52,558 bases of DNA from contig JANXNV010000233.1 of assembly GCA_025353925.1 (NCBI GenBank), forward strand, positions 1-52,558. The letters are read 5' to 3'. The notes beneath the pieces are model-generated. The model ran no database searches and had not been told where the DNA came from. It worked only from the letters and a program-made list of their open reading frames with translations. The position numbers were made by a program, and so were the translations under genes. This DNA is from Armatimonadota bacterium (lineage in GTDB: Bacteria > Armatimonadota > Armatimonadia > Armatimonadales > Capsulimonadaceae). Numbering within the stretch: position 1 is the stretch's first letter; the number at the start of each line of letters is the position of its first letter. Below, piece by piece: positions 1-52,558 of the stretch.

Positions 1-369
1 TTTGTTGATTTAGGAGCGGAGCGGCTCGTTGCGGCGGAAAAGCAAGGAGAACGGATTGCCGTTGAAATTAACGGATTGCCGTTGAAATTAACGGATTGCC
101 GTTGAAATTAACGGATTGCCGTTGAAATTAAAGGCTTTTCCGGTCCATCTCAGCTCACGGAACTGGAGCGAGCGATTGGACAGTTTACGCTCTATCAGGC
201 CGTGCTTGCCGAGCGTGAGCCAGACTATGTTTTATATCTAGCGGTCTCCGAAGAAGTGCTTAAAGACGTTTTCCAGGAGCCGCTTGGATAGTTACTTATT
301 GCCAAGGGTTTGACGCGGATCATCGGGTTTGATCCTGCTCGTGAGGAGATTGTTGAATGGATAAAATAG
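1..369 (+). pseudogene. xisH: xisH-like gene, broken and 5'-truncated by the window edge
   Basis: The frame from base 1 reads FVDLGAERLVAAEKQGERIAVEI, the conserved core of XisH, the fdxN-element excision controlling factor family known mainly from cyanobacteria. If three of the four 20-bp repeat units are removed, the frame continues with KGFSGPSQLTELERAIGQF and on to YLAVSEEVLKDVF, as expected for XisH. As it stands the repeats create a TGA at 103-105. A second lesion, TAG at 289-291, sits where relatives usually have Gln (EPLG-stop-LL). The frame then runs to a stop at 367-369, overlapping the xisI start. Two independent lesions make a functional product unlikely. Family call is from remembered conservation. 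Confidence 0.8.
51..130. repeat. 20-bp unit, four perfect tandem copies inside xisH
   Basis: The unit ACGGATTGCCGTTGAAATTA occurs at 51-70, 71-90, 91-110 and 111-130 without a mismatch. One copy fits the XisH reading frame. Three extra copies add 60 bases, so the frame is kept downstream, but the shifted reading of copies two and three introduces stops. Identity of copies points to a recent slippage or amplification event, or an assembly artefact. Confidence 0.97.
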
Positions 370-692
370 AACAATACCGACATACTATTGAAGCTGTTTT
401 CAACCGGTATGCCGCTATTCCTTACTCGCTGGGGGATATTGTGTGTGAAACAATCTTTGACCGGGCTCAAGACAAGTATTTGATGATTACACTTGGACGC
501 GACCAAGGCAAGCGAGTTCATTTTGCGGTGGCTCACATTGATATTCGCGATGGCAAGCTATGGATACAGACGGATCGCACTGAAGATGGAGTAACCGGCG
601 ATCTGCTCGCAGCAGGAATCCCGAAGGAAGACATTGTCTTGGCATTCATGTCCGCCGAACGGCGACAGCACACGGAGTTTGCGGTCGCCTGA
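357..692 (+). CDS. xisI: XisI family protein
   Basis: 111 aa, the usual length of XisI. It opens MDKIEQYRHTIEAVF and contains the family's diagnostic stretch of aspartates and aromatics (HIDIRDGKLWIQTDRTEDGV) and the C-terminal KEDIVLAF...EFAVA. XisI genes normally follow xisH directly and the pair was named for control of excision of the fdxN element in Anabaena. In most genomes the pair has no known target element and its role is open. Start ATG overlaps the last codons of the xisH relic, so xisI would have been translationally coupled to it. Here the partner is broken, so xisI may be an orphan. Confidence 0.88.
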   Translation: MDKIEQYRHTIEAVFNRYAAIPYSLGDIVCETIFDRAQDKYLMITLGRDQGKRVHFAVAHIDIRDGKLWIQTDRTEDGVTGDLLAAGIPKEDIVLAFMSAERRQHTEFAVA

Positions 693-721
693 CGAGAACT
701 GCTGTTTGGATGCACATGAAA

Positions 722-749
722 AAAGAGCCTGCCGCGCGGCAGGCTCTTT
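722..749. terminator. Bidirectional intrinsic terminator between xisI and the N-rich protein gene
   Basis: A perfect 28-base palindrome (AAAGAGCCTGCCGC and its complement) lies between two convergent genes, with A residues on one side and T residues on the other, so it can serve both strands. Confidence 0.85.
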
Positions 750-757
750 CGTTTGTC

Positions 758-1234
758 TTAATCGCGGTCGTCATCGCGGTCATGGTGCTTGTTGCCGTGA
801 TGCTTGTTGTTGTCGCAGTTTTGGTTGCTGCTGTTATCGTAATTGCCGTTATTGTAACCGTTATTGTTGTTGTAACCGTAGCCGCTGTTATTGTTGTAAT
901 CGTAGCCGTTGTTGTTATTATTGTAGTTGTTATTGTTCCAGCCGTAGGTGCGGTGGTAACGGCCCCGATTGTCGCTGTTCTGGGACTGGCTGCGGCGGTC
1001 CTTCTCATAGCGGTTGGCCGAGTAGGCCGCCCCGGCGGCCCCCAGGATTGTGGCGGTCTGGTTATGCTTCAGCAGTCCGTATCCGGCGACCGCGGCACCG
1101 ACGGCGGCGAGGTTGCGCCACTGATTCTTTGTGTTCTGGCGGTTGTCGGGCCCGGCAAAAGCTGGAGCGATGCTGGTCAGAGCGAAGGTCGCGAGCAGGC
1201 CGAAAGCGGCGGTGGATTTCGTGTTGAATTTCAT
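758..1234 (-). CDS. Secreted Asn-rich low-complexity protein
   Basis: 158 aa. Residues 1-27 form a clear signal peptide ending APAFA-G. Residues about 40-75 are a small-residue-rich hydrophobic stretch with glycine spacing (AAVGAAVAGYGLL, ILGAAGAAYSA), like glycine-zipper segments. The C-terminal half is almost only Asn, Tyr and Gly (NNNNYNNNNNGYDYNNN), ending in a His/Asp-rich tail (KHHGNKHHDRDDD) that could bind metal ions. AGGAAAGG lies upstream of the ATG. Exported; function unknown. The long valine/isoleucine-rich ORF on the opposite strand is the shadow of the AAC/AAT codons. Confidence 0.8.
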   Translation of the reverse strand: MKFNTKSTAAFGLLATFALTSIAPAFAGPDNRQNTKNQWRNLAAVGAAVAGYGLLKHNQTATILGAAGAAYSANRYEKDRRSQSQNSDNRGRYHRTYGWNNNNYNNNNNGYDYNNNSGYGYNNNNGYNNGNYDNSSNQNCDNNKHHGNKHHDRDDDRD

Positions 1235-1388
1235 GGTCGTACTGCCTTTCCTAAACGAGAATGGAAACGGGAGCGAGAAATCTTAGCTGTTTCTCTGGAC
1301 GAAGGCACCGGGCAGTTTGTTCCCGGCGGCTGGCAGGATTTTTTGCACCGCCCGCCGAACCAAGCTGAGTGTTAAGGAGAATTGACCC

Positions 1389-2039
1389 ATGACCCGATCC
1401 GCGCTTCTTTCGATAGTTCTACCGCTGCTGATTGCCTCGATCCTGCTTTTGGTGCCGGCGCACGCTGCCGGGACACTGCCAACCCCGTGGAAAAGTGCCG
1501 ATATCGGCACGGTGGGTGTTCCCGGCAGTGCGAGTGTCAAGGCCGGGGTCTGGACCGTCACCGCCTCGGGTGAGGACATCTACGGGACGGCGGACAGTTT
1601 CCGATTCGCGTACCGGCTCCTGCGCGGCGACGGCCAGATCACGGCGCGGGTAGTCTCGTATCAGCGCAAAGATATGTGGACCAAAGTGGGAGTGATGGTG
1701 CGGGCGACGACCGATGCCGGTGCGCCGTTTGCGGATGTTCTGGTGACGCCCGACCACGGGGCCGAATTTCAGTATCGGTCCACAGCGGCTGGGGAGACGC
1801 AGACCACTGATCAGGTGCCGTCACCGACCCCCTACTGGCTGAAGCTGACCCGGGCCGGTTCGCTGCTGACGGGTTACGTCTCCAAAGACGGCATCCGCTG
1901 GGAAGAGCGGGGGAAAGCGACGATCACCCTGGCCCCGGATGTATTGATTGGCCTCTGCGTGACGAGTCACAAAAACGACGTGCTGACCGAGGCGAAAATC
2001 GACTCGGTGTCTGTGAAACAGGTGTCCGCGAAACTGTGA
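1389..2039 (+). CDS. Secreted protein with a DUF1349/concanavalin-like beta-sandwich
   Basis: 216 aa. N-terminal hydrophobic signal peptide (LLSIVLPLLIASILLLVPAHA). The mature part reads DSFRFAYRLLRGDGQITARVV, KVGVMVRATTDAGAPFADVLVTP, YWLKLTRAGSLLTGYVSKDGIRW and ends with DSVSVKQ, the layout of extracellular lectin-like domains often attached to carbohydrate-active enzymes. It stands alone here. AAGGAG is nine bases upstream of the ATG. Likely exported polysaccharide-binding or surface protein; no catalytic motif was recognised. Confidence 0.72.
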   Translation: MTRSALLSIVLPLLIASILLLVPAHAAGTLPTPWKSADIGTVGVPGSASVKAGVWTVTASGEDIYGTADSFRFAYRLLRGDGQITARVVSYQRKDMWTKVGVMVRATTDAGAPFADVLVTPDHGAEFQYRSTAAGETQTTDQVPSPTPYWLKLTRAGSLLTGYVSKDGIRWEERGKATITLAPDVLIGLCVTSHKNDVLTEAKIDSVSVKQVSAKL

Positions 2040-2065
2040 GGGATGCAGAGAACAGCGAGTGGTTT

Positions 2066-4873
2066 TCAGGCGGCGCAATCACTTAAATGCCGTGAGTCGC
2101 GCTGACGAGAATGCGGCAGCAAAACCTCAAGCTGTTCGGCGCAGACCGGAGGACTGCACAAATAGCCTTGTATGGCATCGCATCCCAGATCTTCCAGGGC
2201 GGATTTTTGCGCCTCGGTTTCTACCCCTTCGGCAATCACTTCCAAATCCAGAGCATGGGCCATCGCAATCACTGCCCGCACGACCGCCTGATCCTGGCTT
2301 CCCGTTTTGCCGGGGTCGCCGAGGTTTGTAATGAAGCTGCGGTCGACTTTCAGGACATCCAGCGGCAGCTGGCGCAAGTAAGCCAGTGACGAATACCCTG
2401 TACCGAAATCATCGATGGAAACGCGTACCCCTTGTGCCCGGAGCGCACGCAGATGGCGTGCCGCGGCTTCGCCCTGCGTGATCAATGCGCTCTCCGTCAG
2501 CTCCAGTTCAAGAAGGCGCGGGTCAAGTCCCGTACCCGCCAGCGCAGACAGTACCCTGTCCGTCAGATCGTCCGCACCAAGCTGACGGGCGGAAAGGTTG
2601 ACCGCCACGCACATTGGGCGGCCTTCTTTTTCCCAGACGGATGCCTGACGGCAGGCTTCTCGCAGCACCCAGTCTCCTAAAGGACGGATCAGGCCTGTTT
2701 CTTCGGCGAGGGGAATGAAGCGCAGCGGCGGGATCATTCCCTGTGTCGGGTGCAGCCAGCGTACCAGAGCCTCCACGCCAATGATTCGGCAGGTCGCGAG
2801 GTCGATCTGCGGCTGATACTGAAGAGTCAGCTCTTCCCGCTCGATGGCCTGACGCAGTGCATTTTCCATGACCATGCGGTCGCTTGCGGCTTCGGTCAAA
2901 GCGGGCGTGAAAACATGCCAGCCGCTGCGTCCTTCCTCTTTTGCTTTGTACATCGCTAGGTCCGCCGACTTCAGCAGTGTCTCTGCGTCTTCGCCGTCGC
3001 TGGGAAACAAGCTGATCCCGATGCTGGCCGTTACATATAGCTCTTGACCTTCAACCACGACCGGCGGGGTGAGACACGCGAGCAGTCGCTTTGCGGTCTG
3101 CCGCGCGGCGGTCTGCGCCTGACCCTTCCTCACGGTCAGCAGCAGAGTGAACTCATCGCCTCCTATGCGTGCGAGAACGTCGCCGATTTCCAGTACCCCT
3201 TGAAAGCGAGAGGCAATTTCCTGAAGCAATTGATCTCTCGCTGCGTGCCCCATGCTGTCGTTTACGCGTTTGAAGAGATCCAAGTCGACAAACAAGACGG
3301 CAAGCGGCTGGCTCAGGCTGATCGCCGTGGTTAGCTTCTCGTGGAACTGGACCCGGTTTGGGAGGCCGGTCAAGGCGTCGTTGTGCGCCTGCCAGCGAAT
3401 CAAGGCTTCGGACTGCTTCTGACGCGTGATGTCCCGGGCAATGGTCGATGCTCCGATAATTACGCCCGCAGCATCGCGAACCGGCGAAGAACTGACCCAG
3501 ACCTCCACCAGATGCCCCTGCTTGTGACGCCGCGTCGTATCAGGGATTTCGATGGAAAGACCGGCACCAATCCTCTGGCTGATACGCGCACACTCCTCTT
3601 CGCTCCCCGCCGGAAGCAGGCACGATATCTGCTGTCCGAGCATTTCAGCTGCGCTGTAGCCGTACAATTGCTCGGCACCAGGGTTCCAGCTGCTGACCTC
3701 ACCGTTCGCCGACCACCCGATAATGGCTTCCTGGGTCGAGTGGACAATCGCCGCCAAACGGTTCATGTCCTCTTCCGCCTTCCGCCGAGCCGTGATGTCC
3801 TGCGCGATGACGATTGCTGCAGATTTCCCCGCCCAGTGAAGCGGCAAAGAAGAGATCTCGGTCCAGAGAATTTGGCCGTCGCGTGACCGGTGCCGCCAGG
3901 CGGAGGGGGGGCGAACGCCGTCTGCCGGAGAATAGGGCGGGTAATTCGCGGCCTCCAGCCGCAGCGTCACACGGTCTTCTCCCGGTCGTATGTCTAAAAG
4001 TGTCATGGAGAAGAATTCGGCCTCGCTGAAACCGTAACTGCGGACAGCGGCGCAATTGACCGCTAAAAATTCCAGACTTTCTCGGTCATACACCCACATC
4101 GGATGCGGATTATTTTCGAAAAGCAGGCGGTAGCGTGCTTCGCTCTCGTGTAGGTTTTCCTGTACTCTCTGCACATCACGAACACCGGCGGAGATTCGGT
4201 GCGTGACGGCCAAAGCGATGACGAGGGACAGAGCCAAAATACAAGCCTGAATTGTCCAGACAACGACAACCGTATGCGCGGTCGCCCGATGCTCGGCCTG
4301 CGCCGTGACCCTGCTGTAATCCTCCAGGGCGTTAACAAGCGCATCCAGCTGGATTTCCAGCCGATACCGGGTACCGATTCCCTGCTCTTCCAAAAGCTTT
4401 TGCGCCTGACGGCTGTGCCCCTGCTGCGCGAGGGCAATCGCACGGGCCTCCAGCGGGTTGTAGCCCGCCGTATTCATGAGTGACGCGGCTTCGCACTGCC
4501 GGAGCAGCTTCGTGCTGCCGGGAAGAACCTGCAGACTGGCCTTGAGCTTGTCAAAGCCGCTGTCAGTGGCATCCTGTGCCTCCCACTTGCGCTCACGAGC
4601 GGTGGAGTTTGTGGGATTGTAGACATACCCCAGCGTATAGGAGGCCGTGTCGTGAGAAGAGAGCGCGACATCTTTGGCTAGAGAAACACTGGCATGCACC
4701 TGAGTCTCGGTCCTTTGTGCCCGCCGCGCTCCGGCCTGCATCGCCTCGACAGTCTGGAAATAGCTCAGGAGGCCCAGCAGGATGACCAGAAAAAAACCAC
4801 CTGCGAGCTTATGACCGATGTTCTGATGATCAATCTTCAAGGCTGGATGAGGCAGTGAGGTATTCGAGATCAT
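2066..4873 (-). CDS. Membrane sensor with PAS, GGDEF and EAL domains (cyclic-di-GMP turnover)
   Basis: 935 aa. Transmembrane segment 1 lies near residues 25-42 and segment 2 near 200-223, enclosing a helical extracytoplasmic sensor region. Then come PAS 1 (about 240-360), PAS 2 (about 370-485), GGDEF (about 495-655) and EAL (about 670-920). The GGDEF signature is intact (ARIGGDEFTLLL) and so is EAL (VEALVRW, later DDFGTGYSSLAYLR). It can therefore in principle make and break cyclic-di-GMP; which activity dominates cannot be told. Monocistronic, convergent with the upstream secreted protein gene. No strong Shine-Dalgarno sequence is visible before the ATG. Confidence 0.92.
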   Translation of the reverse strand: MISNTSLPHPALKIDHQNIGHKLAGGFFLVILLGLLSYFQTVEAMQAGARRAQRTETQVHASVSLAKDVALSSHDTASYTLGYVYNPTNSTARERKWEAQDATDSGFDKLKASLQVLPGSTKLLRQCEAASLMNTAGYNPLEARAIALAQQGHSRQAQKLLEEQGIGTRYRLEIQLDALVNALEDYSRVTAQAEHRATAHTVVVVWTIQACILALSLVIALAVTHRISAGVRDVQRVQENLHESEARYRLLFENNPHPMWVYDRESLEFLAVNCAAVRSYGFSEAEFFSMTLLDIRPGEDRVTLRLEAANYPPYSPADGVRPPSAWRHRSRDGQILWTEISSLPLHWAGKSAAIVIAQDITARRKAEEDMNRLAAIVHSTQEAIIGWSANGEVSSWNPGAEQLYGYSAAEMLGQQISCLLPAGSEEECARISQRIGAGLSIEIPDTTRRHKQGHLVEVWVSSSPVRDAAGVIIGASTIARDITRQKQSEALIRWQAHNDALTGLPNRVQFHEKLTTAISLSQPLAVLFVDLDLFKRVNDSMGHAARDQLLQEIASRFQGVLEIGDVLARIGGDEFTLLLTVRKGQAQTAARQTAKRLLACLTPPVVVEGQELYVTASIGISLFPSDGEDAETLLKSADLAMYKAKEEGRSGWHVFTPALTEAASDRMVMENALRQAIEREELTLQYQPQIDLATCRIIGVEALVRWLHPTQGMIPPLRFIPLAEETGLIRPLGDWVLREACRQASVWEKEGRPMCVAVNLSARQLGADDLTDRVLSALAGTGLDPRLLELELTESALITQGEAAARHLRALRAQGVRVSIDDFGTGYSSLAYLRQLPLDVLKVDRSFITNLGDPGKTGSQDQAVVRAVIAMAHALDLEVIAEGVETEAQKSALEDLGCDAIQGYLCSPPVCAEQLEVLLPHSRQRDSRHLSDCAA

Positions 4874-5107
4874 GCGTGGTCGTGCTTTCTTGACTCTGGG
4901 AGGACGCGCTAATTATTCCTTGTCCTCTGTTAAAAGTTCCACACTTTTATTGTAGGCATAACTCCGATAATACTTCACAGCCTTGAAGTTATTCAACGAT
5001 GCAATAGGGTAAAATAGCCTGCTATCCCGGCGGAGCTGCCTTAAACATCGATTGTCTTCCCGGCACCGCCCTGAGGCCCCGACCCATTTCTTTATCTTAA
5101 AGCCGTT

Positions 5108-5584
5108 CTACCCTAAACGGGCAGTGACTTCCTCCCAGCGCTCCGTATCGAAACGCACCTGCCAGGCGAATGCTTTGCCTTTGCGGTCGTAATAGACTGC
5201 CATCGCCGCTTTCGCCAGATGCCGGGTGTCGGTAGCCAGCAATTCGCTCGCCAGCACAGCGCAGCGCAGGTAGGCGACCGCGTGCCGACCGCTCATACGC
5301 CAGGCCTGGCCTTCGGCCCCCGACTTCTCCATCGCCGACCGGAGTGCTGCGGGAAGAACGGCAGCCGCCGTCCGTGCCGGGACGCGCGGCGTTTTGACCA
5401 CCGCCGGTTTGACGGCCACTGTCTTGACCGCCACAGGTTTGACCGCCGCCAGCTTGACCTTGGCAGCCACCGGAAGCGCGAGGACCGGCTTTTCGGTGCG
5501 TTTCGGGGCTGGCTTCAAGGCAGGCCTCAGCGGCGGGGGATCAAGCGCAAAAAGTGTGGGCTGGTCGATAGGCGTCTTTCTCAT
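5108..5584 (-). CDS. Lys/Ala/Pro-rich small protein with a beta-clamp-like motif, behind an SOS-like promoter
   Basis: 158 aa from the ATG at 5584, chosen because GAGG lies seven to ten bases upstream and because the longer ORF start (5632) falls inside the promoter. Residues 8-12 are QPTLF, matching the sliding-clamp-binding consensus (QxxLF). Residues about 35-75 are a disordered basic tract with near-repeats of KPVAVK/KTVAVK/KPAVVK. Residues about 95-158 look globular (MSGRHAVAYLRCAVL, YYDRKGKAFAWQVRFD). No known family was recognised. A LexA-like box sits between -35 and -10. A role in damage response or at the replication fork is inferred from promoter plus motif only. Confidence 0.7.
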   Translation of the reverse strand: MRKTPIDQPTLFALDPPPLRPALKPAPKRTEKPVLALPVAAKVKLAAVKPVAVKTVAVKPAVVKTPRVPARTAAAVLPAALRSAMEKSGAEGQAWRMSGRHAVAYLRCAVLASELLATDTRHLAKAAMAVYYDRKGKAFAWQVRFDTERWEEVTARLG

Positions 5585-5618
5585 GGGGTTCCTCGAGTTC
5601 GTCCGTGTGTTTTCCCTT

Positions 5619-5648
5619 AGTATAGCAAACAAATGTTCGCTGTGTCAA
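5619..5648 (-). promoter_or_regulatory. Sigma-70 promoter with internal LexA-like (SOS) box
   Basis: On the minus strand: TTGACA (5643-5648), 18-base spacer, TATACT (5619-5624). The spacer holds CGAACATTTGTTTG (5626-5639), one base from the Gram-positive type SOS consensus CGAACnnnnGTTCG. A repressor bound there would block RNA polymerase. Transcription would begin about 28 bases before the ATG at 5584. Confidence 0.72.
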
Positions 5649-5706
5649 CGGGGTATAACGACAATCACTGATGTTATGCAGTGACGGCGTAGAGCGGAGA
5701 AGACGT

Positions 5707-5720
5707 GGAACTAAAGTTCT
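5707..5720. promoter_or_regulatory. Second LexA-like palindrome in the divergent spacer
   Basis: GGAACTAAAGTTCT contains the exact GAACnnnnGTTC core of Gram-positive type LexA boxes, about 70 bases from the box in the 5619-5648 promoter. The rest of the 355-base spacer 5585-5939 holds no gene that I can support. Confidence 0.45.
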
Positions 5721-5939
5721 ACGCTGTGGGGCGCAGACGCCTAGTTTCGACCTGCGTCGAAAAAGAGGTTAAGATAATAGTGAGTGGTCTTATCCTGTCC
5801 CGGCGCAGGCCGCGACTTGGCGTTTCGCCCCACAGCGGTGGATTTCAATCCCACGTTCCTCCGGCTCAGGCTTGTCACTGACGCTGACTCAGGAAATCAT
5901 GCTTGCATATCAAACAAAACAATTGGTGAGGAGAAACTT

Positions 5940-6830
5940 ATGGAGCGGCGGCAATTGGGGAAGACTGGGCTGGAAGTCAGCGCACTGGGATTTGGCGGGG
6001 CGGAGATCGGCTATCAGGCCGCTTCTCTCAGCACCGTTGAGCGGCTGCTGGGGAGTGCGCTGGACGCCGGGCTGAACGTTCTAGATACGGCGGAATGCTA
6101 CGCGGGGGGTGAGGAGCTGATCGGGCAGGCCGTGGCGCATCGGCGAGACCACTTCCATCTGTTTACGAAGTGCGGGCACTCTTCGGGCTTTGACGCGCCG
6201 GACTGGGACCTGACGATGCTGGAACAGAGCATCGACCGCAGCCTGAATCGGCTGCAAACCGACCGGGTGGACCTGCTTCAGCTGCATTCCTGCGACGAGT
6301 CCCTGCTGCGGCAGGGGGATGTGATCGCACTGCTGCAAAAGGCCCAAGAGGCGGGCAAGACCCGCTTTATCGGCTACAGCGGTGACGGTGCGGCGGCCCG
6401 GTACGCCGTGGAGTGCGGGGCCTTCGACACTCTCCAAACCTCGCTTTCCGTAGCCGATCAGGAGCCGATCACGCTGACCCTCCCCCTCGCTTTGGAGCGC
6501 GGCCTGGGCGTGATCGCCAAACGCCCGATCGCCAATGCCGTCTGGACCAAATCGACCCTGCCGGAAGACGACTATTCTTACCCCTACTGGGAGCGTCTGC
6601 AGAGACTGGACTACGACTTTTTGAAAACGCCCGAAGCCGCTTCCGTCGCCCTGCGCTTCACTCTGGCGCAGCCTGCCGTGGCGACCGCGATTGTCGGCAC
6701 GCAGAACCCGGATCGCTGGGCACGGAATGCCGCACTTCTCGAAGCGGGGCCGCTTCCGCCGGATGTCATTGCCGCGATCCGCACCCGCTGGCAGGCGATC
6801 GCCGGGCCGGACTGGACCGGGCGCAGATGA
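5940..6830 (+). CDS. Aldo/keto reductase
   Basis: 296 aa from the ATG at 5940, preceded by GAGGAG; the longer ORF start at 5784 adds a tail with no family similarity. It begins MERRQLGKTGLEVSALGFGG, the standard opening of the family. The catalytic tetrad is visible: Asp and Tyr in DTAECYAGGEE, Lys in LFTKCGH, His in LLQLHSCDE. It is an NADPH-dependent carbonyl reductase of unknown substrate acting in the cytoplasm. The C-terminal part (VATAIVGTQNPDRWARNAALLEAG) resembles the shorter AKR11/12-like bacterial members. Single gene, convergent with the SIS gene. Confidence 0.9.
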   Translation: MERRQLGKTGLEVSALGFGGAEIGYQAASLSTVERLLGSALDAGLNVLDTAECYAGGEELIGQAVAHRRDHFHLFTKCGHSSGFDAPDWDLTMLEQSIDRSLNRLQTDRVDLLQLHSCDESLLRQGDVIALLQKAQEAGKTRFIGYSGDGAAARYAVECGAFDTLQTSLSVADQEPITLTLPLALERGLGVIAKRPIANAVWTKSTLPEDDYSYPYWERLQRLDYDFLKTPEAASVALRFTLAQPAVATAIVGTQNPDRWARNAALLEAGPLPPDVIAAIRTRWQAIAGPDWTGRR

Positions 6831-6848
6831 GGGTAGGAGCGCATCACT

Positions 6849-7892
6849 TCACCGCGTCTGGGTCACTTTTTCCAGCCCGCGCGGGCAGTCCGGATCAAAG
6901 CCCTTCAGCGTGGCGAGCCAATAGGTGAAGAGCTGCCCGGCGACGATGTACACCAGCGGGCTGACCCACTCGGGCACAGCGGCGGGGATACGCACCGCCG
7001 TCTCGCTGCCCGCCAGGAACGCCGCATCGTGCGCGAAGCAGATCAGGGCCGGGTGCTGTGCCCGCAGCTTCTCCGCAAGCCGTGCCATAGGCGCGAAGGC
7101 CTTGCCGTCCGGGGCAAAGAGCAGGCAGGGGTAGCCTTTAACGACCTGAGCAATAGGGCCGTGCTGAAAATCCGCCGCCGAGTAGCTTTTGGCGGAGACA
7201 TAGCAGGTTTCGGTCAGCTTCAGGGCCAGCTCCATCGTGGTCGCCTGGTTGAAGCCGCGCCCGAGAATCACGCAGTCCGACATGTCGGCGTACTTTTCGA
7301 CCAGATGGTGTACGGCTTCGTCGAGACCCAGAGACTTCTCCATCGCTTCCGCCGCCCGGCTCAGATGCATCAATCGTTCCGGGTGATTATCGTCAAGTGC
7401 CGCCGAAAGCAGGCCCAGCAGGGCCAGGGACCCGGTGTAGGTTTTGGTCGCAGCGACCCCGACTTCCTCGCCTGCCCCGATCAGCAGGGGGAACTCCGCC
7501 GCCTGCGCCAGCACCGACTCCGGCTCATTCGTGATACAGGCGGTCAAGGCCCCGGTCTCCCGTGCCCGGCGAACCACTTCGGTCACGTCCGGAGCCGCCC
7601 CCGACTGCGAGATACCTAGGACCAGTGCATTCGGTCCCAGATGCGGCACGGCCTCGTACAGCGTGAAGACGGAGGGGGCGGCAAGGGCGACCGGCAGCCC
7701 GTGCTGGATCTCCAGCACATATTTAGCGTACTGGGCCACATTGTTCGAGGTGCCTCGGGCGGCGACAAAGACAAAGACGATCTCGCGCCGCTTAATTTCG
7801 GCGGCCAGTGCTTCGACACGCGGCCATTCCTCACTAATAATCCGGCGCACGACATCCGGCTGCTGCCGGATCTCTTCCAGCATAAAACTCAT
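6849..7892 (-). CDS. Double-SIS-domain sugar-phosphate isomerase/deaminase (GlmS/NagB-II-like)
   Basis: 347 aa with two SIS domains and no N-terminal glutaminase domain. Sugar-phosphate-binding signatures are visible: AARGTSNNVAQYAKY, GISQSGAAPDVTEVV, GRGFNQATTMELALKL and SYSAADFQHGPIAQV. The length and MLEEIRQQPDVVRR opening match the SIS-type glucosamine-6-phosphate deaminases (NagB-II) and related AgaS-like enzymes, so amino-sugar-phosphate catabolism is the likely role. It ends with EKVTQTR, as GlmS-like proteins do (KSVTVE). Promoter TTGCTT-17-TACAAT lies upstream; AAAGG precedes the ATG. Confidence 0.85.
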   Translation of the reverse strand: MSFMLEEIRQQPDVVRRIISEEWPRVEALAAEIKRREIVFVFVAARGTSNNVAQYAKYVLEIQHGLPVALAAPSVFTLYEAVPHLGPNALVLGISQSGAAPDVTEVVRRARETGALTACITNEPESVLAQAAEFPLLIGAGEEVGVAATKTYTGSLALLGLLSAALDDNHPERLMHLSRAAEAMEKSLGLDEAVHHLVEKYADMSDCVILGRGFNQATTMELALKLTETCYVSAKSYSAADFQHGPIAQVVKGYPCLLFAPDGKAFAPMARLAEKLRAQHPALICFAHDAAFLAGSETAVRIPAAVPEWVSPLVYIVAGQLFTYWLATLKGFDPDCPRGLEKVTQTR

Positions 7893-7939
7893 GGTGATGC
7901 CTTTCCAGAATGCGGGCAGTTCAGAAGACTCTGAGCTTT

Positions 7940-7968
7940 ATTGTAACATAGCCACGCGGGAAAAGCAA
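7940..7968 (-). promoter_or_regulatory. Promoter of the SIS gene
   Basis: Minus strand TTGCTT (7963-7968), 17-base spacer, TACAAT (7940-7945), about 50 bases before the start codon. Divergent from the promoter at 7978-8007. Confidence 0.6.
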
Positions 7969-7977
7969 GTGCTTTAC

Positions 7978-8007
7978 TTGACAATCGGCGCGGAAATCGG
8001 CCATAAT
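7978..8007 (+). promoter_or_regulatory. Promoter of the ferredoxin-NADP reductase-like gene
   Basis: TTGACA (7978-7983), 18-base spacer, CATAAT (8002-8007), about 35 bases before the annotated start. Confidence 0.6.
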
Positions 8008-8041
8008 TAAGCCCTAAAATAACGTCCGCGCATTTGGGAAG

Positions 8042-9070
8042 TTGGGTACGTCTTTGAACGTCAACGAAGTCAATTCCGAAGAGATTTTCGACATCGCCAT
8101 CATCGGCGGCGGGCCGGTCGGTCAGTACGCCGCCTACTACGCGGGTCTGCGGGGCATGAAAACCAAGGTCATCGACAGCCTGCCGGAGCTGGGCGGGCAG
8201 CTGTCGGCTTTGTACCCGGAAAAATACATTTTCGATGTGGCGGGTTACGCGAAAGTCTACGCCAAAGACTTGGTCGCGAACCTTTCCGAGCAGATGATGC
8301 AGTACGATCCCGCTCTGGCACTCGATGAGAAAGTCACAACTCTCACGTCCGAAGACGGCTTAGTGACGATGACGACCCAGAAGGGCCACACGCACTACGC
8401 GAGAACCGCCGTGATCTCGGCGGGCGTGGGGGCATTCCTGCCGCGTAAGATCGCCCAGGCAGGTTTGGAAGAGCTTGAGGGGCGCGGCATCCACTATTTC
8501 GTGAATGATAAAAGCATCTTGAAGGGCAAGCGGCTGATGGTGGTCGGCGGCGGCGATAGTGCCTTCGACTGGACGCTGAACCTGTACGACACGGCCCAGA
8601 GTATCGTCCAAATCCACCGCACGGACAAGTTCAAGGCCCATGAAGATACCATCGAAAAAGTCATGGCACTGCCCATCGAATTTCTGACGTTTCACGAGGT
8701 CAAGCAGGTCCACGGCGAGGAGCATGTCGAGGGCGTGACTATCTTCGACAACCGGACCAAAGAAGAAAAGTATTATGAGTGCGACGAGTTGCTTTTCAAC
8801 CTGGGCTTTCTCACCGATTTAGGCCCGATTAAGGGCTGGGGCTTTGAGATCGTTGGCAACTCGGTCGCTGTCAACTCGCGCATGGAGACCAATGTTCCCG
8901 GAGTCTACGGGGCGGGCGATATCGTCACCTACGACGGCAAGCTGAAGCTGATCGCCACCGGCTTCGGCGAAGCGGCGACTGCCGTCAACCATGCCAAAGC
9001 TCATGTCGATCCCACCGCCAAAGTCGGTCCGGGGCATTCCTCGGAGAACGTGCCTAAGAAAACACCCTGA
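8042..9070 (+). CDS. Ferredoxin--NADP reductase, thioredoxin-reductase-like type
   Basis: 342 aa. FAD-binding motif IIGGGPVGQYAAYYAGLRG near residue 20, then ELGGQLSALYPEKYIFDV and the NADPH-binding MVVGGGDSAFDWTLNL near residue 170, closing with GVYGAGDIVTYDGKLKLIATGFGEAATAVNHA. The CxxC redox motif of true thioredoxin reductases is absent, as in the YumC/TrxR-like ferredoxin-NADP reductases, which pass electrons between ferredoxin and NADP(H). The start is uncertain: the listed start is TTG at 8042, and another TTG lies at 8054. The next gene begins one base after the stop, so the two are co-transcribed. Confidence 0.87.
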   Translation: MGTSLNVNEVNSEEIFDIAIIGGGPVGQYAAYYAGLRGMKTKVIDSLPELGGQLSALYPEKYIFDVAGYAKVYAKDLVANLSEQMMQYDPALALDEKVTTLTSEDGLVTMTTQKGHTHYARTAVISAGVGAFLPRKIAQAGLEELEGRGIHYFVNDKSILKGKRLMVVGGGDSAFDWTLNLYDTAQSIVQIHRTDKFKAHEDTIEKVMALPIEFLTFHEVKQVHGEEHVEGVTIFDNRTKEEKYYECDELLFNLGFLTDLGPIKGWGFEIVGNSVAVNSRMETNVPGVYGAGDIVTYDGKLKLIATGFGEAATAVNHAKAHVDPTAKVGPGHSSENVPKKTP

Positions 9071-9071
9071 A

Positions 9072-9578
9072 ATGCTGCTCACCTACACTTACGCCCGGGG
9101 CTACCTTTTCTCTGCACTCGAATCCGCCCCGGCACTTCTCGCCGGGGCGTTGAACGGGCTGACTGAGGCCGAGGCGGACTTTCGGCCTGATCCGGAGCGG
9201 TTCACCCTTCGGGAAGTCGTGGCGCATCTGGCCGATTGGGATCCGGTCTTTTCGGGGCGCCTGACCCGGATGCAGGCGGAAGACCATCCGACACTGCCGG
9301 GCTACGATGAAGGTGTCTGGGCCGTCGAGCATCACTACGCCGCCTCGGATTGGCGGGAGCAATTGGGTCTTTATGCGGAACGCCGCCGCGACTTGACGGA
9401 GCAGGTACGTACGTTTGCCCCGGAAGATTGGGCACGGACCGGGGACCGCCCGGAGATCGGCGTACTCTCGATCCAAGACCTGACGATGCTTATCCCTCTG
9501 CATGATCTTTACCATTTGAAGCAGGCCCAGGAGTGGCGGGAGAAATATCAGGAGTGGCGGGAGAAATATCAGCAATGA
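9072..9578 (+). CDS. DinB-like (DUF664-type) putative metal-binding protein
   Basis: 168 aa from the ATG at 9072, one base after the preceding stop; the earlier ORF start overlaps that gene. DinB-fold features: HLADWDPVFSGRL in the first half and LHDLYHLKQAQEW near the end, giving the usual three-His type metal site. Members are four-helix-bundle proteins, some acting as thiol-dependent transferases, most unknown. The C-terminus QEWREKYQEWREKYQQ is a perfect 21-bp tandem duplication. The stop overlaps the next start (ATGA). Confidence 0.83.
   Translation: MLLTYTYARGYLFSALESAPALLAGALNGLTEAEADFRPDPERFTLREVVAHLADWDPVFSGRLTRMQAEDHPTLPGYDEGVWAVEHHYAASDWREQLGLYAERRRDLTEQVRTFAPEDWARTGDRPEIGVLSIQDLTMLIPLHDLYHLKQAQEWREKYQEWREKYQQ
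9528..9569. repeat. 21-bp tandem duplication at the DinB-like C-terminus
   Basis: The unit caggagtggcgggagaaata+t occurs at 9528-9548 and 9549-9569 without mismatch, adding seven in-frame codons just before the stop and the overlapping start of the next gene. Confidence 0.95.
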
Positions 9579-10105
9579 CCGATGAACCGACAATCGACGC
9601 AGCCCAGCTTTTGGAGTATCAAACCCGCCTGGCCGCTCTCCGCTACGACGGATTAGGCACCGTCGCGGCACTCGTAATCACGCCGGAGATGGACCAGCAC
9701 GATCTGGTCAATGCCCTGCATATTCTGCCTGGGACCGGAGTCGAAGGCCAGTATCCCGGCAAGCAGTGGTGGCGCGGCAAGCGGGTTGCCGGGCGGCAGG
9801 TCTCGGCCATGAATGCCGAAGTTTTGGATGTGCTTGGCATTGCCTACGACGTTCCCGGCGATAACCTAATTATCCGCGGCCTCGATCTGACCCAGTTTGC
9901 GCCGGGCGACACACTGCGGATCGGGGAGGTCCTGCTGACCGCGACGCCGACACCCCACCGGCCCTGTTCCAAGCTGGCTGCCCGGACGACACTGACCAAG
10001 AAAGAAGCCCTGAGCGCGGGGCGGCTGCGCGGAATTATGCTGGATGCCCGGGAGCTGGGTTCCGTGCATGTCGGGGACCGAGTGGAGCGGCTGATTCTCG
10101 CCTGA
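9575..10105 (+). CDS. MOSC domain protein
   Basis: 176 aa from the ATG at 9575, which overlaps the stop of the DinB-like gene. The sequence has the MOSC pattern: an early GTVAALVITPEMDQHDLV, NLIIRGLDLTQFAPGDTLRIGEVLL, then TATPTPHRPCSKLAARTT with the conserved Cys, and LRGIMLDARELGSVHVGDRV. MOSC domains bind sulfur or the molybdenum cofactor in cofactor sulfurases and related enzymes. This is a single-domain member, so the exact substrate is unknown. Translational coupling suggests a joint role with the DinB-like protein. Confidence 0.8.
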   Translation: MTDEPTIDAAQLLEYQTRLAALRYDGLGTVAALVITPEMDQHDLVNALHILPGTGVEGQYPGKQWWRGKRVAGRQVSAMNAEVLDVLGIAYDVPGDNLIIRGLDLTQFAPGDTLRIGEVLLTATPTPHRPCSKLAARTTLTKKEALSAGRLRGIMLDARELGSVHVGDRVERLILA

Positions 10106-10146
10106 AGCTTGCGTTTAAGCAGGCGTCGAGCGAGGAACACTGTACC

Positions 10147-10572
10147 ATGCGCTTCTCCCGATTTTTGCCGCTGGCTGCCGCGTGTCTGATGGTTTTTTGT
10201 GCGGGCTGCGCACGTCCCCAGCGGATGTCGGAAGAGGTATCAGGCCCGCCGACCCCGCTCCACGCACTGCATAAAGGGCCGACCCCGCCTGGTGGTCCCA
10301 GCGAAGCCCCGACGGGGGCCGGAGCTAGAGGGTCAGCGGCTGGGGGCTTCGAATATGGCCGTGTCGGAAGCACGCTGGAGAAGCCGACGGTGCCCCCGCA
10401 GCCTTACGGCATCACGTACAGCCGTATGTCTCCCGTCGGCAGCAGCGGGTCGGGCCTCGGCGACCGGGGAAACCCCATCCCGCCGGAAGCCTCCCTTGCC
10501 GCCCCGCCGGACCCGGTTCATCCGGTTCGAAAAACTACTCCGCTGCCTTCAATCGTGACGCCCAGTCGATAG
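10147..10572 (+). CDS. Pro/Gly-rich putative lipoprotein
   Basis: 141 aa. Signal peptide with lipobox (LMVFCAGC) near residues 15-22, followed by a Pro, Gly and Ala-rich, probably disordered chain with no recognised domain. GAGG lies upstream of the ATG. The 3' end overlaps the 3' end of purM on the other strand by 55 bases, which is unusual but possible for convergent genes; the true stop cannot be moved. Probably an envelope lipoprotein; function unknown. Confidence 0.6.
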   Translation: MRFSRFLPLAAACLMVFCAGCARPQRMSEEVSGPPTPLHALHKGPTPPGGPSEAPTGAGARGSAAGGFEYGRVGSTLEKPTVPPQPYGITYSRMSPVGSSGSGLGDRGNPIPPEASLAAPPDPVHPVRKTTPLPSIVTPSR

Positions 10573-11591
10573 GCGGTCTCACCCGCCGCCTGAAATTTCG
10601 CCAGCACGCTGTCGGCCTGTTCCGCCGACGCAATCAGCACGTAGCCAATCCCCATATTGAAGACCCGGAACATTTCGGCTTCCGTTACGCGGCCTTTCTC
10701 CTGGATCAGCCGAAACAGCGGCGGCACTTCCCAGGAGTTTCTGTCGATTTCAACGCCGATCCCGGGCGGAAGGACGCGCGGAATGTTGTCCACAAAGCCG
10801 CCGCCGGTAATATGCGCCATTGCTTTGATCGGGGCTGTCTGCTCGGCCAGTAAAGGCAGGACGACGCGGGCATAGCAGCGGTGGGGCCACAGCAGTGCCT
10901 CGGCCAGAGTCACGCCGCCGAGTTCTGGGGGTGCGGAATTCAGCGGTATCCCGGCCTCTCCCAGCAGTGCCTGACGGGCAAGCGAGTAGCCGTTGGTGTG
11001 CAGGCCGTCCGACGCCAGCCCGATGACCACATCCCCGACCACTACCTTCGACCCATCCACGATTTGGCTGCGCTCCACCAGTCCGACAATGCAGCCGGCC
11101 AGATCGTATTCCCCGTCGCCGTACAGCCCCGGCATCTCCGCCGTCTCGCCGCCGATAAGGGCGCACCCGGCCTCCCGGCAGCCTTCGGAAAGCCCTTTGA
11201 CGACATCCGCCGCCACCGACGGCTCCAGTTTCCCGGTGCCGAAGTAATCGAGAAAGAAGAGGGGCCGTGCGCCCTGCACAAGAATGTCGTTGACACAGTG
11301 CGAGACCAGATCTTTGCCGATCGTATCGTGCCTTCCGGTCGCAAACGCGATCTTCAGCTTCGTACCCACGCCGTCGATGCTTGACACCAGCACGGGGTCC
11401 CGGAGCGTGCCGAGTGCAGACAGCGCGAACATCCCGCCAAAGCTGCCGACACCGCTCAAGACCCCCGGCGTCAGGGTCGTCTTGATGTGCACCTTCATCC
11501 GCGAGACGGCGTCTGTCGCGGCATCAATATCCACGCCTGCGCGGGCGTAGGCACTGGGGGGTTGCTGACTTATAACTTCTTGATTATTCAT
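10518..11591 (-). CDS. purM: Phosphoribosylformylglycinamidine cyclo-ligase (AIR synthetase)
   Basis: 357 aa, normal length. Fifth step of purine synthesis: FGAM plus ATP to AIR. Signatures: YARAGVDIDAATDAVSRMK at the N-terminus, SSIDGVGTKLKIAF, GKDLVSHCVNDILVQGARPLFFLDYF, LIGGETAEMPGLY, HTNGYSLAR, and HITGGGFVDNIPRVLP. No other pur gene lies nearby. It starts nine bases after the upstream 135-aa ORF, so both probably share the promoter at 12015-12023. No Shine-Dalgarno is visible before the ATG, consistent with translation coupled to the upstream ORF. Confidence 0.95.
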   Translation of the reverse strand: MNNQEVISQQPPSAYARAGVDIDAATDAVSRMKVHIKTTLTPGVLSGVGSFGGMFALSALGTLRDPVLVSSIDGVGTKLKIAFATGRHDTIGKDLVSHCVNDILVQGARPLFFLDYFGTGKLEPSVAADVVKGLSEGCREAGCALIGGETAEMPGLYGDGEYDLAGCIVGLVERSQIVDGSKVVVGDVVIGLASDGLHTNGYSLARQALLGEAGIPLNSAPPELGGVTLAEALLWPHRCYARVVLPLLAEQTAPIKAMAHITGGGFVDNIPRVLPPGIGVEIDRNSWEVPPLFRLIQEKGRVTEAEMFRVFNMGIGYVLIASAEQADSVLAKFQAAGETAYRLGVTIEGSGVVFRTG

Positions 11592-11600
11592 GGAGAATGA

Positions 11601-12008
11601 TTAACGAGGTTCGGGCAGCCGGGAGACAAACTTACTGAGACGGCCCAACGCTGCTGCAAACAGTATATTGGGCGGCGTTCCGCGCTCCGCGTGTACCAGA
11701 GCATTGCGATATTGCCTTACTTCATGAACACGGTACAAAGTCGGCCAGGCGTATAGTCTGACCAGACCCGTTCCATCAAGGCCATGCGCCATCGGCTCGA
11801 CAATCAAGCGACCGCTCGGCGTCTCAACTGAAAGGGAAGGAATATCATAGAAGCCGTACTGAGGGCGCATATCCATCACATGAGTCGTAGTGGTCGAGAC
11901 AGACCAATGCTGGCCCTTGCACCAGAAAGCTACTTCTGCTTCTAGCTTAAGAATAGTCTCATGCCATGCCGCGATTAGTGATTGGGGGCGGACAGCTAGT
12001 GTTTCCAT
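11601..12008 (-). CDS. Unknown 135-aa protein upstream of purM
   Basis: 135 aa, no family recognised. It contains several Trp, a central stretch MRPQYGFYDIPSLSVETPSGRLIVEPMAHGLDGTGLVRLYAWPTLYRV that looks like a beta-rich fold, and no signal peptide or membrane segment. The stop is nine bases before purM. A TGCTATAAT extended -10 box lies six bases before the ATG, so the mRNA may be leaderless. Its content is less GC-rich in places than purM. The middle stretch looks like a small enzyme- or nucleic-acid-binding beta fold, but no motif supports a function. Confidence 0.65.
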   Translation of the reverse strand: METLAVRPQSLIAAWHETILKLEAEVAFWCKGQHWSVSTTTTHVMDMRPQYGFYDIPSLSVETPSGRLIVEPMAHGLDGTGLVRLYAWPTLYRVHEVRQYRNALVHAERGTPPNILFAAALGRLSKFVSRLPEPR

Positions 12009-12014
12009 ACATCA

Positions 12015-12023
12015 ATTATAGCA
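12015..12023 (-). promoter_or_regulatory. Extended -10 promoter, predicted leaderless start
   Basis: Minus strand TGCTATAAT followed by six bases and the ATG at 12008. With the usual 6-7 base distance from -10 to +1, transcription would start at the ATG itself. No good -35 is seen. Confidence 0.55.
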
Positions 12024-12051
12024 CGAACCCTATATGTTTCGCCCTATAAAC

Positions 12052-12660
12052 CTATTCTTCCCCCACCGCCCACTGCGGCTGGAGGTCCTGAGCCACGCCG
12101 AGGTTTTGCAGGACTCGGGCGACCACGGTATCCACTAAGTCTTCAATAGTTTTGGGCTGATGGTAGAACGCCGGAATCGCAGGCAGGATGATCGCTCCGG
12201 CTTCGGTCACGGCGACCATGTTGCGCAGATGGATCAGGTTCAAAGGCGTGTCGCGGGCGACCAGGATCAGCTTGCGCCGCTCCTTCAAGCACACATCGGC
12301 GGCGCGGGTGGTCAGGTCGTTGGAAATCCCGTGCGCAATCCGCCCTAACGTCCCCATGGAGCAGGGGATGACGACCATGCCCTCGTGAATAAACGAGCCG
12401 GACGCCGGAGGAGTGAAATAGTCCTGGGAGCTGAGAAAGTGGATATTATCGTAGGGGGCATCGGTGCCGAGGAAGTCCTGGGCCGAGTAGGGAGCGGTCA
12501 GCCGCCCGCCCGTCTCAGTCTGAAAGACGGCGGGGGCGTTGCCGGAGAGCATGACGTAAATCGCATCGTAGTGACGTGCGGCCTGCCTCAGAAAGCGAAC
12601 GGCATAAATCGCACCGCTCGCGCCTGTGACGGCGACCACCAGGCGCCTGGGAGTAGTCAT
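12052..12660 (-). CDS. ubiX: Flavin prenyltransferase UbiX
   Basis: 202 aa, usual length. It attaches a dimethylallyl group to FMN to make the prenylated flavin used by UbiD-type decarboxylases. Signatures: VVAVTGASGAIYAVRFLRQ at the N-terminus for FMN binding, VVIPCSMGTLGRIAHGISNDLTTRAADVCLKERRKLILVARDTPL and the C-terminal LPAIPAFYHQPKTIEDLVD. No ubiD is in the window, so its partner is elsewhere. It follows a small membrane protein gene by 17 bases and may be co-transcribed with it. Confidence 0.93.
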   Translation of the reverse strand: MTTPRRLVVAVTGASGAIYAVRFLRQAARHYDAIYVMLSGNAPAVFQTETGGRLTAPYSAQDFLGTDAPYDNIHFLSSQDYFTPPASGSFIHEGMVVIPCSMGTLGRIAHGISNDLTTRAADVCLKERRKLILVARDTPLNLIHLRNMVAVTEAGAIILPAIPAFYHQPKTIEDLVDTVVARVLQNLGVAQDLQPQWAVGEE

Positions 12661-12677
12661 AGATAGGTTACTTAGTT

Positions 12678-12899
12678 CTAAATTTCATCGTCACGGCGCA
12701 CACGCACTTTGGCCCGGGCGCGTGCCTCCCGCGCCGCCGTGCCGACCACTTCGCTGAGTATCAGCCCGACACCAAACGGCGCAAGTGCCAACGCCAGGAT
12801 GCCGTGAACGCCGAGACACAGTGCCATGACTCCTGCCGCAATCAGTCCGGCACCCGTCCAAACTTCGGTGCTCGTCCGCACGATTTTCTTCCAATCCAT
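12678..12899 (-). CDS. Small two-helix membrane protein
   Basis: 73 aa from the ATG at 12899, preceded by AGAGG. The longer ORF (to 13118) is not used because its first residues are the antisense translation of the tRNA. Two hydrophobic segments, VWTGAGLIAAGVMALCLGVHGILALALAPFGVGLILSEVVG, then a basic tail (ARARAKVRVRRDDEI). No family recognised. It lies directly downstream of tRNA-Ala and its terminator and just upstream of ubiX. Confidence 0.6.
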   Translation of the reverse strand: MDWKKIVRTSTEVWTGAGLIAAGVMALCLGVHGILALALAPFGVGLILSEVVGTAAREARARAKVRVRRDDEI

Positions 12900-13003
12900 A
12901 AGGGCAGCCTCTTTCCAAAACTTTCCATCGAGTGTATTGCCGGATTTCAGTCGACGGCACTCCTCTCTTCGGCAAGTTTCGGCGAGAACTTCAGGACAGA
13001 CAA

Positions 13004-13040
13004 GAAAACCGCCCGGTGCCCTCATGCGGCATCGGACGGT
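13004..13040 (-). terminator. Intrinsic terminator after tRNA-Ala
   Basis: Minus strand: a stem of about 13 pairs with one mismatch and one G-U (ACCGTCCGATGCC with GGCACCGGGCGGT), loop GCATGAG, followed by TTTT. It begins about nine bases after the tRNA CCA end. Confidence 0.75.
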
Positions 13041-13048
13041 CTTTGCGA

Positions 13049-13124
13049 TGGTGGAGGATAGCGGGTTCGAACCGCTGACCTTCTCAATGCCATTGAGACG
13101 CGCTACCAACTGCGCCAATCCCCC
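13049..13124 (-). tRNA. tRNA-Ala (anticodon GGC)
   Basis: 76 nt with encoded CCA. Acceptor GGGGGAT pairs with ATCCTCC (one G-U). D stem GCGC/GCGC with loop AGTTGGTA. Anticodon stem TCTCA/TGAGA with loop ATGGCAT, anticodon GGC reading GCC alanine codons. T arm AGCGG-TTCGAAC-CCGCT. It has its own promoter (TTGATT-17-TATACT) and a terminator. ORFs crossing this region in either strand are shadows. Confidence 0.97.
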
Positions 13125-13142
13125 TCTGCGGCAACAAAAAAC

Positions 13143-13171
13143 AGTATACTCGTTTGTGCCGGGAAAATCAA
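13143..13171 (-). promoter_or_regulatory. Promoter of tRNA-Ala
   Basis: Minus strand TTGATT (13166-13171), 17-base spacer, TATACT (13143-13148), 18 bases before the tRNA 5' end. Confidence 0.75.
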
Positions 13172-13198
13172 GCCCTCTCCCGGCACGATTTCAGAGCC

Positions 13199-14905
13199 TT
13201 AATGCGGCTTGAGTACACCCTCGACAAGCGAATTGACGGCAGTGAACTGGGCGGATGCCGCCTGGGGATCTTTTCGGATGAGTGCTGCCATACTTCGCTC
13301 GGTTTGTGCTTCGCGCTCACTCCCTTTTTGATGGTAAAGCGCGGCCAATTGTTCATGGACCGCAGCGTCGAGCTGGTTTGCCCTTTCGCGGTCCCGCAGA
13401 ACTTTGATCTGCGTGTTCACGGCTGTCAGTGCGAGTGCCTGGGCCGAAATATGGGCGGAAAGTACCGGCTGCCCGCTTCGGGCATAGGCTTGGGCGAGAG
13501 TTCGCAGGGCCGGAACATTGTCCGGCGTCGCCGCCAGGGCCCTTGTCAGCAGAGCGACGGCTCCCGGCACGTCGTTTTTGCCGAGTAAAATCCGGCCAAG
13601 CTGGATCTCGGAAAGGGGATTGTCGGGAGAAAGCTCGAGAGCCTTGCGCGTCTGCATTTCCGCTTCTGCTTGGGACGTGGCCGTGGCGGCACCGCGCATC
13701 AGCATCGTTCCCAGCAGGTAATGTGTCAGGGAGTCTCCCGGCACGGCGGCGACCCGGCTCCGCAGCAGGGACAATGCATCAGCAGTCGGACTGGTTGGTC
13801 CGGCATCCGCCTGTCCGGCTTTGATCACGGCAGCGGCATAGTCGGTGGCATAATCCGTGCGGGCCGGAGCGAGCTGACGTACCTTCTGAAAAGCGACGAC
13901 GGAGGAGCCGATCAGATCTGGCTCCAGGGAGCTTGCCCTCCCGAGGCCGATCCAGGCCTCCGCGAGGGTTGGGGCGATTTCCGTCGCCCGCTTGTAAGCG
14001 GGGACGCCATACTTCGGCAGATCAATACTGATCGCCGCGTGCCCCATTCCCAGCAGGGCAGGCAGCCAGTCGGGGCGGAGCTTCAAGCAGTTGAGATAGG
14101 CGGTCATCGCCTGGGGGTACTGATGCTGTTCCTCCAGCACCGAGGCGTAGGCGAGGTTCGCCGCCGGAGAACTCGGGGCAAGGGAGAGTGCATATATCAG
14201 AACAGGCCCCGCCTCCGCGCTGCGTCGGCTGCGCCGCAAAGCCTCGCCCCAAAGCCGCTGGACTTGAGCATTGTCTGGTTCCTGATGCGCCCATGCCTCG
14301 CGCGTGGCAAATCCGCTGGCTTCCGGGTTCTGTCGCCCCAGCCACTCGCTCAGACCGTTCAATCGGCTCCCCGCCGCGTACCTCTCTCGCAGCAGGGCGG
14401 GACCTTCGGGCGCGATCGCCTTTGCCAGCGTCTCGGCACTCGCCGCCGGTCCCGCGACATGCACCTGCGCCAGCACATTCTGCAGACTGAATGAGTTGGG
14501 AAACGTTCTCAGTGCCAGATGCAGGTCGGCAACCGCCCGTTTACCGTCTCCCGCCGCAGCGGTATTCGCGGCCAGCTCCCGCCAGACCAGTTCCGTCGAC
14601 TCCCCATCGGCAATCGCCTGCCGCAACGCGTCTGCCGCCCCGGAATATTCCCCGGCCTCCATGCGTCGCGTCCCCACCAGTGCCTGCAGCGGCCCGTCTT
14701 CCGGCGTTCGCGCGGCGTCTGATTCTAGAGTTGGTAAGTACGCTTCTCGAAGCTGCGCCTCGCGCCAGAGGGCAGGAATTACGAAGAGAGCAACTAGAAC
14801 TGCCGCAAGTAGAATTAAGCCCGAAAAAAGCACCGCCCGGCGTGGGCGGTGCTGATCAAGGGACCGAGGCTTTTCGGTTAAAGTATCTTTCGCACGTGTT
14901 GACAT
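13199..14905 (-). CDS. TPR-repeat protein with one N-terminal membrane anchor
   Basis: 568 aa. Residues about 24-46 are a transmembrane helix (AVLFSGLILLAAVLVALFVIPAL); the rest is a chain of tetratricopeptide repeats, for example AANLAYASVLEEQHQYPQAMTAYLNCLKLRPDWLPALLGMG and EMQTRKALELSPDNPLSEIQLGRILLGKNDVPGAVALLTRALAATPDNVPALRTLAQAYARSG. TPRs act as protein-binding scaffolds, here probably outside the membrane. It starts 12 bases after the prepilin-like gene, so the two form an operon. Partner unknown; assembly or sorting of the pilin-like protein is a guess. Confidence 0.85.
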   Translation of the reverse strand: MSTRAKDTLTEKPRSLDQHRPRRAVLFSGLILLAAVLVALFVIPALWREAQLREAYLPTLESDAARTPEDGPLQALVGTRRMEAGEYSGAADALRQAIADGESTELVWRELAANTAAAGDGKRAVADLHLALRTFPNSFSLQNVLAQVHVAGPAASAETLAKAIAPEGPALLRERYAAGSRLNGLSEWLGRQNPEASGFATREAWAHQEPDNAQVQRLWGEALRRSRRSAEAGPVLIYALSLAPSSPAANLAYASVLEEQHQYPQAMTAYLNCLKLRPDWLPALLGMGHAAISIDLPKYGVPAYKRATEIAPTLAEAWIGLGRASSLEPDLIGSSVVAFQKVRQLAPARTDYATDYAAAVIKAGQADAGPTSPTADALSLLRSRVAAVPGDSLTHYLLGTMLMRGAATATSQAEAEMQTRKALELSPDNPLSEIQLGRILLGKNDVPGAVALLTRALAATPDNVPALRTLAQAYARSGQPVLSAHISAQALALTAVNTQIKVLRDRERANQLDAAVHEQLAALYHQKGSEREAQTERSMAALIRKDPQAASAQFTAVNSLVEGVLKPH

Positions 14906-14917
14906 ACTCTAATGCGA

Positions 14918-15706
14918 TTACTCAGGCTTGACGAGATACCAGTAGTATGTCCCGCCGCCAGGGTATTTAGCGGTCTGCTTCATTGAATTATGAAGGGATT
15001 TCACATGGCCGTCATAAAAGAGGTAGTTGACAAAATCCTTGTCGCCATGCCGATGATCTACGCCCCATTTACCAGAATTTGACACTAACCCACGAAAGGG
15101 TTGACCATAGTATGTGTCTTTTGTGACATCGATCATGTCATCCGGCCAAAGGTTGTCATAGCCGTGGCCGTCGCATATCATGATGGTTTCCGCCGAGCTT
15201 GTTAGAAGTGCGAGCGGAACGCCGTTTGCCTCCCCCGTCGGCGCGACACCGATGGGAACATAGAAGCTATTAATCTTATCCAGGTTGTTGTAGGAATACC
15301 CCGTCCCATTGAGATACGTGTTAGGATTAAGATCTTTACGGTTAGGCAGGTTGTCGTTTCGGCTGTTTTGCGCTACAGGGAGGTCCGGGCAGTTATAAAC
15401 ACCAACCCCTTTTGTGTAGGGGTAAATCATCTCCGGCCAATGTATACGAAGGTCGGTGTACCCAAGAATATTCGGGTCTTGCGTAAAGGCACCGGTGAAC
15501 TGCTCTTCATTGTCCTGGGCATACTGGATTTCCGCCAACCCGAGCTGCTTGAGGTTGCTCTGGCAGGAGGCACGGCGGGCGTTCTCGCGCACTTTCTGAA
15601 AAACTGGGAAAAGAATAGCGGCCAAGATCGCAATAATGGCGATAACGACGAGCAATTCGATGAGCGTGAAGCCTTTGGTGCTCGGCTTCGTCGGTGGATT
15701 TTCCAT
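14918..15706 (-). CDS. Prepilin-like protein with DUF1559-type C-terminus
   Basis: 262 aa. Type IV prepilin signal: [26 protein letters not shown], cleaved before Phe with Glu at position 5. [29 protein letters not shown] follows, and the C-terminus has the H-x9-DG pattern ([22 protein letters not shown]). Such proteins occur in large numbers in Planctomycetota, Verrucomicrobiota and Armatimonadota and are processed by prepilin peptidase. Function of the family is unclear. AGAGGA precedes the ATG. A strong promoter (TTGACA-17-TATTAT) lies about 100 bases upstream, leaving a long leader. Confidence 0.93.
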
Positions 15707-15807
15707 AACAATTCCTCTTCCACTGCGGCGCTGCGATCAATCTAGTAAAGCTTGTTATCGTTGAAAATACAAAGCATTAATCGCAGATGTATCTTGTTGA
15801 CAAAACC

Positions 15808-15836
15808 ATAATAACACATAGTTTTCTACTTGTCAA
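15808..15836 (-). promoter_or_regulatory. Promoter of the prepilin-like/TPR operon
   Basis: Minus strand TTGACA (15831-15836), 17-base spacer, TATTAT (15808-15813), in an AT-rich spacer. The 5' leader would be about 95 bases. Confidence 0.72.
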
Positions 15837-15851
15837 TACCAATCAATGCTG

Positions 15852-15888
15852 TTTTTTTAGCTTTGGTAACACTTTTTTTAGCTTTGGT
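15852..15888. repeat. Two copies of a 16-bp T-rich unit, period 21
   Basis: TTTTTTTAGCTTTGGT occurs at 15852-15867 and 15873-15888. It lies in the AT-rich spacer downstream of the cytochrome/membrane-protein operon. No hairpin is formed. Function unknown. Confidence 0.85.
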
Positions 15889-15924
15889 TTCGATTGTCGT
15901 TTTTGGTCGTGATTTGGTATGAAA

Positions 15925-16584
15925 TTAAGGCCCCGTTCCATACGCTTCGTTGACGATCCCAGCAATTTCTTTCTCCGGTTTGCCGCCGACGAAGAACCAG
16001 AGCAGCCAGGCGAGATGGCCCATGGTCCAAACAGCGAGCAGGGGCCAGTAGAGGTGCAGAGGCGGGTAATGGGAGGCAAGGGACGGCAGGATCTGGTTGG
16101 CCCGGTAGCTGGCGAGCAGGTAAGTCAAGATCCCGCCGACAGTGACCGAGAGCGTGCTGGCACTGATGGCGGTCCAGGGCTGGGAGAGGTCCAGAGCGAC
16201 GAATTTCAGGCCGGGGGTGCGGTAAATATAGACATCTTCCATTTTGTGGGCAACCAGAAGCTCGGCCCCGAGCAAAGAGTTGATCTTCTTCTCCAGGGCC
16301 GTCGCGTAGATTCGGGCGAACAGGTTGTAGGTCAGCAGGTAGGCGCAGAAGAACCCGGCGTAGACGATGAAGAACGGCAGCACCAGCACCACGGCTCGCA
16401 GCGGATAATACAGCGCGAGGGTGATATTCAGCAGTGCCAGGACCGTATAGAGGTGGTTTGCCTGAAAGAACTGCACGTAATAGCCGTAGTGCATGCTCCG
16501 CATCCGGTCAAGCTGGGCTTGCAGGACGCGGAGCTGGGTCTCGGCCAGGGCACTGGGCAGGGGGTCGGGGTTCTGCGGGGTCAT
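15925..16584 (-). CDS. Unknown membrane protein with four predicted helices
   Basis: 219 aa. An N-terminal soluble helix (ETQLRVLQAQLDRMRSMHYGYYVQFF) is followed by two hydrophobic segments (LYTVLALLNITLALYYPL, VLVLPFFIVYAGFFCAYLLTY), a central soluble part (EKKINSLLGAELLVAHKMEDVYIYRTPGLKFVALD) and two more helices (ISASTLSVTVGGILTYLLASY, LYWPLLAVWTMGHLAWLLWFFVG). No family recognised. It starts three bases after the cytochrome c gene, so the two are one operon, which suggests a link with respiration or electron transfer. Confidence 0.75.
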   Translation of the reverse strand: MTPQNPDPLPSALAETQLRVLQAQLDRMRSMHYGYYVQFFQANHLYTVLALLNITLALYYPLRAVVLVLPFFIVYAGFFCAYLLTYNLFARIYATALEKKINSLLGAELLVAHKMEDVYIYRTPGLKFVALDLSQPWTAISASTLSVTVGGILTYLLASYRANQILPSLASHYPPLHLYWPLLAVWTMGHLAWLLWFFVGGKPEKEIAGIVNEAYGTGP

Positions 16585-16587
16585 CGG

Positions 16588-16989
16588 CTACTTCAGGCTT
16601 TTCATAAACGCATACAGCGGGGCACTGTCTTTGGCGGACATACGATAGACGGGCATCGGCTTCGCGACATGGCCACCGTCCTCCGTGACTCCGGTGTTCA
16701 TCATGCGCTCCCAAGTGGCAAGGGTGTACTGCTTCGTCACCCCTGTGGAGCGGATACTGGGCGAAAAGCCCTTTTTGCCGCTGTAAGTGGCCGTGTGGCA
16801 GCTATTGCAGCCATTGGAATTGGCAACAGCCTTGCCCTGAGTGATCAGAGCCGCATTCGAAGCGGTGGGCTTCTTGACAACATTCGAAGCGGCGGGCTTC
16901 GGTGCTGCCGCCGGGCTGCTATGAGTACCCGCCAGTATGACGGTCACGCCAAAGGCGGCCGTGAGGGTGGCGGTCGTGAGTAATCGCAT
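16588..16989 (-). CDS. Exported mono-haem c-type cytochrome
   Basis: 133 aa. Signal peptide (residues 1-28), an Ala/Pro/Lys linker, then a single cytochrome c domain with haem attachment CNSCH near residue 62 and a probable Met ligand in KPMPVYRMSAKD near residue 110. It ends LYAFMKSLK, the usual C-terminal helix. A small electron carrier in the periplasm or at the membrane surface. It has a strong promoter (TTGACA-17-TATTCT) and GGAG before the start. The next gene follows after three bases. Confidence 0.92.
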   Translation of the reverse strand: MRLLTTATLTAAFGVTVILAGTHSSPAAAPKPAASNVVKKPTASNAALITQGKAVANSNGCNSCHTATYSGKKGFSPSIRSTGVTKQYTLATWERMMNTGVTEDGGHVAKPMPVYRMSAKDSAPLYAFMKSLK

Positions 16990-17038
16990 AAGTTATATCT
17001 CCGGGATCGAGGTCGTAGTGTGCTGCTTGTGAAGCGTT

Positions 17039-17067
17039 AGAATAGCATATGGCGCGGCGGCTGTCAA
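17039..17067 (-). promoter_or_regulatory. Promoter of the cytochrome c operon
   Basis: Minus strand TTGACA (17062-17067), 17-base spacer, TATTCT (17039-17044), about 50 bases before the start codon. Confidence 0.75.
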
Positions 17068-17082
17068 GGGACGGCTGTGCTG

Positions 17083-17140
17083 CCCGTAGGGGCGGGGCAA
17101 GCCCCGCCCCTACGGGAAAACCGGCATTTCAATGCCGGTT
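17083..17140. repeat. REP-like palindrome pair
   Basis: A perfect 34-base palindrome with a 2-base centre (17083-17116, arms cccgtaggggcggggc) is followed by a second perfect 22-base palindrome (17119-17140, arms AACCGGCATT). Related pieces occur at 22911-22962 and 33159-33181. They lie only between genes. Confidence 0.85.
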
Positions 17141-17250
17141 GCTGCTCAGTCATGCTGCGAATTGTGCGGCATGGTGCACAGAAGGATAAAACACCGGGCA
17201 CGGAGAACAACTTCACCAGCAGCAATTTTGAGGCATGGAGAAATCATCGT

Positions 17251-18150
17251 ATGGCAATCGCATTTCGGATCCCCTGGTCGGCGGAAGTTCCCAAGCTGCC
17301 TGAGCTGGCATCCTGGGCGGCGGACCACGGCTTCGGTGCACTGGACCTCGGGGCACCGGACAAGGAGAAGGTAGATGCCGTACGGGGAGCCGGTCTGGAG
17401 ATTGGGACATTCGACCTGATGGCGACTTCGCCGCTGCTCTCGCCGGACCCCGACATTCGCCGGGGAGTGGTCGCGACGGTGACGGAAGCGGCGACGCGGG
17501 CGAAAGATCTTGGCTTGACCCGGGCCTTCGGCGTCTTCGTGCCGCGAGACCGCAGCCAGTCGCGCGGAGACAGCTTCCGTTACTGGTCAGAAGGCTGGCC
17601 GGCGGTCAGCGAAATTTTGGCGTCTGCCGGGATCTCCTACTGCATGGAAGGCTGGCCGGGCGACAGCCCAGGCTACCCCGCGCTGGGCGTGACCCCGGAG
17701 ACGGTCCGCGCCATGCTGGCGGTCGATGCCCAAGTTGGAGCCGGGGCTTTAAAGCTGAACTACGATCCCAGCCACCTAGTGCGGGTCGGGGTGGATCCGC
17801 TGCGCTTTCTCTCCGAGTTTGGCGGTCATGTCCGGCATGTCCACGGCAAAGACACGGCCTTCGATGCCGCCCGGTTGTACGAGACCGGCACTCTAGGAGC
17901 GTCTCTGCCCGCCGACCATCCCGGCTCGGCGGCCAAAAACCAGCCTGGCTTTGGGGAAGGCTGGTGGCGGTACTGCATCCCCGGCGACGGAGTCGTGCCC
18001 TGGGGTCAGGCGGCGGCGATTTTGTCCGAGTTCGGCTATGCCGGACATATCTCGGTGGAGCTGGAAGACGCCCGCTATAACGGCTCCTGGGCTGGGGAGC
18101 AGCTCGGCCTGACACGCGCCCAGAAGTACCTTTCTCAGTACTACAGTTAA
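17251..18150 (+). CDS. Sugar phosphate isomerase/epimerase family protein (TIM barrel)
   Basis: 299 aa from the ATG at 17251, with GGAG ten bases upstream; the longer ORF runs through the palindromic repeat and is rejected. TIM-barrel features of the xylose isomerase-like family: ELASWAADHGFGALDLGAPD, GISYCMEGWPGDSPGYPALGVTPETVRAM, LKLNYDPSHLVRVGVDPLRFL, HVRHVHGKDTAFDA and GYAGHISVELEDARY, giving Glu, Asp, His and Glu as likely metal ligands. Substrate unknown, probably a sugar or inositol derivative. Spaced 36 bases from the DUF488 gene. Confidence 0.85.
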   Translation: MAIAFRIPWSAEVPKLPELASWAADHGFGALDLGAPDKEKVDAVRGAGLEIGTFDLMATSPLLSPDPDIRRGVVATVTEAATRAKDLGLTRAFGVFVPRDRSQSRGDSFRYWSEGWPAVSEILASAGISYCMEGWPGDSPGYPALGVTPETVRAMLAVDAQVGAGALKLNYDPSHLVRVGVDPLRFLSEFGGHVRHVHGKDTAFDAARLYETGTLGASLPADHPGSAAKNQPGFGEGWWRYCIPGDGVVPWGQAAAILSEFGYAGHISVELEDARYNGSWAGEQLGLTRAQKYLSQYYS

Positions 18151-18186
18151 AATCGCCCCCACTTCAGGAAGAATTGGAGACCCGAC

Positions 18187-18801
18187 ATGGACAGCCAAAC
18201 AGAAACTGCACCCCCCCTTTACACCGTGGGACACTCGAACCACACACTCGAAAAGTTTCTCGCGCTCTTGTCAGCCCATAATATCGAGGTGCTGATCGAC
18301 ACGCGCTCGTCGCCGTACTCCCGCTACTCCCCGCACTTCAACCGGGAGGTGCTGAAGGCCGCCGCCGAAGCAGATGGCCTGAAATACGGTTTCTACGGGC
18401 GCGAGCTGGGCGGAAGGCCGGACGACGAAACGTACTACGACGACGAAGGCCACGTCGCTTACGCCAAGCTGGCGCGTTCATTTCTCTTTCAGGAGGGTCT
18501 GGAGCGGCTTCTGACCGGAAGCCAGAAGCTGCGCACGGCGATCCTGTGCAGCGAAGAAAACCCTTCGATCTGTCACCGGCGGCTGCTGGTCTCGCGGGTG
18601 CTGTATGAGGCCGGGGTTCCCGTGCTGCACATTCGGGGCACCGGTGCGGTCGAGTCGGAAGAAGAACTGCGCCGGTTAGAGTCCGAGGCAAAAGGCCAAA
18701 ACCGCAGTCTTTTCGAAGAATTCATGGAGGAGGTTCCCGTATGGAGATCTATACAATCGGTTTCACCCGAAGCACGGCGGAGCACTTTTTCACACGATTA
18801 A
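18187..18801 (+). CDS. DUF488 domain protein, first copy
   Basis: 204 aa. DUF488 features: LYTVGHSNHTLEKFLALLSAHNIEVLIDTRSSPYSRYSPHFN at the N-terminus and ILCSEENPSICHRRLLVSRVL near residue 120, with the conserved Cys, Glu and CHRR. The family has a rhodanese-like or nuclease-like proposed fold but no proven activity. It is longer than the second copy by a C-terminal Glu-rich tail. Its last 61 bases overlap the next gene in another frame. GAATTGGAG precedes the start. Confidence 0.9.
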   Translation: MDSQTETAPPLYTVGHSNHTLEKFLALLSAHNIEVLIDTRSSPYSRYSPHFNREVLKAAAEADGLKYGFYGRELGGRPDDETYYDDEGHVAYAKLARSFLFQEGLERLLTGSQKLRTAILCSEENPSICHRRLLVSRVLYEAGVPVLHIRGTGAVESEEELRRLESEAKGQNRSLFEEFMEEVPVWRSIQSVSPEARRSTFSHD

Positions 18802-19178
18802 AAAACGCTGGGATCAAGTGCCTGATCGATGTACGGTTAAACAACCGCTCCCAGTTGGCGGGCTTCGCCAAGCAGACCGACCTGGCGTTTTTCCTGCGGG
18901 AGCTGTGCGGGGCGGAGTACCGCCACGAGCCGCTGCTCGCACCCAGTCAGGAGATGCTGGACGCTTACAAGAAGCATTCGGGAAGCTGGGAGAGCTACGA
19001 ACAGGATTTTCAAGCACTGCTGACGGAGCGCAAAGTCGAAGATCATCTCGACAAAGCATTATTCGTCGCACCGACGGTGCTTCTGTGCAGCGAGCATACC
19101 GCCGAGTTTTGCCATCGGCGGCTGGTCGTGGAGTATCTCGCCGCCCGGTGGGGTGATATGCAGAGTATCGATTTGTAG
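18741..19178 (+). CDS. DUF488 domain protein, second copy
   Basis: 145 aa. It repeats the family pattern in shorter form: IYTIGFTRSTAEHFFTRLKNAGIKCLIDVRLNN and VLLCSEHTAEFCHRRLVVEYL. The two copies differ strongly in sequence, so this is an old duplication or two distinct subfamilies, not a recent tandem repeat. Start ATG at 18741 follows GGAGGAGG and lies 61 bases inside the first gene, a strong sign of coupled translation. Likely acts with the first copy and the dual-OB protein. Confidence 0.9.
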   Translation: MEIYTIGFTRSTAEHFFTRLKNAGIKCLIDVRLNNRSQLAGFAKQTDLAFFLRELCGAEYRHEPLLAPSQEMLDAYKKHSGSWESYEQDFQALLTERKVEDHLDKALFVAPTVLLCSEHTAEFCHRRLVVEYLAARWGDMQSIDL

Positions 19179-19221
19179 CTAAGTTCGCGTCAAAAATCAC
19201 AGGAGTGACAAGGAGGGTAGG

Positions 19222-19962
19222 ATGCCCATTTTTGAAAGTGTTTGTTCTGAGACCGTTTCCGTTGAGATTCTCTGTCTGGCCAACTCGAAGAAGTACAGCC
19301 AGCACTGCGTTGCCGGGCTGCGCACCGACGGCGGCGGCTGGCTTCGGCCCGTCACTCTGACCGGGGAGGGTGCCCTGTCCACCGAGGATATCACGCTGCC
19401 CGACGGAACCCAGCCGCGCCTGCTGGATGTTCTGCGGGTTTGCTGCTCCCGGCCCGTGCCGAAGCCGCATCAGCCGGAAAACCGGCTTCTCGCTCCGGGG
19501 CCGTGGGAACTCGTCGCCCGGCCCGCGCCGGAGGCCCGCCGCCTTCTAGAGCAGAACTTATCGCCGGGAACGCCGCTCCTGGGGGACTGCCGGGACCGGA
19601 TCGCTCACTGCCTATTCAAGTACGCCCCCGCCCGGGCGTCGCTGGTGCTGATCCGTCCGACCCACCTCGAGTGGGAAGTGCGGCTGACGAAAAACTTTCA
19701 CCGGCAGACCCGGGCCAAGTTCCGCCTCGGGAATGCGTTCTACAACCTGTCCGTCACCGACCCGGCGGCGGCCCTGCGCCTCGCCGCAAGTCCGCCCGGT
19801 CTTTACACCCCGGCGGAGGCCGGGTACGCCGCCGGTGACGACCTGCTGTTCACCGTCAGCCTCGGCGAGCCGACCGAGTGGGACCACTGCTGCTACAAAC
19901 TGGTCGCGGGGGCGATCGTGCTGCCGTCAGTGACATCGGCAAATTCGTTGGATTCAGGATGA
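19222..19962 (+). CDS. Dual OB-fold protein associated with DUF488 genes
   Basis: 246 aa. The first half reads VSVEILCLANSKKYSQHCVAGLRTDGGGWLRPVTL, the start of the family I know as dual OB-containing proteins. The second half includes LVLIRPTHLEWEVRLTKNFHRQTRAKFRLGNAFYNLSVTDP and LLFTVSLGEPTEWDHCCYKLVAGAIVLP. OB folds commonly bind nucleic acid or oligosaccharide. The association with DUF488 is a known gene-neighbourhood pattern. AAGGAGGG precedes the ATG. Biochemical role unknown. Confidence 0.78.
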   Translation: MPIFESVCSETVSVEILCLANSKKYSQHCVAGLRTDGGGWLRPVTLTGEGALSTEDITLPDGTQPRLLDVLRVCCSRPVPKPHQPENRLLAPGPWELVARPAPEARRLLEQNLSPGTPLLGDCRDRIAHCLFKYAPARASLVLIRPTHLEWEVRLTKNFHRQTRAKFRLGNAFYNLSVTDPAAALRLAASPPGLYTPAEAGYAAGDDLLFTVSLGEPTEWDHCCYKLVAGAIVLPSVTSANSLDSG

Positions 19963-19966
19963 AGGG

Positions 19967-20479
19967 ATGGACCAAATTAAAGCGGAGCGTGGGTCTGCTT
20001 ATGATGGAACAAGCACGCCCGCGTATGGCTGGCTCTACCGCTTCAACTCTCTGGGATATATCAGTCCTATCATTAGTCCAATATGGCTCTCCTGGTGGAA
20101 ATTGGACAGTCCCAGCAAAGCGGTTTCTGCTGTGATGTACGCGTCAGGACTGGTTTACCTACAAGGTGAAAATCCGGTTTTTCCAGTTTGGATACCCGAC
20201 GGTGTGGGTGGTGGGCCATACCTGACGGAAAGCGATACGTCGATTTTCGACGCGGCATGGCTGCCGGAGAATATAGACTTTCTCGTAAGGACTCTCACTG
20301 TCGCCTATGTCCAGGAAAAGCTGGATGCGGCGGCGGAAGCACTTCGAGGCGAGCAGGAGTACCCGATAGCCGCGCAAATTGCAATGGAAGCAAAGCGTCG
20401 GGAGGATATTATCGCGATACGCATTGATGATCTCCTTGATGGCCTGCAAACAATTGGTGGGTCTTCTTGGGAAGGATAA
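19967..20479 (+). CDS. Unknown 170-aa protein after the dual-OB gene
   Basis: 170 aa. N-terminal half rich in aromatic residues (GWLYRFNSLGYISPIISPIWLSWWKL), C-terminal half helical and charged (VQEKLDAAAEALRGEQEYPIAAQIAMEAKRREDIIAIRIDDLLDG). No signal peptide. AAGGG precedes the ATG, which lies four bases after the upstream stop, so it is the fourth gene of the cassette. Codon use is less GC-rich than its neighbours, as expected for an acquired gene. No family recognised. Confidence 0.65.
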   Translation: MDQIKAERGSAYDGTSTPAYGWLYRFNSLGYISPIISPIWLSWWKLDSPSKAVSAVMYASGLVYLQGENPVFPVWIPDGVGGGPYLTESDTSIFDAAWLPENIDFLVRTLTVAYVQEKLDAAAEALRGEQEYPIAAQIAMEAKRREDIIAIRIDDLLDGLQTIGGSSWEG

Positions 20480-20501
20480 TTGGAAAACGAGGATTAGTAC
20501 T

Positions 20502-22037
20502 ATGCCCTATTACTTAGGCCTTGACATCGGTACGAGCGGCACGAAGGCTCTGCTAATCACGGAAGCGGGACAGGCGGTGGCGTCGGAGACGCGGGAATAT
20601 CCGCTCTCGACCCCCCGGCCCTTATGGGCGGAGCAGGACCCGGACGATTGGTGGAAGGCGGTCGTGGCGGCGACGCGGGCCGTGCTGGAGAAGGTGGGGG
20701 TGCGCGGGGAGGAGATCGCCGGAATCGGATTGTCGGGGCAGATGCATGGGTCGGTGTTTTTGGACAAAGACAACCGTGTGCTGCGGCCTGCCATCTTGTG
20801 GTGCGATCAGCGGACACAGGCCGAATGCGACTGGATCACGGCGCAGGTCGGGGCGGAGAACCTGGTCAAGTACATCTCAAACCCGGTGCTGACGGGCTTC
20901 ACGGCTCCAAAGATCGTCTGGCTGCGCAACCATGAGCGCGAAATCTATGACAGGGTCGCCAAGGTGCTGCTGCCGAAGGACTATATTCGCTACAAATTGA
21001 CCGGAGTCCATGCCACCGAAGTCTCCGATGCCAGCGGGACGGCGCTGCTGGATGTGGCGAAGCGGCAGTGGTCGCTGGAAGTTTTGGAAGCGGCGGGCAT
21101 CCCCCGGTCGTTCATGCCCGAGTGCGCGGAGAGCATTGAGATCACGGGGCATATTTCCGCCGAAGCGGCAAGTCTGACGGGCCTTGCCGCCGGGACGCCC
21201 GTAGTCGGCGGGGCGAGCGATCAGGCGGCGGGGGCGGTGGGCAGCGGGGTTGTGGAGACGGGGATCGTATCCAGCATCGTCGGCACGAGCGGGGTTGTGT
21301 GTGCCTATTCCGACACGCCTGCGACCGACCCGAAGCTGCGCGTGCATACGTTCTGCCATGCGGTACCGGGCAAATGGCACACGATGGGGGTCGTGCTGTC
21401 GGCGGGCGGTTCCCTGCGCTGGCTGCGGGATACGTTCTTTCAGCCGGAAGGGGTCGTCGGTCGTACATTAGGGCACGACCCCTACACGCTTATGGCGGAG
21501 GGGGCCAATCTCGTGCCCGCCGGGTCCGAAGGGCTGGTTTTCCTGCCGTACCTGACCGGCGAACGGACGCCGTACCCGGATGCGAATGCGCGGGGGGTCT
21601 TCTTCGGCATGACTCTGCGGCATCAGCGGCAGCATTTCGCGCGGGCGGTGCTGGAAGGCGTCGCCTATGCGCTGAACGACACGTTTGAAATCTTCCAGGA
21701 GATTGGTATCCCTATCACGCAGGTGCGGGCGTCGGGCGGCGGGGCCAAATCGCCGGTGTGGAACCAGATCCACGCCGATGTGACCGGCTACCCTCACACG
21801 ACGCTGGCGGGGGATGAAGGCCCGGCCCTGGGAGTCGCCCTCCTGGCAGCAGTCGGTACGGGAGCCTACGCGAGCGTGGCTGACGCCTGCAAGGCCGCGA
21901 TTCACACTGTCTCCGAGACGGCACCCGACCCGGCGGCGCATGCCGTGTACCGGAAATACAACGCCGTCTACCGCGCGCTGTATCCCGCGCTGAAAGAGCA
22001 GTTCGCGGCGGTCTCGGCTTTAATTGAAACAAATTGA
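20502..22037 (+). CDS. xylB: Xylulokinase (FGGY family)
   Basis: 511 aa from the ATG at 20502 with CGAGGA eight bases upstream; the 41 extra residues of the ORF overlap the previous gene and are not used. ATP-dependent phosphorylation of D-xylulose, the entry to the pentose phosphate pathway. Signatures: YLGLDIGTSGTKALLI, GIGLSGQMHGSVFLD, WCDQRTQAECDWI, GGASDQAAGAVGSGVVETG, PYLTGERTPYPDANARGVFFG, and RASGGGAKSPVWNQI. No xylA follows; the sugar locus at 25187-32904 is nearby. Monocistronic, with a hairpin element after the stop. Confidence 0.94.
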   Translation: MPYYLGLDIGTSGTKALLITEAGQAVASETREYPLSTPRPLWAEQDPDDWWKAVVAATRAVLEKVGVRGEEIAGIGLSGQMHGSVFLDKDNRVLRPAILWCDQRTQAECDWITAQVGAENLVKYISNPVLTGFTAPKIVWLRNHEREIYDRVAKVLLPKDYIRYKLTGVHATEVSDASGTALLDVAKRQWSLEVLEAAGIPRSFMPECAESIEITGHISAEAASLTGLAAGTPVVGGASDQAAGAVGSGVVETGIVSSIVGTSGVVCAYSDTPATDPKLRVHTFCHAVPGKWHTMGVVLSAGGSLRWLRDTFFQPEGVVGRTLGHDPYTLMAEGANLVPAGSEGLVFLPYLTGERTPYPDANARGVFFGMTLRHQRQHFARAVLEGVAYALNDTFEIFQEIGIPITQVRASGGGAKSPVWNQIHADVTGYPHTTLAGDEGPALGVALLAAVGTGAYASVADACKAAIHTVSETAPDPAAHAVYRKYNAVYRALYPALKEQFAAVSALIETN

Positions 22038-22054
22038 AGTGAAACAAAATAGCA

Positions 22055-22190
22055 CGAGTGGTTGAAAACCACTCGCTAGGTGAGGCGTCCTGCGGACGTC
22101 GGATTCTGGCGAAGAAGCAGAACAGGCAATCGGCCTGCTTTCTTTACACCCGAAGGGTGCCTCACCTAGCGAATGACTTTCAGTCACTCG
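22055..22190. repeat. 136-bp palindromic element, copy 1
   Basis: Arms of 30 bases at 22055-22084 and 22161-22190 are inverted repeats with five differences. Each arm itself ends in a hairpin (cgagtggttgaaaaccactcg; cgaatgactttcagtcactcg). Two of the base changes between arms are compensatory, keeping the hairpin paired. A 45-base identical stretch of the left part recurs at 28529-28573. It lies between xylB and the VanX-like gene and may act as terminator. Confidence 0.85.
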
Positions 22191-22228
22191 TCTTCTCCTG
22201 CCTGCCAAAAATTAGAAAGTAAACTCTC

Positions 22229-22891
22229 ATGCCGCGTTCTTTTGGCGAACCCCTGACGAAGCTCCGCGCTGTCCCTATCGAAGACAATGGCGAGCCTCTG
22301 GTAGACCCGCGCACGCTCTCGAAGCGGATCCACTTCGCGGAAAAGCACCCGAAGTTCACGGAAATGAAGCGGACTCCTAAGGTTCGTCAGCGTGTTGCCG
22401 AGATGCTGGCGGAAGCTGCTGAGGCACTGCCCGCCGGAACCGACCTTATCATCATCGAAGGCTTCCGCCCACTGGCCCAGCAGCGGTTTATGTATGAGGA
22501 GATCAAAGGAGAGTTCGCTAAAAAACACCCCGAGTGGAAAAAAGTCACTCTGCACCGGATCGCGAATACCATGTCCGCCCCGCCGGACGACCCTTGCCCG
22601 CCGCCGCATACCACGGGCGGTGCGGTGGATTTCAGCCTGATCAATACCAAAACGCACGAATGGCTGGACATGACTTCGCCCTTCGAGATGGACGAAACCA
22701 GTGCGCCGGGGGATACAAAGGGGCTGTCGGAAGAGGCGCAAAAAAACCGCCGCCTGCTCTTCGACACGCTGAGCAAGACAGGCCTGACAAACTATTTAGG
22801 AGAGTGGTGGCACTGGAGCTACGGAGACTCGGGGTGGGCGTTGCGGGTGGGAGCGAAGTGTGCGGTGTACGATAAGCTGCCGGAGGAGTGA
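22229..22891 (+). CDS. D-alanyl-D-alanine dipeptidase, VanX/DdpX family
   Basis: 220 aa. Zinc peptidase of the M15D type: FRPLAQQRFMYEEI carries the conserved Arg, HTTGGAVDFSL provides His and Asp ligands, and EWWHWSYGD provides the catalytic Glu and third ligand His. It cleaves D-Ala-D-Ala. In organisms without vanA/vanH neighbours, as here, the role is usually peptidoglycan recycling or use of the dipeptide as nutrient and not vancomycin resistance. No signal peptide. Single gene. Confidence 0.9.
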   Translation: MPRSFGEPLTKLRAVPIEDNGEPLVDPRTLSKRIHFAEKHPKFTEMKRTPKVRQRVAEMLAEAAEALPAGTDLIIIEGFRPLAQQRFMYEEIKGEFAKKHPEWKKVTLHRIANTMSAPPDDPCPPPHTTGGAVDFSLINTKTHEWLDMTSPFEMDETSAPGDTKGLSEEAQKNRRLLFDTLSKTGLTNYLGEWWHWSYGDSGWALRVGAKCAVYDKLPEE

Positions 22892-22910
22892 GCGGAAGTC
22901 GTCAGGTAGA

Positions 22911-23034
22911 GCCGGCATTGAAATGTCGGTCTAACCGTAGGGGCGCTGCTTGCTGCGCCCTCTTATCTCCGTCTGCGCCCTCTGAATATGCCCCCGCCCT
23001 CTTGCTTGGCCTCACCCGTATTTCCAATCCGGGT
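22911..23034. repeat. Cluster of REP-like palindromes
   Basis: GCCGGCATTGAAATGTCGGT (22911-22930), gtaggggcg...cgccctc (22937-22962) and ACCCGTATTTCCAATCCGGGT (23014-23034) are pieces related to those at 17083-17140 and 33112-33181. They fill most of the spacer between the dipeptidase and M42 genes. Confidence 0.7.
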
Positions 23035-23107
23035 ATGGATGGAGGTGGGGGTCGTGTTCTCGAACCTGCCTGATTTATCGAAACGCCACACATATTACAG
23101 GAATCCT

Positions 23108-24166
23108 ATGCTGAACTCAATCGAATTAGTCCGTGAGCTGGTCGCGCTGCCGGGGCCGCCGGGACAGGAAAGTGCGGTGCGGGAGGCTGTCGCGGCCCAT
23201 ACGAACCATCTGAACTGCGTTTCCGAGACCGATGTGCGGGGCAATCTGCTGGTCTCGCTGCCGGGCGCGGGGGAGATACCCGAGAAGCCGCAAGTTGTCG
23301 TCATGGCGCATCTGGATGAGATCGCGCTGATCGTGCAGCGGGTCGAAGCGGATGGCCGTCTGGCGGTCGCGCCGCTGGGCGGAGTGTTCCCCTGGAAGTG
23401 GGGTGAATGTCCCGTGCTGATACTGGCATCCGGCGGCTCGCTCACGGGAATCGCGTCGTTTGGAAGTATTCACACGACCGACCCTGCAAGCGTCGCGTCG
23501 CAGGCAAAAGAACGGGCTTTGAATTGGGCCGACGCCAAAGTATTCACGGGGCTGTCGGCTTCGGAACTCGCGGCGGCAGGCGTGCGGGCGGGAACGCGGG
23601 TCGTGCTGCATCCGTCGCGGCGGATCGTCACGGAAGTCGGGGACTTTGTCTCTGCGCCTTTTTTAGATGACCGGGCCGACCTCGCGGCGATGCTGCTGGC
23701 ATTGGAAAGCCTCCAAGATGCACCTGCCGAGTGGCATGAGCGCGTTTTATTCGCTGCGACGACCGCCGAAGAAGTCGGAGGGCAGGGGGCACTCTGGATG
23801 TTGCGGCAGCGGCCCGCGACCGTGGGAATTGCGCTGGAGATCGGGCCGCGCGTGCCGGAGAGTCCGTTCCCGCTGGACAGCAGTCCGACGGTCTGGGTCA
23901 GCGATTCGTACAGCGCGATGCAGGCGTCGGACATTGACCTCGTGGCGAGAGCGGCGGACAGTATTGGACAGTCACCCCATTTCCAGGCTTTGTCCCGAGG
24001 AGGAAGCGATGCCTCCTGCGGCGCATTGTACGGCCTGGTGGCCCGGCCTGTGACGCTGGCATTCGGAGCGGAAAACTCGCATGGGTTAGAAATCATGCAT
24101 AGAGACTCGGTTCGCCATCTTGCTGATCTGCTGATGGCCGTTTTAAGAGAAGTGACGCATGACTAA
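23108..24166 (+). CDS. M42 family metallo-aminopeptidase/glucanase
   Basis: 352 aa from the ATG at 23108; the ORF extends further upstream but through repeats. Co-catalytic metal motifs of the M42 family: VVVMAHLDEIALIVQ, PFLDDRADLAAMLLALE, ATTAEEVGGQGALWML, and SRGGSDASCGALYGLVARPVTLAFGAENSHGLEIMHRDSV. M42 enzymes form dodecameric cytoplasmic aminopeptidases; some were annotated as endoglucanases. An intact set of Asp, Glu and His ligands suggests activity. The stop overlaps the next start by eight bases. Confidence 0.92.
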   Translation: MLNSIELVRELVALPGPPGQESAVREAVAAHTNHLNCVSETDVRGNLLVSLPGAGEIPEKPQVVVMAHLDEIALIVQRVEADGRLAVAPLGGVFPWKWGECPVLILASGGSLTGIASFGSIHTTDPASVASQAKERALNWADAKVFTGLSASELAAAGVRAGTRVVLHPSRRIVTEVGDFVSAPFLDDRADLAAMLLALESLQDAPAEWHERVLFAATTAEEVGGQGALWMLRQRPATVGIALEIGPRVPESPFPLDSSPTVWVSDSYSAMQASDIDLVARAADSIGQSPHFQALSRGGSDASCGALYGLVARPVTLAFGAENSHGLEIMHRDSVRHLADLLMAVLREVTHD

Positions 24167-24578
24167 CGTGTTCGAATATCGGCTTTCTCCGCAGTATTAC
24201 GACTTCGACCCTTCCAGCCTCGTGCATAACGCCACTTATGTCCGCTGGCTGGAAGATGCCCGGACGGCGTTCCAGCAGACCAGCCCGTGGCCGACCGAGC
24301 GGCTTCATGCCGCAGATCTGACGGCGGTGCTGACACGCACGGAGATAGTCTACAAGCTGCCGATTCGCCTTGAAGATGCCGTGAGTGTTCGGCTCTGGAT
24401 GACACACCTCGGAAAGTCCGCTTGGTCGGTCGCCCTGCGCTTTGTCTGCCCGGAAACCGGCAAAGAGTATGCGAAAGCCGAGCAAAGCGGCTGCTATATC
24501 TTTCGCTCCACGGGCAAGCCGACCGCCATGCCGGTTGACTTTGTGGACTACTGCCGGACCTATCTTGCCCCAAATTGA
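24159..24578 (+). CDS. Acyl-CoA thioesterase, hot-dog fold (YbgC/4HBT-like)
   Basis: 139 aa. 4HBT features: LSPQYYDFDPSSLVHNATYVRWLEDARTAFQ, with Asp in the usual catalytic position and the helix that follows, and VYKLPIRLEDAVSVRLWMTHLGKSAWSVALRF. It hydrolyses acyl-CoA thioesters; chain-length preference unknown. Start overlaps the M42 stop by eight bases and AAGAGAAG lies upstream, so it is co-translated with that gene. The classical metabolic link between the two is not obvious. Confidence 0.83.
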   Translation: MTNVFEYRLSPQYYDFDPSSLVHNATYVRWLEDARTAFQQTSPWPTERLHAADLTAVLTRTEIVYKLPIRLEDAVSVRLWMTHLGKSAWSVALRFVCPETGKEYAKAEQSGCYIFRSTGKPTAMPVDFVDYCRTYLAPN

Positions 24579-24623
24579 ACTTTTTGCCTCTGTGATGGGT
24601 ATATACTAGCAAGAGGTAAGACT

Positions 24624-25136
24624 ATGACGAATTTGACACGAAGGGAACTGCTGCGGAACGGATTTGGGGCCGCCGGGATTGTCGGTGCCTCGCTGCTATT
24701 GGGCCGCTGGGGCCTTTCGCAGCCGGGGGCATCGGCCCCCGCGCATCGGTATCCTGTGATGAAGACGGACGCTCAGTGGAAGAAGCAATTAACGCCCGCT
24801 CAGTACCATATCCTGCGCCAGGCCGGGACCGATCCCGCCTACTCCGGCCAGTATGAGAAGAAAGGCAACGGGATTTACAAATGCGTTGCCTGCGATAATC
24901 CGCTCTACAGCACAGAGACGCAGTTCGACTCGGGGACAGGCTGGCCAAGCTTCTGGCAGCCGATTTCCAAAAGCAGCATCGTAAAGCAGAGTGACACCAG
25001 CCTGCTGATGGAGCGCACGGAGATTGTCTGTGCCCGCTGCGGCAGCCACCTGGGGCATGTCTTCGACGACGGCCCGAAGCCGACCGGCCTGCGCTACTGT
25101 ATGAATGCGACCGCGCTGAAGTTCGTCAAGAAGTAG
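24624..25136 (+). CDS. msrB: Peptide-methionine (R)-S-oxide reductase, Tat-exported
   Basis: 170 aa. Twin-arginine signal RRELLRNGFGAAGIVGASLLLG directs export in folded form. The MsrB domain has two zinc CxxC pairs (CVACDNPLY, CARCGSHLGHVF), the conserved FDSGTGWPSFWQPI, and the catalytic Cys in RYCMNATALKF. It repairs R-methionine sulfoxide in exported proteins, using thioredoxin-like donors. AGAGGT precedes the start, and a TATACT box lies 20 bases upstream. It ends before a strong terminator. Confidence 0.95.
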   Translation: MTNLTRRELLRNGFGAAGIVGASLLLGRWGLSQPGASAPAHRYPVMKTDAQWKKQLTPAQYHILRQAGTDPAYSGQYEKKGNGIYKCVACDNPLYSTETQFDSGTGWPSFWQPISKSSIVKQSDTSLLMERTEIVCARCGSHLGHVFDDGPKPTGLRYCMNATALKFVKK

Positions 25137-25145
25137 CCGAAACAG

Positions 25146-25179
25146 AAAACGCCCGGTGCAGTCTGCACCGGGCGTTTTT
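25146..25179. terminator. Bidirectional intrinsic terminator
   Basis: A perfect 13-pair stem (AACGCCCGGTGCA, loop GTC) with A-run on the left and T-run on the right, between the convergent msrB and ABC permease genes. Confidence 0.92.
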
Positions 25180-25186
25180 GCGTGAG

Positions 25187-26020
25187 TTACTCTTTGCCGC
25201 CGGAGAACTTAGCCCCTTCGACAATATATCGCTGCATGACGAGAAAGACCAGCACCAGCGGGGCGACTCCGACCGCAGCGGCGGCGAAAAGCTGGGGCAG
25301 GTTGAGTTTTTGGGAGGAAAGGAACGTCGAGAGTACCACCTGCACGGTCCAGGCCGACGGGTCCTGCCCGATGACCAAAGGCCATAAAAACGCGTTCCAG
25401 CTGGCGATAAAGGTCAGCACGCCCAGAGCCATGATGATATTGGTGGAGTTCGGCAGTAGCAGCCGCCAGTAGACGCCGAAGTAGCTCAGGCCATCCAGCC
25501 GTCCAGCTTCTTCGATCTCGGCGGGGAAGCGCAGGTAGAACTGCCGGAACAAAAAGATCGAGAACGCGCTGAACACCCCCGGCGCGATGATCCCCCAGCG
25601 CGTATTCACCCCGCCCAGATAGGCCATGACGGCGAAGGTCGGGACAAATGTCACCGCCCCCGGAATCATCAGCGTGGCCAGAATCAGGAAAAAGACCACG
25701 TTTCGGCCCCGTGCGGGGATCCGCGCTAGAGCGTACCCTGCCATCGAGGAAAACAGCATTTGGAAGACAAGCGTCACCACGGCAATGATTGCGGAATTCG
25801 CCAGCCCCGTCAGCATCGGTGCCGCCGGGTCATGAAACAGAGCACTGAAATTGCTCCACTGCGGACGCGGGGACAGCCACGCCCAGTACGGCGACGTGAT
25901 CTCGCTGTCTGTCATCAGGGAATTTCGCCCGATGAGATAAAATGGGATGAGAAAGAGCAGGGCAACAAATAGCAGCCAGGCAGTGCGGGGAAGGGAAGTG
26001 AGGGCGTTTCGCTTGTTCAT
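25187..26020 (-). CDS. Sugar ABC transporter permease, MalG type
   Basis: 277 aa, six predicted helices. The EAA loop that contacts the ATPase is seen in EIEEAGRLDGLSYFGVYWRLLLPN. N-terminus RTAWLLFVALLFLIPFYLIGRNSLM is typical of MalG/LacG proteins, and it ends MQRYIVEGAKFSGGKE. It pairs with the MalF-type permease, whose stop overlaps this start (ATGA), to form the channel of a carbohydrate importer (CUT1 class). Last gene of the minus-strand sugar operon. Confidence 0.93.
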   Translation of the reverse strand: MNKRNALTSLPRTAWLLFVALLFLIPFYLIGRNSLMTDSEITSPYWAWLSPRPQWSNFSALFHDPAAPMLTGLANSAIIAVVTLVFQMLFSSMAGYALARIPARGRNVVFFLILATLMIPGAVTFVPTFAVMAYLGGVNTRWGIIAPGVFSAFSIFLFRQFYLRFPAEIEEAGRLDGLSYFGVYWRLLLPNSTNIIMALGVLTFIASWNAFLWPLVIGQDPSAWTVQVVLSTFLSSQKLNLPQLFAAAAVGVAPLVLVFLVMQRYIVEGAKFSGGKE

Positions 26021-26943
26021 TTCTCCGACCCCCCAAATCCAAAAATGCGTCCTTGCAGCAGGGTCACGGCAAAGATCAAGGCGGTCAGAATAAAGCCGCC
26101 TGCCGCGCCGCGCCCGAAGTCCTGGTTGCTGAGGGCCAGGGAGTAAAGATAAACCAGCGGCGGACGGGCCAGTGACGCATTCCCGATAGAGGCGCCGGAG
26201 CCGCCCAGAATATTGTAAAACTCATCGAAGGCTTGAAACGCTGCAATTAAGTTGAGCAGCAGCACGGAGACCGAGGTCGCTTTGAGCTGCGGCAGTGTGA
26301 TGTAGCGAAAGACCGGCCAGCCTGGTCCGGCTCCGTCCACTGAAGCCGCCTCGTAGAGAGATTTGGGAATTTCCTGCAGGCCCGCCAGAAAAATGATCAT
26401 GAAAAAGCCGACCTGCAGCCAGAGCCGGACCGTCACCAGCACCAGCCAGTACCAGGGTGGATGGGCTGTTCCGATCCAGGCCACGGGATGGACTCCGAAC
26501 AGGCCGATGAGATGGTTGACGAACCCGAACGGCAGGCCGTTGAACAGGCTGACTTTCCAGATCAGCGATGCGACCACGTAGGACACCGCCGAGGGAATGA
26601 AGAATACGGTGCGGAAGAACGACCGGCCCCAGCCGACCTTGTTGACCAGCAATGCCAGGCCCAGCGAGACCGCGAAAGTCAGGGGCACGATAAACACGGC
26701 GAACACGACGATCGTGACCAGCGACTTCAGAAACGCTTCGTCGGTCAGCAGATCGGCGTAGTTGCGGAAGCCGATAAAGTGGCCCGGATGAATCGTGTTC
26801 TGAGCGTGCGAGAGGCTGAGCAAAAACCCCCAGACAATCGGCACGAGCGTGAAGACGGTCAGGCCGAGCAGTGCGGGGCTGACGAAGGCCCAAAAGGCGA
26901 ATGTCGCGGAGCGGTCCGCCTGGCTTTTCTGCAAAATTGGCAT
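26017..26943 (-). CDS. Sugar ABC transporter permease, MalF type
   Basis: 308 aa. Hydrophobic, about six helices, with the EAA motif in YEAASVDGAGPGWPVFRYITLPQL. The opening ATFAFWAFVSPALLGLTVFTLVPIVWGFLLSL and the later SVSVLLLNLIAAFQAFDEFYNILGG fit MalF/UgpA proteins. It starts three bases after the binding-protein stop and overlaps the second permease start. Together they import a sugar or oligosaccharide. Confidence 0.93.
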   Translation of the reverse strand: MPILQKSQADRSATFAFWAFVSPALLGLTVFTLVPIVWGFLLSLSHAQNTIHPGHFIGFRNYADLLTDEAFLKSLVTIVVFAVFIVPLTFAVSLGLALLVNKVGWGRSFFRTVFFIPSAVSYVVASLIWKVSLFNGLPFGFVNHLIGLFGVHPVAWIGTAHPPWYWLVLVTVRLWLQVGFFMIIFLAGLQEIPKSLYEAASVDGAGPGWPVFRYITLPQLKATSVSVLLLNLIAAFQAFDEFYNILGGSGASIGNASLARPPLVYLYSLALSNQDFGRGAAGGFILTALIFAVTLLQGRIFGFGGSEK

Positions 26944-26946
26944 CGG

Positions 26947-28245
26947 TTATTCCAGAAGGCGGCTAAGTTCCCGCTCGCATTTCTTCGCGGCGACCGCCAG
27001 CTCCGGGGCGGCAGGGCGGCCTTCTTTGAGGATATTGGTGACGGCATCAGTGAGCGCGGTGCCCATGGCCGAGTTCCATTCCGGGGGCAGGGAGCGGCCC
27101 CAGGAATTCAGGTCTTTGACGGCACCCGCCGCGACCCCGGCCTGGAGCGGCGCGGCGGATCGGGCCAGGCTGAGGCGCGGCGGCACATGGAACCCGTAGC
27201 CCAGGCACCAGTCCTCTTGAATTTTCGGGCTGTCCAGCCAGAGCCACTTCAAATACCGTTTCGCTTCTTCGAGTTGATTGCTCTGGGCATTGACCATCGC
27301 CGACCAGCCGCCGAGAAATGTCGCAGGGTGCCCGGAAGTCTCCAGGGCGGGCCAGGCCATGCCGCCGACGTCCCCGCCGAGTGCTTTGGCGATGGTTGGG
27401 TAGGACCACAACCCGCCCCACTGCATGGCGGCCTGTCCCTGCACTAGAGCATCCGCTTCCCACCAGTCGGTGGGCGCACCGATCAGCAGTGCCCCGGAGT
27501 CGCTTAGCTCCCGCATCTTTTCGTAGGCCCCAGCGACCTGCGGCGTATTGAAAACGATCTTGTTATCGGCCAGGAAATCGCCGCCCGCCGACCACGGCGC
27601 AATATTGATCAGGGCCGCCACCCCGCCGTCATTGCCGAGAAACAAGCCCTTGCGAGTGCCAGTCGTCAGCTTTTTGGCGGCGGCGATCACCTCGTCCATC
27701 GTTTTGGGCGGCGCGAGGCCCGCCGCCTTCAGCAGACTTTTGCGGTAGTAGAGGATGCCGGTGTCATCGAGCATTTTCAGGCCGTAGATTTTGCCGTCCA
27801 CGCTGTTTTGGGCGAGATCACGGGGGGAGAAGTCCGAGCGCACTGCCGGGGGAAAGAGATCGTCGAGCGGCGCGACCTGCTCTGCCGTGACCATCGGCTT
27901 CGTGATCTGACCCTCAAAAATATCCGGTCCGCCGCGTGTCAGTAGGGCGGTCGAAAGCTTGGTGCCGTAGTCGCCCGGCACCCAGACCACCTGAATAGCG
28001 ATATCCGGGTGCAGTGCCGTATAGGCCTTCGCGTAACGAACCACCGCTTCCTGGGTTCCCTTTTCGCCGTACTGATGGTACCACTGCGTGAGTGTCACTC
28101 GTGCGCCGGGAACGCTGGAGTGGCCGCAGCCGACCAGCAGCACGCCAGCGGCGACGGTCACGCCCCGTAGAAAGTCGCGGCGGCTGCCGTGCCAGTTCAC
28201 GAAGCCGGTTTGAGTGTGAAGCAACGGTGCATCATTTGTTCTCAT
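26947..28245 (-). CDS. Sugar ABC transporter substrate-binding lipoprotein
   Basis: 432 aa. N-terminal Tat-like motif SRRDFLRGVTVAAGVLLVGCG with a lipobox (LLVGC), so probably exported by Tat and lipidated. CUT1-type binding-protein features: TLTQWYHQYGEKG, YGTKLSTALLTRGGPDIFEG, KIYGLKMLDDTGILYYRKSLLKAAGL and FLGGWSAMVNAQSNQLEEAKRYLKWL. It delivers sugar to the two permeases encoded just downstream. Substrate not readable from sequence; the neighbouring GH43 points to pentose oligosaccharides. Confidence 0.92.
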   Translation of the reverse strand: MRTNDAPLLHTQTGFVNWHGSRRDFLRGVTVAAGVLLVGCGHSSVPGARVTLTQWYHQYGEKGTQEAVVRYAKAYTALHPDIAIQVVWVPGDYGTKLSTALLTRGGPDIFEGQITKPMVTAEQVAPLDDLFPPAVRSDFSPRDLAQNSVDGKIYGLKMLDDTGILYYRKSLLKAAGLAPPKTMDEVIAAAKKLTTGTRKGLFLGNDGGVAALINIAPWSAGGDFLADNKIVFNTPQVAGAYEKMRELSDSGALLIGAPTDWWEADALVQGQAAMQWGGLWSYPTIAKALGGDVGGMAWPALETSGHPATFLGGWSAMVNAQSNQLEEAKRYLKWLWLDSPKIQEDWCLGYGFHVPPRLSLARSAAPLQAGVAAGAVKDLNSWGRSLPPEWNSAMGTALTDAVTNILKEGRPAAPELAVAAKKCERELSRLLE

Positions 28246-28266
28246 GGGTGTTCTATTCGCGACGAG

Positions 28267-28488
28267 CTAGGGAAACTCCTGCCCTACGGTTGGGGGCGGG
28301 GGCCAAACACCCTCCGACTCCGGGGTGAACGTGGCATCCAGCATCTCCGCTGTCGGATAGGCCGGGCTTCCGTCACACTGCTTCTCCGCGAGCGATTTCG
28401 CCAGCAGAGCGATCCGCCTGCTGATAAGGACAAGTACCACCGGCAGACCGATCAGAGCGAACACCATTGCTAGAAGCCAGAAGATCAT
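28267..28488 (-). CDS. Small single-helix membrane protein
   Basis: 73 aa from the ATG at 28488. The longer ORF (to 28611) would run through the palindromic element and is not used. N-terminal helix MIFWLLAMVFALIGLPVVLVLISRRIALL, then a short soluble tail (AEMLDATFTPESEGVWPPPP). TGCTACAAT lies five bases before the ATG, suggesting a leaderless transcript. It stops 21 bases before the binding-protein gene and could be the first gene of the remaining operon after the IS cut it. No family recognised. Confidence 0.55.
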   Translation of the reverse strand: MIFWLLAMVFALIGLPVVLVLISRRIALLAKSLAEKQCDGSPAYPTAEMLDATFTPESEGVWPPPPTVGQEFP

Positions 28489-28493
28489 GAGTG

Positions 28494-28523
28494 ATTGTAG
28501 CACATCAAGAGGGCGGGCGGCAA
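28494..28523 (-). promoter_or_regulatory. Extended -10 promoter between IS and binding-protein genes
   Basis: Minus strand TTGCCG (28518-28523), 18-base spacer, TGCTACAAT with -10 at 28494-28499, five bases before the ATG at 28488. It could drive the binding protein and permeases independently of the upstream genes. Confidence 0.5.
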
Positions 28524-28528
28524 AAGAG

Positions 28529-28612
28529 CGAGTGGTTGAAAACCACTCGCTAGGTGAGGCGTCCTGCGGACGTTCGGATCCGGAATCCGAGACCCGAGGG
28601 GGTGCCTGCAAG
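28529..28612. repeat. Palindromic element, copy 2 (partial)
   Basis: 28529-28573 is identical to 22055-22099. The copy then diverges, keeping a short related stretch (acccgagggggtgcct against acccgaagggtgcct), and lacks the right inverted arm. The insertion sequence begins about 20 bases further on. Confidence 0.85.
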
Positions 28613-28669
28613 GCATGAGCTGGCCCCTACTAACCATTGGTGCTAGTTTGATTTTATCTTAAAACAGTC

Positions 28670-28729
28670 TTGAAAAACACTTATCAGCCTTGAAAAACAC
28701 TTATCAGCCTTGAAAAACAGTCATCGGCT
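28670..28729. repeat. 20-bp subterminal iterons in the IS
   Basis: ttgaaaaacacttatcagcc occurs at 28670-28689 and 28690-28709 exactly, and a third, changed copy at 28710-28729. Such subterminal arrays may bind transposase. Confidence 0.9.
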
Positions 28730-28771
28730 TGCGTATTACTGATTACCACATCCGTAATGGAGGCAAGACCG

Positions 28772-29569
28772 ATGACCATTCACGATTTTACCATAGAACT
28801 CTTTTGCCGCGTTGACGACGCCATGCCCGACCAACAAAAACATAGCCAGGCACTGCTTTATCCCAGTGAGACCGTCACCCTGGGGCTACTGTTTGCTCTC
28901 AAAGGCGTCGGCAACCGGGCCTTCTATCGCTGGGCCAAAGCGAACATGAAATCTTTGTTCCCCCGCCTGCCCGAGCGCACCCGCTTCTTTCGCCTGCTGG
29001 CGGCCCATCAAGATTGGGCAGAGCACTTTCTGGCTTCGCCCTCGCTGCTGGGCGTGATTGACAGCTTCGGTATTGAACTCATTCATCCGAGGCGCGAAGG
29101 GCGCAGCGATAAGCAGATCGGCAAGAAGGGCAAATCCAATCACCGCTGGATCGTGGGGGCTAAACTGTGTTTCGTGCTGGATCATCTCGGGTGCGTAGTC
29201 GACTGGGCGGTAGATACCGCCAATGTCTACGATGCCACATTCCAACCACTGATCCAGAAGTACGACGGCCAGATGTTGATCCTTGGCGACAGCGGCTTCC
29301 ACGTCAAGACGACCCAGGAGCAGCGCGACCCCGAGAACCTCAAGATCTGCAAACGCGGCGTCTGGAACGAGCGGATGCTGATCGAGACAGTGCTGTCCAT
29401 GCTCACCCACACCTGCCATATGAAGAAAGTGGGGCATCGGGTCTGGTCAGGTCTGAAGGCACGGCTGGCGTTTGCGCTGGCGGCCTTCAACGTGTGCTGC
29501 TTGTGGGATGGCCTACAAGCCGACGAAAACGGATTTATCGCGCTTTCGATGCTCCAAGTAGCACTCTGA
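28772..29569 (+). CDS. DDE transposase of the IS
   Basis: 265 aa from the ATG at 28772, eight bases after GGAGG; the ORF start at 28757 lies before that site. Catalytic residues fit a DDE/RNase H fold of the IS4/IS5/IS982 type: first Asp in GVIDSFGIEL, second in LILGDSGFHVKT, Glu in NERMLIETVLSML. The region between (GKSNHRWIVGAKLCFVLDHLGCVVDWAV) is the usual beta-strand core. Full length for small IS transposases and with no frameshift, so possibly active. I lean to the IS982-like group but cannot fix the family. Confidence 0.87.
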   Translation: MTIHDFTIELFCRVDDAMPDQQKHSQALLYPSETVTLGLLFALKGVGNRAFYRWAKANMKSLFPRLPERTRFFRLLAAHQDWAEHFLASPSLLGVIDSFGIELIHPRREGRSDKQIGKKGKSNHRWIVGAKLCFVLDHLGCVVDWAVDTANVYDATFQPLIQKYDGQMLILGDSGFHVKTTQEQRDPENLKICKRGVWNERMLIETVLSMLTHTCHMKKVGHRVWSGLKARLAFALAAFNVCCLWDGLQADENGFIALSMLQVAL

Positions 29570-29595
29570 AGCCAAAACTAAACTAGCACCAATGG

Positions 29596-30702
29596 TTAAT
29601 AAATCGCCTGCTCCGTCTCCGGGTCGAAGAGGTGCGTCTTTGCCAGATCGAACAGCACGTCGAGTGCCTGCCCGTCTTTGGCCTGCGTCTCGGCATCCAC
29701 CGTCGCCACCAAAGAATGCACCCCGGCGGTCAGGTAGAGCGTGATGATATCGCCCATCGGCTCGGAAACGTCCACCTGAGTCCGGACAGTGTTCCCCTCG
29801 GCGGCCTCAATCGGATTCTTTAAGTTCTTATCGAAAATGTCCGCAGGGCGAACGCCGAGGATCACGGGCTTGCCGACATACGCCTCCAATTTGCCGGACT
29901 GGGCGGCGGGGGCGGAAACAGTGAAGGCTCCGCAGTCGATCGCGTAGCCGCCGCCGTTTTTATTCAAAGTGGCTTTGAGGAAGTTCATCGACGGGGTGCC
30001 GATAAAGCCCGCCACGAACATATTTACCGGGTGCTGGTAGATCTCCATCGGCGGGGCGCACTGCTGCAGGACACCTCCCTGCATGACGGCGATCCGATCC
30101 CCCATGGTCATGGCCTCGACCTGGTCATGGGTGACGTAGACCGTCGTGATCCCCAGCCGCCGGTGCAGCTTAATCAGCTCGGCGCGGGTTTGAACGCGCA
30201 GCTTGGCGTCTAAGTTCGAAAGCGGCTCATCCATCAAAAAGACCTGCGGCTCGCGGACTATGGCCCGGCCCAGAGCGACCCGCTGCCGCTGGCCGCCGGA
30301 AAGCTGGCCGGGGCGGCGCTGCAGCAGAACTTCGATGCCGAGGAGGGCGGCGGCATCGGTCACCCGCTTTTGGATGTCAGGTTTAGGGACTTTGCGAAGC
30401 TTCAGGCCGAAGGCCATGTTCTCGAACACGGTCATGTGCGGGTACAGGGCATAGTTCTGAAAGACCATTGCAATATCCCGGTCTTTGGGCGAGACATTAT
30501 TGACTACCCGCTCCCCGATTAAAATCTCGCCGTCGGAAACCTCCTCCAGCCCGGCGATCATCCGCAGGGCGGTGGTCTTGCCGCAGCCCGATGGCCCGAC
30601 CAGCACCATAAATTCCCGATCTTTAATGTCGAGAGTCAGATTGTTGACCGCGGTCGTTTTATCGAACCGCTTGAAAAGATTGCGTAAAAGTACCTGAGCC
30701 AA
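29596..30702 (-). CDS. Sugar ABC transporter ATP-binding protein, MsmK/UgpC type
   Basis: 368 aa. Walker A GPSGCGKTT, signature LSGGQRQRVALGRA, Walker B VFLMDEPLSNLDAKLR, H-loop VTHDQVEAMTMGDRI, then the C-terminal regulatory OB domain (VILGVRPADIFDKN). Such multitasking ATPases energise CUT1 sugar importers. The start is TTG at 30702 with GGGGGA upstream. Its TAA stop lies exactly at the right end of the IS, so the last codons or stop may have been changed by insertion. Enolase-superfamily gene lies 57 bases upstream. Confidence 0.94.
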   Translation of the reverse strand: MAQVLLRNLFKRFDKTTAVNNLTLDIKDREFMVLVGPSGCGKTTALRMIAGLEEVSDGEILIGERVVNNVSPKDRDIAMVFQNYALYPHMTVFENMAFGLKLRKVPKPDIQKRVTDAAALLGIEVLLQRRPGQLSGGQRQRVALGRAIVREPQVFLMDEPLSNLDAKLRVQTRAELIKLHRRLGITTVYVTHDQVEAMTMGDRIAVMQGGVLQQCAPPMEIYQHPVNMFVAGFIGTPSMNFLKATLNKNGGGYAIDCGAFTVSAPAAQSGKLEAYVGKPVILGVRPADIFDKNLKNPIEAAEGNTVRTQVDVSEPMGDIITLYLTAGVHSLVATVDAETQAKDGQALDVLFDLAKTHLFDPETEQAIY

Positions 30703-30759
30703 AGGATGTCCCCCTGAAGTGTGCGCGGGCGAAAAGTGCTGACAGCTAAATATAGCAGG

Positions 30760-31908
30760 TTATGGCGCGTTTTGCAAGTCCGCCCGCCAGCCGCCCTGCT
30801 CCACCGCTTGCTCGAACACACCTGAATCCAGCGACAAGCCAAATCCGGGCCGGGCAGGCACAGTAATAGAACCATCCACGATCCGGTACTCGGATCCGTC
30901 CAGGCCCGACGTCGCCGTTTCGTCCCACTCGGCGTAGGTGAAGCCTGACAGGGCCGGGGCCAGGTGGCAGGCGGCGTAGTTCCCCGTGTGGACTCCGTAA
31001 TGGTGCGGGGCACTGCCCGCGCCCCAGCCGTCGAGCTGACGGCCCGTTTCGAGCCAGCGGGTAAAGCCGTGGCCGTAAACGTCGTACTGGATCACATTCA
31101 CCAGCCCTTCGCGTGCCCAGCGGAGGGCGGCGGGGGAGGCGTCGCCTTCGCCGTCCGCAATCAGCGTTGACAGGCCCTGCGCCTGCAGCCAGGCTCGCAG
31201 GTCGGCGTACAGCACCGAATCTTCGTGGAAAGCTTCTTCCATCCAGTGAATACGGCAGTCAGCGGTCCCGGAGAGGACTCGCTTGGTCAGGTTCAAATTC
31301 CAGCCGTTGTTGGCATCGAGCAGCAAAGCCGCGTCCGGCCCAACCGCCGCCCGGACGGCGCGGATGACGGCGATGTCCCGGCGCGTGCCTTCTTCCAGCG
31401 GCATCCAGCGTGCCCCGCGCCCGACTTTGATCTTGAACGCCCGGTGGCCTCGTGCCGCTCCCTCCAATGCCTCGGCGGCGATCAGCGCGGCGGCCTCTTC
31501 GTCGGTTTGAAGGTGCAGATCGTCGAAGTACAGCGACGTGTCGTAAGTGGGGACGCGGCAGATGCGGGGAACCGGTCGGTGGTTGATCTTCGCCGCCAGC
31601 GCATACACCGGGCGGTCCGTCAAATTGCCTGCGAGGTCCCAAAGAGGATATTCGACCGACCGCCAGAGGTCCGGCACGCCCACGGCGGCATCGAAGAGCG
31701 ATGGGACACTCTGCCCCAGCAGCTTGGACGCCTCCTCTTGAGAGGCCCAGCTATGCCCGAATCCGGTGGCACCGTCCGCCGTGGTCACGCGCAGGAGAGG
31801 AACACGGACAGCGATTCCATGGTCCCCAAGCCGCGCATTGCTGCCCGCGCTTCGCGGCCGACGCCCCTCGAGGCAGGCCCATTCAATCTGAGTGATTTTG
31901 TCCGTCAT
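30760..31908 (-). CDS. Enolase-superfamily enzyme (mandelate racemase/muconate lactonizing type)
   Basis: 382 aa. Capping-domain start then TIM barrel with KxK (RAFKIKVGRGARW), first metal ligand in LLLDANNGWNL, second in HWMEEAFHED, and a third acidic site around LIADGEGDAS. Members are sugar-acid dehydratases or racemases; substrate cannot be read here. It follows GH43 by nine bases and precedes the ABC ATPase, so a sugar acid made from the imported sugar is a reasonable guess. Confidence 0.87.
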   Translation of the reverse strand: MTDKITQIEWACLEGRRPRSAGSNARLGDHGIAVRVPLLRVTTADGATGFGHSWASQEEASKLLGQSVPSLFDAAVGVPDLWRSVEYPLWDLAGNLTDRPVYALAAKINHRPVPRICRVPTYDTSLYFDDLHLQTDEEAAALIAAEALEGAARGHRAFKIKVGRGARWMPLEEGTRRDIAVIRAVRAAVGPDAALLLDANNGWNLNLTKRVLSGTADCRIHWMEEAFHEDSVLYADLRAWLQAQGLSTLIADGEGDASPAALRWAREGLVNVIQYDVYGHGFTRWLETGRQLDGWGAGSAPHHYGVHTGNYAACHLAPALSGFTYAEWDETATSGLDGSEYRIVDGSITVPARPGFGLSLDSGVFEQAVEQGGWRADLQNAP

Positions 31909-31917
31909 AACGCTCCT

Positions 31918-32904
31918 TTATTCGCTCCGGCTTTCGATGTATTCCTGGAACCGCTTGATCACCGGTCCCTCGGGGGTCCAGAGGAGGGGATCGACACACA
32001 TCAGGCGGTCGGTCATGGCCGGGTTCCAGGCATGATACACGGCAAAGTCCTGTTTGCCGTCCGGTGAAGAAACGATGGAATGATGGCCGGGGCCGATGAC
32101 CTGACCGAGAACGGAGCATAGGAGCTGCGGACCACGGTCCTTGCCGATCTCTTGCCATGGGCCGAAAACATGATCGGCGACCAGATAATCCACGCCGTAG
32201 GTGTCGTTCTGATAGCATCCGCCGGAATAGAAGCAGTAATACTTGCCGCCGTGCTTTCGCACTGTCGGCCCCTCCAGCGTGTACCAGTCGGCGGCTGCGC
32301 CCCCGAGGTCACGGCTGCGCTCGTAGCACTGCCAGGGCCAGTGCGCCCGCATGACTACCTGCGGCTTGCCTTCGAGGTGGGTCATGGAAAGCATGCGGTC
32401 GACAACCAGCGCGGTCCCCCGAAACGTCCGGTCATCGAAGTCCAGAAAATCCGTGGCATAGAACAAGTACCACTGCCCGTCATCATCCTGAAACGGATGG
32501 GAATCAATCGCAAAATTGTTCGTCTCCAAATCCGTCAGCGGCGTGCCCGTGTCTTCGTACGGCCCCTCGGGCGTGCTGCTGACGGCGACTCGGATATGGA
32601 AGCCTTTTCCCGTGCCGTTCGGGTGATAATACAAATAAAATGTGCCGTCGTGATACGCCACTTCCGGTGCCCAAAACTCTCCGCCGCTTTCTTCCCGCGG
32701 GGCGACAAGAGCCTGTCCGACCGCCTCCCAGTTTTGGAGATCGACGGACTTGACCAGTGGAAACGCCCGGTCCGGCTGGTCTGCGACTCCACGTTCCACC
32801 GGCCCAGTGCCGACGGCATAGTACGTCCCGTCATGGAACCAGCAAAAAGGATCGGCGAGAGAGTGCGGATAAACGGGATTCTGGAACTGTGCTGGAAGCG
32901 GCAT
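31918..32904 (-). CDS. Glycoside hydrolase family 43
   Basis: 328 aa, five-bladed propeller pattern. Catalytic triad candidates: Asp base in LADPFCWFHDG, Asp modulator in FAIDSHPFQDDD, and Glu acid in WYTLEGPTV. GH43 enzymes are mostly beta-xylosidases and alpha-arabinofuranosidases acting on plant pentose polymers. No signal peptide, so it acts in the cytoplasm on imported oligosaccharides. AAAGG precedes the ATG. First gene of the minus-strand operon with the enolase-like gene and the ABC ATPase. Confidence 0.9.
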   Translation of the reverse strand: MPLPAQFQNPVYPHSLADPFCWFHDGTYYAVGTGPVERGVADQPDRAFPLVKSVDLQNWEAVGQALVAPREESGGEFWAPEVAYHDGTFYLYYHPNGTGKGFHIRVAVSSTPEGPYEDTGTPLTDLETNNFAIDSHPFQDDDGQWYLFYATDFLDFDDRTFRGTALVVDRMLSMTHLEGKPQVVMRAHWPWQCYERSRDLGGAAADWYTLEGPTVRKHGGKYYCFYSGGCYQNDTYGVDYLVADHVFGPWQEIGKDRGPQLLCSVLGQVIGPGHHSIVSSPDGKQDFAVYHAWNPAMTDRLMCVDPLLWTPEGPVIKRFQEYIESRSE

Positions 32905-33229
32905 ACGTAACTACCTTTGGAATTGATGTTTGTGTGCAAGAATTCTATTTTAACACTGTTCGGGGAAAAAGGGAAGCGGCGATGATAAGTCGTAGATTAG
33001 GTGGGCTGATTGACAGGGTGGGGGAAATGGTTTATGATAGGGTAACCCATGGGGATTTAGCCCCGAGTTTATGCGCTGCGGAGCGAAGATGCAGCCAGAA
33101 TTAGAATTACGCGGATTTCCAATCCGGGTAAAGACAAGCAAGAGGGGCAGAAAAGAGGGTAGGGGCAAGCCCCGCCCCTACGGATATGAAAGCAGTTCCA
33201 GTATCAAACCAACTATGTTAATCCACTCA
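32905..33229. other. Spacer between GH43 and the GxGYxYP gene, with palindromic repeats
   Basis: Divergent spacer of 325 bases. A TAAAAT -10-like box for GH43 lies near 32950 on the minus strand. At 33112-33126 there is cggatttccaatccg and at 33159-33181 an imperfect copy (gtaggggcaagccccgcccctac) of the palindrome of 17083-17116. No gene is supported here. Confidence 0.6.
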
Positions 33230-35677
33230 ATGAAGAAACGCCTCACACGATTAAAGAAAACCGTTTTTGTGCTGCTTGCTCTTTTTTCCCTCCCCGGTAT
33301 GACCTCCGCCGCCTCGCCGCCGCGTGTCGCCGTCTTTTCACAAGAGGGATTTCCCTTTTACGGCCCGCTGGTGCAGACTTCGCCGCGTGCGATTGCCGCC
33401 GATTTGGAAGCGGCAGGGATGCCGACCGACCTGCTGGATGTGGAGGCACTGGCCGATCCGGCCAAGTTTAACAGCAAGATTTACGCGGCGGTGGTCCTGC
33501 CCTACGGCAATACCTATCCGCAGGCGGCGTTTGCGAACCTGAGGGCGTTTCATCGGGTTGGCGGGTGCTTCGCGCTGTCCGGGGTGCCGTTCACCCACGG
33601 CGTGGAAGTCGACATCAAGGGGATCTGGAACGACCGGGGGCATAAGACGGAGACGGCACTGTTTGGGCCGGAGGGGATCGGGGTCGGCGGGTTTGTCGCG
33701 GCCCCAAGCGGCGAAGTTCGGATTGCCGCCGGGGATCCGCTGGGGCTGAGTACACTTGAGCTGGACTGGGGGCGCAGCGACACGCTCCAAATTCTAGACA
33801 CGGCTAGCCTGCGTCCGGTAGATCGTGTTGAGCCGGTCCTGTCGGCAGGGGGCAAGTCGATCGCCGCGCTGGTGACGCACCCAAATGGGGCGTTCCCGGA
33901 CTCGGTGGATGTCTGGACCATCACCAAAGCCGGGATGGATGGCGACGACCTGACACGGGCTTACGGCGCGGAGCAGCTCCTGGCCCGGGGGGTCGTGGCC
34001 GCTCTCGCCCAGAAGGGTTTGCTTACCCCGGCACAGAAAATGGCGGCATTCCAGCGCATGAACAAGCAGCCCCGGCCTGCCGTTTATGCCAACCTGATAC
34101 TGCCGACTCCGCCGCGCCCGTATCCGACGCTGCAGCCGAAGCGGCCGCTGCCGGCCCGGCACCTGTTTGTCGCCGATGTTCGGAAGCTGGACAAAGACAC
34201 CCAGCGTCTTTTATTCTGCCTTCAGGGCCTGGTCAACCGGAAGCAGCCGCGCATTTTTCTCATCTCCGATGAGAATGATCCGTTCTGGCTGGACACGATG
34301 CAGAAGCAGGGGCACCTCGATGCACCGAGTGTCGTCGCTGACCCGCTGACACTTTTGCAGACATTCCGCGATTCCTACCATGGGGTCGTGGTGCCGGATC
34401 CGAATATCTATGTCAGCCCGGTCGTGGCGGTCAATATCGCCGCCGCTGATGATCTGCTTCTGGCGACGCCGGAGCTTGCGGCTAAACTCAATCTGCCGAT
34501 CAAGACCGATTTGCGCGGACGGTTCTGTGACGATGTCGACGCGATGCGCTTTGTCCGTACGGACCTGCTGCCTCGCATGAATCCCTATCTCGGGGCGATT
34601 CTAGCACCCCAGGTTCTGGGGTCGCAGCTCGACGATATCATCGCTGCAAAGGGCCTCTGCTTCTGGGTCACCGGGCCGATGGAGAGCAAAAAGCCGGGGG
34701 CAAATATGCTGGCGGAGACCGCCGAATTAGAGGCCCTGCTGGCGCAGATGCCCCTCGGGGCGGTGGTGCGCGGCTACCCCTGGGCAGGCGACGGCAGCGG
34801 GCTGGGAGAGCGGCCCGGCGTGGCCCTGCTGTCCCGTTTCGGCAAGATGCTGACCGCCAGCGACTATGTCTCCAACTACTCCGTGATGAGCGGTTTTCCG
34901 CTGACGCATTTGGCCCAAAAGCCGCAGCCGCCCGCGCCGAAGCTTGACCCCTCTAAAACCTACATCGCCCTGGTGCTGTCCGACGGCGACAATCTCTCCC
35001 TCTGGCGCGGGGCGGCTCGGCCTCTCTTCACGGACCCGCTGCATGGGACGTTCCCAGTCGCCTATGGCCTGGGGCCGACGCTTTTGGATGTTGCACCGCC
35101 GCTGCTGGAATGGTACTACGCGCATATGGCACCGACGGACGAATTCATTTGCGATGTTTCCGGGGCGGGCTATGTCTATCCTTCAGCGTGGGGCAAGGCT
35201 CTCAAAGATCTGCCGGGAGTCCGCCGCCGCTTTTACCGGGACTGGACACAGGACTACATGGCCCGGACCGGCATGACGGGGCTGCGCGTAATGGAGGCGA
35301 CGGATGACGACCTCGCCTGGGTGGGGGCGGAGACGCCGCAGGTGGCGTTCCAAATGCCGGACTACGGGTATCTGGGCGGAGAGTATGCGCATTTGACATA
35401 CACTCTGCCGAGCGGTCAGCCGGTCTTTCGCGCCGCGTCGTTCGGCCCAGAAGCTCAGGACCTTGCGGACCAGATTCGGTCGCATGTGGGAAAATCGCGT
35501 CCGGCGTTCCTCAGCGTTTTTGTCTCATTCTGGGGCGCGGATATGACTAAGCTGAAGAAAACACTGGATCTGCTCGGCCCGGGCTGTGTGGCGGTGACCC
35601 CAAGCCAACTCAGTGCTCTTTACCGCAAGTATATTGCGGAAAATAGTGCTAAAAAACTGGTAAATAAATCATACTAA
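33230..35677 (+). CDS. Secreted GxGYxYP-domain protein
   Basis: 815 aa from the ATG at 33230 (33215 is an in-frame alternative; neither has a clear ribosome site). Signal peptide about 1-28 (KKTVFVLLALFSLPGMTSAA). The first 240 residues look like a glutamine-amidotransferase-like/ThuA-like alpha-beta fold (RVAVFSQEGFPFYG, VVLPYGNTYP). The rest carries the defining motif in VSGAGYVYPSAWGK near residue 643, with YIALVLSDGDNLSLWRG before it. GxGYxYP proteins are putative carbohydrate-processing proteins of unknown activity. Confidence 0.85.
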   Translation: MKKRLTRLKKTVFVLLALFSLPGMTSAASPPRVAVFSQEGFPFYGPLVQTSPRAIAADLEAAGMPTDLLDVEALADPAKFNSKIYAAVVLPYGNTYPQAAFANLRAFHRVGGCFALSGVPFTHGVEVDIKGIWNDRGHKTETALFGPEGIGVGGFVAAPSGEVRIAAGDPLGLSTLELDWGRSDTLQILDTASLRPVDRVEPVLSAGGKSIAALVTHPNGAFPDSVDVWTITKAGMDGDDLTRAYGAEQLLARGVVAALAQKGLLTPAQKMAAFQRMNKQPRPAVYANLILPTPPRPYPTLQPKRPLPARHLFVADVRKLDKDTQRLLFCLQGLVNRKQPRIFLISDENDPFWLDTMQKQGHLDAPSVVADPLTLLQTFRDSYHGVVVPDPNIYVSPVVAVNIAAADDLLLATPELAAKLNLPIKTDLRGRFCDDVDAMRFVRTDLLPRMNPYLGAILAPQVLGSQLDDIIAAKGLCFWVTGPMESKKPGANMLAETAELEALLAQMPLGAVVRGYPWAGDGSGLGERPGVALLSRFGKMLTASDYVSNYSVMSGFPLTHLAQKPQPPAPKLDPSKTYIALVLSDGDNLSLWRGAARPLFTDPLHGTFPVAYGLGPTLLDVAPPLLEWYYAHMAPTDEFICDVSGAGYVYPSAWGKALKDLPGVRRRFYRDWTQDYMARTGMTGLRVMEATDDDLAWVGAETPQVAFQMPDYGYLGGEYAHLTYTLPSGQPVFRAASFGPEAQDLADQIRSHVGKSRPAFLSVFVSFWGADMTKLKKTLDLLGPGCVAVTPSQLSALYRKYIAENSAKKLVNKSY

Positions 35678-35724
35678 AACGATTGTATCAGGTACAATAG
35701 AGCAACAAGCGCAAAGGTGTACTT

Positions 35725-35916
35725 ATGGATCGCCGCGTATTCGAACCGAGACCCAGTGGAAATGATGTCCGTCGCCGCAATGCGCTGAATATGGCAGTCA
35801 TCGTTTTCACTGCGATGCTGCTCTGGTTTCTTGCCTTGAAGTCAAATACGCATTCTCTTCCGCCAGGCACTTCTCCACCGGCAGGCTCGTCGGTGCCAGC
35901 ACACGCACGCAATTAG
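35725..35916 (+). CDS. Small membrane protein before the GtaA-like gene
   Basis: 63 aa. Basic N-terminus (MDRRVFEPRPSGNDVRRRN), one hydrophobic segment (MAVIVFTAMLLWFLAL), then a short Pro/Ser tail. AAAGGTG lies eight bases before the ATG. It ends 17 bases before the next gene. Topology is probably N-in with a single helix. No family recognised; a short ORF, so moderate confidence. Confidence 0.5.
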   Translation: MDRRVFEPRPSGNDVRRRNALNMAVIVFTAMLLWFLALKSNTHSLPPGTSPPAGSSVPAHARN

Positions 35917-35933
35917 GATATCGAGGAAAACTC

Positions 35934-38900
35934 ATGAATCACCAGCATCGCAGCTTCGCTGCCTCACGCTTTTTTGCAGTCGTCGCACTCTTCCTGATCT
36001 TTGTCGGGGGCACCGCCCAAGCAGCTTCGGTGTTCACGCCGATCCGGCCGCCCTCCGTGCCGCTGATCACGCGCAGCCCTTATGTCAGCACCTGGCTGAA
36101 CGCGGATAATGCTGTCGGCTCCTGGCCGACGTTCTGGAATGGAAACACCAAGTCTATCACAGGCATGGTGTCGATTGACGGCAGTGCCTACGTGTTTCTC
36201 GGGGCACCCGCAGGCGTGCCGCGCACGATGACGCAAGCCTCGCTGCAGGTGACCCCCACGCAGTCGATTTACACGTTTGACGGCGGCGGAGTTAGAGTGA
36301 CACTCGACTTTCTGTCACCGGTCGATGCGGCTGATATGAAACGGCTTTCCATACCCCTTTCATACATGACGGCCTCAGCAAAAAGCAGTGACGGCAAGAC
36401 CCATACGGTCAAGCTGTATTTCGATGTTAGCGGCGAGTGGGCGCACGGCGATTCAAGTGCGCAGATCATTTGGGCAAAGGAGACGATTAGTCTTGGGGCG
36501 GACGGCAGTGGGACACCAGGGTCCCTTTCGGCGTGGGAAGTGGCTCCGGCGTCTCCCTCCGTGCTGAAAGAGACCAACGAGTATCCGGATTGGGGCACGG
36601 CTCTTCTGGCAACTGTTCAGCAGCCTGGTCTGACGTCGCAGTCCGGCAGCGCAACCACCGTTCGGAACCAGTTTATCACCAAGGGAGTGCTGACTACGGC
36701 GAACGATACTAACTACCGGGCGATCAACGACAACTACCCGGTCTTCGCGTACAGCCTGAACCTGGGCACGGTCGGCAGCACCGCGCCAGCCCCCTGGACA
36801 CTGGCACTCGGACATGTCCGTGACCCGGCAGTTAGCTATCAGGGCCAGCCGGTTCCACCGCTGTGGAAATCCTACTTCGGCACGTACCAAAACATGCTGG
36901 CTTTCTCGCTCAACGACTACGGCAGTGCTCTGGGCCGGGCTGGCACACTGGACAATCAGGTGACTGCGGCGGCTACTCAGGTGGGCGGGATGCATTACGC
37001 CGCGATCTGCACTCTGGCGCTGCGCCAGGCGTTTGCCGGCACGGAGCTGGTGGACCCGACCAAGATGATGCCGACCCTCAACCCCGCACTCCCCGATGGC
37101 GACCCGTGGCTGTTCGTGAAAGAGATCAGCAGCTCCGGCAATGTTTCCACCGTGGATATCGCTTACCCGGCCTTTCCGGCCTTCCTATACACGAACCCGG
37201 AGCTGGTTCGGCTGATGATCGACCCGCTGATTTACTATCCTGAGTCGGGGAGATGGCCGCAGCCCTTTGCCGAGCACGACATCGGGGCCTCCTACCCGAA
37301 CGCCGACGGCCACAACGACGGCGGTGGGGAAAACATGCCGGTCGAAGAGACCGCCAATATGCTGATCATGGCCGACGCCTATATGCGCTACACGCCAGTG
37401 CCGGGCCGTGCTTCGGCGTATGCCCAGACTCACTACGCGATCTTTAAGCAGTGGGCGGACTACCTGCTTTCCACGCCGAACGGTGTGAATATGCCGAATG
37501 CCCTGGACCCGCAGTTCCAGAACCAGACCGATGACTTTACCGGGTCGATCTCGCACAGTGTCAACCTGTCGCTCAAGGGCATCATTGCCGTAGGAGCGAT
37601 GGGGCAGATCGCCGCGTACGATGGCAACATGGCCGATGCCTCCTATTACACGGCGCAGGCGCGGGCACTGATTGCTCAATGGGTGAAGCTGTCCCAGAAC
37701 TCGGACTCGACCCACCTGCTTCTGCAGTATCAAGAGGCGGCGAACCCGTACAGCCCGGATACGACCGGCGAGCCTAACTCGGCCTGGAGTCTCAAATATA
37801 ATGCGTTTCCTGACCGGCTGCTGGGCACAAACCTGATTCCCGCGAGTATTCATCAGGAAGAGGCGGCGTTCGACACAACGCGTGAGCAGCAGTACGGCAT
37901 CCCGCTGGATTACCGGAACAGCTATACGAAGACCGACTGGGAACTCTGGGCCGTCGCTTCGACCGATGATACACAGCTGCGCCAGGACGTTTTCGACGGC
38001 ATATATAATGCCTTCAATACGACCCCGGACCGAGTGCCGTTCACAGACTGGTACGAGCCTTCGAGTGGGCGGCGCACAGGGTTCCTGGCACGCCCAGTAA
38101 TCGGTGGTGTTTTTGCAGCCCTGTTCAGTTTTACGGCTGCTCCGATACTCAGCCCGGCGGGGGGGACTTTTACTTCGCCGCAGACAGTGACGATCACGGC
38201 GGCGACCCCCGGCTCCGTAATCTACTATACGACGGATGGGAGTATGCCCAATGCGAACAGCCCGGTTTACTCCGGGCCGCTTCTCGTGTCGAACACGCAG
38301 ACTGTCCAAGCGGTGGCGGTCGTCGGTGGTTCCCAGGTGTCGCCGACTGCTGGTGCAACGTACACTCTCCTGACGCCGCCACTGATGCAAAACGGCAGCT
38401 TCGAGACTCCGAGTGTGGCCGCCGCTTTCACGCTTAACAGCTATCAGTACAACCCGAGCGGCGGGGGGTGGACTTTCAATGGGTACAGTGGTATCCAGGC
38501 AAACGGAAGTGCATGGAACGGGGCGTCTGCCCCGGATGGCGTTCAGACAGCGTTCCTGCAAGGCTATCCCAGTCAAGGAGGGACGGCCGATCTGGGCAGC
38601 ATCGCGCAGAGCGTTAACTTCACTTCTACGGGAAGCTATGTGCTGTCCTTCCAGGCGGCGCGGCGCGAGGGAAGCTTACAGCCCTTAAGTTTCAGTGTGG
38701 ACGGGGTGCAGATCGGGGGCCTTCTCACCCCAGCCAGCAGCAGTTTCGGCCCGCTGACGACCCCTTCCTTCAGCATACGCACCGCGGGGCGGCACACGAT
38801 CACACTTTCTGCGACAGACAACTCCGGTGATAAGTCTACATTCATCGATAAGGTAAGCCTGTTTGTGACGACTCTTCCCACTGTCTCCAATGGCAGCTTC

Positions 38901-40085
38901 GAGACTCCGCGTGTGGGCAGTGGAGGTTACCTGTACAATCCAACGGGGGGCGGCTGGGCATTTGACGGCACCAGTGGCATACAGGCCAATGGCAGTGCCT
39001 GGGGTGCAGCCGATGCGACGGATGGCACGCAGACCGCGTTCCTTCAGGGCTACCCAGCGCAGCGCAACCCCACCGGATTTGGTGTGCTGGGGAGTATTTC
39101 TCAGGCTCTGAGCTTCAGCGGTGTCGGCACCTATGCACTGACGTTCCAGGCGGCCCAGCGTCAGGGGCAGATTCAGCCCTTGAAGTTCAGCGTGGACGGG
39201 GTACAGGTTGGTGACCTTCTCACCCCAGTCAGCAGCAGCTTCGGTCTGCTGAGGACCGCTCCGTTCAGTATCGGCAGTGCAGGAACCCATACGATCACAC
39301 TTTCTGCGACGGATAACTCCGGCGACAAGTCAACCCTGGTAGATCAGGCAAAGCTGACCGTAGACGGACAGAGTGTGGCTCCGACAATCACCGCGGCGAC
39401 GGGCGGATCCGGTCAGGTCAAAATCACCTGGACAGCCGGCCCACTTACCGGAACCTATAATGTCTACCGTGGCACGACTGCACGGGGTGAGGCGGCGGCA
39501 CCGATCGCGATGGGTATCAAAGGAACGACCTATTTCGACTCCGGCTTGACCAATGGAACGACCTACTTCTATCAGGTCGCCGCCGTCACCAATCTTGGCG
39601 TCTCTGACCTCTCAAACGAGGCGAGTGCGATGCCGCGGCTCCTGCTGCCGACTTCGGAAGCGAACGGCTCTTCCTGGAATTACGTTTTCGCGACACCTCC
39701 TTCCACCTGGTTCGCGTCTGCCTTCGATGACTCCGCCTGGGCTTCGGGTCTGGCCGGGTTCGGCTCGATCAACTTCGGCGGCTCGGTCAGCCGGACGCCG
39801 TGGACGGACACCCCCGGCGATATTTGGATCCGCCGCCATTTCCCGGTGACGGGGACGGTCCCGGCAAATCAGCAGTTCCGCATCTTTTACGACGAAGACT
39901 GCGAAATCTACATCAACGGCACGCTGGCAGGCTCGGCGACCGGCTACGTGACTTCCTATGTGTCCCTGCCAATGACTGCCGCCGGTCAGGCAGCACTCAA
40001 AGTCGGTGACAATGTGATTGCCGTTCACTGTCATCAAACCATGGGTGGTCAGTACATCGATGTCGGGATCCAAACGGCACTCTAG
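35934..40085 (+). CDS. Secreted multi-domain GtaA-type glutaminase-like protein
   Basis: 1383 aa. Signal peptide about 1-30. Residues about 35-725 resemble GtaA/DUF4965-DUF1793-type proteins (RWPQPFAEHDIGASYPNADGHNDGGGENMPVEETANML; FPDRLLGTNLIP; YRNSYTKTDWELWAVA), related to glutaminase A and six-hairpin glycosidases. Then a chitobiase-C-like module (735-812), two similar carbohydrate-binding-like modules starting NGSFETP (817-982 and 984-1142), a fibronectin III module (1146-1235) and a galactose-binding-like end (1239-1383). GAGG precedes the ATG. True substrate, amide or sugar, is open. Confidence 0.85.
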   Translation: MNHQHRSFAASRFFAVVALFLIFVGGTAQAASVFTPIRPPSVPLITRSPYVSTWLNADNAVGSWPTFWNGNTKSITGMVSIDGSAYVFLGAPAGVPRTMTQASLQVTPTQSIYTFDGGGVRVTLDFLSPVDAADMKRLSIPLSYMTASAKSSDGKTHTVKLYFDVSGEWAHGDSSAQIIWAKETISLGADGSGTPGSLSAWEVAPASPSVLKETNEYPDWGTALLATVQQPGLTSQSGSATTVRNQFITKGVLTTANDTNYRAINDNYPVFAYSLNLGTVGSTAPAPWTLALGHVRDPAVSYQGQPVPPLWKSYFGTYQNMLAFSLNDYGSALGRAGTLDNQVTAAATQVGGMHYAAICTLALRQAFAGTELVDPTKMMPTLNPALPDGDPWLFVKEISSSGNVSTVDIAYPAFPAFLYTNPELVRLMIDPLIYYPESGRWPQPFAEHDIGASYPNADGHNDGGGENMPVEETANMLIMADAYMRYTPVPGRASAYAQTHYAIFKQWADYLLSTPNGVNMPNALDPQFQNQTDDFTGSISHSVNLSLKGIIAVGAMGQIAAYDGNMADASYYTAQARALIAQWVKLSQNSDSTHLLLQYQEAANPYSPDTTGEPNSAWSLKYNAFPDRLLGTNLIPASIHQEEAAFDTTREQQYGIPLDYRNSYTKTDWELWAVASTDDTQLRQDVFDGIYNAFNTTPDRVPFTDWYEPSSGRRTGFLARPVIGGVFAALFSFTAAPILSPAGGTFTSPQTVTITAATPGSVIYYTTDGSMPNANSPVYSGPLLVSNTQTVQAVAVVGGSQVSPTAGATYTLLTPPLMQNGSFETPSVAAAFTLNSYQYNPSGGGWTFNGYSGIQANGSAWNGASAPDGVQTAFLQGYPSQGGTADLGSIAQSVNFTSTGSYVLSFQAARREGSLQPLSFSVDGVQIGGLLTPASSSFGPLTTPSFSIRTAGRHTITLSATDNSGDKSTFIDKVSLFVTTLPTVSNGSFETPRVGSGGYLYNPTGGGWAFDGTSGIQANGSAWGAADATDGTQTAFLQGYPAQRNPTGFGVLGSISQALSFSGVGTYALTFQAAQRQGQIQPLKFSVDGVQVGDLLTPVSSSFGLLRTAPFSIGSAGTHTITLSATDNSGDKSTLVDQAKLTVDGQSVAPTITAATGGSGQVKITWTAGPLTGTYNVYRGTTARGEAAAPIAMGIKGTTYFDSGLTNGTTYFYQVAAVTNLGVSDLSNEASAMPRLLLPTSEANGSSWNYVFATPPSTWFASAFDDSAWASGLAGFGSINFGGSVSRTPWTDTPGDIWIRRHFPVTGTVPANQQFRIFYDEDCEIYINGTLAGSATGYVTSYVSLPMTAAGQAALKVGDNVIAVHCHQTMGGQYIDVGIQTAL

Positions 40086-40093
40086 GGCAATTC

Positions 40094-41527
40094 ATGGATG
40101 TACTCGAGCCGCTTCGGCGGATCGTCGGCGCGGATGGCGTGCTGGCGGAAAAAGGCGAGCGGGCGGTGTATGAAAGCGACGCGTATCCGCTGGAAAAAGC
40201 CGCTCCGCTCGCGACTGTCCTGCCCCGGACGACCGAGCAGGTCTCCGAAGTGGTGCGGCTCTGCGCGGCGCATGGTCTGCCCTTCGCCCCGCGCGGGGCC
40301 GGGACGGGTCTGGCGGGCGGGACGCTCTGCCCCGGCGGAGTGCTGATCGGGGTTGCCCGCATGAACCGCATTCTCGACATCGATCTGCGCAACCGCCGCC
40401 TGACGGCCCAGGCCGGAGCGGTGAATATCGCACTGACCAAAGCCGTGTCAGCCGACGGCTATCTGTACGCTCCGGATCCTTCTTCCCAGGGAGCCAGCAC
40501 GCTCGGCGGCAATATCGCAAATAACGCGGGCGGGCCGCACACCCTGAAATACGGCGTGACGGTCAACCATGTGCTGGCTGTCCAAATGGTCCTGCCTGAT
40601 GGGGAGATTGTTACGCTCGGAGACAAAACCGAGGACGTGAACGGCTACGATCTGCTCGGGGTCGCACTTGGGTCGGAGGGGACATTCGGCATCATCACCG
40701 AGGCCACGGTGCGCTTGACTCGTCAGCCGCAGGCGGTCCGCACCCTGCTGGCCATCTTCGATACCGTGGATGATGCGACCCAAACGGTCTCGGAGATCAT
40801 GGCGGCGGGGATCGTCCCGGCCGCCCTCGAAATGATGGATGCCGTGATCCTGCAAACGGTCGAAGATGCCTTCCATTTCGGCTTCCCACGTGATGCCGAG
40901 GCCATTTTGATCATCGAGGTGGACGGCCTCGAAGCCGGTCTGGAGACCCAGGCGCAGTCGGTCCGTGCGATCTGCCAGCAGAACCACGCCCGCGAGGTCC
41001 GCACGGCGGCTACGGCACTGGAGCGGGCCAACCTCTGGGCCGCCCGCAAGAAAGCCGTCGGCACTTTGGGCCGCCTCGCCCCCTCGTGCGTCACCCAGGA
41101 CTGCGTCATCCCGCGCTCGAAGCTGCCGGAGACCCTCCGCGCCATCGCCGAGATTGGCCGCCGCTACGACCTGCGGATCGCCAATGTCTTCCACGCCGGA
41201 GACGGCAATCTGCACCCGGTCACCCTCTTCGACGAGCGCAATCCCGACGATGTCCGGCGCGTTACCGCCGCCTCGCACGAGACACTGGAACTCTGCCTCG
41301 GCCTCGGCGGCACCCTCACGGGGGAGCATGGAATCGGTGTCGAAAAGCGCGACTACATGCCCCAGCTCTTCCCCCCGGAAACGCTCCAAACCATGGCCGA
41401 CCTGCGCACCGTCTTCAACCCCACCGGCCTCTGCAACCCCGGCAAAGTCCTGCCGATCTCGCATGGGTGTGCGTGGGAGATGGGAGAGAGGGGCGGGGTG
41501 GGTTCCGAAGACTCCGCAGCACACTGA
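40094..41527 (+). CDS. glcD: FAD-linked oxidase, glycolate oxidase GlcD type
   Basis: 477 aa. FAD-binding start APRGAGTGLAGGTLCPGG near residue 60, then SQGASTLGGNIANNAGGPHTLKYGVT and SEGTFGIITEATVRL, and the C-terminal NVFHAGDGNLHPVTLFDERNPDD and TLTGEHGIGVEKRDYM. It oxidises 2-hydroxy acids such as glycolate or D-lactate to 2-oxo acids. The usual GlcE and GlcF partner genes are not adjacent. It starts eight bases after the previous stop, though a functional tie with that secreted protein is not evident. Confidence 0.9.
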   Translation: MDVLEPLRRIVGADGVLAEKGERAVYESDAYPLEKAAPLATVLPRTTEQVSEVVRLCAAHGLPFAPRGAGTGLAGGTLCPGGVLIGVARMNRILDIDLRNRRLTAQAGAVNIALTKAVSADGYLYAPDPSSQGASTLGGNIANNAGGPHTLKYGVTVNHVLAVQMVLPDGEIVTLGDKTEDVNGYDLLGVALGSEGTFGIITEATVRLTRQPQAVRTLLAIFDTVDDATQTVSEIMAAGIVPAALEMMDAVILQTVEDAFHFGFPRDAEAILIIEVDGLEAGLETQAQSVRAICQQNHAREVRTAATALERANLWAARKKAVGTLGRLAPSCVTQDCVIPRSKLPETLRAIAEIGRRYDLRIANVFHAGDGNLHPVTLFDERNPDDVRRVTAASHETLELCLGLGGTLTGEHGIGVEKRDYMPQLFPPETLQTMADLRTVFNPTGLCNPGKVLPISHGCAWEMGERGGVGSEDSAAH

Positions 41528-41556
41528 CCAAAAGTGCTGCCTTCTCGCTCAGCCCT

Positions 41557-42042
41557 TTACAGTTCCAGCCGCATCTGCTCTTCGTCCGAATAAATGTCGC
41601 CCATTTTCAGAGCACGCGGTTCGAGACTGAATGCAGTAAAGCCCTCGGACGCGTAGAGATGTCGGGCAGCGGCGTTAGAGGCGATAACCGTCAGAATAAT
41701 GGTTTCCAGTCCGGGTAATGTTCGGGCACGGGAAATAATTTCGCGAACTAGTCGGCGACCAATGCCTTGCCCCCCCGCTTCCCTGGCGACGTACATGCGA
41801 AACAGCAGGCCTTTGTGGCGCATTTTCTCTCGTGCGTCTCGCGCGAAACTTACGATACCCACAAGATGCCCCATATCTGAAAATGCGCCCAGAGTAAAAT
41901 GTTCCGTCGTTTCCCCCACCTGCGCCGGCTCCTGGGCATCGGAGGGACTGGACCGAAAACAGTCGCTGTGCTGGGTATGGGCCTGCGCCAGCAAAGCGGA
42001 ATACTCTGTTTGGTCGACTCCCGTCAAAATACGAATAGTCAT
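41557..42042 (-). CDS. GNAT family N-acetyltransferase
   Basis: 161 aa from the ATG at 42042, with GGAG upstream; this start overlaps the stop of the preceding gene (ATGA). GNAT features: GHLVGIVSFARDAREKMRHKGLLFRMYVAREAGGQGIGRRLVREIISRA with the acetyl-CoA-binding GQGIGRRL, and ILTVIASNAAARHLYASEGF. Transfers acetyl groups to an amine; substrate unknown. Last gene of the his-region transcript. Confidence 0.85.
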   Translation of the reverse strand: MTIRILTGVDQTEYSALLAQAHTQHSDCFRSSPSDAQEPAQVGETTEHFTLGAFSDMGHLVGIVSFARDAREKMRHKGLLFRMYVAREAGGQGIGRRLVREIISRARTLPGLETIILTVIASNAAARHLYASEGFTAFSLEPRALKMGDIYSDEEQMRLEL

Positions 42043-42914
42043 AGTGACTCCGACTCCGCCCACGCTGCCTCCGCCAATTTCTTCATCACCAGGCTTTGTT
42101 CCCAGCGGTCGCTGAACTCCTTGCCGTCGGGCGTCGTGATGGCGTAGCGGGGCGGGCCTAGCTCCGTGGCGAAGGGGAAGAGGTCGCCGGGGCCGGCACC
42201 TTGGCGCCAGTGGGACATGGCGCGTGCCCAGAGGCGGACGAAGAACTGGGCGGTGTCACCGGTGCCGTCGCCGACATCCACCTGGACCTGTTCGCCGTTG
42301 GAGATGCGCCCGTGCAGGTGCGAAATCCGGGCCAGGACGGGGTCCATACGCTCGAGGGCGCCTTCCTCTTTCCAGCCGTAGAACTCGCCGATGACCACAA
42401 AATGCGACAGATCGCCGGTGAAAGCCACCTCGGGCATCTTTTCCAAAAGATGCAATGCCTGGTTGAGACTTTCAGGGAAATTGTTCCGGTGAGTCTCGAT
42501 AAACAGGGGCAACCCCGCGTCAGCGGCGAGGGCGGAAGCTTCGCGCAGGAATGCGACGGCTTCCTCGACTTGCACATAGGGGTGGAGGGGCTGGGCGAAG
42601 ATGAAGTCGGCGTTCAGGCGTTTGGCCTGGGCAATTGTTTTCCGTGTGTCTTCGAGCGTATACGGATGATGCCCCAGCACCAGGCGCAGACCGGCGTCGT
42701 CGAGGGCGGCTTTATGCGCCGCTTCTTCCTCTTCACTCAGCCAGCATTCAACAGCTTCGAAGCCTGCCTCTTTGACCCGCATCAGCTTTTCGGCCAGTGT
42801 CCACTCGGTCGGGGCATTCATCGGCAGGCCGATTAAGGACCACAGCGAGTGCTGGGTCCGCAGGCGCGGCGGGTTTTGGGTGCCGTCATTACAGCGCAGA
42901 AGAGGAACTGTCAT
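42039..42914 (-). CDS. Sugar phosphate isomerase/epimerase family protein (TIM barrel)
   Basis: 291 aa. LAEKLMRVKEAGFEAVECWLSEEEE, LRLVLGHHPYTLEDTRKTIAQAKRLNADFIFAQPLHPYVQ, LPLFIETHRNNFPESLNQALHLLEKMPEVAFTGDLSHFVV and SHLHGRISNGEQVQVDVG give the Glu, Asp, His pattern of the xylose-isomerase-like barrel. Substrate unknown. Both ends overlap neighbouring genes (ATGA), so it is translated together with the coiled-coil protein and the acetyltransferase. Different from the 17251 protein in sequence. Confidence 0.83.
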   Translation of the reverse strand: MTVPLLRCNDGTQNPPRLRTQHSLWSLIGLPMNAPTEWTLAEKLMRVKEAGFEAVECWLSEEEEAAHKAALDDAGLRLVLGHHPYTLEDTRKTIAQAKRLNADFIFAQPLHPYVQVEEAVAFLREASALAADAGLPLFIETHRNNFPESLNQALHLLEKMPEVAFTGDLSHFVVIGEFYGWKEEGALERMDPVLARISHLHGRISNGEQVQVDVGDGTGDTAQFFVRLWARAMSHWRQGAGPGDLFPFATELGPPRYAITTPDGKEFSDRWEQSLVMKKLAEAAWAESESL

Positions 42915-43261
42915 GAGCCTTGGCCGTTTCGCAGGGTGGGGGGCGTGTCAGCCGCCTGCGCCGCACTCGCAGCGGCTTTGGTTTCGAGCCGATTGACCCG
43001 GCTTTCCATGCGGTTCAAGGTCTCATCGAATGAAATATCGAACTGGTGGCTTGTGCTCTGCATATCGGCCATCTGCTGTTTCAAAGCTTTCAGCTCGGCA
43101 AGTATCGCGTCATTTGGAAGTGCTGGAGCGATCGGATGCCGACCCATTATGTCCAGCTTGCGGTGCTCCAGCTTCGCTTTGGCGGAAGTCCAGACAAGCA
43201 ATGCAATCCCGCCGAAAACGGCGAATGGGGTCAACAAGTCCCCGATGATTTGCTCTTCCAT
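42911..43261 (-). CDS. Small membrane protein with coiled coil
   Basis: 116 aa. One N-terminal helix (LLTPFAVFGGIALLVWTSAKAKLEHRKLD), then a coiled coil (ILAELKALKQQMADMQSTSHQFDISFDETLNRMESRVNRLETKAAASAA). The layout, one helix plus cytoplasmic coiled coil, resembles PspB-like or envelope scaffolding proteins, but no family was recognised. GAGGAG precedes the start. It sits between hisH and a TIM-barrel gene. Confidence 0.65.
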   Translation of the reverse strand: MEEQIIGDLLTPFAVFGGIALLVWTSAKAKLEHRKLDIMGRHPIAPALPNDAILAELKALKQQMADMQSTSHQFDISFDETLNRMESRVNRLETKAAASAAQAADTPPTLRNGQGS

Positions 43262-43282
43262 AGTAACTCTCCTCTTGCCGAA

Positions 43283-43900
43283 CTATAATCGGGCAAAGTT
43301 CCGCAAAATCGCCAGCCCGACCAGGCCGGACTTCTCCGGGTGAAACTGGGTGGCCCAAACATTGTCCCGATGCAATGCACAGCAGAAAGGCACGCCGTAT
43401 TCCGTGGTCGCGGCAACGTCGGCGGGGTCGTCCGGGACGCAGTAGTAGGAATGCAGGAAGTAGGCCATCGGCGAATCGCCAGGTAAGCCTGAGCCGAGGG
43501 GAGAATTCGGCGCGAAGTCCAGCGTGTTCCAGCCGATCTGCGGGATCTTCAGGCCGGGCTGAGGGGGGAAGCGACGGACCCGCCCCGGCACGATATCCAG
43601 GCCGGGGGCACTTGGGTCGCCCTCTTCACTGCTGGTCAGCAGCACCTGCATGCCGACGCAGATGCCCAGAAAAGGCCGACCGGAGGCGATAAACTCCTGT
43701 ACGATGTCGTCGACGCCCGAGCGGCGCAGGGAAAGCATCGTGGAGTCGAAGGCTCCGTCACCCGGCAGGACGGCCTTATCGGCGGAGGCGACTGCCGCCG
43801 GGTCGTCGGTGATGAACGCTCCGTCCATGCCGACCTTGTGGAAGGCTTTTTCCACGCTGCGCAGGTTGCCCATGCCGTAGTCGATAATGGCGACTTTCAT
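43283..43900 (-). CDS. hisH: Imidazole glycerol phosphate synthase, glutaminase subunit
   Basis: 205 aa, normal length. Class I glutamine amidotransferase; supplies ammonia to HisF for making IGP and AICAR. Signatures: VAIIDYGMGNLRSVEKAF, nucleophile Cys in GICVGMQVLL, oxyanion loop, and catalytic His-Glu in QFHPEKSG. HisF is not in the window. It starts nine bases after the PH-like gene stop and is in the hisD-hisB-hisH transcript. Confidence 0.94.
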   Translation of the reverse strand: MKVAIIDYGMGNLRSVEKAFHKVGMDGAFITDDPAAVASADKAVLPGDGAFDSTMLSLRRSGVDDIVQEFIASGRPFLGICVGMQVLLTSSEEGDPSAPGLDIVPGRVRRFPPQPGLKIPQIGWNTLDFAPNSPLGSGLPGDSPMAYFLHSYYCVPDDPADVAATTEYGVPFCCALHRDNVWATQFHPEKSGLVGLAILRNFARL

Positions 43901-43909
43901 AGTATCCTC

Positions 43910-44368
43910 TCAGCGCACCCACTGGTTCCGTATCGGATATGCGAATTTCTCCCCGGATGAATGCAGCCCGGCTAACCGCACGGACTCCTCGGCAATTGCC
44001 TGCTGGGCCGCTGTAGAAACCAGCGACAGCCAGACCAGCTCAGAAGTGCCTTCGCCGTGGATAGAGTAGGCTCGGCTTTGCTCGACCCGCTGGACATCGC
44101 TCCAGAGAGCTTCTTTTCGGCCTAAAATCGACCGCTGATGCAGACCCTTTTCGTCCACGGTCAGCTCAAACGTGAGGGTGAGCAGAAGCGCGGCGGCAAA
44201 GAACAAAAACGGCAGCCCCAGGGCCAAAATCGTCTTGGCATCGTGGTGCAGGATCGCCCGAACGATGCCGATGATTCCGGGCAGGCAGAAGACGCCCGCC
44301 CCGATCCGGTACGCGATATCAGCAGGGAAAGTGTGTGGGAATGCAATGCTTTTTGGGGCCTGAGCCAT
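43910..44368 (-). CDS. Small membrane protein with PH-like domain inside the his operon
   Basis: 152 aa from the ATG at 44368, four bases after the hisB stop; AAAGGAG lies 13 bases upstream. Two hydrophobic segments (IGAGVFCLPGIIGIVRAIL, ILALGLPFLFFAAALLLTLTF) precede a beta-rich part (ELTVDEKGLHQRSILGRKEALWSDVQRVEQSRA) that looks like the bacterial PH fold. No histidine enzyme resembles it. Function unknown. Confidence 0.6.
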   Translation of the reverse strand: MAQAPKSIAFPHTFPADIAYRIGAGVFCLPGIIGIVRAILHHDAKTILALGLPFLFFAAALLLTLTFELTVDEKGLHQRSILGRKEALWSDVQRVEQSRAYSIHGEGTSELVWLSLVSTAAQQAIAEESVRLAGLHSSGEKFAYPIRNQWVR

Positions 44369-44372
44369 AACT

Positions 44373-44966
44373 CTACAATACTCCTTTGGTGCTGGGGATG
44401 CCCGCCACACGCTCATCCCGGCGTTTCGCCATGTCTAATGCTCGCCCAAAGGCTTTAAAGGCCGCTTCAGCGACATGATGCGCATTGACCCCGCGCCGGT
44501 GCTCGAAGTGAAGCGTCAGCCCGGCATTGGCCGCGACGGCCCGGAAGAACTCAGCGACCAGCTCCGTGTCGAATGTCCCGATCTTGGGGGCCGCGAACTC
44601 GAAGTCCTGCACCAGCAGGCCGCGCCCGCTCCAGTCCAGGGCGCAGACGACCAGGGCTTCGTCCATGGGCATGACCGACTGCCCGTAGCGGGCGATCCCC
44701 GCTTTGTCGCCGACCGCCTCTTTGAGTGCGGACCCTAGGGCGATCCCGATGTCTTCCACTGTGTGGTGATCGTCGATATGCAGGTCGCCCGACGCCTGCA
44801 CGGTCAGGTGCAGCAGCCCATGCCGCGCGACATGGGTGAGCATGTGGTCGAAAAAGCCAACCCCGGTGAGTATCTCGCTGCTGCCGTCGCCGTCGAGGGA
44901 AACCACCAGCGTGATCTCGGTTTCAGATGTGCGGCGAGTCAGGCTGGCCAATCGCGTTTGTGTCAT
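44373..44966 (-). CDS. hisB: Imidazoleglycerol-phosphate dehydratase
   Basis: 197 aa, the monofunctional form. Converts IGP to imidazole acetol phosphate. Metal-binding His motifs: GFFDHMLTHVARHG, DDHHTVEDIGIALG and NAHHVAEAAFKAFG. No phosphatase domain is fused, so histidinol-phosphate phosphatase must come from another gene; the HAD protein six bases upstream is the candidate. Forms a 24-mer in known members. Confidence 0.95.
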   Translation of the reverse strand: MTQTRLASLTRRTSETEITLVVSLDGDGSSEILTGVGFFDHMLTHVARHGLLHLTVQASGDLHIDDHHTVEDIGIALGSALKEAVGDKAGIARYGQSVMPMDEALVVCALDWSGRGLLVQDFEFAAPKIGTFDTELVAEFFRAVAANAGLTLHFEHRRGVNAHHVAEAAFKAFGRALDMAKRRDERVAGIPSTKGVL

Positions 44967-44972
44967 AGGATG

Positions 44973-45932
44973 TTATTCGCCTTGAATCCAGTCCAGCACT
45001 TCGTTGACATCCGTCGCCACGATGTCGGCACCGGAGTTTCGGAACAGCTTTTCATTGGCGGCTCCCGCCGGGCCGGTCAGGACCTGAGCGGAGAGGTACT
45101 TTGCCGGGCCGTGGGCAATGTTATAATTTTGCACGGCCTTCAAGTCGTCCAGTGTGTCACCGATATAGATGGCATTGGTGAATGCCAGGGTCTTGGCCAG
45201 CTTCGCCAGCCCGCCGGGCTGCGGTTTGTGGAAGCCGTCGCGCTTGGTGATCAGCGAAGTTTCCGGGATGTGGGCCGACAGACCGCAAAACTCCAGGCCG
45301 ATCTGCGCCTCTTCGTAGGTGCGCCCAGTCTGAACTCCCAGAATCTTGTCTTTCGGCAGCCTGGCAAGGTCCAGCAGCGGCTTGTCTAAATTGACATAGC
45401 CTGGGCCGGTGTAGAGACTGGCCTTGAAGCCGTAGATCCGCTCGCAATGCTCCCCGGCGAACATCTCCTGGAATATTTGCTTAATCAGATATTTGCGGTA
45501 GTCCGTTTCGACCGCCAGACGATCTTCGCGGGTCAGATGGTCGAAGGCGATCTCCTCGGCGGCGCGGAGCCAGCCGCCCCGATCCTTGATGCGAGCGGCG
45601 TAGCGGGTGAGCTTGGGCTGGAAAACGTTCAGCGTCTCCGGCGAAGCACTTGGGTGCTCGTGTCCTTTCGAAACGTAGTGCAGCACCAAGGCATAGGTCA
45701 GGTCCCAGTCGTCATTGAAGCCGCCTGCGTTTTTGAACATCTCAATGTCATCCGAAGTCAGCAGGTCATCGGGCGCGGGCCAGCCAAGCACCGTTCGCAG
45801 GTAAAAGGGCACGGCAAGGCAGTTGACTACCCGAATGCTTTTCGTAATATCCAGCAGGACGCCGTCCATGTCGAAGATGACGGCATCAATCTCGGAGCGA
45901 CGCGCCTCGGCGGTGGGGGTGGTGTAGATCAA
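44973..45932 (-). CDS. HAD-superfamily phosphatase encoded between hisD and hisB
   Basis: 319 aa. HAD motifs: DAVIFDMDGVLLDITKS (I), ILGVQTGRTYEEA in the motif II region, HKPQPGGLAKL with the motif III Lys, and AIYIGDTLDDLKA (IV). It resembles the HAD-IA group I remember as HAD-SF-IA-hyp1, which appears near or fused to histidine genes in some organisms. Its start overlaps hisD (ATGA) and its stop is six bases before hisB, so histidinol-phosphate phosphatase activity is a strong inference, unproved here. Confidence 0.8.
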   Translation of the reverse strand: MIYTTPTAEARRSEIDAVIFDMDGVLLDITKSIRVVNCLAVPFYLRTVLGWPAPDDLLTSDDIEMFKNAGGFNDDWDLTYALVLHYVSKGHEHPSASPETLNVFQPKLTRYAARIKDRGGWLRAAEEIAFDHLTREDRLAVETDYRKYLIKQIFQEMFAGEHCERIYGFKASLYTGPGYVNLDKPLLDLARLPKDKILGVQTGRTYEEAQIGLEFCGLSAHIPETSLITKRDGFHKPQPGGLAKLAKTLAFTNAIYIGDTLDDLKAVQNYNIAHGPAKYLSAQVLTGPAGAANEKLFRNSGADIVATDVNEVLDWIQGE

Positions 45933-47233
45933 TGTCCTGCACCTCGCAGCCGGGCCGACGCCGCGTGGGCATCGAACCCCTCCGCTTCGGCAAAGCGGGC
46001 GACATCAGCTGCGGCCTCTTCGGCGGCTTTTTTGGAATAGTAAATGACGCTGGTTCGTTTCATGAAGGTTGCCACTGAAAGCGGAGACGAGAACCGGGCC
46101 GCGCCTGCGGTCGGCAGTGTATGGGACGGCCCCGCCCAGTAGTCCCCGATGGGGGCGGAGGTATGTTCGCCCAGCAGCACGGCTCCGGCATTCTTGACGA
46201 GGGGCAATGCGGCCAGCGGCTCGGCAATCATCAGCTCCAGATGCTCGGGAGCCAGAATGTTCGAGAGGTCCAGCGATTCTTCCAGCGAGTTCGTTTTGAC
46301 AAAAACGATGTTCGCGGAAGTCGCGGCCAAAATCTCCGTGCGCGACAGTAAGTTCCGCTGTTTCGCTATTTCGTCTTTACAGTGTTCCAGAATAGACGCG
46401 CTGTGGCAGAAGAGAAAGCCTTTGTTGTCGTGCCCGTGCTCGGTTTGGGAGAGCAGATCGGCGGCGACAAACGCCGGGTTGGCAAGCTCATCCGCGATAA
46501 TGGCGACCTCGGAGGGTCCCGCCAGCATATCGATCCCGACTGCGCCGTAAACCAGCTTCTTGGCCGTGTTGACATACGCATTGCCGGGGCCGACGATCAC
46601 ATCGCACTTTGGAACTGTCTCTGTACCGTAAGCCATGGCCGCGATGGCCTGTGCCCCGCCGATCTTGAAAAGCTGCGTCGCCCAGGCCGATGCCGCCAGG
46701 CCCAGCAGCGGCGTGATACTGCCGTCGTCGGCGGGGGGCGTACAAATCACGATCTCTTCGACCCCGGCAATCGACGCCGGGATCGCGGCCATCAGCACCG
46801 TGCTGGGATAGGCGGCCTTGCCGCCGGGGACGTACACGCCGACCCGGTGAACCGGCTGGAGAAGCTGGCCCGTCATCCGGGCCGGGCCGGTGGTGGAAGT
46901 CGACATCCAGGATTGCAGGTGCCCCCGCTCCGCTTCGTGGAAGGCAATGATATTGGCGGCGGCGGCATCGAGCAGGTCGCAGTCCGCCTCGGAAGCGGTC
47001 GGCTCGAACTGCGCCGTGAGCTGTGCATTGGTCAGGGACAACGCTTCCGTGGTCGCCTCCGGCCAATCGAATTTACGGGTATGGTCCAGCACGGCGGCGT
47101 CGCCCCGCACTTTTACGTCGTCGAGAATGGTGCGGACAGTCGCTTCCACCTGAGCGTCGCGGGCCGTGTCGCGGGCCGTCAAAGCGTCCTGAATAGTTTC
47201 CAAAGAGTCGCGGGCGGTATCAAATTGACGCAT
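45929..47233 (-). CDS. hisD: Histidinol dehydrogenase
   Basis: 434 aa, normal length. Two-step NAD-dependent oxidation of histidinol to histidine, zinc dependent. Signatures: RVGVYVPGGKAAYPSTVLMAAIPA, FKIGGAQAIAAMAYGTE, VDVIVGPGNAYV-type segment (CDVIVGPGNAYVNTAKKLV), GIDMLAGPSEVAIIAD, LSQTEHGHDNKGF for the metal site, and LAPEHLELM with SAPIGDYWAGPSHTLPT. A TATAAT lies nine bases before the ATG. First gene of the his transcript, divergent from prs. Confidence 0.96.
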   Translation of the reverse strand: MRQFDTARDSLETIQDALTARDTARDAQVEATVRTILDDVKVRGDAAVLDHTRKFDWPEATTEALSLTNAQLTAQFEPTASEADCDLLDAAAANIIAFHEAERGHLQSWMSTSTTGPARMTGQLLQPVHRVGVYVPGGKAAYPSTVLMAAIPASIAGVEEIVICTPPADDGSITPLLGLAASAWATQLFKIGGAQAIAAMAYGTETVPKCDVIVGPGNAYVNTAKKLVYGAVGIDMLAGPSEVAIIADELANPAFVAADLLSQTEHGHDNKGFLFCHSASILEHCKDEIAKQRNLLSRTEILAATSANIVFVKTNSLEESLDLSNILAPEHLELMIAEPLAALPLVKNAGAVLLGEHTSAPIGDYWAGPSHTLPTAGAARFSSPLSVATFMKRTSVIYYSKKAAEEAAADVARFAEAEGFDAHAASARLRGAGH

Positions 47234-47242
47234 AATAGGCGC

Positions 47243-47248
47243 ATTATA
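47243..47248 (-). promoter_or_regulatory. -10 box of hisD
   Basis: Perfect TATAAT on the minus strand, nine bases before the ATG. The predicted transcript would have a leader of about two bases. No clear -35. Confidence 0.5.
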
Positions 47249-47272
47249 CCCGAACCTGTCCCGGCGTCGCCC

Positions 47273-47302
47273 TTGCTAACCCCTCCGCGTGTCCGGTATA
47301 AT
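47273..47302 (+). promoter_or_regulatory. Promoter of prs
   Basis: TTGCTA (47273-47278), 18-base spacer, TATAAT (47297-47302), about 60 bases before the prs ATG. Confidence 0.62.
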
Positions 47303-47362
47303 CGGAAACGGCCCGCCGCAGAGATTCAGCCGCAATGAGCGGATGCCTTAAGGGGATGTAGT

Positions 47363-48313
47363 ATGAGCGAAAAAACCGAAATCAAGCTTTTTGCGGGGAC
47401 GGGGAACCCGAAATTGTGCAAAGAAATCGCCGAATGGCTGCGTCTGCCGCTTGGCGATGTCCGTATCAGCCGTTTTGCCGACGGCGAAACGTATGTCCAG
47501 TACAAGGAGAGCGTGCGCGGGGCGGATGCGTTTATTATCCAGCCGACCTGCCCGCCTGTGGATACCAACCTCGTCGAGCTGATGATTCTGATCGATGCCA
47601 TGCGCCGGGCCAGTGCCGACCGGATCACGGCGGTGCTGCCGTATTTCGGGTACGCCCGGCAGGAAAAGAAGGACCGTCCACGCGAAGCGATCACGGCCAA
47701 GCTGATCGCTGACGTTCTCGTGGCCTCGGGGGCCGACCGGGTGATCACGCTGGACCTGCATGCCGACGCCATCCAAGGATTTTTCAATATCCCGGTGGAC
47801 CATCTGACGGCCCGGGGCATGTTCGCGGATTATTTTCAGAAGAAAAACCTGGAAAATGTGGTAATCGTCTCGCCGGATGAGGGCCGGGTGAAGCAGGCCC
47901 GGAAGCTGGTCCGCCAGCTGAACGCCCCGCTGGCAGTCGGCTACAAGCATCACGAGGGCCACGGGCACACGGAGATCACAGATCTGGCGGGTGATGTGGC
48001 GGGCAAGACGCCGATCATTCTCGAAGACATGATCACTACCGGCGGCTCGATCATCGAATGTGTCGAAGCACTTCTGGCGCGTGGTGCCAAACCGGAGATC
48101 TACGTTGCCGCGACCCACGGGGTGCTGGCTTCGAACGCCGTAGACCGTTTGAACGACCATCCGGCCATTGCGGAAGTGGTCGTCACCGACAGCGTGCCTC
48201 TGCCCCCGGAGAACCGCCGGCCCAAGATCGTGCAGCTTTCGGTGGCGGCGATGTTCGGCGAAGCGATCCACCGGATCAACCACGACATGAGTATTTCGAG
48301 CTTGTTTGATTGA
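47363..48313 (+). CDS. prs: Ribose-phosphate pyrophosphokinase
   Basis: 316 aa. Makes PRPP from ribose 5-phosphate and ATP for purine, pyrimidine and histidine synthesis. Signatures: ISRFADGETYVQYKESVRG, LPYFGYARQEKKDRPREAITAKLIADVL, TLDLHADAIQGFFNIPVDHLTA, SPDEGRVKQARKL and the PRPP loop LEDMITTGGSIIE. The PRPP loop has T-T in place of the commoner D-T, as in some other bacterial and archaeal members. GGGGA precedes the ATG. Divergent from hisD, which matches the metabolic link. Confidence 0.95.
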   Translation: MSEKTEIKLFAGTGNPKLCKEIAEWLRLPLGDVRISRFADGETYVQYKESVRGADAFIIQPTCPPVDTNLVELMILIDAMRRASADRITAVLPYFGYARQEKKDRPREAITAKLIADVLVASGADRVITLDLHADAIQGFFNIPVDHLTARGMFADYFQKKNLENVVIVSPDEGRVKQARKLVRQLNAPLAVGYKHHEGHGHTEITDLAGDVAGKTPIILEDMITTGGSIIECVEALLARGAKPEIYVAATHGVLASNAVDRLNDHPAIAEVVVTDSVPLPPENRRPKIVQLSVAAMFGEAIHRINHDMSISSLFD

Positions 48314-48332
48314 GTTTCTGAAAGAAAGTGCT

Positions 48333-49262
48333 ATGACGGAGCCGACCGAAAACGCCCGTGCTTTAATCGCCAAATTGGCCGAGAACTGGGACTGGCCCGC
48401 CCCGGCTCTGATTGAAGAGATCGTCGCGGTAGGTGGGGAGATCGTCCCGGCGATTGCCGAACGGCTGACGCCGGAGTTCTTCCTGAAAGCCCGCACGGAA
48501 GACCGCGAAAACAGCCTGCTGTTTTATTTCACGCAGCTTCTGGGCGACTCAGGGAACCCGGCGGCGATCCCGATCCTGTTCAATCTGTACGGCGAAATTG
48601 ACGAGGACGATGATCTACTCGAAGACATCCCCGATGCCCTCCAGAAGCTCGGGCCGGAAGCGTTAGGCCCGCTCCTGCGGCTGGCGGCGGATGAGAGCCT
48701 GCCCTGGTTCCCGCGCGTTTCCGCCTCCGATGCCGCCCAGTGCCTCGCAGGCTCGGATCGCAGCTTGCAGGCACAAGTTTTGGCGGTTCAGCGGGAGATA
48801 CTGGCCGGTTATCTCTCTCAGTTCGAGCCGCCGAATGCTGATGAGCGGGACGTAATCGCTTCTATCGCGAACAGTCTCGCACAGATGGCCGACCCCGAAG
48901 CGCGTCCGCTGATCGAAGCGGCGTTCGATGCTGAGCTGGTCGGCAACCCGCCGACGGGGGATTGGGGGATAGATATTCCTGTCCTCGAACGTGCCGAAGC
49001 AGCTGAGCAGTACGCGAAAGGCCCGCGCACCGAGTTCCGTGTCCCTCGGCCCTTTCTGTTCTATTACCCGGACCGTTACCAAGAGGAGCAGGAGCGGCTG
49101 GCCGTGCAGAAGCGTTTGAATCTGCTGGAAGCGAGGCCTGCTCTAGACACCGTCGTCCTTAGCCCCCGGATTGGCCGCAACGACCCTTGCTGGTGCGGCA
49201 GCGGGGGTAAATATAAGAAATGCCATCTGGCACAGGATGAAAAGGAGAAATCCCAATTATGA
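48333..49262 (+). CDS. HEAT-like protein with C-terminal SEC-C zinc motif
   Basis: 309 aa from the ATG at 48333 (AAAGAAAG upstream); the ORF's earlier start overlaps prs. Helical repeats (ALIEEIVAVGGEIVPAIAERL, AIPILFNLYGEIDEDDDLLEDIPDALQKLGPEALGPLLRLAAD) resemble HEAT repeats. The C-terminus GRNDPCWCGSGGKYKKCH is a SEC-C zinc motif, known from SecA and many small proteins. Its stop overlaps the antitoxin start (ATGA) with AAAGGAG inside, so it is translationally tied to the toxin-antitoxin pair. Function unknown. Confidence 0.82.
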   Translation: MTEPTENARALIAKLAENWDWPAPALIEEIVAVGGEIVPAIAERLTPEFFLKARTEDRENSLLFYFTQLLGDSGNPAAIPILFNLYGEIDEDDDLLEDIPDALQKLGPEALGPLLRLAADESLPWFPRVSASDAAQCLAGSDRSLQAQVLAVQREILAGYLSQFEPPNADERDVIASIANSLAQMADPEARPLIEAAFDAELVGNPPTGDWGIDIPVLERAEAAEQYAKGPRTEFRVPRPFLFYYPDRYQEEQERLAVQKRLNLLEARPALDTVVLSPRIGRNDPCWCGSGGKYKKCHLAQDEKEKSQL

Positions 49263-49468
49263 CGACATTGACGCTGGAATTGACGGATGAGCAGGCGCAA
49301 AAACTAGCGGAAGAAGCCGAACGTTTGCATTTGCCGATGCAGGAACTCGCGGCGCAGCGATTGTTTGCCCCGTGGAAGCCCGATGAAGCAAGTGTTTCTC
49401 TGGATTTTGAAGCAGCCGTAGAATACGTTTTTCAGAAAAACTCTGAGCTCTATCGGCGGCTGGCATAA
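49259..49468 (+). CDS. Antitoxin partner of the Doc-type toxin
   Basis: 69 aa. Begins TLTLELTDEQAQKLAEEAERLHLPMQELAAQRL, a ribbon-helix-helix-like opening found in antitoxins upstream of Doc and PIN toxins, then SVSLDFEAAVEYVFQKNSELYRRLA, an unstructured tail that could enter the toxin's active site. AAAGGAG is nine bases upstream. Its stop overlaps the toxin start (TAATG). Call rests on size, order and overlap. Confidence 0.78.
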   Translation: MTTLTLELTDEQAQKLAEEAERLHLPMQELAAQRLFAPWKPDEASVSLDFEAAVEYVFQKNSELYRRLA

Positions 49469-49857
49469 TGCGATATCTCACGTTGGATGAGGTGCATCAT
49501 CTTCAGCAGAGGGCATTATCTGAGAAGGGCGGGATGCCGGGCGTCCGAAATCCTGGTGCTATCGAATCAGCTGTCGCTCAACCGCAAATGGCCTTCGGTG
49601 GGGCAGACCTCTATGCAACGCTTGCTGAGAAGGCCGCTGCGCTTGGCTTTTCACTTATCAAAAATCACGCTTTTGCGGATGCCAACAAGCGAGTGGGACA
49701 TGCGGCGATGGAAACTTTTCTGTTGCTGAATAACTATGAGTTCGCAGCTGGTGTCGATGAGCAGGAGCACGTAATAATGGCAGTCGCCGCCAGTGAAATG
49801 GAGCGCGAAGAGTTTACGGAGTGGATTAAGGCTCACGTCGTGCCGCGTGACCTGTGA
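49468..49857 (+). CDS. doc: Doc (death-on-curing) family Fic-fold toxin
   Basis: 129 aa. Active-site motif NHAFADANKRVGHAAMETFL, the Doc version HxFxDANKR of the Fic motif. The opening RYLTLDEVHHLQQRALSEKGGMPGVRNPGAIESAVAQPQMAFGGADLYATLAEKAAALGFSLIKNH fits the family throughout. Known Doc proteins phosphorylate EF-Tu and stop translation. All motif residues are intact and the antitoxin gene is next to it, so the pair looks functional. Confidence 0.92.
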   Translation: MRYLTLDEVHHLQQRALSEKGGMPGVRNPGAIESAVAQPQMAFGGADLYATLAEKAAALGFSLIKNHAFADANKRVGHAAMETFLLLNNYEFAAGVDEQEHVIMAVAASEMEREEFTEWIKAHVVPRDL

Positions 49858-49882
49858 CAGAACTGTGACACACGCTGTGACA
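49853..49882. repeat. Three TGTGACA repeats with helical spacing
   Basis: TGTGACA at 49853-49859, 49864-49870 and 49876-49882, repeat starts 11 and 12 bases apart, about one helical turn each. They overlap the doc stop codon and lie just before the PHP gene start. Confidence 0.75.
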
Positions 49883-49894
49883 CAAGGAATTTTT

Positions 49895-50572
49895 ATGCCT
49901 CTCTATGATTTTCACACCCATTCGTTCTTCTCCGACGGGGCTTTGCTGCCGATGGAGCTGATCCGGCGGGCGCAGGTCAACGGTTACTCGGCGATGGCGA
50001 TCACCGACCATGCGTCGGCGTCGAATATCGAGGACCTGGTAGAGAAAATCGCGCGAGACTGCGTTTTGGCCTGGGACGAGTGGGGCTTTCGGGTGCTGCC
50101 GGGGGTGGAGCTGACCCACTGCCCGCCGCGGGCGATTGCCGGGTTGGCCGCCCGGGCGAAGCGTGCCGGGGCCAAGATCGTGGTCATCCACGGTGAAACA
50201 CTGGTGGAACCCGTCCCGCCGGGGACCAACCGGGCGAGTGTCGAGTGTCCCGATGTGGATATTCTCGGCCACCCTGGCCTGCTGACCGAAGAGGAAGCGG
50301 CTCTGGCGGCCCAAAACTCGGTGTTTCTCGAAATCACCTCCCGTCGGGGCCACTGCTTAGGCAACGGCAACACGGTCGTGCTGGGGCGTGCGGCGGGCGC
50401 GAAGTTCTTGATCAATTCGGACACCCATTCGCCGGGCGATATGCACACGGAGGCGTTCGCCCGCACGGTCGCCCTCGGCGCGGGGCTGACGGCGGCGGAG
50501 GTGGAGGTGGCTCTGGTGGGCAATCCGCAGCTCCTGCTGGCACGGGTGGGTGCGGAAAAAAGAATTGCATGA
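49895..50572 (+). CDS. PHP-domain phosphoesterase, histidinol-phosphatase-like
   Basis: 225 aa from the ATG at 49895, with AAGGAA upstream; the ORF's earlier codons overlap doc. PHP metal ligands: YDFHTHSFFSDG, ITDHASASN, LPGVELTH, VIHGETL, DILGHPGLL, EITSRRGH and INSDTHSPGDM. Members hydrolyse phosphoesters with a trinuclear metal centre; this short form is named histidinol phosphate phosphatase domain protein in databases, as I remember, but the substrate is not proven. A toxin gene overlaps its stop. Confidence 0.85.
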   Translation: MPLYDFHTHSFFSDGALLPMELIRRAQVNGYSAMAITDHASASNIEDLVEKIARDCVLAWDEWGFRVLPGVELTHCPPRAIAGLAARAKRAGAKIVVIHGETLVEPVPPGTNRASVECPDVDILGHPGLLTEEEAALAAQNSVFLEITSRRGHCLGNGNTVVLGRAAGAKFLINSDTHSPGDMHTEAFARTVALGAGLTAAEVEVALVGNPQLLLARVGAEKRIA

Positions 50573-50870
50573 AGATAGATAGTTTCATCTGGCTGGATGC
50601 AATCGTGGAAAAACTTGCCGTTAAACACTACGTTGAGGAGAGGAAGTCGAAGAAGCAATGCGGAACCAACCGAAATTCCGATTTGTTGAAAAGGGGCATC
50701 AGGAGGGCGAAGGTGTTTACATGGCTCTATCTCAGACCGAAGAAGGTCGTTTCCTTACCACACTATTCATTTACAAGCCTGTGACTGACGAGAAAAAGAG
50801 GCCGGAAGCGTTGATACTCAGCGCACGCGATATGGCGGACAAAGAAAGAAAACTTTATGGAAGAAAATAG
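50569..50870 (+). pseudogene. BrnT/DUF4258-like toxin gene with a frameshift
   Basis: ATG at 50569 overlaps the PHP stop. Frame 1 gives MKIDSFIWLDAIVEKLAVKHYVEE, then goes off; the family continues in another frame as EVEEAMRNQPKFRFVEKGHQEGEGVYMALSQTEEGRFL and LILSARDMADKERKLYGRK to 50870. The break is in a GA-rich run near 50638-50643 and needs one added or two removed bases. The N-terminal and C-terminal parts together match toxins that pair with CopG-type antitoxins. Internal ATG at 50658 behind a purine-rich GGAGAGG could give a short 70-aa product. Sequencing error is possible. Confidence 0.7.
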
Positions 50871-51084
50871 TGTTGTGCTCCCGCGATTTGATGCCATCGA
50901 TCAGCTCGTTGAGTTTTTTGACACGCATGACATGGGCGATTACGCGGCGCGAATGCCGGAAATAAAATTTGAGGTCGCTCCCAAGCGTGAAGCCAAAAAA
51001 GACCGTGCAGCGATAGAAAAAAAGTGCGGGAAATGCTGCAGGAAGAATACCACTCGCCACTCGCAAAGATGCGTCTCCCCATAG
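50857..51084 (+). CDS. CopG/BrnA-type antitoxin N-terminal domain, probably frame-shifted
   Basis: 75 aa as read. The start overlaps the end of the toxin frame. VLPRFDAIDQLVEFFDTHDMGDYAARMPEIKFEV is the opening of antitoxins partnered with BrnT-like toxins. The usual C-terminal DNA-binding part is absent. After KKDRAAIEKK the frame passes a run of seven A and ends in CGKCCRKNTT, which looks out of frame. With eight A the frame would join VREMLQEEYHSPLAKM and read on to 51380. Either a broken gene, slippage at the A-run, or a sequencing error. Confidence 0.6.
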   Translation: MEENSVVLPRFDAIDQLVEFFDTHDMGDYAARMPEIKFEVAPKREAKKDRAAIEKKCGKCCRKNTTRHSQRCVSP

Positions 51085-51380
51085 GTACAAAGTCCAATGG
51101 TGAAAGGCTGTACCATGAATTTGACGGTGTTTCACCAGACCAGGGGATCGTCTTCGAAGTCAAATCTAATCAAGTGATGGCTACGAAGACAAAACCGGCT
51201 GGCCGATACTTTAGCGCGATCAAATGGGCACTCCTCAGTGATGTCTATTTACTCTCACGCATTCCAGCACAGACACGCTTGCTCGTTCTAACGGACAAGG
51301 CCCTCTTCGATATCTGCCGAGAAGATATGGATGGTCTACTCCCCGAAAACACGCAAATTATTTATCGAAATCCTGCATGA
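51024..51380 (+). CDS. PD-(D/E)XK nuclease-like domain, C-terminal part
   Basis: 118 aa as listed from a GTG with no ribosome site. It contains HEFDGVSPDQGIVFEVKSNQ, an Asp followed 12 residues later by ExK, the pattern of PD-(D/E)XK nucleases, then a helix-strand region (FSAIKWALLSDVYLLSRIPAQTRLLVLTDKALFDIC). No start codon with support exists in its own frame; a stop lies at 50988-50990. Best read as the continuation of the preceding ORF after the A-run. Its stop overlaps the OppD start. Fold call is by pattern only. Confidence 0.5.
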   Translation: MREMLQEEYHSPLAKMRLPIGTKSNGERLYHEFDGVSPDQGIVFEVKSNQVMATKTKPAGRYFSAIKWALLSDVYLLSRIPAQTRLLVLTDKALFDICREDMDGLLPENTQIIYRNPA

Positions 51381-52366
51381 ACACTTTACCAATCTTGCAA
51401 GTCACCGACCTTCAGACCGTCTTCGGGCGCGAAGGACGCGGTCCGGTGGCCCGCGCGGTGCGCGGCGTTTCGTTCTCCGTGAAGAAAGGCGAGACGCTGG
51501 GGATCGTCGGTGAGAGCGGGTCGGGGAAGAGCGTTTCGGCCCTCTCCGTGCTGCGGCTGATCTCTGCGCCGGGGCGGATCGTCGGCGGGTCAGTGACGCT
51601 GGACGGGGTAGACCTGCTGGCACTCACAGAGCGGGAGATGCGCGAGGTGCGCGGCGGGCGGATCGCGATGGTCTTTCAGGACCCGATGACGGCCCTGAAC
51701 CCGACCCTGACCGTGGGAGAACAGATTGTCGAGACGATACTGGCACATCAAAAAGTCTCGAAAGCCGATGCCTGGAAAGAGGCGGAGAGCTGGCTGAGTC
51801 GGGTACGAGTCTCGCTGCCGGAGCGCCGCCTGCGGCAGTACCCGCACGAGTTGTCGGGGGGGATGCGTCAGCGGGTGATGCTGGCGATTGCGTTCTCCTG
51901 CCGCCCGGAAGTGCTGCTGGCGGATGAGCCGACGACGGCCCTGGATGTCACGGTGCAGGCGCAGATATTAGACCTCATGGATGAGCTGAAGGCGGAGCTA
52001 GGCACAGCGATCGTGCTGATCACGCATGATCTGGGAGTCGTCCGTCAGCGCTGCGACACGGTCGCCGTCATGTATGCCGGGGAGATCGTCGAATTTGCGG
52101 CGGCTTCGGAGCTGTTCGCGTCTCCGAAACACCCCTACACCCAGAGCCTGCTGGCCTCCCTGCCGGATTGGCGTCGTCCCCGCACGGACACGCCGCTGCC
52201 GTCGCTCCCCGGTCAGCCGCCCAGCCTGACCGCCATTCCGCCCGGCTGTCCGTTCGCCCCGCGCTGCCCAAAGGTGTTTGAAGCCTGTGCAAGCGTAGTC
52301 CCCGCGAACACGCTGCTGGAAAATAGCCGTACAGTCCGCTGCCTGCTGTACGAAGAGCGGGCTTGA
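51377..52366 (+). CDS. oppD: Oligopeptide/dipeptide ABC transporter ATP-binding protein
   Basis: 329 aa, normal OppD/DppD length. Walker A GESGSGKSVSALS, Q-loop MVFQDPMTALNPTLTVGEQI, signature LSGGMRQRVMLAIA, Walker B EVLLADEPTTALDV, H-loop LITHDLGVV, and the C-terminal oligo_HPY region with HPYTQSLLASLP and Cys cluster PGCPFAPRCPKVFEAC. It powers peptide or related solute uptake. Partner permeases are not seen in the window. The start overlaps the stop of the nuclease-like ORF. Confidence 0.93.
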   Translation: MNTLPILQVTDLQTVFGREGRGPVARAVRGVSFSVKKGETLGIVGESGSGKSVSALSVLRLISAPGRIVGGSVTLDGVDLLALTEREMREVRGGRIAMVFQDPMTALNPTLTVGEQIVETILAHQKVSKADAWKEAESWLSRVRVSLPERRLRQYPHELSGGMRQRVMLAIAFSCRPEVLLADEPTTALDVTVQAQILDLMDELKAELGTAIVLITHDLGVVRQRCDTVAVMYAGEIVEFAAASELFASPKHPYTQSLLASLPDWRRPRTDTPLPSLPGQPPSLTAIPPGCPFAPRCPKVFEACASVVPANTLLENSRTVRCLLYEERA

Positions 52367-52391
52367 CGCGTTCTTGAATTTGCGCTACACT
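52363..52391 (+). promoter_or_regulatory. Promoter of the last, partial gene; predicted leaderless
   Basis: TTGACG (52363-52368), 17-base spacer, TACACT (52386-52391), six bases before the ATG at 52398. Transcription would start at about the ATG. Confidence 0.6.
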
Positions 52392-52397
52392 AAGACT

Positions 52398-52558
52398 ATG
52401 ATCAGTATCCAGACAAAAACCCATGTCGGCGCGGATGGTACCCTGTCGGTCAGGGTGCCGACGACCCTGCGCGAGACGGACGTCGAAGTGCTGCTGGTTT
52501 TCCAGCCGCTTCCGACGCCAACGGAGAAACCCCTGTTGGAAGCACCAGGCTGGCCGCC
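52398..52558 (+). CDS. Antitoxin-like protein, cut by the window end
   Basis: 53 codons visible. MISIQTKTHVGADGTLSVRVPTTLRETDVEVLLVFQP resembles small proteins found upstream of PIN/VapC toxins, in which the opening beta hairpin is followed by a DTDVEV stretch. The toxin would lie outside the window. Too short to place firmly. Confidence 0.55.
   Translation, partial: MISIQTKTHVGADGTLSVRVPTTLRETDVEVLLVFQPLPTPTEKPLLEAPGWP

Follow-up and report, generated by a model that had tools for sequence, protein, structure and literature searches.

A small Armatimonadota protein family predicted to be under SOS control, with a candidate clamp-binding peptide in one lineage

A small basic protein encoded in the 52,558-nucleotide stretch of Armatimonadota DNA analyzed here (the window) is very probably a member of the LexA (SOS) regulon: promoter sequence and its conservation indicate that the gene is repressed by LexA bound within the core promoter and induced by DNA damage. 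The protein ends in a domain of about 70 residues that is undescribed, as judged by the libraries searched, and by alignment it is this domain, not the clamp-type motif near the N terminus, that is the conserved part of the protein. The explanation that we consider best, with a probability of roughly 50%, is an SOS accessory protein that may be brought to the DnaN sliding clamp by a lineage-specific peptide. Within the scope of the libraries searched, both the domain family and the way in which the elements are combined are new; the regulatory logic and the principle of a clamp-binding peptide are of known kinds.

The gene stands single, flanked on one side by a divergent aldo/keto-reductase-like gene and on the other by a GGDEF-EAL-type gene (features are collected in Table 1). 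Its product begins MRKTPIDQPTLFALDPPPLRP..., and the linker that follows the N-terminal segment contains three near-repeats (VKPVAVK, VKTVAVK, and VKPAVVK). A preliminary description of this DNA had reported a small basic protein with QPTLF at residues 8 to 12, a Lys/Ala/Pro tract with near-repeats, and a compact C-terminal part, all of which are present in the 158-residue translation.

Table 1. Positions of the gene, its promoter elements, and the parts of its product within the window, with the loci of the partner gene described in the text
Feature	Position	Strand	Basis or remark
LexA-type operator CGAACATTTGTTTG, perfect CGAACN4GTTYG	5626..5639	-	Promoter geometry and conservation
-35 element TTGACA	5643..5648	-	Sequence, composite promoter pattern
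-10 element TATACT	5619..5624	-	Sequence, composite promoter pattern; 18-base spacer contains the operator
Ribosome-binding site GAGGA	5590..5594	-	Sequence; 5 bases 5' of ATG
CDS, small basic protein behind the SOS promoter, 158 aa	5108..5584	-	Stop codon 5108-5110
N-terminal 20 residues (MRKT...QPTLFALDPPPL)	5525..5584	-	Mostly shared by both species of the genus
QPTLF, residues 8-12, candidate beta-clamp-binding motif	5549..5563	-	QPALF in G024, QTALIF in G021
Residues 21-88, basic K/A/P-rich low-complexity linker	5321..5524	-	Variable; G024 copy 42 residues shorter
Residues 89-158, conserved domain (W..., AY, A.Y....G+.FAWQ..F....W)	5111..5320	-	Alignments and AlphaFold
Partner gene, loci L037, L040, L046, L049, L132, L136	Genomes G023, G016, G010, G018, G019, G227		

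In both the window and its genome, the bare operator box is no more frequent than expected by chance. Because the box occurs at chance frequency genome-wide, its presence by itself was not counted as evidence; the argument for SOS control instead draws on the geometry of the promoter and the conservation of that geometry. The composite pattern TTGAC-N4-CRAAC-N4-GTTYG-N-TA-N3-T occurs seven times in the 291 genomes of the phylum, compared with zero times for a reversed control, and four of the seven occurrences precede all four members of the domain family found in the window's taxonomic family. An operator inside a 16- to 18-base spacer was seen in 16 promoters, namely, those of 15 family operons and that of a partner gene standing alone in G227 (see below). 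This layout is common to the family operons of four taxonomic families (f1, f2, f24, and f32), and in f33 it is found at the partner alone. A box matrix whose training set was limited to boxes in the vicinity of lexA, recA, recA-like, and Y-family/imuB genes reached at least 8 bits in 18 of the 20 upstream regions scanned (family operons, one divergent paralogue, and the partner alone), versus 6/186 other upstream regions, a control that leaves out the family's own promoters. The operator is kept before the orthologues, with the exceptions of G015, where no box occupies the promoter, and the two divergent copies, G211 and G221b.

The same type of box precedes other genes in the window's genome: recA (C142:8439), a recA paralogue (C235:11542), one copy of lexA (twice, C142:11036 and 11117), and an imuB-DUF6504-dnaE2 operon (C121:5806). 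It also agrees with the SOS box CGAACN4GTTCG published for Bacillus subtilis and Staphylococcus aureus (PMC9578287). As in the LexA regulons of those species, an operator of this family lies within the core promoter and is found at recA, lexA, and translesion synthesis genes of the same genome; unlike in those regulons, the gene regulated here belongs to a new family, and its membership is predicted from sequence. The earlier proposal that the protein is damage induced gains support from a LexA-type operator that sits in the core promoter, recurs at recA, lexA, and imuB within this genome, and is kept in four taxonomic families. The SOS response of Armatimonadota would thereby gain a conserved protein of unknown function. 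In the literature searched, a single paper brings Armatimonadetes, LexA, and SOS together, and each of the first two names appears in it once.

Three LexA-type proteins in the window's genome score above the curated cutoff (C121:54983, C259:9066, and C142:11223), and only the C142 copy has this type of box (two boxes) directly upstream of its gene. Elsewhere in this genome, at L141 (G000:C244:17653), a gene for a 134-residue protein (MRGSNRMAVGDLKKNAMMAHLLDALDHKKDIGHYG...) with no match in NCBIfam has a palindromic box, CAAACATATGTTTG, about 43 bases 5' of it and is possibly a further SOS gene.

A profile search with the C-terminal domain retrieved the family from 19 of the 291 Armatimonadota genomes, representing 16 of 156 genera. 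In alignments the conserved unit spans about 70 residues and comprises an N-terminal Trp, then AY, and then [AG].Y....G[KR].FAWQ..F....W..V...LG. AlphaFold models the domain with a mean pLDDT of 94.4 and a pTM of 0.79 and predicts a beta-beta-alpha-alpha-beta-beta-alpha topology. No credible family match for the protein was found in Pfam, NCBIfam, PHROG, or PADLOC, and a PDB sequence search gave no convincing relative. Foldseek searches with the domain model returned nothing significant (best E-values of 0.13 for the PDB and 0.07 for viral models), and searches of phages, plasmids, and viral contigs did not find family members. No solved structure resembles the domain, so any action assigned to it is conjectural: it might recruit a repair factor, bind DNA, or restrain the replicative polymerase, and we consider recruitment or DNA binding likelier than a complete arrest of replication. 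A divergent member of the family (G211:C131, L134) lies directly 3' of a Rad52_Rad22-like gene, whose Pfam match (E-value of 0.006) is under the gathering score.

The remainder of the protein is low in complexity, and residues 1 to 89 carry a net charge of about +13. Members from f24, f27, f28, and f32 have a low-complexity, mostly basic tail at the C terminus instead, the tail of G202 being an exception that is not basic, and the short members of the order (f2) have no tail. A tail that moves from one end to the other yet stays much the same in composition suggests contact with nucleic acid, and we regard DNA contact by the basic tail as fairly probable.

Further comparison concerned the N-terminal half of the protein, which is confined to the window's taxonomic family and is represented by four N-extended sequences in the searched set. 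Three of the four contain the clamp-type motif in some form: QPTLF in the window's genome (G000), QPALF in its sister species (G024), and QTALIF in a related genus (G021), the last being taken as a six-residue form of the motif only after the fact. The motif was not found in the fourth, G023, and it is missing from the 15 of 19 family genomes whose members have no N-terminal extension; the short relatives have just a few residues ahead of the domain. When the two species of the window's genus are compared, the stretch from Q8 to L19 differs at one residue, a change from T to A at the third motif position, where variation is tolerated. The Q, L, and F of the motif and the ALDPPPL that follows are identical in both, and the adjoining linker has lost 42 residues. 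In G021, QTALIF is followed by an A.[DE]PP tract that resembles that of the window's genus. Among 471 background proteins, 0.85% contain Q..LF or Q..L.F within the first 30 residues, and 0.64% contain Q..LF alone. The motif is thus uncommon in the background, yet one occurrence is not compelling by itself.

A recent review gives the pattern of natural clamp motifs as Q-phi-x-[L/M]-[F/L] or Q-phi-x-[L/M]-x-[F/L], with tolerance at position 2 (PMC11139829). QPTLF agrees with this rule at positions 1, 4, and 5, while position 2 is Pro or Thr in the forms found here rather than the preferred aliphatic residue, and we read it as a credible but imperfect clamp motif. In the DnaN protein of the window's genome, which has TDTHRL, FPNYERV, and VLMPM at its C terminus, most residues of the client pocket given in the same paper (PMC11139829) are retained, and the pocket is largely canonical. 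The ImuB (L142, G000:C121:4614-5783) and DinB (L143, G000:C121:58764-59963) proteins of this genome carry the clamp-type motifs TPDLF and TLPLF, respectively, in each of which the Gln is replaced, whereas DnaE1 retains a Gln in its motif, QVSMF.

The preliminary description had proposed that the protein works at, or blocks, the clamp, had suggested a check of whether QPTLF and the SOS-like box are conserved together, and had named the absence of the motif from homologues, or free variation of its region, as findings that would speak against its proposal. Most homologues do lack the motif, and the box accompanies the C-terminal domain instead. Motif-borne clamp binding therefore cannot be the shared function of the family. 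The part of the proposal that stands is narrower, with a motif kept across two species and a variant of it in a second genus: clamp binding is a plausible lineage-restricted addition rather than an ancestral function, a reading to which we give even odds, and the chance that the N terminus docks on DnaN in this genus seems to us equally balanced. Such an arrangement would offer a candidate example in which a damage-induced protein acquired a clamp-binding peptide. Binding of the peptide to DnaN, if real, would illustrate how the route to the clamp after DNA damage is rewired in individual lineages.

The absence of the motif from most of the 19 genomes, in which the domain and the SOS promoter are nevertheless kept together, is also what gives weight to a rival reading: an SOS-induced DNA-binding or repair accessory in which the domain and the basic tail do the work and QPTLF is due to chance or has a structural role. 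The retention of a low-complexity, mostly basic tail at one end or the other is consistent with such a role, as is the position of the divergent G211 relative next to the Rad52_Rad22-like gene, albeit one identified by a match below the Pfam cutoff. This reading does not readily account for the retention of Q, L, F, and ALDPPPL in an otherwise fast-changing N-terminal half, for the recurrence of a QxxLxF form with a similar A.[DE]PP tract in a second genus, or for the low background frequency of the motif (0.85% in the first 30 residues). We consider it a real possibility, held tentatively.

In the SOS accessory reading that we prefer, LexA bound inside the core promoter would repress the gene, and DNA damage would lift its expression. 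The product would be an accessory of the damage response that consists of a novel alpha/beta domain and a flexible basic tail, and the tail probably keeps the protein near DNA. In this and one related genus, the free N-terminal end would have gained a clamp-binding peptide (QPTLF, QPALF, or QTALIF). After damage, the peptide could insert into the hydrophobic DnaN pocket at stalled forks and hold the domain there by a flexible leash; the docked protein would occupy a client site and bring its domain to the replisome. A comparable placement is seen in Hda, whose clamp motif sits in a disordered N terminus (PMC11139829). The window protein is like Hda and other QLxLF clamp clients in having a short Q-x-x-L-(x)-F sequence in a flexible N terminus. 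It is unlike them in that the rest of the protein is, by the searches made, unrelated to polymerases or clients, in that the candidate motif is missing from most relatives, and in that its binding is a prediction.

A peptide that occupies the client site could also act as a brake that slows replication after damage by competing for the DnaN pocket with its clients, the replicative polymerase among them. The DnaE1 protein of the window's genome has QVSMF at residues 919 to 923, a position that we equate with the internal site of the E. coli motif, and the two proteins could therefore compete directly. A motif at a free N terminus, joined to the domain by a long flexible linker, would suit such a role, and SOS control would confine production of the protein to damage. 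Two small clamp-targeting toxins act at this DnaN pocket: SocB binds the hydrophobic cleft of the clamp via a usual clamp motif (PMC9690074), and suppressors of RipA map to the same pocket (PMC12795458). The window protein is likewise small and may act on the same pocket; unlike them, it has no antitoxin partner seen and no sequence match in the libraries searched. Indeed, no antitoxin-like neighbor was found in the window or in the sister genome, and most relatives have the domain and SOS control without the motif. A brake of this kind appears unlikely.

Another candidate role is that of a part of the ImuB-DnaE2 translesion mutasome, with the clamp tether supplied in trans. The SOS-boxed imuB-DUF6504-dnaE2 operon in the window's genome is in line with this role, and the motif of the small protein has the Gln that those of ImuB and DinB lack. 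Mycobacterial ImuB, a hub with the clamp motif QLPLWG, needs its own clamp motif for mutasome function (PMC10421592). The window protein is like this ImuB in being damage inducible and in having a clamp motif, both as predicted here; it is unlike ImuB in having no polymerase fold, and its gene is also present where ImuB or DnaE2 is lacking. In the sister species G024, QPALF is retained, but no orthologue of ImuB or DnaE2 was found, the matches being limited to DinB and the DnaE1 level. For G223 and G224, both of which carry the gene, matches likewise reach no further than the DnaE1 level, and no Y-family protein was matched in G223. In G023, G010, G016, and G018, the gene is present and neither an ImuB match nor DnaE2 was found, although the absence of DnaE2 is less sure for G010 and G018, where the replicative DnaE itself is missing or partial. 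The expected co-occurrence with imuB and dnaE2 thus fails, with no DnaE2-level match in G024, G023, G016, G018, G223, or G224, and a general mutasome role is disfavored on this test. Because G024 keeps the motif and has neither ImuB nor DnaE2, we regard a mutasome role as very unlikely. An SOS accessory carried to the clamp is favored over both a SocB- or RipA-type blocker and a mutasome subunit.

Inhibitors of cell division are common among small SOS-induced proteins that lack enzymatic motifs, and the window protein could on these grounds be a functional analogue of SulA or YneA. However, no membrane segment is apparent by eye, no likeness to named families was found in Pfam, NCBIfam, or PADLOC, and the clamp-type motif and basic tail suggest DNA rather than the septum as the site of action. 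Division inhibition thus seems highly improbable.

In five genomes (G010, G016, G018, G019, and G023), a second small gene lies directly upstream of the family gene, with the SOS box 5' of this partner; the partner is also found alone, with its own SOS box, in G227. The partner family has about 125 residues (TYEFRWDVEVP...GWQGVRVWMTFARQDVE..L.KK), no Pfam or NCBIfam match, and no detectable homology to the domain described above (hhalign probability of 0.4%). Its model (pLDDT of 86) is weakly RusA-like (E-value of 2.4e-3, TM of about 0.45), a resemblance below significance that we treat as a lead only. The WQGVRV shared by the ends of ImuB and the partner was considered as a sign of homology and dropped, as ImuB stops there and no longer alignment exists. 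In the window's order, 11 genomes carry the family; all five with the partner are without an intact ImuB-DnaE2 cassette, and five of the six without the partner have the cassette (hypergeometric chance of 6/462, calculated by hand and ignoring relatedness and genome incompleteness). One might read this pattern as an unrecognized, new-fold SOS effector family that sometimes takes a two-gene form as if replacing ImuB-DnaE2 and that, with a clamp tail in the window's lineage, regulates clamp traffic after damage; we offer this as a rather doubtful, speculative extension.

A last observation combines both elements considered here. In G250 (L158, G250:C246:8198 and downstream, positions 1540-2721 of the locus), a radical-SAM protein is encoded behind the same composite SOS promoter. 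It is akin to TIGR03916 (putative DNA modification/repair), at a score below the curated cutoff, and its sequence ends in QLELPFGEL, a six-residue clamp-type motif.

Follow-up and report, generated by a model that had tools for sequence, protein, structure and literature searches.

The imuA/imuB-dnaE2 mutasome is an SOS-controlled system of clamp-dependent damage tolerance, and YneA, SulA and SidA are small lineage-specific SOS proteins that inhibit cell division. Sliding-clamp-binding peptides follow the QxxLF and QxxLxF patterns. The SOS box of Gram-positive bacteria (Cheo/Bacillus type), CGAACRNRYGTTYC, is bound by canonical LexA (PMC2248561), and duplication of lexA with divergence of the motif has been documented elsewhere (PMC8565304). 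In the open-licence PMC literature, no SOS paper on Armatimonadota was found; the box and its logic are already known, and their application in Armatimonadota appears to be undescribed in that literature. The promoter described here lies in a stretch of 52,558 nucleotides from an Armatimonadota bacterium (contig JANXNV010000233.1, referred to as the window) and encloses a box of this type. The family of the small gene behind it (gene B) is, judged from sequence, a new, unnamed SOS target.

Architecture of the promoter at 5619-5648

The original prediction of a minus-strand TTGACA-18-TATACT promoter enclosing an SOS-type box matches the sequence in both coordinates and letters. Read on the minus strand from 5648 to 5619, the segment is TTGACA CAG CGAACATTTGTTTG C TATACT, with a spacer of 18 bp, and 34 nt separate the -10 hexamer from the ATG of the 158-aa ORF (Table 1). 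The box agrees with CGAACNNNNGTTCG at 13 of 14 positions (T for C at position 13) and with YRAACN4GTTYR at all 14, and it is the sole perfect match to CGAACN4GTTYG in the whole window. An alternative TTG start inside the box, giving 174 aa, was rejected: it would turn the operator into coding sequence and has no visible ribosome-binding site.

Table 1. Features of the gene-B locus, with positions in the window
Feature	Position	Strand	Basis or remark
-35 hexamer TTGACA	5643..5648	-	Sequence; same hexamer at the homologue promoters of G001, G002, G004, G033, G227, G228 and G229
LexA-type SOS box CGAACATTTGTTTG, occupying the promoter spacer	5626..5639	-	Sequence, phylogenetic footprint, genome-wide context
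-10 hexamer TATACT	5619..5624	-	Sequence; TATACT/TACAAT/TATAAT equally spaced in homologues
Probable ribosome-binding site GAGGAA (TTCCTC on the plus strand)	5589..5594	-	Sequence
Gene B, 158-aa ORF, ATG at 5582-5584	5108..5584	-	Uncharacterised Armatimonadota-restricted family
QPTLF, residues 8-12, resembling a beta-sliding-clamp-binding pentapeptide	5549..5563	-	Sequence comparison
Basic Ala/Lys/Pro/Val-rich linker of species-variable length, predicted disordered	5315..5527	-	AlphaFold2, pLDDT ~55-64
Conserved C-terminal domain, residues 92-158, W..AxAY...AxAxY....G..FAWQ..F....W	5111..5311	-	Alignments and AlphaFold2

A MITE-like element of ~155 bp with 31-nt imperfect terminal inverted repeats (5700-5858) is placed between the SOS promoter and a divergent aldo/keto reductase gene (5940-6830, plus strand). 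About 30 near-full-length copies, in addition to fragments, occur in this genome, mostly 75-89% identical, and a comparison with Rfam gave no match. The intergenic region of the sister species (G001) is shorter and lacks the element.

Conservation of the operator and the LexA proteins that may bind it

A profile of the C-terminal domain was searched against 291 Armatimonadota genomes, and gene-B homologues were found in 19 of them. All confirmed matches in a scan of 84,980 species, at the sensitivity of that method, are from Armatimonadota, and the family is restricted to this phylum at the sensitivity used. At 17 of the 19 loci, a palindrome matching at 13-14 of 14 positions (11 perfect and six at 13/14) is present upstream of the gene or operon, and at approximately 16 of the 19 it fills the -35/-10 spacer (17 or 18 bp), usually one base before the -10 hexamer. 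Box and promoter placement are conserved at homologues in several Armatimonadota families, as in G001 (TTGACAAGGCAAACATCCGTTTGCTATACT), G002 (TTGACATAGCGAACATATGTTTGCTACAAT), G004 (TTGACATGGCAAACAAATGTTTGCTATAAT), G010 (TTGCAAAACAAACTATAGTTTGATAGACT) and G228 (TTGACAATCGAACATGCGTTCGATATAAT). Between the window genome (G000) and G001, promoter and operator are kept while the flanking DNA drifts. The box of G008 is accompanied by a poor -35 hexamer, and no operator was seen at the homologues of G024 and G038, the latter at a contig edge.

In G004, G011, G014, G017 and G018, gene B is preceded under the same operator by a second unknown gene (gene A, ~130-190 aa). G232 has gene A alone, with the box TTGAGATGCGAACAGATGTTTGCTATAAT, and a search of the window genome for gene A gave no match. 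The strict spacer pattern is found at 10 gene-B loci and also at gene A of G232. Across these genomes, 23 recA loci include 4 with a perfect box (in G000, G001 and G004, and at one of G014's two loci; 0.07 expected by shuffling), a count in which more diverged recA boxes may be missed. The regulon therefore varies, and in this group gene B has kept the operator more constantly than recA has.

Comparison of the lexA and recA upstream regions, by which the original prediction could be judged, reveals that recA and one of the three lexA genes of this genome carry the same box class as 5626-5639. At the full-length recA, CGAACAGACGTTTG lies directly 3' of the -10 hexamer in TTGACA-17-TATAGT. The recA-linked lexA (contig C142) has CAAACAATAGTTTG over its -35 hexamer, and its divergent partner, a TM/LysM, yneA-like gene (L021:10496-11005), has CAAACATTAGTTTG just 3' of the divergent -10. 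A further site, CAAACAATTGTTTG, precedes imuB, which is followed by a DUF6504-like ORF and then dnaE2. The promoter sites together represent a predicted canonical SOS regulon of Gram-positive type. A short second RecA (224 aa; L022:10840-11514, G000:C235) with the perfect box CGAACACTTGTTCG was also observed between cinA and recX, which is the usual recA neighbourhood; the full-length recA lies elsewhere, adjoining lexA.

A genome scan for the motif, proposed in order to see whether it marks known SOS genes, does mark recA, lexA and imuB-dnaE2, but the bare count is unremarkable: the 4.03-Mb genome has 20 CRAACN4GTTYG sites and 16 of the reversed control, and several of the 20 fall within genes, where they are presumably noise. 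The bare count, which is not above chance, is weak evidence, and the placement is strong evidence. A chance palindrome in an ordinary constitutive promoter would agree with such a count, but this explanation is rendered extremely improbable by the combined pattern and by homologues in several families, at which the palindrome keeps both its place and its sequence. A palindrome fitted between TTG... and TA...T is found 0 times in 20 Mb of second-order Markov sequence, and the 18-bp-spacer architecture has 10 matches in the 291 genomes against 1 for the control, 4 of which are gene-B or gene A-B promoters (G000, G001, G002 and G004, of the window's family f1).

The 17-bp-spacer form has 55 matches in the 291 genomes. 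Among the 30 of these that were read, the genes 3' of the site include gene A, gene B, an IMS-family (imuB/dinB) polymerase and a UvrA-like protein (labelled from the sequence as read; in Pfam its only match is to ABC, below threshold and over residues 1-170), in addition to several DUF6504 ORFs, a DEAD helicase family and radical-SAM proteins. The DEAD-box helicase family (L142, L143, L147, L148, L151 and L153), with the box in the promoter spacer in the Armatimonadota families f21 and f43, is perhaps another lineage-specific SOS gene.

In the alignment, all three LexA-type genes of the window genome retain the Ser/Lys residues and, at the cleavage site, an AG or GG-like region; LexA structures were matched at 2e-23, and a tree separates the paralogues into three clades (classes I, II and III). 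Class I, the recA-linked LexA with the recognition region SSCTV-K/Q-KHL, is the class with clean CRAACN4GTTYG boxes at its own promoter, both here and in f3. The class II lexA here has a different, tandem degenerate box, CGAACATCCGTTGC-CGAACGCCTGTTTT, and no box was found close to the class III lexA. In three genera (L018, L095 and L099), a tandem degenerate CGAACATnYGTTGC-CRAACrsCTGT, unlike the simple palindrome, is conserved upstream of the class II lexA. A half-degenerate box, CAAACAnATGCTCG (GGTCG in G004), is conserved 200-280 bp upstream of the class III lexA in four genomes of the family (L016, L097, L109 and L110), apparently near the start of the preceding gene.

The presence of three paralogues, two of which lack the simple palindrome nearby, would be compatible with an operator for another dyad-binding repressor, or for a LexA paralogue that acts outside the SOS response on a separate signal, as would the loss of catalytic residues in some class III and f3 paralogues of relatives. 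This alternative is nevertheless improbable: within this genome the box recurs at recA, the recA-linked lexA and imuB-dnaE2, and elsewhere in the phylum it also occurs at genes of IMS polymerase and UvrA-like type. Additionally, four genomes with gene B (G007, G010, G014 and G017) were found to have only one LexA-type repressor, of class I, and their gene-B box is perfect (G010 and G017) or matches at 13/14 (G007 and G014), which indicates that this LexA is the probable natural binder in these four.

In G227-G229, class I was not found, only classes II and III (class II and a weak match in G227). The gene-B box of G228 and G229 is CGAAC...GTTCG, and the operator therefore seems to have remained with the LexA that governs each lineage, whichever paralogue that is. 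Because the three paralogues of the window genome all look cleavable, any of them is a candidate binder of 5626-5639. Several LexA paralogues of f2 and f3 (L104, L113, L114, L115, L116 and L117) no longer have the catalytic Ser/Lys, in many cases along with the cleavage site, and are possibly uncleavable repressors.

Since the box is conserved in place at gene B and shared with recA, the recA-linked lexA and imuB-dnaE2, the LexA-type control originally proposed for the gene at 5108-5584 is well supported by the comparative evidence, and 5619-5648 is very probably an SOS operator through which the gene is repressed by LexA and SOS-induced. By analogy with LexA and the SOS response elsewhere, gene B would be repressed until DNA damage induces it. 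A LexA dimer would sit between the -35 and -10 hexamers and block RNA polymerase; RecA filaments on single-stranded DNA would trigger LexA self-cleavage, upon which the 158-aa protein would be made. Gene B would thus be a stable, dedicated SOS regulon member of a small Armatimonadota-specific family, and in some relatives the second gene of an SOS-controlled pair after gene A.

The gene-B protein and its gene-A neighbor

The C-terminal portion of the gene-B protein is predicted by AlphaFold2 to form an alpha/beta domain of ~65 residues with the order beta-beta-alpha-alpha-beta-beta-alpha, in blocks at pLDDT 87-94, and the N-terminal part is predicted to be disordered. Comparison with Pfam, NCBIfam, PHROGs, PADLOC and PDB sequences yielded no family match. 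A match to DEAD_assoc (E 0.035) fails the cut-off and was taken as chance. The best Foldseek match of the model (E 0.06, TM ~0.2) is meaningless, and the fold search gave no match that supports any molecular function.

The first 19 residues are kept between the window species and its sister (MRKT..QP.LFALDPPPL), and the linker lengths of the two differ by dozens of residues. The end of the protein that bears the basic Ala/Lys/Pro tail differs between groups: the N-terminus in the window's family, the C-terminus in f3, G024 and G038. The clamp-like peptide is present in three of the four f1 homologues, as QPTLF in the window, QPALF in the sister species and QTALIF in G002, and was not found in G004 or in the gene-B homologues of other families. 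QPxLF would accordingly be confined to this genus, G002 having a variant of it, and its absence from G004 and the other families makes it at best a late addition.

With an hhalign probability of only 0.2%, a relationship between gene A and gene B was rejected. The AlphaFold2 model of gene A has a pLDDT of 80, and its top Foldseek match is RusA (1q8r), a weak one (E 1.6e-3, TM 0.41/0.50) among unrelated folds. The acids D26, E77, E110 and D132 are invariant in four sequences and form no obvious D-x-D cluster along the sequence. A RusA-type resolvase is a lead only, suggested by this model.

As a guess held with low confidence, the gene-B protein may be an accessory of repair or translesion synthesis that works at stalled forks or damaged DNA, where its basic tail would contact DNA and QPxLF the beta clamp. 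The same SOS regulation would also suit a checkpoint factor that inhibits cell division instead of assisting repair or the clamp, and small lineage-specific SOS proteins are often of that kind, as are YneA, SulA and SidA. However, no transmembrane or hydrophobic segment is visible in the gene-B sequence, which also has no LysM and no Pfam match, and the LysM protein divergent from lexA already resembles the yneA counterpart. The basic tail and clamp-like motif seem a better fit to contact with DNA or the replisome, and a checkpoint role is rather unlikely. For the repair-accessory reading, a wider and equally tentative proposal is that gene B, with gene A where present, could be a phylum-specific SOS arm whose LexA link is more conserved than that of recA, and in which a new small alpha/beta domain is anchored on the sliding clamp and on damaged DNA.

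Comparison with described SOS systems

For Armatimonadota, the locus supplies a specific LexA box and an initial outline of an SOS regulon. It also singles out a protein family that stays under predicted LexA control from one family to the next, including cases where recA lacks a perfect box. A role of gene B in surviving DNA damage can thereby be tested directly, and genomes with several LexA genes are suited to studying how duplicated repressors split a regulon. As in the lexA duplication described previously (PMC8565304), several lexA paralogues with different operators occur in one genome.

The operator shares with the Gram-positive SOS box the 5-4-5 dyad, the CRAAC/GTTYG arms and the occurrence at lexA, recA and imuB-dnaE2, beside canonical LexA proteins. 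It differs in that the Armatimonadota arms are often CAAAC...GTTTG and in that one gene family has the box fixed between its -35 and -10 hexamers. The arrangement on C142 resembles the divergent yneA-lexA pair of Bacillus, with lexA, a divergent membrane/LysM gene and boxes between them, but that pair involves another regulon gene, to which the window gene is unrelated. With the imuA/imuB-dnaE2 mutasome and its partners (DUF6504 and ImuA'), this genome shares an imuB-DUF6504-like-dnaE2 arrangement under the same box, whereas the window protein matches none of the ImuA, ImuB and DUF6504 families and is encoded outside the imuB operon.
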